From Patulibacter minatonensis DSM 18081 (GTDB taxonomy: Bacteria; Actinomycetota; Thermoleophilia; Solirubrobacterales; Solirubrobacteraceae): a stretch of 37,805 nt of DNA. Both the position numbers and the translations under genes were made by a program. Below the pieces are notes generated by a model. It ran no database searches. It was not told where the DNA came from and saw only the letters and a list, made by a program, of their open reading frames with translations. How positions within the stretch are numbered: the stretch's first letter is position 1; each line of letters starts with the position of its first letter. The DNA is taken from positions 2,053,850-2,091,654 of the forward strand of contig NZ_KI912613.1 of assembly GCF_000519325.1 (NCBI RefSeq), read 5' to 3'. Below, in pieces: positions 1 through 37,805 of this stretch.

Positions 1-1
1 C

Positions 2-580
2 CGCAAGGCCGACGAGCTCCGCGAGGTCGCGCGCGACGCGATCCGCACCAGGGAGCGCCGGGGCGACGGCGAGGACGACACGCTCGGCGGACTCGATCTC
101 GACGTCGGCGGCGGGGTCGCGTGGCCGCTGGCCATCGTCGTCGTGGTGCTCCTCGCGATCGTCGGCGCGGTCGCGCTCGCCCGGCGCGGCCCGCGCCGTC
201 GCGGGCGTGCCGAGGACGTCGCCGTGGCCGGCGACGCGCGCGTGGCCGACCTCGAGCGGGAGGCCCGGCGCGCGGAGGAGGCCGGCGAGCACCGCACCGC
301 CGTCGTGCTCTGGTTCCGGGCCGGGACCCGCCGGCTCCGCGACGCCCGCCGCGTGCGGGCCGCCGAGACCGCGACGCCGTCGGAGGTCGCCCGCGCCGCC
401 GAGGACCACCGCGTGGCCGTGCTCGCCGTCGACCACGACCGCGCCGCCTACGGCCCCGGCCCCGTCGGCCCCGACGCGAGCCGCGGCGCCCGCGAGGGCT
501 GGGCCGTGGTGCTCCGCGAGCCCCGGGCGGAGCGGCCCGGCACGGACGACCGGTCCTCCGCGACGGGCGGCGGGACATGA
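2..580 (+). CDS. DUF4129 domain protein, C-terminal part (cut by window edge)
   Basis: The open frame enters at base 2 with no start codon in view, so the N-terminus lies outside the window. Visible parts are a charged stretch, one transmembrane helix (encoded at about 121-185), an Arg-rich membrane-exit segment, and a cytosolic helical domain. The domain carries the DUF4129 pattern of an E-R-x-A-E-E-A-G-type helix followed by an Ala/Val-rich helix and R-L-R-D. In other actinobacteria DUF4129 proteins are encoded with DUF4350, MoxR and DUF58, as here. Their molecular role is unknown; a membrane partner of the MoxR ATPase is an inference. The stop codon overlaps an ATG as ATGA (577-580). The family call rests on context plus the C-terminal pattern. 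Confidence 0.75.
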   Translation, partial: RKADELREVARDAIRTRERRGDGEDDTLGGLDLDVGGGVAWPLAIVVVVLLAIVGAVALARRGPRRRGRAEDVAVAGDARVADLEREARRAEEAGEHRTAVVLWFRAGTRRLRDARRVRAAETATPSEVARAAEDHRVAVLAVDHDRAAYGPGPVGPDASRGAREGWAVVLREPRAERPGTDDRSSATGGGT

Positions 581-636
581 GCGCCCACGGCATCCCGGCC
601 GCGACCGGCGCCGCACGGGTGGGGGAGGACGCGTGA
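577..636 (+). CDS. 19-codon bridging mini-ORF between DUF4129 and DUF4350 (candidate)
   Basis: Its ATG overlaps the DUF4129 stop as ATGA (577-580), and its TGA overlaps the GTG of the DUF4350 gene as GTGA (633-636). Eighteen of 19 sense codons end in G or C, like real genes here. The predicted peptide, MSAHGIPAATGAARVGEDA, matches no family I know. A plausible role is to carry ribosomes across the 50-nt gap so that the downstream gene is translationally coupled. That is inference. High GC3 can also arise by chance in DNA this GC-rich, so it may be a fortuitous ORF. Confidence 0.3.
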   Translation: MSAHGIPAATGAARVGEDA

Positions 637-1720
637 AGGGGAAGGTCATCGCGGGCGTCCTGGCCGCCGTCGTCGTGCTGGTCGTGCTCGCGACCCAGTT
701 CAGCGGTGGGGACGACGGATCGACGGAGGTCCGCGACGGATGGCGCAGCGGCGCGGAGCGCGGCCTCGGGGCCTGGGCGGCGGTGCTGCGGCACGAAGGG
801 GTCAGGCTCCGCGTCCGCGACGTCGACCCGTCCTCGATGCGCCTCCTGCCCGGCACGACCTACGTCTTCGCGGAGGAGCTGCTCGACGACGACGCCGCCG
901 ACCGGGTCGTCGAGGAGCTGCGGCGCGGGGCGCGGGTCGTGGCGGTCGGCGACGACGCCGACCTGGTGCTCCGCGCGCTCGACGAGCCGACCGCGGACGA
1001 GACCCGGACGAGCGGTGACGCCGTCGCCGTCCGCGACGCCGCCGAGACCCGTGCGACCGATCTCGTCCGGCGCTCCGGCGTCGTCTGGTCCGATCCGCCG
1101 TCCGACCTCCGGCCGCTGCTGGAGCTCGACCGCCCGGGTGGCGACGCCGTCGCCGGCACCCTGCGGGTCGGTCGCGGCACGGTCGTCCTGATCCCCGACC
1201 GCGGGATCGTCGAGAACCTCGACCTGCGGGAGGCCGACAACGCCGCGTTCGCGGCCGCCGTCGTCGGGCGCGGGAAGGCCGTCGCGCTGCGCACGCGCGA
1301 GTCCGGATCGGTCGGCGGGCTGCCGTCGCGCGCCGTGCTGGTGGTCCTCCTGCTCGTCGCCGCGGCCGCCGTCGCGCTGGTCGCCCGCGGGCGACGCCTC
1401 GGGCCCGCGGTCCAGCCCGACGAGGATCCGACGCCCGGGCGCTCCGGGTACGTCGACGCCGTCGCGGCCGTCCTCGCCCGGACGTCCGACCGCCGGTCCG
1501 CCGTCGAGCGCCTCCGGGCCCGGGGCCGCGCGCTCCTGGCCCGGCGGATCGGCCTGGAGCCGGACCCCACGCCGGAGGACGTGCGCGCCGCCGCGCGGAG
1601 CGCCGGGCTGACCGACGCCGACGCGGCCGCCCTGGCGGGCGGCCCGGGCGCCGCGCCGCCGGGAACCGATGAGTTGCAAGCCGTCGGGCGGGCCCTCGCC
1701 CGCCTGGAAGGAGACACCCG

Positions 1721-1724
<4 letters not shown>
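633..1724 (+). CDS. DUF4350 domain membrane protein
   Basis: The protein has 363 residues. The GTG start is chosen because GGGGGAGG at 621-628 sits at Shine-Dalgarno distance and the protein then opens with a Lys-flanked transmembrane helix (about residues 5-22). The extracytoplasmic part shows the DUF4350 pattern: a SGAERGLGAWAAVLRHEGVRL segment, then a TYVFAEELLDDD segment like a GATase-1-type strand, and GRGTVVLIPDRGIVEN. A second helix lies near residue 230-250, followed by a cytosolic helical tail. DUF4350 proteins are conserved partners in MoxR/DUF58 loci; no activity is established. The stop overlaps the MoxR ATG (ATGA at 1721-1724), which indicates coupled translation. Confidence 0.8.
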
Positions 1725-2652
<928 letters not shown>

Positions 2653-2656
<4 letters not shown>

Positions 2657-4041
2657 GACTGAGCCCGTCACCCCTGGTCGCGGTCGTCCTGGCCGCGTGC
2701 GCGGTCGCCGCCGTCCTGCTGCCCGCGGGGCCCGTGGTGGCGGTCGCGGGGCTCGTCCTCGTGCTGTCGGTGCTCGACGGGTTCCTGGCCCGCCGCCGGC
2801 CGCCGTCGCTGGAGGTGACGGCGCCCGGGATCGCCCCGCGGGGCGCCGCGGTGCCGGTGACCGTCACGCCGGCCGTGGCCGAGCCCGGGCTTCGGCTGCG
2901 GCTCGCCGGGCTCCCGGGGGTGACGGTCGACGCCGGCGACGGCAAGGGGTCCCTGACGGCGCAGGTGACCGCCGCGCGCCGCGGCCGACACGTGCTGCCG
3001 CTCCCGGTGGCCCGCCGCACGGGCCCGCTGCGGCTGGGGCGCTGGGACCATCGCGGCACGACGCCCGTCGAGCTGCGGGTGCTCCCCGACTACCGGACCG
3101 CCCACCTGCTCGCCGCCGCCGTGCGGTCCGGGCGTGCCGCCACCGGGGTCCGGAACCGCGGGCCCTACGGCCTGGGCACCGAGTTCGACCACGTGCGCGA
3201 GTACGCGCCGGAGGACGACGTCCGGATGGTCAACTGGCGCGCGACCGAGCGGATGGGGCGCCCGATGAGCAACCAGCGGCGCGTGGAGGCCGACCGCGAC
3301 GTCGTCGTCCTCGTCGACGGCGGCCGGCTCGGTGCCGCCCCGGCCGACCGCGACCCCGACGGTCCGGGCGCGCCGCGGACGACGGGTCCGGACTTCGGCG
3401 GCCCGCGCTGGAGCGCGGTGCGTCGCGCGCTGGCGCCCGGGGCGCACCCGGACGAGGACGAGGACGACGCCGGTCCGCCGCCCGCCGAGCTGCGGCTGCT
3501 CGACGTCTGGCTCGACGCCGCCGCCGCGGTCGCCGCCACGGCCGACGTCCTCGACGACCACGTCGGCGCGATCGCCTACGACGACCGGATCCGCCGCCAG
3601 CTCCAGCCGCGCCGCGGGGCCGGCGACGCCGTCGTCCGGGCGCTCCACGACCTCGAGCCCACGCGGGTCGACAGCGACCACGAGCGCGCCTTCCGGCAGG
3701 TCGGCGGGACGCGCCGCGCGTTCGTGCTCGTGCTCACCGATTTGCTGGACGAGGCCGCGGCCGCGCCGCTCCTGGCGGCCGCCCCGCTCCTGGCCCGCCG
3801 CCACGCGCTCTGCGTCGCCACGATCGAGGAGCCGCGGCTCCGGCGCCTCGCGACGACGGTCCCCGAGGACGAGATCGGGGCGCTCGCCCAGGCCGTCGCG
3901 GTCGACGTCCGCGACCAGCGCGACCGGGTCGCCGCCCGGCTGCGCGCCCGCGGCGCGCAGGTCCTGTCGGTCCCCCCGGGCAGCCTGCCGGCCGCCTCGG
4001 TGCAGGCGTACCTGCGGGCGAAGCGGCGCGGGGTGCTCTGA
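2653..4041 (+). CDS. DUF58 (vWA-like) membrane protein, MoxR partner
   Basis: The protein has 462 residues. It starts at a GTG overlapping the MoxR stop, which restores the two N-terminal transmembrane helices (about residues 5-45) that DUF58 proteins carry. The diagnostic DUF58 block, YAPEDDVRMVNWRATER, lies near residues 183-200, followed by VVVLVDGGRL, the first strand of the vWA-like fold. An acidic and Pro-rich insertion of roughly 50-60 residues separates that strand from LDVWLDAAAAVAATADVLDD; ordinary family members are much shorter at this point. It is the last gene of the operon, and a strong hairpin follows at 4042. Confidence 0.9.
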
Positions 4042-4074
4042 GCCCGCCCGGCGCGCGACGCGCCGGCGGCGGGC
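4042..4074. terminator. GC-rich hairpin between convergent operons
   Basis: Starts one base after the DUF58 stop. A 7-bp perfect stem CGGCGCG/CGCGCCG has a CGA loop and extends outward through GCCCGCC/GGCGGGC with a 2-nt bulge. It lies in the 48-bp gap between two convergent genes, so it could serve both. There is no U-tract, as is common for actinobacterial terminators. Confidence 0.6.
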
Positions 4075-4089
4075 CACCAGGCGCCGCTC

Positions 4090-5259
4090 CTACGAGAGGT
4101 CGCCGCCCGGCCGGAGCTTCGCGTTCCAGCGCTGCTCGATCCGGCCGAAGCGCCAGACGGCGACCGCGACGAGCCACGTGACGACGAACAGGCCGACCAG
4201 GACGTAGCCCACGGCGTTGAGGTCCAGCGCGGAGAAGAAGCTCCAGATCCCGCCCTCGAGGCCGAGCTTCTCGGCGAGCACCTGCATCAGCTCGATCACG
4301 CCGATGCCGAGCGCGACGGCGACCGACAGTCCCGTCACGGTGATGTTGTAGAAGACCTTCCGCACCGGCTTGGCGAACGCCCAGCCGTACGCGACGGTCA
4401 TGAACGCGCCGTCGATCGTGTCGAGCAGCGACATGCCGGCGGCGAACAGGATCGGCAGGCAGAGGATCGCGTAGAGCGGGAGCCCGCCCGCGGCGGCGCT
4501 GCCGGCGGTCGCCAGGAGCGCGACCTCCGTGGCGGTGTCGAAGCCCAGGCCGAACAGCAGACCGAGCGGGTACATCTGCCACGGCTGCTTCACGGCGCGG
4601 GTCGCGCGTCCGAGGAACCGGTTCATGAACCCCCGGGAGTTCAGCTGCTCCTCGAGCGCCTGCTCGTCGAACTCGCCGTGGCGCATCCGCCGGAAGACCT
4701 TGACGATGCCGACGAGCACGACGAGGTTGATGAGCCCGATCAGGAGCAGGAACAGCCCGGAGACCGTGGGGCCGATGAGCCCGGTGGCCTGGTGGAGCGT
4801 CGAGCTGTCGTCCTGCACCGCGCCGCTCAGCCCCTTGATGCCGAGCGCGAACGCCGCGGCGAGCAGGAACACGATCGAGGAGTGCCCGAGCGAGAAGAAG
4901 AAGCCGACGCTCAGCGGTCGCTGCCCGTCGGCCATGAGCTTGCGGGTGACGTTGTCGATCGCGCCGATGTGGTCGGCGTCGAACGCGTGGCGCATCCCGA
5001 GCGTGTAGGCGGTGATCCCGATGCCGACGCCGAAGACCCCGGTCGTGCCGAGCGACAGGTGCGCCGGGACGACCGCGCCGAACAGCAGGCCGAAGCCCAC
5101 GACGTGGAGCAGCAGCACGACGGCGAACAGCACGGCGGCGCGCCGCCACTCCGCCGGCGACATCGAGCGGGCGATGCGCCGCCGGCGCGACGGGCGTGGC
5201 CCGCCGACCCCCGGGCCGGTCCCCGCGAGGGCCCGGCCCGGCGTGTCCCCGGCCGTCAT
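4090..5259 (-). CDS. NiCoT-family nickel/cobalt permease (HoxN/HupN/NixA type)
   Basis: A 389-residue inner-membrane transporter. The NiCoT signature HAFDADHI is at residues 91-98, within RHAFDADHIGAIDNVTRK, and the second signature FFFSLGHSS is at about 120-128. Further conserved blocks are LLFGLGFDTATE and GMSLLDTIDGAFM. About eight hydrophobic helices are visible. These His/Asp motifs bind the metal during high-affinity uptake of Ni2+ or Co2+; which metal is carried cannot be read from sequence. The gene is the last of a four-gene unit, and its ATG is one base from the stop of the preceding 107-residue protein. No nickel enzyme or cobalamin gene is in the window. Confidence 0.93.
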   Translation of the reverse strand: MTAGDTPGRALAGTGPGVGGPRPSRRRRIARSMSPAEWRRAAVLFAVVLLLHVVGFGLLFGAVVPAHLSLGTTGVFGVGIGITAYTLGMRHAFDADHIGAIDNVTRKLMADGQRPLSVGFFFSLGHSSIVFLLAAAFALGIKGLSGAVQDDSSTLHQATGLIGPTVSGLFLLLIGLINLVVLVGIVKVFRRMRHGEFDEQALEEQLNSRGFMNRFLGRATRAVKQPWQMYPLGLLFGLGFDTATEVALLATAGSAAAGGLPLYAILCLPILFAAGMSLLDTIDGAFMTVAYGWAFAKPVRKVFYNITVTGLSVAVALGIGVIELMQVLAEKLGLEGGIWSFFSALDLNAVGYVLVGLFVVTWLVAVAVWRFGRIEQRWNAKLRPGGDLS

Positions 5260-5260
5260 C

Positions 5261-5584
5261 TCAGTCCGCCGGGGGCGCCCAGTGGCACTCGGTGACGCCG
5301 CCGTCGCGGATCTCCACGTCGCGCTCGCGGGCCGCGTCGCGCACCCACAGCGTGTACGTGCCCGCCGGGATCCGGTCGAAGACCGCGGCGTGGAACGTCT
5401 CGCCGCCGATCGGGCGCTCCAGGATGTGCTGGTGCTGGCGATCGGCGTCGTCGCCCGTGGGGCTGATCTCGATCGGCGTGTCGATCTCCGTGTCGTCCCA
5501 GTGCACGACGAGCGCGCCGAGGCCGCCGCCGATGTCGAGGACCACGGGCTCCGGGTGCGGCCGGGCGACCGGCTCGGCGCTCAC
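5261..5584 (-). CDS. 107-residue conserved protein in the DUF4331/nickel operon
   Basis: Starts at a GTG overlapping the DUF4331 stop (GTGA at 5581-5584) and ends one base before the NiCoT start. The protein reads as a compact all-beta domain, with VVLDIGGGLGALVVHWDD, EIDTPIEISP, then a GGETFHAAVFDRIPAGTYTLW block and a final ECHW. There is no signal peptide and no membrane segment. As I recall, similar short actinobacterial proteins are sometimes labelled phospholipase in databases; nothing visible supports that activity. The run of His and Asp (EISPTGDDADRQHQHILER) could bind metal, which would suit the neighbouring nickel/cobalt permease; this is speculation. Real gene, function unknown. 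Confidence 0.75.
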   Translation of the reverse strand: MSAEPVARPHPEPVVLDIGGGLGALVVHWDDTEIDTPIEISPTGDDADRQHQHILERPIGGETFHAAVFDRIPAGTYTLWVRDAARERDVEIRDGGVTECHWAPPAD

Positions 5585-7032
5585 GGGGTCACCCCCGGGA
5601 TCGAGATGACCGGCAGGGGACCGGACTCCGACGTCACCGTCGGGTGGTCGAAGCCGTCGTAGGGCTCGCCGAGGTACGGGAAGCTCGAGAAGAACCGCGC
5701 GCTCGAGCCGACCGGCCCGGTCGGCGGGATCGGCACGCCCTGCGTCACGAGGCTGACCGCGGGGTCGGGGTTGAAGTCCGGGTCGAACCGCTTGTTGATG
5801 ACCGCGCCGAGCATGCGCACGAAGATCGTCACGATGTCGTCCTCGACCCGTCGGCCGTTCGGGTAGCCGGCCGGGTCGCCGTCGAGCGGGCCGAGCGGCT
5901 GGAGCTGCTTGCTCGGCGGGACCGCGACGTTCAGGCGGAGCATGTCCGACGCGATCGGCCCGGTGTAGTTCTGGAAGCCGGGGAAGATGCCGGGCTTGAA
6001 CCCGTTCAGGAGCAGCGCCCGCAGGTCCTTCCGCGGCTTGCCGGACGCCGCCAGCGCCCGCAGCTTCTCGAAGACGCCGGGGTAGAGGTCGGGCAGGAGC
6101 TTCGGCAGCTCGGGCTGCTCGACGCCCGGGGTGTACTCCTTGTCGTTCACGGGCTGGCTGCCGTTCCAGCCGTCCTTCTCCACCATCGGCACCATCAGCT
6201 CGTTGAAGAGCGGGCTGCCCAGGCGCGAGACCTGGACCCACGGGCCGGACTCGGTGTGCTGGCCGGTGGTGTCGCCGCGCAGACGCATCTTGCGACGGGA
6301 GGCGGCGCCCCAGATCCCGATCGTCGAGGCCGCGGCGTTCACGTCCTTCGGCACGGAGCCGTCGCGGGTGAGGTCGCTGATCGGCACCTGCAGCGCGATC
6401 GTATGGACGTTGATGCCGTTCTTCAGCGTGTCGAGGCCGACGGAGGGCAGCATCGGCACCACGTGCAGGGTCGAGAACGGCCGCAGGTCAGCGAGGTCGA
6501 AGATCCCGCCGAGGTCGGCGTAGAAGCCGTCGTTGCGCTGGCCGGCGAAGACGGTCCCGCCGCCGGGGAGCCGATGGACCGCCGCCTGCGCGAGCTTCGT
6601 GTACTCCGGGGTGGAGTGCGGGCCGATGTTGCACGGCGGGCACGCCAGGCCGGACGCGATGACCTTCGGGGCGCCGGTGCCGACCTGCTTGCTGACGGTG
6701 TAGGACTGCCGGCGGTTGAAGTTCGGATCCGTCAGCGACCGGATCGGGCCCGTGTTGTAGAGGAACGTCTTCTGGTTCATGACCTTCGTCGTGAACCGGA
6801 AGGTGTAGGTGACGTCGGGCAGCGCGGTGCCCTTGTTGCTGATGTAGATCGAGTACAGGACGTCCTGCCCGAACTCGTAGAAGTTCGGCCCCGCGGCGGC
6901 GGCCTCGAGCGGGATGTAGTTCGTCAGGATCGTGACGGTGTCCGGACGATCCGGGCTCACGAACGCGTACGTGTCCGTGTTGTCGACGCAGGGGTCCTGG
7001 CTGACCTCGGGTGCTTCGCGATGGGAGGACAT
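5581..7032 (-). CDS. DUF4331 family protein
   Basis: A 483-residue protein opening with SSHREAP, the N-terminal signature of DUF4331, followed by the typical DNTDTYAFVSPDRPDTVT and FYEFGQDVLYSIYI blocks. It lacks a classical signal peptide. The usual Asn-rich NVGP region here reads CPPCNIGPHST, placing a CxxC pair at residues 131 and 134; I would expect non-Cys residues there in most homologues. DUF4331 has no established activity; members are predicted beta-rich proteins. It sits 4 nt downstream of the Tat-exported protein gene and overlaps the 107-residue gene, so the set is cotranscribed. A role in metal handling is inferred only from the linked NiCoT permease. Confidence 0.9.
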   Translation of the reverse strand: MSSHREAPEVSQDPCVDNTDTYAFVSPDRPDTVTILTNYIPLEAAAAGPNFYEFGQDVLYSIYISNKGTALPDVTYTFRFTTKVMNQKTFLYNTGPIRSLTDPNFNRRQSYTVSKQVGTGAPKVIASGLACPPCNIGPHSTPEYTKLAQAAVHRLPGGGTVFAGQRNDGFYADLGGIFDLADLRPFSTLHVVPMLPSVGLDTLKNGINVHTIALQVPISDLTRDGSVPKDVNAAASTIGIWGAASRRKMRLRGDTTGQHTESGPWVQVSRLGSPLFNELMVPMVEKDGWNGSQPVNDKEYTPGVEQPELPKLLPDLYPGVFEKLRALAASGKPRKDLRALLLNGFKPGIFPGFQNYTGPIASDMLRLNVAVPPSKQLQPLGPLDGDPAGYPNGRRVEDDIVTIFVRMLGAVINKRFDPDFNPDPAVSLVTQGVPIPPTGPVGSSARFFSSFPYLGEPYDGFDHPTVTSESGPLPVISIPGVTP

Positions 7033-7036
7033 GCGC

Positions 7037-7450
7037 TCAGCCCTTCTTGCTGGTGGTGGGCTTCTTCGCGGGCTTCCGCTTCGCGCGGCGCTTCTTCGCC
7101 TTGGGCTTCTTCTTCGTGACCGTCGTCAGGCGGCGGACGAGCTCGCGGTCCTTGACCGTGCGCTGCGTCGTGCCGGTCATGATCACGACGGTGCCGGCCT
7201 TCGCGTCGTGGACGTAGGCCATCAGCGGCTCGTCCGGCTGGGGCGTCGTCGGATCCTTGATCGCGACGCCGTTGGCGGGTCGGGACGCGGTCGCGTCGGC
7301 GTCGGTCGCGCCGATGAGCGCCACGGGGACGGCGGCCGCGGCGGCGTAGCCCCCCGACCTCCGGAGGAACGCGCGACGGTCGGTCGAGTCGTCGTCGACG
7401 AGCAGGACGGGGCCAGGGGCCATCCGCCCTCGCCTGGTGAAGCGGGACAT
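7037..7450 (-). CDS. Tat-signal protein with polybasic C-terminal tail
   Basis: A 137-residue protein. The ATG at 7450 has a strong GGAGAGGAG-type site upstream. DRRAFLRR at residues 24-31 with a following Ala-rich hydrophobic stretch (35-48) is a twin-arginine export signal. The mature part holds a short domain (EPLMAYVHDAKAGTVVI to VKDRELVRRL, about residues 75-108) and then a tail in which 15 of the last 25 residues are Lys or Arg. Tat export implies folding, often with a cofactor, before export. The basic tail could bind anionic wall polymers or nucleic acid. It is the first gene of the DUF4331/nickel unit. I do not recognise a named family. Confidence 0.75.
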   Translation of the reverse strand: MSRFTRRGRMAPGPVLLVDDDSTDRRAFLRRSGGYAAAAAVPVALIGATDADATASRPANGVAIKDPTTPQPDEPLMAYVHDAKAGTVVIMTGTTQRTVKDRELVRRLTTVTKKKPKAKKRRAKRKPAKKPTTSKKG

Positions 7451-7493
7451 GCCTGATCTCCTCTCCGGACCGCGGTGGGGCCGGGATGGTGAC

Positions 7494-7508
7494 GTTCCCT
7501 GCGGGAAC
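7494..7508. promoter_or_regulatory. Perfect inverted repeat upstream of the Tat/DUF4331/NiCoT operon
   Basis: Reads GTTCCC-TGC-GGGAAC, with 6-bp perfect arms around a 3-bp centre, 43 bp upstream of the first gene of the operon. Size and symmetry fit an operator for a dimeric regulator. The regulator is unknown and not encoded next door. Confidence 0.4.
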
Positions 7509-7582
7509 CCTCGGGGCCGGCGTGGTCGCCGTCGGTCCTCACGGGCATGAACGACGAGGACGGGCCCGTGGACGCACGCAAT

Positions 7583-7596
7583 GTGCCGATCAGCAC
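7583..7596. promoter_or_regulatory. Near-palindrome upstream of the same operon
   Basis: GTGCCGATCAGCAC pairs GTGC with GCAC around a near-symmetric CGATCA centre (12 of 14 positions symmetric). The flanking T and A extend it to 16 bp. It is about 130 bp upstream of the Tat-signal gene, in the 200-bp gap after the SpoIIM-like gene. It could be an operator or part of the terminator of the upstream gene. Confidence 0.25.
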
Positions 7597-7650
7597 AATT
7601 CGGTGGTCCGCGCGTCCTCTCCGCCCGTCCCGGCGGGCCCCGCCGGTCGG

Positions 7651-8658
7651 TCAGCCCGTGGCCGGCGACGCGGCCGGCAGCGGGGCCGCCGCGACCGTCC
7701 CGGCGGTCGCCAGGTCGGAGCGCCGCCCGCGGACCACGACCGCGGCCCAGTAGGCACCACCGATGCCCAGACCGAGGACGGCGACGCCGATCGCGGGCCA
7801 GCCGGCGGGGGAGACGAAGCCCTCGACGATGCCGCAGAGGACGAGGAAGGGCGCGGTGCCCAGGACGACGAGGACCGTCGGCCGGGCGATGTCGCGCACG
7901 GCGACGCGGCGGGGCCGGTCGCCCGGGTCGACGACCGCCCAGCCGACGGCCATCCCGGCCGCGGCGGCGACGACGATGCAGCTGAGCTCCAGCACGCCGT
8001 GGGCGACGATCAGGTGCAGGACGTTGCCGAGGTTGTCGTTCGCCGCGGCGACGCCGAGGACGGCCCCGAGGATCGCCCCGTTGTACGCCACGATCACGAC
8101 GCCGGGGACGACGCACAGGAGCCCGGCGACGAACGCCATGAACGTCACCCGGATGTTGTTCGTGAAGAGCTGCGACGAGAACGCGGCGGACTCCGATGAG
8201 GCGAGGCCCCGGTCGCCGACGGGCGGTGCGGCGCCGTCGATGAAGTCGCCGGGGACGAGCGCGGCCGCGACCGCCGGGTCGAGCGCCGCCCACACGCCGA
8301 CGACCAGCGCGGTCCCGAGCAGCGCGACGCCCGCCAGCGCGATCCACCGCCACAGCGCGTGCGTCAGGCGCCAGTAGTCGCGGGAGAAGAACTGCCGGGC
8401 GGAGCCGCGGGCGCCGGCCCGGGCGTAGACGAGGGACCGCGACCGGCGCACCAGGAGCTCGAGCCGCTGGACGACCGGGTCGCCCGGATAGGCGCGCCGC
8501 GCGTGCGCCAGGTCGGCGGCGGCGGCGCGGTACGCGGCCCCGAGCTCGAGTACGCCGTCCGCCCCGAGGCGCTCCGGTCGGTTCCCCGCCCGGCGGAGGA
8601 GGTCCTCCAGCGCGTCCCACGAGGGGGTGCGGTCGGCGAGGAAGCGGGATAGGGTCAC
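7651..8658 (-). CDS. Stage II sporulation protein M (SpoIIM) family membrane protein
   Basis: A 335-residue membrane protein with a GTG start. A cytosolic helical N-terminus carries the family-typical LEDLLRRAG and LGAAYRAAAADLAHARRAYPGDPVVQRLE segments. At least five transmembrane helices follow. The block SSQLFTNNIRVTFMAFVAGLLCVVPGVVIVAYNGAILGA is the SpoIIM/DUF95 core (described here by its start and end motifs). In endospore formers SpoIIM works in engulfment, but this broader family occurs in many non-sporulating actinobacteria, usually beside RDD and MoxR/DUF58 genes. The start lies 4 bp from the divergent RDD start. Confidence 0.9.
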   Translation of the reverse strand: MTLSRFLADRTPSWDALEDLLRRAGNRPERLGADGVLELGAAYRAAAADLAHARRAYPGDPVVQRLELLVRRSRSLVYARAGARGSARQFFSRDYWRLTHALWRWIALAGVALLGTALVVGVWAALDPAVAAALVPGDFIDGAAPPVGDRGLASSESAAFSSQLFTNNIRVTFMAFVAGLLCVVPGVVIVAYNGAILGAVLGVAAANDNLGNVLHLIVAHGVLELSCIVVAAAAGMAVGWAVVDPGDRPRRVAVRDIARPTVLVVLGTAPFLVLCGIVEGFVSPAGWPAIGVAVLGLGIGGAYWAAVVVRGRRSDLATAGTVAAAPLPAASPATG

Positions 8659-8675
8659 GGCCGTGCAGGAGTATC
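8650..8675. promoter_or_regulatory. Overlapping back-to-back promoters for RDD (+) and SpoIIM (-)
   Basis: On the plus strand TAGGGT (8650-8655) ends 7 nt before the RDD GTG, the spacing of a leaderless transcript. On the minus strand GATACT (8675-8670) lies 11 nt before the SpoIIM GTG. Each -10 box is inside or touching the other gene's first codons, since only 4 bp separate the two starts. No TTGACA-like -35 is visible for either. Called by eye. Confidence 0.45.
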
Positions 8676-9676
8676 ACGACCGTCTGACGATCTCCACCCC
8701 CGAGGCCGTCGACGTCGTGCTCGACCTCGCGGGACCGGGCACCAGGATCTCGAGCGGCGCGATCGACCTGGTCATCCAGGGGCTCGTGGCCCTCGTGGGG
8801 CTGCTCATCCTCGGGGGGCTCAACGACGCGATCGGCGACGACTGGACGATCGTCCTCGCCTCGATCCTCGCGTTCCTGCTCCTGTTCTTCTACGACGTCG
8901 CCTGGGAGCTCCTGGGCGACGGCCGCACGCCCGGGAAGATGATGCTCGGGCTCCGGGTGGTCCGCGACGACGGCCGCCGCGTCGACCCCGGCTCGTCCGT
9001 GCTGCGGAACCTGCTGCGGATCATCGAGCTGCCGCTGCTCTACGCGCCCGGGATCATCATGGTCACGCTGACGAAGCGCCACCAGCGGCTCGGCGACGTC
9101 GTGGCGGGCTCGCTCGTCGTCCGGGAGCCGCGCCGCGCCACCCGTGCCCTCGGCCGGACCGCCGGGGCCCCGGACCCGTGGGAGGGCGGGGGTCCGACGC
9201 TGCAGCTCGACACGTCGGCGCTCACGGACCACGACCGGTCGACCGCCCGGGCGTTCGCCGCCCGCCGCGAGACGCTGGACCCGAAGGAGCGGCTGGCGCT
9301 CGCGACGACGATCGCGGCGGGGCTGCGCTCCCGGCTCGGCGTCGTGCCGGGACGGGCGACGGACGAGGACGTGATCCTCGCGGTCGCGCGGGGGACGTCG
9401 CACGACGGCGGCGGGCTCGGCGCGGGGTGGGGGCCGCCGGACGGACGCTGGGCGTCCCCCGAGGCCGGCGGGCTCGACACGACCGGCCTGACCGACCACG
9501 ACCGCACCACCGCGCGGCAGTTCGCCGAGCGCCGCAGCAGCCTGGCGCCGGGGGAGCGGGACGCGCTGGCGACGGCGATCGCCGGCGGGCTCCGTGCGCG
9601 CCTGCGGTCGACCGGCGGGATCGAGGCGGACGAGGAGCTCGTGCTCGCGGTCGCGCGGGACGCCGGCGCGCGCTGA
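8663..9676 (+). CDS. RDD family membrane protein with duplicated C-terminal motif
   Basis: The protein has 337 residues. GTG at 8663 is preferred because a -10-like TAGGGT ends 7 nt upstream and the protein then begins as family members do (MQEYHDRLTISTPEAVDVVLDLAGPGTR). The RDD domain spans about residues 15-150 with three hydrophobic segments, the RISSGAIDLVI opening motif and DGRTPGKMMLGLRVV. The cytosolic tail holds two copies of a 44-residue helical motif (starting at residues 182 and 271, LDTsaLTDHDRsTAR then FAaRR and ALATtIAaGLR), 31 of 44 positions identical. An upstream GTG at 8627 would add 12 residues. The function of RDD proteins in these loci is unknown. Confidence 0.88.
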   Translation: MQEYHDRLTISTPEAVDVVLDLAGPGTRISSGAIDLVIQGLVALVGLLILGGLNDAIGDDWTIVLASILAFLLLFFYDVAWELLGDGRTPGKMMLGLRVVRDDGRRVDPGSSVLRNLLRIIELPLLYAPGIIMVTLTKRHQRLGDVVAGSLVVREPRRATRALGRTAGAPDPWEGGGPTLQLDTSALTDHDRSTARAFAARRETLDPKERLALATTIAAGLRSRLGVVPGRATDEDVILAVARGTSHDGGGLGAGWGPPDGRWASPEAGGLDTTGLTDHDRTTARQFAERRSSLAPGERDALATAIAGGLRARLRSTGGIEADEELVLAVARDAGAR

Positions 9677-10296
9677 GGCGATGAGCCCACGACGCCGCCG
9701 AGCGCCCGGCCGAGCAGCCCGCCCTCGGCGAGGATCGCCAGGCCCAGCGCGATCAGCACGACCGGCACCGCGACGTGCCCCCACCGCGCGACCGTCCGCG
9801 CCACCGGCGGGCGGGCGGCGAGCCACCGGGCGCCCGCCAGCCAGACCGCGAGCAGCACCCCGAAGGTCAGCACGACGACCAGGGCGTCGGCGCCGTCCTG
9901 GTTGGCGAGGAACGGCACGTACACCGCGATGTTGTCCGCTCCCCCGGCGATGGTCAGGGCGGCGACCGCCGCGGTGCTCGAGACGAGCGGCAGGGCCTCG
10001 TCGCCGGCGTCGCCGCGCAGGACGGCCGCCACGCCGAGCATCCCGAGCGCCAGCGGCACCAGCCCGAGGAGCGCGACGACGTCGTCCGGGAGCAGGAGGA
10101 GCCCGGTGGCGCCCAGCCACGCCACCGCGACGAGCGTCGTCAGGCCGAGCGCCTGGCCGCCGACGACGTGCCGGACGCGGAGCGGGCCACCGCGCCCGGC
10201 CACCGCGAAGAGCGCCGTCAGCACGACGACGTCGTCGAGGTTCGTGGCCGCGAACGCGCCGGCGGCGGCCGCGGCGACGCCGACGGGATCGCTCAT
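9040..10296 (-). CDS. CadD-like cation permease with long antisense run-on
   Basis: The first ~205 residues (10296 down to about 9682) form a complete CadD/cadmium-resistance-type permease. ATNLDDVVVLTALF is near the N-terminus, with an RHVVGGQALGL loop, the paired motif ADNIAVYVPFL and a last helix VPVVLIALGLAILAEGG. No stop follows in frame. The frame continues some 210 codons, antisense to the RDD gene, with Ser/Pro/Arg-rich sequence typical of an uncoded opposite strand. Either a stop was lost and the product has a junk tail, or a sequence error or programmed event ends it near 9680. The start overlaps a mini-ORF (ATGA at 10293-10296). Substrate (Cd2+ or another cation) is not determined. 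Confidence 0.6.
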   Translation of the reverse strand: MSDPVGVAAAAAGAFAATNLDDVVVLTALFAVAGRGGPLRVRHVVGGQALGLTTLVAVAWLGATGLLLLPDDVVALLGLVPLALGMLGVAAVLRGDAGDEALPLVSSTAAVAALTIAGGADNIAVYVPFLANQDGADALVVVLTFGVLLAVWLAGARWLAARPPVARTVARWGHVAVPVVLIALGLAILAEGGLLGRALGGVVGSSPQRAPASRATASTSSSSASIPPVDRRRARSPPAIAVASASRSPGARLLRRSANCRAVVRSWSVRPVVSSPPASGDAQRPSGGPHPAPSPPPSCDVPRATARITSSSVARPGTTPSRERSPAAIVVASASRSFGSSVSRRAANARAVDRSWSVSADVSSCSVGPPPSHGSGAPAVRPRARVARRGSRTTSEPATTSPSRWWRFVSVTMMIPGA

Positions 10297-10340
10297 CGGA
10301 CGGTCCGCGGGGCCGGAGGACGGTGGGCGGTGTGCGTCAT
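10293..10340 (-). CDS. 15-codon bridging mini-ORF between PAP2 and CadD genes (candidate)
   Basis: Its ATG overlaps the PAP2 stop (ATGA, 10340-10337) and its TGA overlaps the CadD-like start (ATGA, 10296-10293). The peptide would be MTHTAHRPPAPRTVR. The CadD-like gene has no Shine-Dalgarno sequence of its own, so delivery of ribosomes by this mini-ORF is plausible. Twelve of 15 sense codons end in G or C. It may be fortuitous. Confidence 0.3.
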   Translation of the reverse strand: MTHTAHRPPAPRTVR

Positions 10341-11149
10341 CGCCTCGCCCGCGCAGGCACGAGCAGCACGACCGTCACCACCGCGACCGACAGCCCCAGC
10401 AGCCATCCGGCGAGCACGTCGGTGGGGGAGTGGACGCTGAGGACGACCCGGCTGAGCCCCACGAGCAGGACGATCAGGGCCGCGACGAGGAGGGGCCACC
10501 GCGGCGGCGCCTGGGCCGGGCGGTCGGGGGCCGACTCCGACGACCGTCCCGTCCACCGTCCCGCGACGGCGACCACGAGGCCGAGCGTCAGCCACCCCGC
10601 CGCCGCCTGCATCGAGTGGCCGGAGGGGAAGCCGCTCGAGTGCTCGACGACCTCGTGCAGCGCGGCCGGCGGACGCGGGCGGCCGACGATCGACTTCGCG
10701 AGCGGGACGAGGAGGACCGCCGCCTCGAGCGCGATCAGCGGCCCGACCGCTGCGCGGAGCGGCAGCACCCGGAGCACGAGCAGGCCGACGCAGAGGGCCA
10801 CGAGGACGACGGTCAGCACGAGCCCTGCACCGAGGTGCGTGACCGCGCGGGCGAGGTCGACGACGGTCGTCGAGCGGTGATCGGCGAGCTCGCGCACCAC
10901 GTCCGCGTCGAAGCGGGTGACGGCGTTGTGCCCGCGGACGATCACGGCGAGGAGCGCGGTGATCACGACGCACGCGGCCACGAGCGGGAACGGGCGGCGC
11001 AGGACGCGGGGCACGGCGAGGGAGGATCGCAGCCGCGACGGGTGGCGGCGGCGCTCGTCGTCGGGCGGCGGATCCCGGCCGGTGCCCGGGCCCGCCGTGC
11101 TCGCCGGCCCGGGGCGCGCCCGGGGCGTGCGTACGATCACAGGAGGCAC
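10337..11149 (-). CDS. PAP2-family membrane phosphatase
   Basis: A 270-residue protein with a Pro/Arg-rich cytosolic leader (1-50) and about six transmembrane helices. It carries the complete PAP2 active-site triad of motifs: KSIVGRPRP at 152-160, PSGHS at 175-179, and SRVVLSVHSPTD with R234, H240 and D244. Enzymes of this family dephosphorylate undecaprenyl pyrophosphate or phosphatidic-acid-type lipids at the outer face of the membrane; the substrate here is not defined. The GTG start at 11149 lacks a clear ribosome binding site; a second in-frame GTG occurs three codons later. The gene is divergent from clpB and shares its 177-bp promoter region. Confidence 0.88.
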   Translation of the reverse strand: MPPVIVRTPRARPGPASTAGPGTGRDPPPDDERRRHPSRLRSSLAVPRVLRRPFPLVAACVVITALLAVIVRGHNAVTRFDADVVRELADHRSTTVVDLARAVTHLGAGLVLTVVLVALCVGLLVLRVLPLRAAVGPLIALEAAVLLVPLAKSIVGRPRPPAALHEVVEHSSGFPSGHSMQAAAGWLTLGLVVAVAGRWTGRSSESAPDRPAQAPPRWPLLVAALIVLLVGLSRVVLSVHSPTDVLAGWLLGLSVAVVTVVLLVPARARR

Positions 11150-11167
11150 GGAACGCCCGGAGGTGCC

Positions 11168-11196
11168 TTGACTTTCTACGAAGCGAAGCGCAAAAT
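11168..11196 (+). promoter_or_regulatory. clpB promoter (TTGACT-17-CAAAAT)
   Basis: A -35 box TTGACT at 11168-11173 and a -10 box CAAAAT at 11191-11196 are separated by exactly 17 bp. The stretch is conspicuously AT-rich for this genome. The predicted leader is about 125 nt before the TTG start. It resembles a vegetative sigma-70 promoter. Confidence 0.6.
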
Positions 11197-11217
11197 CTCA
11201 GTGACACAGACTGAGAT
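11195..11217. promoter_or_regulatory. HAIR-like heat-shock operator upstream of clpB
   Basis: A perfect inverted repeat ATCTCAGT-N7-ACTGAGAT that overlaps the last bases of the -10 box. The HspR operator HAIR known from Streptomyces and mycobacteria is CTTGAGT-N7-ACTCAAG, with the same 7-bp spacing and the same inner AGT/ACT ends, but the outer half-site bases differ. Position and geometry fit repression of clpB by an HspR homologue; the variant half-site is inferred to be a lineage form. Confidence 0.6.
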
Positions 11218-11326
11218 CTAGGAGCGCGGAGCGCCCGGGAGGGCGACGACGCGGCCCGGACGTCCGTCCGCGGCGCTCCGGTCCGGGGCCGATCCCCCGC
11301 ATCCTCCGTTCCCGAAAGGACACCCA

Positions 11327-13885
<2,559 letters not shown>

Positions 13886-13916
13886 GCACTCGTGCCCGCG
13901 GAGCAGGCGCCGCGGG

Positions 13917-13922
13917 TACGGT
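13917..13922 (+). promoter_or_regulatory. -10 box of a predicted leaderless transcript
   Basis: TACGGT ends 6 nt before the ATG at 13929, placing the transcription start at or next to that ATG. No -35 box is recognisable. It would give the gene downstream of clpB its own promoter. Confidence 0.35.
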
Positions 13923-13928
13923 GCGGGC

Positions 13929-13967
13929 ATGCCGCCGTACACCGATGTCCCGGTCGGCCCGGGGTGA
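13929..13967 (+). CDS. 12-codon leader mini-ORF ahead of the HATPase-like gene (candidate)
   Basis: ATG 6 nt after a TACGGT box, encoding MPPYTDVPVGPG. Its TGA overlaps the GTG of the next gene (GTGA, 13964-13967). This repeats the stop-start bridging arrangement seen at 577-636 and 10293-10340. A leaderless start followed by reinitiation is inferred; it could be chance. Confidence 0.3.
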   Translation: MPPYTDVPVGPG

Positions 13968-14548
13968 GCGGGTCCGCGCAGCGCCGGGGGCTGCTCGGGC
14001 GTCGACGTCGAGACCGTCCGCCGCACGACGGGGCGGAGGCCTCGGGGGACGGGCGCGACCCGGCTCCGGCCGCGGGCGCGACGGGAGCACCGGCGGGCGG
14101 GACGCACGCCGGCGGGGAGGCGACGCGGGCCGGCGACGGCTCCGCGGGCGACCCGCCGTCGGGGTTCGCGGTCCTCGGCGGGATCGTCGCCGACCTGGAG
14201 GCCGCGGGGCACACGATCCGCGTGTCGGACGCCACCGGGGGCGTCGACGTCCCCGAGGAGCTCGCGGTCGACATCGCGTGGCTGCTCCGGGCCGGTGCGG
14301 ACTCGATCCTGCGGCGGGCGACCGCCCCGGTGCGGGTGCACATCCGGGTGCGGGTCGAGGGCGGCGAGCTCTTCATGACGATGCAGAGCGTCAACGGCAT
14401 CCCGAGCGCGCCGGCGGTCGTGCTGACCGAGTCGGACGTGATCCCGATCGCCACCCGCGCCGCCGCGGCGGGCGGACGGCTGAACGTCCGGCCGACGAAC
14501 GATGGGAACGTCATCGCGATCGTGCGGCTGCCGCTGTCGTCCGACTAG
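13964..14548 (+). CDS. Degenerate HATPase-like (histidine-kinase C-terminal) protein
   Basis: A 194-residue protein, starting at GTG 13964; an in-frame GTG at 13892 would add 24 poorly coding codons. A low-complexity Gly/Ala-rich N-terminus (to about residue 65) precedes a domain laid out like the ATPase domain of NarL-partner histidine kinases. That domain has EELAVDIAWLLRAGADSILRRA, then RVHIRVRVEGGELFMTMQS, and ends GRLNVRPTNDGNVIAIVRLPL. The N-box residues expected for ATP binding (E..xN within the first helix) are replaced by A and S, and the G boxes are not evident, so it is probably catalytically dead. There is no membrane segment and no His box. It follows clpB on the same strand. The homology call is tentative. 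Confidence 0.6.
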   Translation: MSGSAQRRGLLGRRRRDRPPHDGAEASGDGRDPAPAAGATGAPAGGTHAGGEATRAGDGSAGDPPSGFAVLGGIVADLEAAGHTIRVSDATGGVDVPEELAVDIAWLLRAGADSILRRATAPVRVHIRVRVEGGELFMTMQSVNGIPSAPAVVLTESDVIPIATRAAAAGGRLNVRPTNDGNVIAIVRLPLSSD

Positions 14549-14590
14549 CGGCCGCGATCGGACCGGCTCACGTGGCGCCCGGACCGCGGA

Positions 14591-16258
14591 CTACGCCGGG
14601 ACCTCCGTCGCGGCCGTGCCGTCGAGCACGAACTGGCCCTCGTCGAGGTCGAGCGCGAGCTCCGTGCGCCGCGCGTACTCGCCGAAGCCCCCGAGGAAGG
14701 AGAGGCACTCCACCGGCTTGCCGGGGATGTTCGCCCCCATGTACTGGCTGACGGCGGTCGGCAGCAGGGTCGCCTGGCCGATCGCCGCGACGATCGCCCC
14801 CCACTCCGCGACGGCCTCGGGCGTCGGCTCGACCGTGCGGGCGCCGCGCTCGTCGACCTGCTGGATCGTCCGCCCGATCCAGCGGCTCTGGTGCTGGACC
14901 AGCAGCGGCGGGCAGTAGAACGCCGCGGGAGACTGGGCGCCGTCGACGATGAACAGGTTGGGGAACCCGTGGGCCATCACGCCGAGGTGCGTCCTCGTGC
15001 CCTCGGCCCAGTGGTCCTGCAGCGAGCCGTCGCGGCCCTGGGTCGGGATCCGCAGCATCGGGCCGCTGCCCGCGTCGTACCCGGTCGCGCAGACGAGGAC
15101 GTCGGCGGGGTGCTCGGTCCCGTCGGCCAGGCGGACGCCGTCGGCGGTGATCTCCGCGATCGCGTTCTCGCGGACGTCGACGAGGTCGACGTTCTCGCGG
15201 TTGAACGCGCGGTAGTAGCCGGTCTCGCCGCAGAGGCGCTTGGCCATGATGCAGTGGTCGGTGGGGATCAGGAGGTCGGCCACCGCGGGGTCGTCGACCT
15301 GCGCGCGGATCTTCCGCTCGAAGAACTCGCGGAGGGTGGCGTTGGCGTCCTCGTCGAAGAGCAGATCGGTGTAGCTCAGGTAGAAGCTCAGTCCGCCCGA
15401 GGCCCACCGGAACTCGTACTCGCGCTCGCGCTCCTCGGGGTCGGCGGCCAGCGCCGAGTTGGACGCCGGGTAGGCCGAGGGCGGGGGAGGGTCCGCGATC
15501 TCGTGGGCGATGAGCGTGAAGCCGCCGAACGCGACCTTCTCGAGCTCGCGGATCCGGCCGTAGTTCGCCTTCACCATCTCCTGGTAGCCGTCGGGCATCG
15601 GCCCGTTCTGCAGCGGCACGCACCAGTGCGGGGAGCGTTGGAACACGTCGAGGTGCGCGCAGGTCTCGGCGATGCGGGGCACGAGCTGGACGCCCGAGGC
15701 GCCGGTGCCGATGATCGCGACGCGCCTGCCGGCGACCTCGAGGCCGTCCTTCGGCCAGCGCCCGGAGTGCACGACCGGGCCGTCGAAGGCGCCTTCGCGC
15801 AGGCCCGGGATCGCCGGCAGGTACGCGGCGGAGAGGAAGCCGACCGCGCCGACGACGAAGCGCGCTGTGAGGGCGTCCCGGTCGGTGGTGACGCGCCAGC
15901 GGTCCCCGTCGAGGTCCAGCCGCTGCACGGTCGTCAGGAAGCGGATGTCGCGGCGCAGGTCGAAGCGGTCGGCGACATGGCGGAGGTAGGCGTGGACCTC
16001 GGGCTGGCCGGCGTAGCGCTCCGACCACACCCAGTCCTGCTGGAGGTCGTCGTCGAACGAGTACGAGTACTCGAGGCTCTCGACGTCGACGCGCGCCCCC
16101 GGATACGTGTTCCAGAACCAGGTGCCCCCGACGTCCTCCCCGGCCTCGAGGAGGGCGCACCGGAGGCCGAGGCCGCGGAGGTGCTGCAGTGCGTAGAGCC
16201 CGGCGAACCCGGCGCCGATGATCGCGACGTCGAGGTCCGTGTCGTATGGGGAGGTCAT
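14591..16258 (-). CDS. Baeyer-Villiger-type flavin monooxygenase
   Basis: A 555-residue protein. The ATG at 16258 is chosen for its AGGAG site and because the FAD-binding strand follows at once: [13 protein letters not shown], with GxGxxG at 15-20. [15 protein letters not shown] is the class B flavin monooxygenase block. The Baeyer-Villiger fingerprint F-x-G-x-x-x-H-x-x-x-W-P is met by [12 protein letters not shown], and the NADPH-binding Rossmann motif reads [16 protein letters not shown] lies toward the C-terminus. Such enzymes insert oxygen beside a ketone to form an ester or lactone using NADPH and O2, as in cyclohexanone monooxygenase. The physiological substrate is unknown, and no lactonase or alcohol dehydrogenase is adjacent. 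Confidence 0.93.
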
Positions 16259-16358
16259 GGGTGCTCCTGCCGGCGGCGGGCCGGTGGCGGTGGCGAGCTC
16301 CGGCACGTCCGGTCCCCGGGCGACGCCCGGACCCGTGTACAGCGGCTCGATGGGCGCC

Positions 16359-16387
16359 TGCCTACCGGAGGCCCGAGGGGGAGTCAA
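16359..16387 (-). promoter_or_regulatory. Candidate promoter of the monooxygenase gene
   Basis: On the minus strand TTGACT (16387-16382) is followed after exactly 17 nt by TAGGCA (16364-16359), about 100 nt before the ATG at 16258. The -35 is good; the -10 lacks the final T. Confidence 0.4.
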
Positions 16388-16389
16388 CT

Positions 16390-16407
16390 CCGGATCCGCT
16401 GATCCGG
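16390..16407. promoter_or_regulatory. Inverted repeat abutting the monooxygenase -35 box
   Basis: CCGGATC-CGCT-GATCCGG has perfect 7-bp arms around a 4-bp centre and lies 2 bp upstream of the predicted -35 box. The location suits an activator or repressor site. No regulator gene is adjacent. Confidence 0.4.
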
Positions 16408-16443
16408 TGCTCCCCGCGGGGTGCGGCGGCGGCGGAGAACCGC

Positions 16444-16649
16444 GCGGGGGCCGGCCGCAGGGGTCGGAAACGCGCGCCGGGCGTGCGGGGACCGGGGCGA
16501 TCGGGCGCCCACCGGGGCTGCGGGCACCGGGGCCGTCGGACGCCCGCCGGGCGCGCGGGGGACCGGGACGGTCGGGCACCCGACCGGGCTGCGGTCTCCG
16601 GGACCGCCGGAGACCTGCGCGGGGCCTGCGGGCATCGCGACCGCCCGGG
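16444..16649. repeat. Degenerate ~35-bp minisatellite between monooxygenase and bioA
   Basis: Imperfect tandem units begin with GCGGG at 16485, 16520, 16555 and 16591, with a partial unit from 16628 and a looser one from 16444. Units 1 and 2 match at 27 of 35 positions by eye; unit 3 matches unit 1 at about 29 of 35 after removing one G. The array fills most of the 407-bp non-coding gap 16259-16665 and ends just before the bioA start. Apart from the promoter and inverted repeat listed separately, I see nothing else in that gap. Confidence 0.6.
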
Positions 16650-16665
16650 TGACGAAGATGGTCCC

Positions 16666-18069
16666 GTGGCCCACGATCCGTCCTCCGACCTCACCGCCGC
16701 CCTGTCGTCCGAGCCGCTCGGCGCCGACGTCGTCGGCCGGCTGGACCGCGAGCACGTGTGGCACCCGTACAGCTCGCCGCTCGACGCGCCCGAGCTGCCG
16801 GTGGTCGCGGGCGCCGAGGGCGTGCGGCTGACCCTCGCCGACGGGCGCGAGGTCGTCGACGGGATGTCGTCGTGGTGGGCCGCGGTGCACGGCTACCGGG
16901 TGCCCGAGCTCGACCGTGCGGCGCTCGACCAGCTCGGCCGCAAGAGCCACGTGATGTTCGGCGGGCTGACGCACGAGCCCGCAGTGCGGCTGGCCGCGCG
17001 GCTGGTCTCGCTGACGCCCGAGCCGCTGCGCCGCGTGTTCCTCGCGGACTCCGGCTCGGTCGCGATGGAGGTGGCGATCAAGACCGTGCTGCAGCGCGAG
17101 CGCTCGGCCGGGCGGCCCGGGCGCCACCGCCTGATGACCTGGCGCGGCGGGTACCACGGCGACACGTTCGGGGCGATGGCCGTCTGCGACCCCGAGGGCG
17201 GGATGCACCACCTCTTCTCGGACGTCCTCCCGCAGCACGTGTTCTGCGACGCCCCGCCGGCGTGGGGGGCACCGTCGACGTCTTCCGGCGCGGGACCGGC
17301 GGGCGGCGGGTCCGACGGCGCGGTCGGTGCGTCGCCGGACGACGAGCCGCTCGACGAGGCCTACGTCGCCCACCTGCGCGGGACCGCGGCCGCGCACGCG
17401 CACGAGCTCGCCGGGATCGTCGTCGAGCCCGTCGTCCAGGGGGCGGGCGGGATGCGCTTCCACCACCCCGGCTACCTGCGGGTGCTGCGCGAGATCTGCG
17501 ACGAGCACGACCTGCTGCTCGTCCTCGACGAGATCGCGACGGGCTTCGGGCGCTCCGGCACGATGTTCGCGTGCGAGCGGGCCGGCGTCGTGCCGGACGT
17601 CCTCGCGGTCGGCAAGGCGCTGACGGGCGGCTACCTGACGATGGCCGCGGTCCTCTGCACCGACCGGGTCGCCGAGGAGATCGGCCGCGGCGAGGCCGGC
17701 GTCCTCATGCACGGCCCGACCTTCATGGGCAACCCGCTCGCGGCGTCGATCGCGTGCGCGAGCCTCGACCTGCTGCTGTCGCGCGGCTGGCAGGACGACG
17801 TCACGCGGATCGAGGACGGCCTGCGCCGTGGCCTCGCGCCGGCCCGCGAGCTGCCGGGCGTCGCCGACGTCCGGGTCCTGGGCGCGATCGGCGTCGTCCA
17901 GCTCGACCACCCGGTCGACGTCGCCGCGGTCACCGCCGCGGCGCTGGACCGCGGCGTCTGGCTGCGCCCGTTCCGCGACCTCGTCTACGCGATGCCGCCC
18001 TACGCGTGCGACGCGGACGACGTCGCGGCGATCGCGGCGGCGGTGGTGGCCGGGGCGGCCGCGGGCTGA
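16666..18069 (+). CDS. bioA: Adenosylmethionine-8-amino-7-oxononanoate aminotransferase
   Basis: The enzyme has 467 residues. It converts KAPA to DAPA in biotin synthesis, using S-adenosylmethionine as amino donor and PLP as cofactor. BioA hallmarks are HVWHPYSSP near the start, [28 protein letters not shown] and [10 protein letters not shown]. Further on are [16 protein letters not shown] and the PLP lysine K317 in [14 protein letters not shown], then [11 protein letters not shown]. An extra Gly/Ser/Asp-rich stretch of roughly 30 residues (near 204-230) interrupts the domain and is probably a surface loop. The GTG start lacks a strong ribosome binding site. The other bio genes lie 8.5 kb away, facing it. 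Confidence 0.95.
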
Positions 18070-18203
18070 CGGCGCGCCGGCCGCAGCGCGACGTCGTGCA
18101 CCGCGGCGGTGGGCAGGACGCACGGAGATGACGGCATACACATCTGTTGCTCTCGGGCCTCAAGGTCGCGGTCGGACCGGCCGATGGGACGAGGGTGTGG
18201 ACC

Positions 18204-21068
18204 GTGCGTGTTCCCGTCCCGACCCTCAGGTCACGCCCTCGCGGGAGGTGGCCGGCCGTGCTCCCGGCCATCGTCGGCCTGGCGCTCGTCGCCCCGTCCG
18301 GGGCGTCCGCCGACCTCCCACCGGCATCCTGGACCTTCGACGGGCGCATCACGTCCGCGGCGGTGACGCCGGACGCCACCTACGTCGCCGGGACGTTCAC
18401 GAAGCAGCAGGCGCGCACCGGCGGTGGGCTGATCGTCCCGGTCGTCGGTGACGGGCGCCCGGAGCCCGCGTTCGACGCGACGGTGAACGGCCGCGTCCGC
18501 GACGCGGTGCCCGACGGGGCGGGCGGGTGGTACATCGCCGGGACGTTCGACCGCGTGGCCGGCGTCACGCGGCGGAACCTCGCCCACGTGCGCGCGGACC
18601 GCACCGTCGACCCGGCGTGGACACCGGACGCCGAGGAGTTCCGCGCGTCGCACATCGCGCGCCTCGGCGATCAGCTCTTCGTCACCGACGCGCGCGGGGT
18701 CGGTCTCGCACGGCTCGACGCACGGACGGGCGCCCGGCTCGACGCCGGCCGCCTCACCTCGGGGCAGGCCACCGACCTCGTCGCCGGCGACGGGCGGGTG
18801 TTCGCGACCGGCGAGATCGAGCGCACCGACGGGGTCCGGGGCGGCCTCGCCGAGATCGATCCCGCGACGGGGCGCATCACCTTCCCCGCCGCGCAGGCCG
18901 CGGGCGGAGAGGTCCGGGGCGGGATCGTCTCCGGCCACGTGCTCTACCTCTTCGGCCGGTTCACGAGCTTCGGCGGGCTCCCGCGCAACGGCCTCGCGGC
19001 GCTCGACCTGCGGACCGACACCGTCACGGACTGGGATCCGCAGCTCGGCACGAAGGGGTCCGTCACGGCGGTCGCCGCGAACGGGCGCGCCGTGTACGTC
19101 GGCGGCGACTTCGAGCGCGTCGGCGACGTCGACCGGGCCGGCGTCGCGGCGCTCGACCCCGGCACGGGGCGGGCGACCGCCTGGAACCCGCGGCTCCCGC
19201 CGCTCGACATCACGACCCTGGCGGCGACGGACGACCGCGTGTACTTCGCGGTCCGGAGCCTCTTCGGCGTGCCGGACGGCGGGGCCATCGACGCGCGCAC
19301 GGCGGGAAGCACCGGCTGGAGCCCCCAGCCGAACGGGGTCATCGACGTCTTCTCCCCGGCGGGCTCCGAGGTCTACGTCGGTGGGGCGTTCACCGGCGCG
19401 GGGCCGCGCGTCGGGAGCATCGCGAACGTGGCCCGGGTGCTGCCGGACGGGACCCTCGACACCGACTGGGACCCGAAGGCGAACGGGCCGGTCGCGGCCG
19501 TCGCGGCGTCGGGGCCGACGGTCTACCTCAGCGGCTTCTTCTCGAAGCTCGGGGGCGTCGACCGCGAGCGGCTCGGCGCGGTCGACGCGTCCAGCGGCGC
19601 GGTGACCGGCTGGACCCCGCACATCTCCGACACGCCGCGGCACATCGCCGCGACCCCGACGGCGGTGGTGATCGCAGGGCCGTTCGACCTGGTCAACAGC
19701 GGGCGGTCGATCGGGATCGCCGCGCTGGATCCGGCGACGGGGGAGTCCAAGCCGTGGGACGTCGAGTTCAAGCGGGCCGGTGACGAGGTGCAGCAGCTCC
19801 AGGCCGTCGGCTCGACGGTCTGGGTCCGCGGGTTCCTCGGGCAGATGGGCCCCACGGGGTCGGACAACGAGGGCCTCGTCGCGCTCGACACGCAGACCGG
19901 CACGATCACGCCCTGGGGGCACGACCTCCACACCGGCACCGTCCTGGCCGTCGCGGCGACACCGACCACCGCGTACCTCGTCCGGCAGCACCAGGGGCTG
20001 TGGGCGATCGACCTCACCGCACGGACGATGGCGCGGTTCGGCCCGGACGTCACGGGCGCGGACGACGGCATCACCGGCCTCGCGGTCGACGGCTCGAGCC
20101 TCTACCTGAGCGGCGACTTCAGCGGTCTCGGCGGACAGCCGCGCCGGGGTCTCGGGGCGGTCGGGCTCCTCTCCGGCGCCACGACCCCCTGGGCACCCGC
20201 GCAGTCGGTCAGCACGAGCGAGCACCCCTTCCGGGACGGGCCCGACCTCTTCGGGGCCGGGGCGGGACGGATCGCCGTCGGTGGCGGCACCTACGCGATC
20301 GACGGCCGACCGACGGGGATCTTCGCCGACCTCCACGACCCCCTCGTGCCCGAGCCCCCGGCGGACCGGACGGCCCCGAGGGTCGCGATCACCTACCCGG
20401 CGCGCGACCAGCGCCTCGCGGCGACGGACGACCCGACCCCGCGCTACACGTGCACGGACGAGCCGGGAGGCTCCGGCGTCCGGACCTGCGACGCGGCCCG
20501 GTCCTGCGAGTCGCCCTCCTCGTGCACGACGACGGTGAGCACCGCCGACCGCGCCGGGAACGAGCGGATCGTCTCGCAGCCCTACGTCGTCGACGTCCCG
20601 GCCCCGGCGGGTCCGGCCCCGGAGCCGCCCTCGCCCTCGGTGTACCCCGACCTCTCCGGGTTCTTCCCGGCCCTGCGGCCGGGCGGGCCCGCACCCGTGC
20701 GCCCGGCACCCGCCGCAGCCGACCCGCGGCCCGCGATCGGCGCCGCACTCGATCGCACGCTCGGCAGCGCGGCGAAGGGCCTGGCCGGGCTGCGGCACGG
20801 GCGGGGGGCCGCGACGCTCGCCGTCACGTCGCCGCGGGCCGGTCGGCTGCGCGTGACCGTCGACGTGGTGCAGGGGCGGCGGAAGACGGCGGCCGCGAGG
20901 GCGTCCGTCGCCCTCGGGACCTCGCGGCGCGTCGTCCGGCTCACCGCGCGCCGCCCGGCGCGGAGCGCGCTGCGGAAGGGCCGGAGCGTCCGCCTCGCCG
21001 TGGGGCTGGAGCTGCGGACCCCGGACGGGTACGTCGTGCGCCGGACCCGGACGGTCGTCGTGCGCTGA
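18204..21068 (+). CDS. Secreted beta-propeller protein with Ig-like and basic C-terminal regions
   Basis: About 954 residues from GTG 18204, preferred because GAGGG at 18191-18195 is well placed and a signal peptide follows (Arg-rich start, hydrophobic core, cut after GASA). GTG 18195 and TTG 18147 are alternatives. The main body (residues ~30-700) repeats the delta-60/DUF5122-like motif G-x-F-x-x-x-G-G-x-x-R-x-x-L-A-x-x-D about ten times, with WxP ends, so it should fold as one or more beta-propellers. Next comes an Ig-like segment with several Cys (YTCTDEPGGSGVRTC), a Pro-rich linker and a basic beta domain. The role is unknown; cell-surface binding is likely. Its stop is 5 bp from the convergent GST stop. 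Confidence 0.82.
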   Translation: MRVPVPTLRSRPRGRWPAVLPAIVGLALVAPSGASADLPPASWTFDGRITSAAVTPDATYVAGTFTKQQARTGGGLIVPVVGDGRPEPAFDATVNGRVRDAVPDGAGGWYIAGTFDRVAGVTRRNLAHVRADRTVDPAWTPDAEEFRASHIARLGDQLFVTDARGVGLARLDARTGARLDAGRLTSGQATDLVAGDGRVFATGEIERTDGVRGGLAEIDPATGRITFPAAQAAGGEVRGGIVSGHVLYLFGRFTSFGGLPRNGLAALDLRTDTVTDWDPQLGTKGSVTAVAANGRAVYVGGDFERVGDVDRAGVAALDPGTGRATAWNPRLPPLDITTLAATDDRVYFAVRSLFGVPDGGAIDARTAGSTGWSPQPNGVIDVFSPAGSEVYVGGAFTGAGPRVGSIANVARVLPDGTLDTDWDPKANGPVAAVAASGPTVYLSGFFSKLGGVDRERLGAVDASSGAVTGWTPHISDTPRHIAATPTAVVIAGPFDLVNSGRSIGIAALDPATGESKPWDVEFKRAGDEVQQLQAVGSTVWVRGFLGQMGPTGSDNEGLVALDTQTGTITPWGHDLHTGTVLAVAATPTTAYLVRQHQGLWAIDLTARTMARFGPDVTGADDGITGLAVDGSSLYLSGDFSGLGGQPRRGLGAVGLLSGATTPWAPAQSVSTSEHPFRDGPDLFGAGAGRIAVGGGTYAIDGRPTGIFADLHDPLVPEPPADRTAPRVAITYPARDQRLAATDDPTPRYTCTDEPGGSGVRTCDAARSCESPSSCTTTVSTADRAGNERIVSQPYVVDVPAPAGPAPEPPSPSVYPDLSGFFPALRPGGPAPVRPAPAAADPRPAIGAALDRTLGSAAKGLAGLRHGRGAATLAVTSPRAGRLRVTVDVVQGRRKTAAARASVALGTSRRVVRLTARRPARSALRKGRSVRLAVGLELRTPDGYVVRRTRTVVVR

Positions 21069-21073
21069 CGCCG

Positions 21074-21679
21074 TCAGCCGTCGGGCAACGGCACGAGCCC
21101 CGGGACCGCGGTCACGCGGTCCAGCCAGGCGCGCACCTCCGGGAGGCCGGCGAGGTCGAGGCCGGCCTCGTGCGCTACGTGCGTGTAGGCGTAGAGGGCG
21201 AGGTCGGCGATCGTGAGCGCGTCGCCCACCAGGAACGCCCGCCCGGCGAGGTGACGCTCCATGGTCACGAGCGCCTTCCGGCCCGCCGCGAGCCGCTCCT
21301 CGACCGCTGCCGGGTCCCGGGGCTCGTCGGAGATCGCGACCTGGAAGCGGGCGACCGCGATCGCCGGCTCGTGCTCGTACTGCTCGAAGCAGAGCCACTG
21401 CAGGACCTGCGCCCGCGCGTAGGCGTCGTCCGGCAGGTACGGCGTGCCCTCCGCGAAGTACCAGAGGATCGCGTGGGACTCGGCGAGCGGCCGGCCGTCC
21501 TCGAGCACGATCGTCGGCACGCGGAGCGCCGGGTTCAGGTCCCCGATGATCTGGTCGCGGCCGGAGCGGTCGACGACCGACAGCTCCCGCCGCTCGAACG
21601 GCAGGTCGAGGTACCGCAGCAGCTGGCGGACCTTCCAGCAGTTGCCCGACACGGGGTTGTCGTAGAGGAGGAGCGGCAC
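21074..21679 (-). CDS. Glutathione S-transferase family protein
   Basis: A 201-residue protein with a GTG start. The N-terminal thioredoxin-like domain (1-78) has DNPVSGNCWKVRQLL as the active-site helix, the cis-Pro motif RVPTIVLEDG and the glutathione gamma-Glu-binding ESHAILWYF. The C-terminal all-alpha domain carries the conserved LTIADLALYAYTHVAHEAGLD. The catalytic residue position after P-V is Ser/Asn/Cys, which could be any of three classes. Most actinobacteria make mycothiol rather than glutathione, so the real thiol substrate is uncertain. There is no operon partner; the gene converges on the propeller gene. Confidence 0.88.
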   Translation of the reverse strand: MPLLLYDNPVSGNCWKVRQLLRYLDLPFERRELSVVDRSGRDQIIGDLNPALRVPTIVLEDGRPLAESHAILWYFAEGTPYLPDDAYARAQVLQWLCFEQYEHEPAIAVARFQVAISDEPRDPAAVEERLAAGRKALVTMERHLAGRAFLVGDALTIADLALYAYTHVAHEAGLDLAGLPEVRAWLDRVTAVPGLVPLPDG

Positions 21680-21784
21680 GGCAGGGCTTCGGTCGGGCGA
21701 GGGTAGCGCCGGGCGCGGGACCCGTCCATCGGGTCGGTGCCGGCGGCTCGTGCGGCGACCCGCGCGCGGTGGGGGCCGCCGCGC

Positions 21785-22921
21785 TCAGTCCGGCACCGCC
21801 GCTCGCAGCCGCACGACGACCCGGAGCCCGCCGCCCTCGCGGGGCGTGAGGACGAGCGTGCCGTCGTGGGCCTCGATGATGCGCTGCGCGATCGCCAGGC
21901 CGAGGCCCGCGCCGGCGTGCTCGGTGCGCAGGCGGCCCTCACCGCGGAGGAACGGCTCGACGAGTCGCGACGCCTGCTGCGCGGTGATCGGCGCGCCGGT
22001 GTTCTCGACCGCGAGCTCGACCTCGTCGCCGCGGGCGTCGGCCGCGACCCACACGCGGCCGCCGTCGCCCGTGTTGTGGACGATCGCGTTGTGCACGAGG
22101 TTCGTGCCGAGCTGCTGCAGGAGGGCGGGCGAGCCGACCGTGCGGGTCACGTCGCCCGAGGTCTCCAGCACGACGCCGCGCTCCTCGGCGAGCGGCAGCA
22201 GCGTCTCGGCGGCCTGCTCCGCGACCAGCGACAGGTCGACGTCCTCGCGGGCGAACGTCCGCTGGTCGGCGCGGCTCAGGAGGAGCAGCGCCTCGGTCAG
22301 ATCGATCGCCCGGGCGTTCACGTCGTGGAGGCGCTCGATCAGCTCGCGCGGGTCCCGGTCGGGGTCCTTCCGGGCGACGTCGAGCAGCGTCTGCGTGACC
22401 GCCAGCGGGGTCCGCAGCTCGTGCGACGCGTTCGCGGCGAACCGCTGCTGCTCGGCGACGTGCGCCTCGAGCCGCGCGAGCATCGTGTCGAACGCGTCGG
22501 CCAGCTCGCGGAACTCGTCGCCACGTCCCTCGAGCTCGATCCGATGCGACAGCGACCCGGCGGTGGCCTTGCGGGCCGCGCCCGTGATGCGGGTGAGCGG
22601 GGCGAGCATCCGGCCGGCCAGGACCCATCCGCCGACGAGGCCGAAGACCAGGAGGACGACGAGCATCAGGGCGACCTTCGGCGCGAAGGCGTCGAGGAGG
22701 TCGCGGCGCCCGGGTGAGAAGGCGACGGGCCCGTTCTGCTGGTCCCCGAACGTCGGCGCGCGGCCCGGCAGGTCCGGCACGTACCGCAGCAGGAAGACCC
22801 ACACGACGGCGAGCAGCAGGGCGCCCGCGACCATGAGGAACCCGGCGTAGCTCAGGGTGAGCTTCAGCCGGGCGCTCATGCCGGGCGTCCGCCGCGCCGA
22901 CCGGTCAAGGGGGTCACGCAT
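21785..22921 (-). CDS. Sensor histidine kinase (EnvZ/VanS-like layout)
   Basis: A 378-residue protein. Two transmembrane helices (about 20-45 and 82-105) bracket a short extracytoplasmic loop. A HAMP domain (about 102-155) follows. The H-box NASHELRTPL carries phospho-acceptor H167. The ATPase domain has N-box LGTNLVHNAIVHN and G-box HAGAGLGLAIAQRIIEAHDG. Its start overlaps the response regulator stop by 8 nt, so the two are co-translated. A Met 15 residues in (ATG 22879) is an alternative start. The divergent VanY-like gene suggests that the pair senses or remodels the cell wall, but the signal is unknown. Confidence 0.93.
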   Translation of the reverse strand: MRDPLDRSARRTPGMSARLKLTLSYAGFLMVAGALLLAVVWVFLLRYVPDLPGRAPTFGDQQNGPVAFSPGRRDLLDAFAPKVALMLVVLLVFGLVGGWVLAGRMLAPLTRITGAARKATAGSLSHRIELEGRGDEFRELADAFDTMLARLEAHVAEQQRFAANASHELRTPLAVTQTLLDVARKDPDRDPRELIERLHDVNARAIDLTEALLLLSRADQRTFAREDVDLSLVAEQAAETLLPLAEERGVVLETSGDVTRTVGSPALLQQLGTNLVHNAIVHNTGDGGRVWVAADARGDEVELAVENTGAPITAQQASRLVEPFLRGEGRLRTEHAGAGLGLAIAQRIIEAHDGTLVLTPREGGGLRVVVRLRAAVPD

Positions 22922-23612
22922 CGGGCGCTCCCGCGCCGTCGCGACCGGCCTGCGGCGCCTCGATGCGGTACCCGACGCCCGTCACGGTGGCGATGAGCCA
23001 CGGCTCGCCGAGGCGCTTGCGCAGCGCGGAGACCGTGATGCGGACCGCGTTCGTGAACGGGTCGGCGTTCTCGTCCCACGCGCGGCGGAGCAGCTCCTCG
23101 GCGCTGACGACCCCGCCCTCGGCCGCGACGAGCACCTCGAGGACGGCGAACTGCTTCCGGGTCAGCCCGACGTAGCGGCCGTCGCGGTGGACCTCACGGC
23201 GGAAGGGGTCCACGCGGAGGCCGGCGATCTCGCGCACCGGCGGGCGGTTGTGCGCCCGCCGCCGGTCGAGCGCGCGGAGGCGGAGGACGAGCTCCTGCAG
23301 CTCGAACGGCTTGGTGAGGTAGTCGTCGGCACCGAGGCCGAACCCCGAGGCCTTGTCGTCGAGCCGGTCCGCGGCGGTGAGCATGAGGATCGGCAGCCCG
23401 CTGCCGGAGGCCACGATCCGTCGGGCGACCTCGTCGCCCGTGGGCCCGGGGACGTCGCGGTCCAGGACCGCGATGTCGTAGCCGTGGACCCCCAGCAGCG
23501 CGAGCGCGGCGTCGCCGTCCCCGGCGACGTCGGCGGCGATCGCCTCCAGCCGCAGCCCGTCGCGGATGGCGTCCGCCAGGTACGGCTCGTCCTCGAGGAT
23601 CAGCACCCGCAT
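22914..23612 (-). CDS. OmpR/PhoB-family response regulator
   Basis: A 232-residue protein. The receiver domain has acidic pocket E7-D8, phospho-acceptor D51 in VLDRDVPGPTG, the LTAAD switch Thr region and the KPF lysine motif. A winged-helix DNA-binding domain (about 130-222) ends with VRITVSALRKRLG and the wing GVGYRI. It is partnered with the kinase gene that overlaps its 3' end. A TAGGGT box ends 6 nt before its ATG, predicting a leaderless mRNA. GTATCG direct repeats just upstream are likely its own binding sites, shared with the divergent carboxypeptidase gene. Confidence 0.95.
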   Translation of the reverse strand: MRVLILEDEPYLADAIRDGLRLEAIAADVAGDGDAALALLGVHGYDIAVLDRDVPGPTGDEVARRIVASGSGLPILMLTAADRLDDKASGFGLGADDYLTKPFELQELVLRLRALDRRRAHNRPPVREIAGLRVDPFRREVHRDGRYVGLTRKQFAVLEVLVAAEGGVVSAEELLRRAWDENADPFTNAVRITVSALRKRLGEPWLIATVTGVGYRIEAPQAGRDGAGAPDA

Positions 23613-23618
23613 CGTCCG

Positions 23619-23624
23619 ACCCTA
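23619..23624 (-). promoter_or_regulatory. -10 box of the response regulator gene (leaderless)
   Basis: TAGGGT on the minus strand (23624-23619) followed by 6 nt and then the ATG at 23612. There is no Shine-Dalgarno sequence and no clear -35; the GTATCG repeats occupy the -35 region. Confidence 0.5.
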
Positions 23625-23635
23625 CGAGCCCCGGC

Positions 23636-23664
23636 GTATCGCGGGTGTATCGGGAATCGCATAC
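23636..23664. promoter_or_regulatory. GTATCG direct repeats between response regulator and VanY genes
   Basis: GTATCG occurs at 23636-23641 and 23647-23652, exactly 11 bp apart. An inverted near-copy GTATGC lies on the minus strand at 23664-23659. Tandem half-sites one helical turn apart are the classic binding arrangement of OmpR-family dimers. The block sits in the only intergenic region of the divergent pair, so phosphorylated regulator could control both sides. Confidence 0.5.
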
Positions 23665-23699
23665 GGCCGGGCAACGTCCCGCGGCGTTGACTGGCCGCC

Positions 23700-24335
23700 A
23701 TGAGCTCGATCGCCCCGGCCCGGACGACCGTCCGCCGCACCCCGGTCCGCCGCGGCCGGGTCGCCGTCCTCCTCGCCGTGCTGGTCCTCGTCGTCGTCGG
23801 GCTCGGGGCGCTGTCATCCTCGTCGTCCGGCCCGCTCGCGGCGGTCCGGGAGCGGGCCGCGGCCGCGCTCGGTCGCGGGGAGCTCGGCGAGGCCGACGGC
23901 CGCATCCCCGCCGGCACGACCGTCTTCGCCGACGACGTCCCCGGCGTCGCCGACCTCGACCCGGCCCTCCTCGGCGCCCTGCGGCGGGCGGGGACGGTCG
24001 CCCGGCGGGACGGGGTCGCGCTCGTCGTCGACAGCGGCCGGCGGTCGCCCGCCTACCAGGAGCGCCTGCGCCGGGAGGCCGTGGCGCGCTACGGCTCGGC
24101 GGCGGAGGCGGCGCGCTGGGTCGCGACCGCCGACCGCTCCGCGCACGTCTCCGGCGACGCGGTCGACCTCGGGTGGGCCGGTGCCGCGTGGCTCTCCGAG
24201 CGCGGCGCGGCGTACGGGCTGTGCCGGATCTACGACAACGAGCCGTGGCACTACGAGCTGCGCCCGGACGCCGCCCGCGAGGGCTGCCCGGCGCGCTACG
24301 CCGACCCCACCCACGACCCGCGGCTGCAGCCGTGA
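23700..24335 (+). CDS. VanY-like D-alanyl-D-alanine carboxypeptidase
   Basis: A 211-residue protein with an Arg-rich N-terminus, a single transmembrane helix (20-38) that anchors it outside, and a LAS-type (peptidase M15B) catalytic domain. Conserved elements are DSGRRSPAYQ (111-120), SAHVSGDAVDLG with zinc ligands H149 and D156, and EPWHYEL with the third ligand H184. Such enzymes trim the terminal D-Ala from peptidoglycan stems. The domain is complete though compact. It diverges from a two-component system, as vanY-type genes often do; whether it affects glycopeptide sensitivity is not knowable from sequence. It lacks a clear ribosome binding site. Confidence 0.9.
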   Translation: MSSIAPARTTVRRTPVRRGRVAVLLAVLVLVVVGLGALSSSSSGPLAAVRERAAAALGRGELGEADGRIPAGTTVFADDVPGVADLDPALLGALRRAGTVARRDGVALVVDSGRRSPAYQERLRREAVARYGSAAEAARWVATADRSAHVSGDAVDLGWAGAAWLSERGAAYGLCRIYDNEPWHYELRPDAAREGCPARYADPTHDPRLQP

Positions 24336-24366
24336 GACGGATCCCGCCCGGGGACCAGCACCCTGG

Positions 24367-24386
24367 CGGCGGGGCCGGCCCCGCCG
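24367..24386. terminator. Palindromic terminator between VanY and GGDEF genes
   Basis: A perfect 20-bp palindrome, CGGCGGGGCC joined to its reverse complement, in the 62-bp gap between two convergent genes. It would fold as GGCGGGG-CCGG-CCCCGCC in either transcript. No U-tract. Confidence 0.6.
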
Positions 24387-24397
24387 GGTCGGAGACC

Positions 24398-25549
24398 TCA
24401 GCGCAGGACGGCGGCGTGCTTGCGGGCGAGCATCGCCAGGTCGGCGCGCTCGAGCGCCGCGGGGGCCGACGGCGCGCCCAGGAGCGACGCGTGGCCGAGG
24501 GACACGCCGATGCGGTGGGCCTCGGCACCGAGCGCGCCGGCCATCGCCGCGCGCAGCCGGACGTCGAACGTCGTCGCGATCTCCGGAGCGCAGCGACTGA
24601 GGACGATCCCGAACTCGTCGCCGCCGAGCCGGGCGACGTGGTCGGTCCCGCGCGTGGCCGACCGCAGCGCGGCGCCGAAGTCCCGGAGCGCGCGGTCGCC
24701 GGCGGCGTGCCCGCGCCGGTCGTTGATGCGCTTGAAGCCGTCGAGGTCCGCGACGATGACGACCGAGTCGACGCCGTCGCGCACCGCGGACGCCCACTCG
24801 TCCTGCAGGCGTCGGTCGAAGGCCCGGCGGTTGGGCAGGCCCGTCAGCTCGTCGACGAAGGCGAGCAGCGTGAGGCTCTCCTCCGCGCGACGCATCCGCT
24901 CCAGCCCGACCCGCAGCGCCGCGGCCTCCTGCTGCAGCGCCGCGACGACGCGGCGTCGCTCGTCCTCGCCCGACGCCAGCGTGTAGTCCTCGGCCGGGAT
25001 GACGGTGCCGTGCTGGCCGCAGATGTGGCGGAACCCGGCCTGCTGCGCCTCGCCGAACGCCCGCAGCGGGTAGGCGCACAGCAGCAGGAAGTCCCGAGCC
25101 GCGCCGAGGTCGTTCCAGAGGTCCTCGAGCGCGATCGTCGCCTCGACCTGGTGGCGCTCCCAGAGCAGCGCGACCATCTCGCCGTAGACGCGGACGCGTC
25201 GGCCGCCCGCGGCGGCGCGGTCCAGCACCGCGCCCATCGTCCGCCTGAACCGGCGCCGGTCGGGTGCGCGGCCGACCATGAACGCCCGGAGCGTCGCGTC
25301 GGCGTCGAGCACGATCAGCCGGTCCTCGGCGATGGCCGCGGCGACGTCGACCCCGGCGACGGAGAGGGCCTCGGTGAATCCGGCGCGGTGCTCGGCGGTC
25401 GCGACGAGCACGACCGCGTCTCCCGTGGACAGGGCGGGGGTGGCGAACTCGACGACCGTCCGGGTCAGGAAGGCATCGGTCTCGTAGAACTCGACCCGGT
25501 GGTCGTGCCCGTGGAACCCCTCCGCGTGTCGTGTGGCCAGTGCGTCCAT
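24398..25549 (-). CDS. MEDS-GGDEF diguanylate cyclase
   Basis: A 383-residue protein from the ATG at 25549, chosen for its GGGAGAGGG site; ATG 25630 is possible but extends into non-homologous sequence. The N-terminal MEDS (DcmR-type sensory) domain spans about 17-185, with RVEFYETDAFL, GDAVVLVATAEHR, VRVYGEMVALLW and LEDLWNDL. A coiled segment leads to the GGDEF domain, with DELTGLPNRRAF (233-244), the substrate-site block DLDGFKRINDRRGHAAGD and the intact active site GGDEF at 309-313. The inhibitory I-site RxxD is RGTD at 300-303, so product feedback is likely. It should make cyclic di-GMP from GTP in the cytosol. The MEDS ligand is unknown. Confidence 0.92.
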   Translation of the reverse strand: MDALATRHAEGFHGHDHRVEFYETDAFLTRTVVEFATPALSTGDAVVLVATAEHRAGFTEALSVAGVDVAAAIAEDRLIVLDADATLRAFMVGRAPDRRRFRRTMGAVLDRAAAGGRRVRVYGEMVALLWERHQVEATIALEDLWNDLGAARDFLLLCAYPLRAFGEAQQAGFRHICGQHGTVIPAEDYTLASGEDERRRVVAALQQEAAALRVGLERMRRAEESLTLLAFVDELTGLPNRRAFDRRLQDEWASAVRDGVDSVVIVADLDGFKRINDRRGHAAGDRALRDFGAALRSATRGTDHVARLGGDEFGIVLSRCAPEIATTFDVRLRAAMAGALGAEAHRIGVSLGHASLLGAPSAPAALERADLAMLARKHAAVLR

Positions 25550-25723
25550 CGCCCTCTCCCGAGGATCGTCCCGTCCACTTCGGAGTGGCAGGAGAACGGA
25601 CGGATGATGCGGGTGGCGGTCCCCGTGCAACGCCTCCTGCGGGGCCGGCGCGTCGCGGGACGATGCGTCGCGCGGCAGGGTGCGGCGCGGAGCGGGCGGC
25701 CGTGGGCGCGGGGGCCGATCGGC

Positions 25724-26167
25724 TCAGCCGCGGCGCGCGGCGACCAGCCCGCGGACCTTCCGCAGGGCGCGCACCGGGAGCGCGTCGACGGTGACCCGGT
25801 GGATCGCGACCTTGCGGACGTACTCGGCGACGTCCCACGTCGTGGTCGTGTCCTTCTCGAACAGCGCGACGTCGCCGACCCCCAGGGTGCGGCTGCGGCC
25901 CTGCTCGTCGGTGACCACGACCGAGCCCTCGACGATGTGGACGATCTCGTCGCAGCCGAAGAACCACGTGAAGCGGCCCGCCGTGCAGTCCCAGACCGTG
26001 GTGCTCAGCCGGCCGTCGGCGGTGCCGGCCTGGGTCCGGGCGCGGGCGACGGGCGCGCCGTCGAGGATCGTCGCCGGGTCGATCGGGGCGGGGTCCATCA
26101 CCGGCGGGTCGTCGGTGCCGGCCTGGAACGTCGTGATCACGTCCTGGTGTCCCGTCGTGGCGCTCAT
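25724..26167 (-). CDS. Cupin-domain protein (DUF861-like)
   Basis: A 147-residue single-cupin protein. WDCTAGRFTWFFGCDEIVHIVEGSVVV is the first cupin motif (described by its ends WDCTAG and EGSVVV), followed by GVGDVALFEKDTTTTWDVAEYVRKVAIH as the second. The W-x-C/D-E-x-x-x-I-x-E-G pattern is that of the DUF861/EutQ-like branch, which includes ureidoglycine aminohydrolase relatives. The substrate cannot be assigned. The ATG at 26167 has no ribosome binding site; TTGGCG, 17 nt, GACGCT and 6 nt precede it, which could be a leaderless promoter. No obvious operon partner; the GGDEF gene follows after 174 bp with its own binding site. Confidence 0.85.
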   Translation of the reverse strand: MSATTGHQDVITTFQAGTDDPPVMDPAPIDPATILDGAPVARARTQAGTADGRLSTTVWDCTAGRFTWFFGCDEIVHIVEGSVVVTDEQGRSRTLGVGDVALFEKDTTTTWDVAEYVRKVAIHRVTVDALPVRALRKVRGLVAARRG

Positions 26168-26198
26168 GTGGACAGCGTCGCACACGAGCGGGAGCGCG

Positions 26199-26239
26199 CC
26201 AAGTGGTGGGCGGCGAGGTCCCTGGGAACCACCACGTGG
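26199..26239. promoter_or_regulatory. Long imperfect inverted repeat upstream of the cupin gene
   Basis: CCAAGTGGTGG (26199-26209) and CCACCACGTGG (26229-26239) match as inverted arms at 10 of 11 positions, with a 19-bp spacer. The arms flank and overlap the predicted -35 region of the cupin gene 32-72 bp upstream of its ATG. Candidate operator, possibly with looping or two dimers. Confidence 0.4.
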
Positions 26240-26391
26240 CACCACCGACCCGACACCCCGGCCGACGGCGCCATCTCGATGCTGCGTTCGCGTCGCAGAG
26301 CGATGAGAACGCAGAAGCGACCGCCGCCGAGAGCCTCGAGCCGCGGCGTTGCACCCCGACGGCGCCGGCACCGGCCGCGACGACCCCCCGC

Positions 26392-26493
26392 TCAGCGGCC
26401 CCGGTCCTGCCGCTGCCTGCGCCGCAGCCGCAGCCACCCGCGGAGGCCCACGTACTCGCCGACGGGCGCGGGATCGCCGGGGTTGTTCATCAT
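26392..26493 (-). CDS. 33-residue basic small protein (candidate)
   Basis: Lies in the 383-bp gap between the cupin gene start and the bioD stop. It opens with tandem ATG ATG codons (26493 and 26490). All but one of its 33 sense codons end in G or C. The product begins MMNNPGDPAPVGEYVGLRGW and ends in an Arg/Gln-rich basic helix. No ribosome binding site or clear promoter is visible, and I recognise no family. Strong codon bias and a sensible amphipathic tail argue that it is real; short length and high genomic GC argue for caution. The remainder of this gap (26240-26391) holds nothing I can identify. Confidence 0.35.
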   Translation of the reverse strand: MMNNPGDPAPVGEYVGLRGWLRLRRRQRQDRGR

Positions 26494-26550
26494 CGTGAGC
26501 GCGGCCGCCGAGATGCTTTCTGCGCAGTCGGCGCGGTCGGCCGTCGGCGT

Positions 26551-27264
26551 TCAGCGGGCCACGGCCGACGCCACCCACGCCTGCACCGGCAACCCGTCGG
26601 TCGCCCGGGCCAGGGACGCCGGATCCATGGCGGTGCGGGGCAGGACGTCGACCGGCACGCCGGAGGACTCCGCGAGCGTCCGCCGGTTGTCGTCGGCGAG
26701 CGGGTCCCCGTCGTCCCACGGGGTCAGGACGACGCCCCGGACCTCCAGGCCCACGGCGCGCGCGGCCTCGAGCGTCAGCAGCACGTGGTTGATCGTCCCG
26801 AGGCCCGGACGCGCCGCGACGACGAGGGGCAGGCCGAGCTCCACCGCGAGCGCCCGCACGTCGGTGCCCCGCCGGTCGAACGGGACGAGCAGGCCGCCGA
26901 TGCCCTCGACGACGATCGTCCGCAGAGCGCCGTCGGGGGCGGTGCCCGCGGCGCGGACGGCGGCGACGAGGTCGGGCAGCCGCAGCTGGTCGCCGGCGAG
27001 CTCCGCGGCCAGGTGGGGCGACACCGCGGGGCCGTAGCGGCGTGGCGCGATCTCCTCGGGGTCCTGACCGGTGCAGCGGGCGAGCAGCTCGTGGTCGCGG
27101 CCGTGTGGCGGCGCGGGGTCGTCGAGCCCCGTGACCGCCGACTTGTGCGCGACGACGTCGACGCCGTCGGCCCGCAGGCGCGCGCAGATCGCGGCGGCGA
27201 GGACCGACTTGCCGACGTCGGTGTCCGTCGCGGTGACGAGGACGCCGTGGAGCGCCGGGCTCAC
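26551..27264 (-). CDS. bioD: Dethiobiotin synthetase
   Basis: A 237-residue ATP-dependent enzyme that closes the ureido ring of dethiobiotin from DAPA and CO2. The P-loop is TATDTDVGKS near residues 10-20 (the family usually reads GTDTGVGKT, so the second Gly is Asp here). Other marks are the catalytic lysine region VVAHKSAVTGLDD, the IVVEGIGGLLVPF block and VVAARPGLGTINHVLLTLEA. The GTG start overlaps the bioF stop (GTGA, 27264-27261). It is the last gene of the bioB-bioF-bioD unit. Confidence 0.94.
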   Translation of the reverse strand: MSPALHGVLVTATDTDVGKSVLAAAICARLRADGVDVVAHKSAVTGLDDPAPPHGRDHELLARCTGQDPEEIAPRRYGPAVSPHLAAELAGDQLRLPDLVAAVRAAGTAPDGALRTIVVEGIGGLLVPFDRRGTDVRALAVELGLPLVVAARPGLGTINHVLLTLEAARAVGLEVRGVVLTPWDDGDPLADDNRRTLAESSGVPVDVLPRTAMDPASLARATDGLPVQAWVASAVAR

Positions 27265-28484
27265 GCGGCCACCGCGTGACGGACGGCCGCGGCGACCTGC
27301 AGGCACGCGTCGCGCAGCTCGTCCTCGTCGTGGTCGGCCTGCACGGTCAGGCGCAGCCGGCACGTGCCGGCGGGGACCGTCGGGGGCCGGATGCCCTGGA
27401 GCAGGATCCCGGCGTCCAGGAGTTCGGCGGTGGCGGCCATCGTCGCCGCGGCCTCGCCGACGACGACCGGCACGATCGGTGATCCCGGGTCGACCGCGGA
27501 CGGGTCGATGCCGGGGACGGAGAGGTCGACCCCCGCTCCCCGGAGCGTCTCGCGGGCCAGCGCGGCGCGGGACCGGAGCCGGTCGGTGCGCTCCGGCTCG
27601 GCGGCCAGCACGTCGAGCGCGGCGAGCGCGGCGCCGGCGGTGGCCGGCGCGGGGGCGGTCGAGAAGATCACGGTCCGCGCGCGGTTGACGAGCCACGCGA
27701 TCACGTCGGGGTGCGCGGCGACGTACGCCCCGGAGGAGCCGAGGGCCTTGCCGAGCGTGCCGACGACCGCGTCGACCTCGCCCTCCAGGCCGGCGGCGGC
27801 GACCGACCCGGCGCCGCGCGGGCCGAGGCAGCCGGTGGCGTGGGCCTCGTCGACGACCAGCCGCGCCCCGTGGCGGCGGCAGACGTCGACGAGCTCGGCG
27901 AGCGGGGCGACGTCGCCGTCCATCGAGAACACGCCGTCGGTGACGACGAGCGCCGGCCGGCCGGGGCGGGCGCGCAGCTCGCGGTCGACGTGCTCGGCGT
28001 CGCCGTGGCGGTAGATCACGCGCTCGGCGCCGGACAGCCGCACGCCGTCGACGATCGAGGCGTGGTTCAGGGCGTCGGAGAGGACGACGCCGCCCTTCTC
28101 CGCGAGCGCCGTGATCACGCCGAGGTTCCCGAGGAAGCCGGCGCCGAACAGCAGCGCCGCGCCGGTGCCCTTGAGGGTCGCGAGGCGGTCCTCGAGCTCG
28201 CGGTGGATCGTCAGCGTGCCGGCGACGAGCCGCGAGGACCCGGAGCCCCCGCCATGCGCGAGCGCGGCCGCGGCCGCGCCCTCGCGCACGGCCGGGTGGC
28301 CCGCCAGGGCGAGGTAGTCGTTGCCGCAGAGGTGCAGCAGGTCGCGCCCGTCCACCCGGATTCGCGGGCCGACCGGGCCCTCGACGGTCCGCAGCGAGCG
28401 GAGCAGCCCCTCGTCCCGCAGGGCGTCGAGCCGCGCGCGCAGCAGCGGGTCGCCGTCGGCCGGACGGTGGGCGGGGACGGGCAT
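27261..28484 (-). CDS. bioF: 8-amino-7-oxononanoate synthase
   Basis: A 407-residue PLP enzyme of the alpha-oxoamine synthase family, joining pimeloyl thioester and L-alanine to give KAPA. Motifs are LCGNDYLALAGHP, GGGSGSSRLVAGT, LFGAGFLGNLGV, SDALNHASIVDG, DGVFSMDGDVAPL, LVVDEAHATGCLG and the PLP lysine in GTLGKALGSSGAY. The ATG at 28484 has GGGAG upstream. The glycine-rich sequences and the VDEAHA motif separate it from KBL and serine palmitoyltransferase, and the bio context settles the call. A strong hairpin separates it from bioB. Confidence 0.95.
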   Translation of the reverse strand: MPVPAHRPADGDPLLRARLDALRDEGLLRSLRTVEGPVGPRIRVDGRDLLHLCGNDYLALAGHPAVREGAAAAALAHGGGSGSSRLVAGTLTIHRELEDRLATLKGTGAALLFGAGFLGNLGVITALAEKGGVVLSDALNHASIVDGVRLSGAERVIYRHGDAEHVDRELRARPGRPALVVTDGVFSMDGDVAPLAELVDVCRRHGARLVVDEAHATGCLGPRGAGSVAAAGLEGEVDAVVGTLGKALGSSGAYVAAHPDVIAWLVNRARTVIFSTAPAPATAGAALAALDVLAAEPERTDRLRSRAALARETLRGAGVDLSVPGIDPSAVDPGSPIVPVVVGEAAATMAATAELLDAGILLQGIRPPTVPAGTCRLRLTVQADHDEDELRDACLQVAAAVRHAVAA

Positions 28485-28504
28485 CCCGTCGATGCTCCCA
28501 CCCG

Positions 28505-28526
28505 CCGCCGCGCGGCTGCGCGGCGG
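28505..28526. terminator. Hairpin in the bioB-bioF gap
   Basis: A perfect 9-bp stem, CCGCCGCGC/GCGCGGCGG, with a GGCT loop (plus-strand reading), in the 59-bp gap after bioB. No U-tract. It could be a partial terminator that lowers bioFD expression relative to bioB, or an mRNA stability element. Confidence 0.45.
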
Positions 28527-28543
28527 TCGGGGGTCTGCGGGGC

Positions 28544-29743
28544 TCAGACCGCGAGGCCCGGGGCGGACGGGGTCGGCTCGACCTCGTGCTCCGGCCAGCG
28601 GTTCTGGGCGCCGTCGGGACGCGGCGGGATCGTCTTCTTCTTCGTGTACCGCAGCTGCGTCGAGGGATCCCACTTGCGGATCGTGATGCCCGCGGCCTCG
28701 GCGTCCTCGGTCGTGTCGAGGTACGACTCGATGACGTTCGGCGTCTCGCCGTCGAGGAACCCGGAGCGGTTGTCCGGGCGCGGGTTCTTCCCGTTGTCGT
28801 CCTGCCGGGCGATGTTCAGCCCGAGCTCGCCGAACATCTTGCGGTCCTTCGGTGGGTCGGTGTTCAGCGTCGTGAGGAAGTTGCCCATCATCACGCCGTT
28901 GAGCCCGGCCTTGACCGCCAGGTGCTGCCACTCCTTGAGGTTCTCGGAGCGGCCGCCGCAGAGCCGCAGCAGCGCCTTGGGCAGGATCAGGCGGAAGATC
29001 GCGACCCACTTGATCGCCTCCCACGGATCCATGTGCTCGCGGTCGCCGAACTTCGTGCCCGGACGCGGGTTCAGGAGGTTGATCGGCACCGACGTGGGAT
29101 CGATCTCGGCGAGCTCGAACGCCATCTCGACGCGCTGCTCCTCGGACTCGCCGAGGTTCAGGATCCCGCCGACGCAGGTCTCGAGGCCGGCCTCGCGGAC
29201 CGCCTCGACGGTGCGCACGCGGCTCTCGTACCGGACGAGCGTGGAGACCTCGGGGTAGTACGAGCGGGCGGTCTCGACGTTGTGGTGGACGCGGTTGATG
29301 CCCGCGTCCTTCAGCTGCTTCGCGCGCTTGGCGTTGATGTGGCCGACCGACGCGCAGCGCTTGAGGTTCGTGTGCTCCGTGACGAGCCGGGCGCCCTCGA
29401 GCAGCTTCTCGAAGTCCCGGGGCGACAGGCCCTGGCCCTGCGTGACCATGCAGAAGCGGTGCGCGCCGCCGGCCTCGGCCGCCTTCGCGTGCTCGAGCAT
29501 CTGCTCGGGCTCCATCATCGCGTGCATCGGCGTCTCGGCCTCCGCGTACGTCGACTGGGCGCAGAAGCCGCAGTCCTCGGCGCAGCCGCCCGACTTCGCG
29601 TTGACGAGGGAACACATGTCCGTCGAATCACCGAAATGGTCCTGGCGGGCCTCCCAGGCCCGATCGACCAGCGCCAGGATGTCCTTCTGGTCGCGAAGAC
29701 GCCCGAGCTCCAGGGCCTCTTCGCGGGTGATGAGCGACGTCAT
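28544..29743 (-). CDS. bioB: Biotin synthase (radical SAM), with C-terminal extension
   Basis: A 399-residue radical SAM enzyme inserting sulfur into dethiobiotin. The 4Fe-4S ligands are C54, C58 and C61 in GGCAEDCGFCAQS. The Cys ligands for the 2Fe-2S sulfur-donor cluster appear in RFCMVTQG, KRCASVGH and LETCVGGILNLGE. VPINLLNPRPGTKF and NGVMMGNFLTT are also family-typical. E. coli BioB is 346 residues; here sequence continues well past the usual end with a tail rich in Asp, Pro and Lys (IRKWDPSTQLRYTKKKTIPP). The ATG at 29743 has no ribosome binding site and lies 7 nt after TAGGGT, predicting a leaderless mRNA. Confidence 0.95.
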   Translation of the reverse strand: MTSLITREEALELGRLRDQKDILALVDRAWEARQDHFGDSTDMCSLVNAKSGGCAEDCGFCAQSTYAEAETPMHAMMEPEQMLEHAKAAEAGGAHRFCMVTQGQGLSPRDFEKLLEGARLVTEHTNLKRCASVGHINAKRAKQLKDAGINRVHHNVETARSYYPEVSTLVRYESRVRTVEAVREAGLETCVGGILNLGESEEQRVEMAFELAEIDPTSVPINLLNPRPGTKFGDREHMDPWEAIKWVAIFRLILPKALLRLCGGRSENLKEWQHLAVKAGLNGVMMGNFLTTLNTDPPKDRKMFGELGLNIARQDDNGKNPRPDNRSGFLDGETPNVIESYLDTTEDAEAAGITIRKWDPSTQLRYTKKKTIPPRPDGAQNRWPEHEVEPTPSAPGLAV

Positions 29744-29750
29744 TCCCGGG

Positions 29751-29769
29751 ACCCTAGCTCCCCAGGGGA
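29751..29769 (-). promoter_or_regulatory. bioB leaderless promoter with adjacent palindrome
   Basis: TAGGGT (29756-29751, minus strand) ends 7 nt before the bioB ATG. Two bases upstream of it lies the perfect palindrome TCCCC-A-GGGGA (29759-29769), well placed for an operator. It does not resemble the BirA operator or the mycobacterial BioQ box I know, so the biotin regulator here is unknown. Confidence 0.45.
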
Positions 29770-29923
29770 CGAGACCGCGTGCCACCAGACGAGGATCTCC
29801 TCCCATCGTCGGGGTGGGGCGGGCCGCCGTACGCGGTCGTCGTGGCGCGGCGGCGCGCACCGGACGCCGTCGCGGACGGCCCGGCGGCTGCGTCGCGGCC
29901 CCCGGGTCCGCCGCGTGGTCCCG

Positions 29924-31414
29924 TCACCGCGGGCAGGTGCGGACGGTCGCCGCCACCCGGCGCGTCCGACCGTCCGCGAGCGTCACGAGCGCATCGATCC
30001 GGTGCGTCCGGCCGGCGCGCAGGCGGCTCGCCGCGATCCGGGCGGTGAAGGGCGACCGGCGCCGGCGGTCGACGACGCGGCGGTCGACGCGGACGTCGGC
30101 CCGCGCGACGAGCCGCCGGTCCGCGCCGGCGATCCGGACCACGACCGGTCCGGCCGCGCACCGGCGCCCGCGAGCGTCGCGGCCGGTGCGGGAGCCCGTC
30201 CGGAGCGCGACGCGGGGACGCCCCGCAGGGCGTCCCGCCGCGGGCGGCCGCAGGTAGGCCGCCGTCTGCCGCGCGACGAGCCGCTGGAGGTCGCCGAGCG
30301 CGATGTTCGCGTCGACGAGGTGGAGGCCCCAGCCGGGGTCCGGGAACGCGAGCAGGTCGCGGCTGCCGGTCGCCGTGTCGATCTTCAGGACGCGCGCGCC
30401 GTTCGCGGTCGCGCACCGGCCCGCGTAGCGGTCGGCCGTGCGCACCCACGGCGTGCCGGGCTGCGGCGGCAGGCCGCCGAACGTCGCGATCGCCCCGGCA
30501 CCGATGAGGCCGGCGGGGAACGGCGCGGTCGGGATCAGCGTCTCGAAGGTCGACCGGCGGTTCTCCGCGAGCGACGCCGGATTCGTGCACGCGACCTCGA
30601 CGTCCGACCGCGGCGGCAGGCCCGTCAGACGGTCGGTGGTGGTCGGCGGGCGACCGAACCGGGTGTCGGTCGGCGGGTCCTCGTCGAAGGTCGAGTACGC
30701 GATCACGCAGCCGGTCTGGTCGTCCCGCCGGCAGAGCGGCGTGTTCGCGAAGTCGCCGCCGCGGTCCTGTCCCCGCTTCACGAGGACGTTGCCGCCGAGC
30801 AGCACCGCGGAGACGAGCCTCGCGCGCATCGCCGGGTCCCCGTCGATCTGCTCGCGGATCAGGCGGCGCAGGATGCCGGTGCCCTGCGAGTGGCCGATCA
30901 GGACGACGCCGCGGCCGTGGTTGTCGTCGCGCAGGTAGGCCTTCCAGGCGGCGAGCACGTCGCCGTACGCGAGCTCCCGGGTGGCGTCGGTGAACCCGCC
31001 GAGGAAGATCCCGGGGACGGTGCCCTGACGGTAGAGCGGCGCGAAGACGCGGCACTGCTCCGAGAACCGCTGCGCCTGGAAGCGCGCGATGCCCTGGACT
31101 TCCGGGTCGGCCTCGCCGGAGGCCGACGGCCCGAGCTGGTTGGAGACCGTCGGGTAGACGTAGAAGCAGTCGACCGGGGCGCCGTCGTCGGGCTTCCCGG
31201 GGACGACGGTCGTGCTGCCGTCGGGGGCGACCACGGTCGTGTCGAGCGGCTCCCGGCAGGGGTCCGGGGCCTGTCCGGGGCGGCAGAGCCAGCCGGGGGA
31301 CGCGGCGTCCGACGGTGCCGGGACCGTCAGCAGGGCGCAGAGGACCGCGAGCAGCAGCCCTCCGAGGAGGGCCGTGGCGCGGAGCGCTGGTCGGGTCCGG
31401 GTCGAGCGGGGCAC
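29924..31414 (-). CDS. Secreted DUF3089 alpha/beta-hydrolase (lipase-like)
   Basis: A 496-residue protein with a GTG start, Arg-rich N-terminus and signal peptide (hydrophobic core 14-31, cut near SDAAS). DUF3089 features follow: a WLCRPG...DPC opening, DCFYVYPTVS, VFAPLYRQGT and the nucleophile elbow GHSQGT (catalytic Ser) in VVLIGHSQGTGILRRLI, then AVLLGGNVLV and HLVDANIALGDL near the domain end. About 100 further residues form an Arg-rich beta domain ending TCPR, unlike the hydrolase core and perhaps a wall-binding module. Substrate unknown; esters or lipids are likely. TAGCGT lies 6 nt before the GTG, predicting a leaderless transcript. Confidence 0.88.
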   Translation of the reverse strand: MPRSTRTRPALRATALLGGLLLAVLCALLTVPAPSDAASPGWLCRPGQAPDPCREPLDTTVVAPDGSTTVVPGKPDDGAPVDCFYVYPTVSNQLGPSASGEADPEVQGIARFQAQRFSEQCRVFAPLYRQGTVPGIFLGGFTDATRELAYGDVLAAWKAYLRDDNHGRGVVLIGHSQGTGILRRLIREQIDGDPAMRARLVSAVLLGGNVLVKRGQDRGGDFANTPLCRRDDQTGCVIAYSTFDEDPPTDTRFGRPPTTTDRLTGLPPRSDVEVACTNPASLAENRRSTFETLIPTAPFPAGLIGAGAIATFGGLPPQPGTPWVRTADRYAGRCATANGARVLKIDTATGSRDLLAFPDPGWGLHLVDANIALGDLQRLVARQTAAYLRPPAAGRPAGRPRVALRTGSRTGRDARGRRCAAGPVVVRIAGADRRLVARADVRVDRRVVDRRRRSPFTARIAASRLRAGRTHRIDALVTLADGRTRRVAATVRTCPR

Positions 31415-31420
31415 GACCGC

Positions 31421-31426
31421 ACGCTA
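31421..31426 (-). promoter_or_regulatory. -10 box of the DUF3089 gene (leaderless)
   Basis: TAGCGT on the minus strand followed by 6 nt and then GTG 31414. No ribosome binding site and no clear -35. Confidence 0.4.
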
Positions 31427-31484
31427 CTGGCGGGTAGGTCCCGGGTGGGGAACGTCGGCCGAACCCGGGCACCGGCCCGGCCGC

Positions 31485-32588
31485 TCAGGCCTCGGCGAGG
31501 CCGCGGAGCTCCGCCGTCCGGCGCTCCTCCGGCAGCAGCGCGAGCAGCCCCTCGAGCCGGGCGCGGTCCCCGATCGTCGCGCCGGCCCGCAGCAGCGTGT
31601 CGTCGCCGAAGGCCGGGACGAGGGTCCGCAGGACGTCGTCGTCCAGCGCCACCATCAGCCGGCCGAGGAGCTCCCACTGCTCGCGGCGCTCGAGCTCGGC
31701 GCCGGCCTCGGCCAGGGTCGCATGCGGGATCCCGTCGAGCAGCGGCCCGACGGCCTGCAGGTCGACGCGCGCGGCCACGTCGGCGAGGAACACGGGCGTC
31801 AGGCGCTCGACGATCGGAGCCGCGGCGGACCGCAGCTCGTCGTCGCCGCCCAGGAGCGCGGCGAGCGCCTCGATGCGCGCCCCGGACATCCGCTGGACCG
31901 CGTCGGTGACGCGCCGGAGCTGGTCGTCGCCGAGGTGGACGTTCAGGGAGACGATGTCGCCCCAGAGCCCGTGCTCGTCGGCGGCCTGCAGCAGCCCGTC
32001 GAGCCGGGCCTCCGACAGCATCCCGACGACGGCGTCGATCCGTGAGGCGTCCTCGATCACGACGCCGGAGCGCAGCAGGGCCTCGCCGTCGAAGCCGTCG
32101 AGCAGGTCGGCCACCACGTCGTCGGGCACGTAGCCCACGAACGCGCCGAGGACCACCCACTCCTCGCGCCGGCGCAGGTGCGCGCCGGCGTCGGCCATCG
32201 TCCTGCGGTCGATGCCGGCCAGCAGCGGCTGGACCTTGCGGATGTCGACGTGGCAGGCGACGTCGGCGAGGAAGTCCGGCGGCAGCCGCTTCGCGAGGTC
32301 CGCGGCCTTCTGTGGCGTCAGCAGCGCGGCGGCGCGCCCGCCGAGCACCGGGCCCATGACGTGCTGCGAGAGCTTCGCGGCGATCGGCCCGGGGACGAGG
32401 TCGCCGAGCTGGACGGCGCGCGAGAACTGCTCGCGGCTGCGGTCCAGGAGCCGGTCGGCGACGGCGTGCCGGAGCTCGCGGAGCTCCGCGGTGCCCGCGC
32501 CGTCGAGCACGTCGAGCTCGGACGGGTCGACCCCCAGGACGCGCGCGAGCCGCAGGACCTCGCCGCGGCGCTCCAGCGGCGTGCTCAT
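31485..32588 (-). CDS. Conserved hypothetical protein with two ~104-residue repeats
   Basis: A 367-residue cytosolic all-helical protein without signal or membrane segments. After an N-terminal region (1-100, beginning ERRGEVLRLARVLGVDPSELD) come two copies of one module at about 102-205 and 263-367. Both copies share FLADVAxxVD, a PLLxGI loop, an AEAGAxLxRREqWxLLG-like helix and LLRxGxxIxDxxRL. The helical hairpins resemble MgtE-N-like repeats, a weak likeness only. I recall similar uncharacterised proteins in other actinobacteria. Its ATG overlaps the stop of the 68-residue gene upstream (ATGA, 32588-32585), so the two are coupled. Function unknown. Confidence 0.82.
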   Translation of the reverse strand: MSTPLERRGEVLRLARVLGVDPSELDVLDGAGTAELRELRHAVADRLLDRSREQFSRAVQLGDLVPGPIAAKLSQHVMGPVLGGRAAALLTPQKAADLAKRLPPDFLADVACHVDIRKVQPLLAGIDRRTMADAGAHLRRREEWVVLGAFVGYVPDDVVADLLDGFDGEALLRSGVVIEDASRIDAVVGMLSEARLDGLLQAADEHGLWGDIVSLNVHLGDDQLRRVTDAVQRMSGARIEALAALLGGDDELRSAAAPIVERLTPVFLADVAARVDLQAVGPLLDGIPHATLAEAGAELERREQWELLGRLMVALDDDVLRTLVPAFGDDTLLRAGATIGDRARLEGLLALLPEERRTAELRGLAEA

Positions 32589-32791
32589 CCGACGAGCACC
32601 TTCCGGGCGACGCCGCGGAGGGGGCGCGGGATCGACCGCAGGCCGTCCTGCAGCGCGGCCTCGACCTCGGCGTCCTGCCGGCGCTCGGCGGCGACGACGA
32701 GCTCGAGCACGCGGTCTGCGACCTCGGGGCCGAGGGCGGTGATCCCGGCGGGTGGGCGGAACGGCGACGCGGCGGCAGGGGGCGGGGTCAT
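32585..32791 (-). CDS. 68-residue hypothetical protein coupled to the repeat protein
   Basis: ATG at 32791 with GGAG upstream; the stop overlaps the next ATG. The product has a Pro/Ala-rich start, then one predicted amphipathic helical region (PEVADRVLELVVAAERRQD to VEAALQDGLRSIP) and a basic end. No signal peptide, no known family. Tight coupling suggests a partner of the 367-residue repeat protein. In the 130-bp gap back to the LuxR-type gene, TAGCCT (32865-32860, minus strand) may be the -10 box of this pair. Confidence 0.6.
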   Translation of the reverse strand: MTPPPAAASPFRPPAGITALGPEVADRVLELVVAAERRQDAEVEAALQDGLRSIPRPLRGVARKVLVG

Positions 32792-32921
32792 CGCGGAGGC
32801 GCTCCGGGACCGGGGAGAAGACGACGCGCCGGGCCGGGAGCCGGTCCGGCGCGGGCCCCAGGCTACATCCCCGCAACATCGCTGCGGGAGGAGTTCGGCC
32901 GTTCGGCGGACGGCCCCGTGG

Positions 32922-35729
32922 TCACTCCGCGGACAGCGCGTCCGCGAGCTGCGTGCGGGAGCCGATCCCGAGCTTCGCGTAGACCCGGCCGAGGTGGACC
33001 TCGACGGTCTTGCGGGTGACGAACAGCGTCTCGGCGACCTCGCGGTTCGTGAGGCCCTCGGCGGCGAGCTCGCCCGTCCGGCGCTCGGCCGGGGTCAGCG
33101 ACGCGAGCCCGCTGAGCGCCGTCCGACGCGGCCGGGCCCCGGCGGCCAGCAACTCGTCCTCGGCCCGTCCGGCGATCAGCGCGGCGCCGCACCGGGTCGC
33201 GACGTCGAGGGCCTCCCGCAGCGGCTCGCGGGCGCGGCTCGGGGACCGCGCCAGGCGCAGCTCCCGGCCGTGGTCGAAGAGCGCTCCGGCGAGGATCGTC
33301 GGCGACGGGCCACGGCGCGCGGCGGCCACGGCCTCCTCGGTCGTCGCCGCGCGGTCGGCCGCGGGCTCCGCGGCGGCGCGCGCGAGCAGGGCCTCGGCCT
33401 CGTGCGACGGCACCTCGCGCCGGCGGGCCAGCGCTGCCTCCGCGGCGGCGCGTGCCAGCGCCTCGTCCTGCTCGCCCGCGCGGGCGAGCGCGAGCGCCAG
33501 CGACGCACCGTCGTGCAGGCGCGGCCACAGCGCCCAGCCCTCCTCGACGCGCAGCTCGTCGACGCGGCGGAGGTCGAGGACGGCGTCGGCCGGGCGGCGC
33601 TGGGCGAGTCGCAGCCGTCCCCGGGTGCCCGAGAGCCACGCCACGTTCGTCCGGCCCTCCCAGGCGTCCTCCGGCAGGCCGGCGATCAGGGCGTCGGCCT
33701 CGTCGAGCCGGCCCTGCAGCACGAGCGCCTCGGCGATCTCGGCCGTCATCTGCGCCCGGGGCTGGGCGAAGCCGCCGCGGACGGCCGCGTCGAGGGTGTC
33801 GCGGGCCAGGGCCTCGGCGCGCAGGACGGACCCCGAGCGCAGGAGCAGCGGCACCTCCATGTGCGCCAGCAGGCTCATCGCGTACGGGGACCCCGCGCGA
33901 CGCGCCGTCGCCCGGGCCTCCGCGAGCTGGTCGGTCGCCAGGTCCGTGAGGTCGCAGAACACCGCGGCGAAGACGCCCCACAGCACCTGCGTCTCGATCG
34001 TCGCCAGCCGGCCGAGCGCGCCCCGCAGACCTTCTACGAGGCCCCGGACCTCGCTCGCGGGAGCGCCACGGGCGGCGCGCTCGAACGCGTCGACCTGCCG
34101 CAACGCCAGGCCCGGGTCCGGTTCGGCGGTCCACCGCGCCAGCAGCTCGCGCCGCTGGTCGCTCAGCCGCCCGGTCAGGCTCATCGCGCCGAGCAGCCGT
34201 CCGCGGAGGCGCTGCACCGTCACGGGGTCGCCGTCCGGGCCGAGTCGATCGAGCGCCGACTGCAGGTCGTCCGCGGCGGCGTCGATCGCGGCGGCGTCGA
34301 GGCGGACGCGGAGGGACGAGCGGGCCTCCAGCGCGGCGACGGCGACCGCGTCGTCGGCCGCGACGGTCGCGCGGGTCAGGGTGGCCTCGGCGTCGGGGGC
34401 GTGCGTGCGGATCTGGGCGATCCCGAGGTCGAGCAGCAGGGCGGCGCGCTCCGGGCCTTCGGCCGGCTCCTCGGCGGCCCGCACCAGCCGGCGGACCGCG
34501 GCGTCGGGGTCGCCGTCGGTCGCCGCACGGCGGGCGCTGGCCCGGAGCGCGTCGGCCGCCCACGGCTCGCCGACGGCCGGGCAGCCGAGCAGGTGCAGCG
34601 CCACGTCCTCGTCGTCGGCGTCGTCGCGGGAGCGCAGCGCGACGGCGCACTGCAGGTGGAGCTCCGCGAGCTGGCCCGCGGGCAGGCCCCGCAGGAGCGC
34701 GGTACGCACGAGCGGGTGGACGAAGCGCGGTGGGTCGTCCTCGACGAGCTCCACCCGGGCGAGCACGTCGAGGGCGCGCAGCACGGTCGCCGCGGACCGT
34801 CCGGTGATCGACGCGAGGGCGCCGACGGGGCGCCGCTCGCCCAGCACCGCGAGGGCCCGGGCGACCTCGCGCTCGTCGGCGTCGAGGCGCTGCACGCGCC
34901 GCTGGACCGACCGGATGACCGACGGCGGGACGGCGCGCAGCACCCCCGCCTCGTCGAGGGGTGTCGTCCCGAGCTCGCGCAGCAGCTCGTGGAGCAGCAG
35001 GGGGTTGCCGGCGGTCGTCCGGTGCGCGGCGCGGAGCGCGCCGGCGTCGGCCGCGAGGCCGCGTCCCGCGACGACGGCCGCGACCCCGTCCGCGGAGAGC
35101 TCGGCGGGACGGAGCGTCTCGACCTCCGGGGCGTCCGCGATCGCGTCGAGGAGCTCGCGGTCCGAGCCGGGCTCGGCCGGACGGGTGCCCACGAGCAGGA
35201 ACAGCGGGAGGTCGGCGGTGCGTCGCGCGAGGAACGACACGAACCGCAGCGACGCGGGGTCCGCCCAGTGCAGGTCGTCGACGACGAGGACCAGCGGACG
35301 GTCCTCGGTCAGCGTCGCGACGAGCCAATAAAGGCCGTGGAGGATCGCGAACGGCGCGTCGTCGGCACCCTGCGCGACGGGCGTCCCGATCCCGAACAGC
35401 GGGGCGGCGGCACCGGACGCGCCGGCGAGCAGCCGCGCGCGCTCGTCGTCGTCCGCGGCGTGGAGGACCGGTTCGAGCAGCTGCCGGACGACCCCGAACG
35501 GGAAGTCGCGCTCGAGCTCGCCGCCGACGGCGGTCAGGCAGCGGACGGAGTCGTCGACGCCGTCGCGGACGGCGCGCAGGAGCGCGGACTTGCCGCGCCC
35601 CGCCGGACCCTCGACGCGGACGACCGCGCCCAGGCCGGCGGCGGCACCGGCCACCCGCTCGCGGAGGAGCGCGAGCTCGTGCGTCCGCTCGGCGAGCGGA
35701 CCGGCCGTGCGGTCTCCTGATGGGCCCAC
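32922..35729 (-). CDS. LAL-type LuxR-family ATPase transcription regulator
   Basis: A 935-residue protein of the large ATP-binding LuxR (LAL) class. An N-terminal AAA-type ATPase has Walker A GPAGRGKS at 41-48 and Walker B LVLVVDDLHWADP. A long helical TPR-like middle follows, and then a C-terminal LuxR helix-turn-helix LTPAERRTGELAAEGLTNRE with TRKTVEVHLGRVYAKLGI. These regulators usually activate sugar-uptake or secondary-metabolite genes in response to an unknown ligand; no target cluster adjoins it. The GTG start follows TAGCCT by 7 nt (leaderless). Codons CTT and TAT at 35333-35328 are unusual for this GC-rich gene. Confidence 0.93.
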   Translation of the reverse strand: MGPSGDRTAGPLAERTHELALLRERVAGAAAGLGAVVRVEGPAGRGKSALLRAVRDGVDDSVRCLTAVGGELERDFPFGVVRQLLEPVLHAADDDERARLLAGASGAAAPLFGIGTPVAQGADDAPFAILHGLYWLVATLTEDRPLVLVVDDLHWADPASLRFVSFLARRTADLPLFLLVGTRPAEPGSDRELLDAIADAPEVETLRPAELSADGVAAVVAGRGLAADAGALRAAHRTTAGNPLLLHELLRELGTTPLDEAGVLRAVPPSVIRSVQRRVQRLDADEREVARALAVLGERRPVGALASITGRSAATVLRALDVLARVELVEDDPPRFVHPLVRTALLRGLPAGQLAELHLQCAVALRSRDDADDEDVALHLLGCPAVGEPWAADALRASARRAATDGDPDAAVRRLVRAAEEPAEGPERAALLLDLGIAQIRTHAPDAEATLTRATVAADDAVAVAALEARSSLRVRLDAAAIDAAADDLQSALDRLGPDGDPVTVQRLRGRLLGAMSLTGRLSDQRRELLARWTAEPDPGLALRQVDAFERAARGAPASEVRGLVEGLRGALGRLATIETQVLWGVFAAVFCDLTDLATDQLAEARATARRAGSPYAMSLLAHMEVPLLLRSGSVLRAEALARDTLDAAVRGGFAQPRAQMTAEIAEALVLQGRLDEADALIAGLPEDAWEGRTNVAWLSGTRGRLRLAQRRPADAVLDLRRVDELRVEEGWALWPRLHDGASLALALARAGEQDEALARAAAEAALARRREVPSHEAEALLARAAAEPAADRAATTEEAVAAARRGPSPTILAGALFDHGRELRLARSPSRAREPLREALDVATRCGAALIAGRAEDELLAAGARPRRTALSGLASLTPAERRTGELAAEGLTNREVAETLFVTRKTVEVHLGRVYAKLGIGSRTQLADALSAE

Positions 35730-35736
35730 GGCCGGG

Positions 35737-35742
35737 AGGCTA
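35737..35742 (-). promoter_or_regulatory. -10 box of the LuxR-type gene (leaderless)
   Basis: TAGCCT on the minus strand, then 7 nt, then GTG 35729. No ribosome binding site precedes the GTG. Confidence 0.45.
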
Positions 35743-35779
35743 GCGCCGCGACGGAGGGCGGTTCAGCGGCCCGGAACGC

Positions 35780-35839
35780 CTCGGCCGGTGCGCGACGGCC
35801 GAGATCGCCGTCGTGGTGCTCGTCGGTCCGGATCCGACG
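35780..35839 (-). terminator. Two hairpins downstream of the M23 peptidase gene
   Basis: CGTCGG-TCCGGAT-CCGACG at 35821-35839 lies 13 nt after the M23 stop. CTCGGCCG-GTGCGCGA-CGGCCGAG at 35780-35803 has perfect 8-bp arms. Both lie before the promoter of the LuxR-type gene, as expected for termination. No U-tracts. Confidence 0.45.
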
Positions 35840-35852
35840 CCGGTGCGCGGGA

Positions 35853-36728
35853 TCAGCGGGCGCTGCTGGGGACGCCGCCCCAGGAGACGAGGTCGTCGTG
35901 CGCGTCGCGCGGGGCGCCGCCGGTGTACCAGCCCGGGGCCGTCCAGAGCTCGAAGTGGAGGTGGCAGCCGTCGGCGTTGCCGGTGTCGCCGACGAGGCCG
36001 ATCGACTGTCCGGCCGTGACGGTCGTGCCGACCTTCAGCGTCGAGGGGACCTTCAGGTGCGCGTACATCTGGTCCTCGCCCGACGGGGTGTCGGTGATCA
36101 CGAGGTAGTTGCCGGCGGCCGACTGGAACTTGTTCTCCTTGACCTTGCCGGCCGAGGCGGCGACGAGCGGGGTGCCGCACGCGGACATCAGGTCGACGCC
36201 CTCGTGCGCGCCGCCGCGATCGCCGAAGCCGGTGCCGGCGCCACCCCAGTGCCAGGGGCCCTGGATCGGGAAGACGTAGCCGGCGACGGTGCTGGCCTTC
36301 GGTGCGGCGGTGGCCGCCTTCGCGGCGAGCTGCTGCTCGATCCGCGCGGCGAACGCGAGCTTCATGGCCTTCAGCGTCTGCAGGTTCGGCCGGCCGGTCG
36401 GCTGCAGGCGCTTCTTCGACTGGTACCGCTTGATCGCCGTCCGGGTCCTCGCCCCGAGCGCGCCGTCGGGCTTGACGTGCGCCTTGCGCTGGACGCTCTT
36501 GGTCTGCGCCCGCGTCAGCTTCACGGTCTTCGTCTCCGACACCGCTGCCGTCGTCGGGGCGGACTGCTCGACGGGCGCAACGGGTGTGGCGGGCGTCGCC
36601 GTCGCGACCGGGGTGCCGCCGCCGGCAGCCGTCGCGCCGGATGGGTCGTCGGCCTGCGCCGCGGGGGCGGCGACGGCCATGGACAGCAGGCCGATCAGGG
36701 CGGCGCGGCGCGCCGTGGATGAACGCAT
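35853..36728 (-). CDS. Secreted M23 peptidoglycan endopeptidase with PG-binding domain
   Basis: A 291-residue protein with a signal peptide (1-26, cut after AAQA), a Thr/Ala/Pro linker, a PG-binding-type helical domain (about 70-123, TKSVQRKAHVKPDGALGARTR) and a complete M23 domain (about 150-270). Zinc ligands are H175 and D179 in HEGVD and H258 in HLHFE; H224 and H256 are the catalytic histidines. It should cleave peptide cross-links or cross-bridges in the wall. GAGAGAG upstream provides the ribosome binding site. Its leader contains a c-di-AMP riboswitch, a pairing known for wall hydrolases in actinobacteria. Confidence 0.93.
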   Translation of the reverse strand: MRSSTARRAALIGLLSMAVAAPAAQADDPSGATAAGGGTPVATATPATPVAPVEQSAPTTAAVSETKTVKLTRAQTKSVQRKAHVKPDGALGARTRTAIKRYQSKKRLQPTGRPNLQTLKAMKLAFAARIEQQLAAKAATAAPKASTVAGYVFPIQGPWHWGGAGTGFGDRGGAHEGVDLMSACGTPLVAASAGKVKENKFQSAAGNYLVITDTPSGEDQMYAHLKVPSTLKVGTTVTAGQSIGLVGDTGNADGCHLHFELWTAPGWYTGGAPRDAHDDLVSWGGVPSSAR

Positions 36729-36741
36729 GGGAACTGACTCT

Positions 36742-36869
36742 CTCGTCGGCCTACGGGGTTAGCTGACGGGCTGACGCAGAAAGAGTCGCGCCTCCACGAG
36801 GACGTGGATGAGCCCCAACAACGTGGGTCCCCCGCTCCCCGGAGAAGATCCCCGGGGACTCGGCGATCG
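36742..36869 (-). promoter_or_regulatory. c-di-AMP riboswitch (ydaO/yuaA class)
   Basis: On the minus strand the leader of the M23 gene carries the landmarks of the ydaO class: CGATCGCCGAGTCCCC at the 5' end, GGAGCGGGGGACCCA, then TTGGGGCTCATCC, and near the 3' end the near-invariant CCCGTCAGCTAACCCCGTAGGC. The last block departs from the commonest form by one base. The element begins at the predicted transcription start and ends about 15 nt before the start codon, next to the ribosome binding site. In actinobacteria this class controls cell-wall hydrolase genes, normally switching expression off when c-di-AMP is high. Boundaries are approximate. Confidence 0.88.
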
Positions 36870-36871
36870 AA

Positions 36872-36877
36872 AAGCTA
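36872..36877 (-). promoter_or_regulatory. -10 box upstream of the riboswitch
   Basis: TAGCTT preceded by TGC (extended -10, TGn) on the minus strand. It places the transcription start at the first bases of the riboswitch. No -35 box is evident. Confidence 0.45.
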
Positions 36878-36980
36878 GCACCCCGTCCGGCAGGGATGGG
36901 GGCGTCGGCGACGAATCACCCCGGTCGGCCCACGCGGGCGTCCGTCGCGGGATGTCGGCCGGTTCCGGGCCGGCCTGCAA

Positions 36981-37106
36981 CGGATCCTGCGCCGGGGCAG
37001 GGGATCCGCCGTCCGGCGGAGCGGCCGGCACCGAGCCGACCGGACGGCGACTGGCCGGGAATCCGACATCGGTCGAGTCGGGGTGGCCGGTCGGGTGGCC
37101 ACCCCG
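36981..37106 (-). terminator. Hairpin cluster downstream of mobA
   Basis: Part of the 418-bp gene-free stretch 36729-37146. CGGGGTGGCC and GGCCACCCCG at 37079-37106 form a perfect 10-bp stem with an 8-nt loop, 41 nt after the mobA stop. Farther on are TCCGCC-GTCC-GGCGGA near 37005-37020 and a longer stem with CGGATCC/GGATCCG arms at 36981-37008. No U-tracts. The first is the likely mobA terminator. The rest of the stretch, outside the riboswitch, shows no gene. Confidence 0.5.
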
Positions 37107-37146
37107 GAGGGGACGCGGCCGGCGAGGGCACGCCGGCGGGGCAACG

Positions 37147-37722
37147 TCAGAGGTCCTCGGGGCGGTTGACGTTCCGGACGAGCCGGGCGGGGTCGCCCCA
37201 TCGCCGGAGGACGTCGTCGCCGACCGTCGCCGCGCCGAGGGACCGGACCGTCGTCATCACCGGTGCATTCGTGGAGGCGGCGTCCTCCAGCGCGTCCGCG
37301 TGCTCGGGCGAGAACCGGCCGAGCAGCGGGTGGAGCCGGCCCGCACCCTCGACGACGACGAGTGGCTCGGGACGGTCGGCCAGCAGCGCCAGGAGCCCGG
37401 CCGGGACCCAGGGGAGGTCGACGGGGAGGACCACGAGCGGACGGCCCTCGCGCCGGAGCGCCGCGGCGATCCCGGTCAGCGGGTGGGTGGGGACGTCGGG
37501 CTCGTCCCACCGCGCCAGGCCCTCGGGGGCCGGGAGCACCGAACCCGCCTTGGCCACGACCGCGGCGGCGAGCCCGGCCGCGCGGATCGCGGCGACGACG
37601 TGCACGAGGAGCGGCCGCCCGTCGAGGAGCACCCCGGCCTTCGGCACGCCCATCCGTCGCGAGCGCCCCCCGGCGAGGACGACCCCGCGGGTCGCGGGGC
37701 CGTATGCGTGGTTCGCGGGCAC
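37147..37722 (-). CDS. mobA: Molybdenum cofactor guanylyltransferase
   Basis: A 191-residue protein that attaches GMP from GTP to molybdopterin, giving the MGD form used by DMSO-reductase-family enzymes. The N-terminal nucleotide-binding loop LAGGRSRRMGVPKAG is diagnostic. VLPVDLPWVP corresponds to the Mg-binding D-x-P motif, and NVNRPEDL matches the C-terminal NxNTPEDL signature. Relatives such as MobB or CTP-dependent MocA share the fold; length and the closing motif favour MobA. The GTG start lacks a ribosome binding site; CACACT 6 nt upstream is a poor -10 box. No molybdoenzyme is visible in the window. Confidence 0.9.
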   Translation of the reverse strand: MPANHAYGPATRGVVLAGGRSRRMGVPKAGVLLDGRPLLVHVVAAIRAAGLAAAVVAKAGSVLPAPEGLARWDEPDVPTHPLTGIAAALRREGRPLVVLPVDLPWVPAGLLALLADRPEPLVVVEGAGRLHPLLGRFSPEHADALEDAASTNAPVMTTVRSLGAATVGDDVLRRWGDPARLVRNVNRPEDL

Positions 37723-37805
37723 GGGGGGAGTGTGGCGTGGCCGGGGCGGCGGGGCGGATGGGGTGCCCGAGCGCCCGCGGCCGGCGGCCGGGCGCCGATG
37801 GTCCT

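What the first reader, a model, noticed from the sequence alone, without database searches (positions are those of the whole stretch)
11168..11217. Variant HAIR operator overlapping the clpB -10 box
ATCTCAGT-N7-ACTGAGAT is a perfect inverted repeat with the spacing and inner AGT/ACT bases of the HspR operator, but outer bases differ from CTTGAGT-N7-ACTCAAG. It overlaps a TTGACT-17-CAAAAT promoter, ideal for repression. A lineage-specific HspR code would be new.
Basis: partly seen in the sequence, partly recalled or inferred. Interest (0 to 1): 0.55.

Follow-up and report, generated by a model that had tools for sequence, protein, structure and literature searches.

The report
Variant HspR heat-shock repressor operator
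A mirror-image DNA switch in front of the protein-repair gene clpB is very probably where the heat-shock repressor HspR binds, written in a variant 'spelling' that is shared by other heat-shock genes of this bacterium and its relatives and that blends into the textbook spelling.

Summary
Confirmed and extended. ATCTCAGT-N7-ACTGAGAT (11195-11217) sits on a TTGACT-17-CAAAAT promoter 109 bp before clpB. It is conserved: 21 of 28 relatives' clpB genes carry it, six of the other seven follow hspR directly, and one is a divergent copy. In 31 genomes the pattern ATCTNAGT-N7-ACTNAGAT (up to 2 mismatches) hits 61 sites against 5 for the reversed control; all 29 sites with 0-1 mismatch lie before heat-shock genes (clpB, lon, a ClpB-like gene, hsp20, groES, dnaK). 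In the window's own genome the sites are at clpB, lon and dnaK; groES has CIRCE boxes instead, the same HspR/HrcA division of labour as in Streptomyces. The genome has a single HspR gene, in the dnaK operon. Hybrid sites, one half ATCTNAGT and the other HAIR ACTCAAG, occur, one at this genome's own dnaK. So it is an HspR operator with ACTNAGAT half-sites in place of ACTCAAS. The spelling is not confined to one lineage and tracks HspR HTH/wing residues (suggestive, not proof). Binding, heat induction and the specificity residues are untested. A new variant of a known kind.

The parts
11168..11173 (+). -35 box TTGACT of the clpB promoter
   Evidence: sequence; TTGAC[AT] kept at the same 17-bp spacing in 6 of 6 congeneric clpB promoters
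11191..11196 (+). -10 box CAAAAT of the clpB promoter; its last two bases are the first two of the operator
   Evidence: sequence; CAAAAT kept in 6 of 6 congeners
11195..11202 (+). left operator half-site ATCTCAGT (reverse complement of ACTGAGAT)
11203..11209 (.). 7-bp operator spacer GACACAG; probable transcription start region (inferred from the -10 position)
   Evidence: sequence; 7-bp spacing kept in relatives
11210..11217 (+). right operator half-site ACTGAGAT
11314..11320 (+). probable ribosome-binding site GAAAGGA of clpB
   Evidence: read from the sequence; not tested
11327..13885 (+). clpB, ATP-dependent disaggregase, the regulated gene (TTG start)
   Evidence: TIGR03346 1314.1 bits against a cut-off of 1232.1; Pfam

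Best explanation
The dyad is the operator through which the MerR-family heat-shock repressor HspR, encoded 13 kb away in the dnaK-grpE-dnaJ-hspR operon, holds down clpB. An HspR dimer binding the 23-bp site would cover the end of the -10 box and the start of transcription and so block RNA polymerase. When heat titrates or unfolds HspR (with its co-repressor DnaK, as described for mycobacteria) the site is freed and clpB is transcribed. The site is a variant of HAIR: same 7-bp spacer and same inner ACT, but outer half ACTNAGAT(TT) in place of ACTCAAS(TTT). Shown here: sequence, conservation, the shared regulon, the single HspR gene, and hybrid half-sites. Inferred: binding by HspR, repression, release by heat.
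For: Conservation: clpB sites of at least 11/14 in 21 of 28 relatives (random-window null 0.5%), at least 12/14 in 16 of 28 (0 of 5000 random windows). Regulon: 61 sites against 5 reversed-control sites in 31 genomes; all 29 sites with 0-1 mismatch precede heat-shock genes (14 clpB, 7 lon, 3 ClpB-like, 2 hsp20, 2 groES, 1 dnaK; read by hand across). lon sites of at least 12/14 in 12 of 21. dnaK: ATCT-N15-AGAT in 33 of 33 promoters of families f1-f4. HspR: NF047375 110.8 bits against a cut-off of 105, in the dnaK operon; a strong match in 30 of 31 genomes, one per genome except for a weak second match in G010. Identity with HAIR: hybrid sites ACTTGAGT-N7-ACTGAGAT (G015 clpB), ATCTTAGT-N7-ACTCAAGT (G031 dnaK), ATCTGCGT-N7-ACTCAAGG (this genome's own dnaK). 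The dnaK/clpB/lon set is the HspR regulon of S. coelicolor (PMC2687793, passages). The Arg that corresponds to M. tuberculosis R29, implicated in HAIR binding (PMC10415612, passages) and placed by me in the QTLR motif from the recalled M. tuberculosis sequence, is in the QTLR of 117 of 121 HspR sequences (the other four did not fit the search pattern, at least three of them being mis-extracted frames).
Against: No binding or expression data. groES of this genome lacks the site (it has CIRCE). This genome's proximal dnaK site matches only 11 of 14 specified bases and its left half is reduced to ATCT. lon sites of 12/14 are missing in 9 of 21 genomes. HspR passes its NCBIfam cut-off by only 6 bits.
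Confidence: 0.9

Rival explanations
1. The dyad is bound by a different dimeric repressor (another MerR-type protein or an unrelated heat-shock regulator) that took over the HspR regulon in this group.
For: The half-site differs from HAIR at three of seven positions; the genome has other candidate MerR-type proteins (20 first-look candidates for NF047375, only HspR passing the threshold used). Binding has not been shown.
Against: HspR is kept in the dnaK operon; hybrid HAIR/variant sites and a graded series of half-sites across the phylum fit one changing protein better than a replacement.
Confidence: 0.06
2. The inverted repeat works as RNA: a 5'-end hairpin of the clpB mRNA (stability element or thermometer), not as DNA.
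For: An 8-bp perfect inverted repeat lies at or near the inferred start of transcription; in several relatives it lies 4-20 bp before the start codon.
Against: In dnaK promoters the -10 box lies inside the dyad, so the left half would not be transcribed, and the halves are no longer complementary beyond ATCT/AGAT. In other families the left half is fused to the -35 box.
Confidence: 0.02
3. Chance dyad or promoter-associated sequence with no regulator.
For: Perfect 8-7-8 dyads of any composition are expected 4.5 times in a window like this.
Against: Conservation and regulon specificity: 61 sites against 5 control sites, all 29 sites with 0-1 mismatch before heat-shock genes.
Confidence: 0.01

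Closest known systems
HspR/HAIR of Streptomyces (CTTGAGT-N7-ACTCAAG; minimal 5'-TTGAGYN7ACTCAA)
   Same: Inverted repeat with 7-bp spacer and inner AGT/ACT; targets dnaK operon, clpB and lon; groES left to HrcA. Consensus and regulon from PMC2687793 (passages) and PMC6102357 (passages).
   Different: Half-site ACTNAGAT(TT) instead of ACTCAAG; position 4 free (G, C, T or A); canonical TTGAGT-N7-ACTCAA found nowhere in this genome at 0-1 mismatch.
HspR/HAIR of Bifidobacterium (AAAsTTGAGysw-N6-CTCAAsTTTT)
   Same: Palindrome with A/T-rich outer flanks; dnaK and clpB as targets (PMC9004370, passages).
   Different: CTCAAs in place of NAGAT; also proposed at clgR.
HspR 'HAIR-like' sites of Helicobacter pylori
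   Same: A divergent inverted repeat similar to HAIR is essential for HspR binding and repression (PMC6102357, passages), so divergent sites are known to work.
   Different: Extended 70-80 bp sites, partly acting with HrcA; the letters of its repeats were not compared here.
HrcA/CIRCE
   Same: Inverted-repeat heat-shock operator; HrcA and CIRCE boxes at groES are present in this genome.
   Different: TTGGCACTC-N9-GAGTGCCAA: different letters, different spacing, different target.

Membership tests
HspR operator (HAIR) | Inverted repeat with 7-bp spacer and inner AGT...ACT | tested here: met
HspR operator (HAIR) | Half-site letters CTTGAGT/ACTCAAG | tested here: not met
   clpB half ACTGAGAT differs at positions 4, 6 and 7; no TTGAGT-N7-ACTCAA with 0-1 mismatch in the genome, 3 places at 2 mismatches, one of them at dnaK. 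Hence 'variant', not canonical HAIR.
HspR operator (HAIR) | Located at promoters of dnaK operon, clpB and lon in the same genome | tested here: met
   clpB exact, lon 1 mismatch, dnaK proximal degenerate and distal hybrid sites
HspR operator (HAIR) | HspR protein encoded in the genome, in the dnaK operon | tested here: met
   NF047375 110.8 bits, cut-off 105; dnaK-grpE-dnaJ-hspR gene order read in L101 (grpE and dnaJ named from reading, dnaK by PF00012); one copy
HspR operator (HAIR) | Bound by HspR in vitro or in vivo | not testable with these tools
   needs EMSA, footprint or ChIP
HspR operator (HAIR) | Controls heat-inducible transcription | not testable with these tools
   needs expression data
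CIRCE (HrcA) | TTAGCACTC-N9-GAGTGCTAA-like repeat | tested here: not met
   clpB site has other letters and a 7-bp spacer; true CIRCE boxes found at groES instead

The most novel reading that the evidence does not exclude
The HspR recognition code is not fixed as HAIR. Across the phylum it moves between ACTCAAS and ACTNAGAT half-sites, through hybrid sites, in step with substitutions in the HspR HTH and wing (TRLYS with AGAT, RRYS with AAS), and with the left half-site fused either to the -35 box (CTTGACA) or to the -10 region (ATCT...). The Streptomyces HAIR would then be one branch's version of a wider operator family whose specificity switch could be pinned to a few residues.
Probability: 0.55. 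Interest if true: 0.62.

Novelty: new variant of a known kind. Interest (0 to 1): 0.5.

Why it matters
HspR is the central chaperone repressor of many actinobacteria, M. tuberculosis included, yet no HspR structure turned up in the Protein Data Bank sequence search (only GlnR, TnrA, CueR and other MerR relatives) and the operator rule rests on a few cultured lineages. A natural series of operator spellings paired with their repressors, including hybrid sites in one genome, makes the DNA-recognition code of HspR directly testable and lets HspR regulons be predicted where a HAIR search would miss them, as it would at clpB and lon here.

Tried and rejected
Canonical HAIR in this genome: only 3 places at 2 mismatches; one proved to be half of a hybrid dnaK site. 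HspR control of groES here: rejected, two CIRCE boxes. RNA hairpin reading: rejected on the dnaK architecture. A wide ClpB scan over all bacteria (80 loci) gave only one further clear site, in a Solirubrobacterales MAG (L018, 14/16); it mainly told me the likely order of the host. A first random-window null was contaminated by loci fetched because of the motif and was replaced. In one search the 'col M' test used a wrong index and is void; retests that column. In one search, 24 of 121 HspR sequences were dropped by a strict anchor, so its column ranking is superseded (107 genomes). Literature: HspR with Thermoleophilia 0 papers; HspR with Rubrobacter 1, off topic by its title and abstract start; HspR with RegPrecise 3, seen in the listing only; broader HspR searches showed no title or abstract start about this variant. 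The library holds only open-licence PMC papers, so subscription work is unseen. A text search for CTTGAGT was useless.

Full report
What is there. The window is part of a 5.52-Mb single-contig genome. The nearest named ClpB in the genome-contig scan is from a Solirubrobacterales MAG at 68% identity, which carries the same site, ATCTAAGT-N7-ACTTAGAT, so the host is probably of that order (inference). Between a divergent PAP2-type gene and clpB lies a TTGACT-17-CAAAAT promoter whose -10 box shares two bases with the dyad ATCTCAGT-N7-ACTGAGAT at 11195-11217. Dyads of this size are not rare in such GC-rich DNA (6 seen, 4.5 expected), but this is the only one with A/T-rich arms.

Conservation at clpB. 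I read the DNA before clpB in 28 of 31 genomes, this one included (G002, G006 and G012 were left out because one search gave no clpB start for them). With N at position 4, 21 of 28 reach 11 of 14 specified bases (null 25 of 5000 random 300-bp windows) and 16 of 28 reach 12 (null 0 of 5000). Six of the other seven (G011, G021, G024, G027, G029, G030) have clpB directly downstream of hspR (coordinates; upstream sequence), so they would need no operator of their own. The seventh (G010) is a divergent copy near a second dnaK. In the genus the promoter letters are kept with the dyad in 6 of 6.

The regulon. ATCTNAGT-N7-ACTNAGAT with up to 2 mismatches gave 61 sites in 31 genomes; the reversed pattern gave 5. 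I assigned the 29 sites with 0-1 mismatch by hand: 14 clpB, 7 lon, 3 ClpB-like genes, 2 hsp20, 2 groES, 1 dnaK, none elsewhere (two of them, G012 hsp20 and G016 ClpB-like, are shared with a divergent reading frame). Of the 32 sites with 2 mismatches I count 16 at such genes and 16 not assigned to one. In the window's own genome the list is clpB (exact) and lon (G000:C1:416513-416535, 83 bp before the start). The Lon assignment rests on PF02190, 37.4 bits against a cut-off of 28.7. Lon sites of at least 12/14 occur in 12 of 21 genomes with a findable Lon N-terminus.

dnaK. All 33 of 33 dnaK promoters of families f1-f4 hold ATCT-N15-AGAT, typically ATCTGCCA-TACTNNN-ACTCAGATTT. There the -10 box (CATACT, after TTGGCT-17) lies inside the dyad; the right half is complete and only ATCT of the left half survives. 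At 10 of 14 or better, 28 of 29 pass (null 2.4%). The window's genome has a second, distal dnaK site, ATCTGCGT-CCCCGGG-ACTCAAGG (L101:836-858), half variant and half canonical HAIR. groES has CIRCE boxes in this genome and in nearly all relatives read (not seen in G020, whose upstream stretch I could not place), HrcA is present, and three relatives (G017, G023, G026) add an ATCT-type site before groES. This repeats the Streptomyces scheme: HspR for dnaK, clpB and lon; HrcA for groES (PMC2687793, passages).

Who binds it. HspR (NF047375) is found at E <= 1e-14 in 30 of 31 genomes, over the cut-off in 29; G010 has a weak second match and G006 none. In this genome it is the fourth gene of the dnaK operon. 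Hybrid sites tie the variant to HAIR: G015 clpB ACTTGAGT-N7-ACTGAGAT, G031 dnaK ATCTTAGT-N7-ACTCAAGT, and the own-genome dnaK site. A looser count over the clpB, dnaK and lon promoters gave 38 variant-variant, 12 HAIR-HAIR and 26 mixed sites, many of the mixed ones with the left half fused to the -35 box as CTTGACA.

How far the spelling goes. I read 129 dnaK promoters over the class and phylum; the 100 regions fetched for this cover most but not all of the class and phylum hits. Scoring the dyad without looking at half-site positions 6-7, 117 of 129 gave a call; of these 73 are GA (AGAT type), 29 AG or AC (HAIR type) and 15 other. AGAT dominates f1-f4, f7, f9, f21, f22, f27 and f29 and is the single call in f15; HAIR type holds in f11, f12, f17, f23, f26, f28, f30, f33, f36 and f37; f5, f6 and f8 are mixed. 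So the spelling is not confined to one lineage.

Does HspR change with it? The residue before YS in the wing is R in HAIR-type genomes and mostly L in AGAT-type ones: among 93 genomes with both calls, non-R/GA 62, non-R/A[GC] 3, R/A[GC] 23, R/GA 5 (Fisher p 5.5e-14, not corrected for kinship). On a DnaK tree of 107 genomes a dependent-evolution model beats the independent one for that residue (LR 19.4, p 6.6e-4). Over 53 columns the best are YE[Q] (3.6e-5), the M of MIS (8.6e-5), wing T (1.3e-4), GL[I] (4e-4) and wing L (1.2e-3), but 21 of 53 columns have p < 0.05, so the test is liberal. The operator type changed 8 times by parsimony (200 shuffles: minimum 17) and the wing residue 5 times. 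I treat this as suggestive co-evolution, not as an identified determinant.

Mechanism. Most likely an HspR dimer on 11195-11217 blocks polymerase at the end of the -10 box and the start of transcription, and is released on heat shock. The release mechanism (HspR unfolding and loss from DnaK and HAIR) is from mycobacterial work (PMC10415612, passages). Binding, repression and heat response are inferred here.

Verdict. The new part is the altered half-site, the regulon built on it, the hybrids, and the matching drift of HspR. It is a new variant of a known kind.

Noticed in passing
L420, before groES (match G000:C1:1076238-1076516, - strand): Two CIRCE boxes (TTGGCACTC-N9-GAGTGCCAA and TTGGCACTC-N9-GAGTGCCGA) before groES; single HrcA gene at G000:C1:4846687-4847355.
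   Followed up: partly
L101:836-858 and L101:942-964 (G000:C1:2047735-2047757 and 2047841-2047863): Two dnaK operators: a distal hybrid of variant and HAIR half-sites, and a proximal degenerate one with the -10 box inside it.
   Followed up: yes
L229, L227, L228, L230: A ClpB-like ATPase with a cysteine-rich N-terminus (CxxC pairs) carries the same operator in four relatives; in G016 the site is shared with a divergent MsrA-like reading frame (named from its sequence, not tested).
   Followed up: partly
L421-L425, about 20 bp before the lon operator: A conserved block around CCTGCGCTA before the lon operator in congeners, possibly the lon -10 region.
   Followed up: no
window 11327: clpB starts with TTG in this genome where most relatives have ATG.
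   Followed up: no
L101:6851-6950: A masked run of N lies about 1.4 kb downstream of hspR; not pursued.
   Followed up: no
window 10340-11149 (-) and 9043-10296 (-): Genes divergent from clpB: a PAP2-type phosphatase and a cadmium-resistance-type transporter; the operator could in principle also affect the first of them.
   Followed up: no
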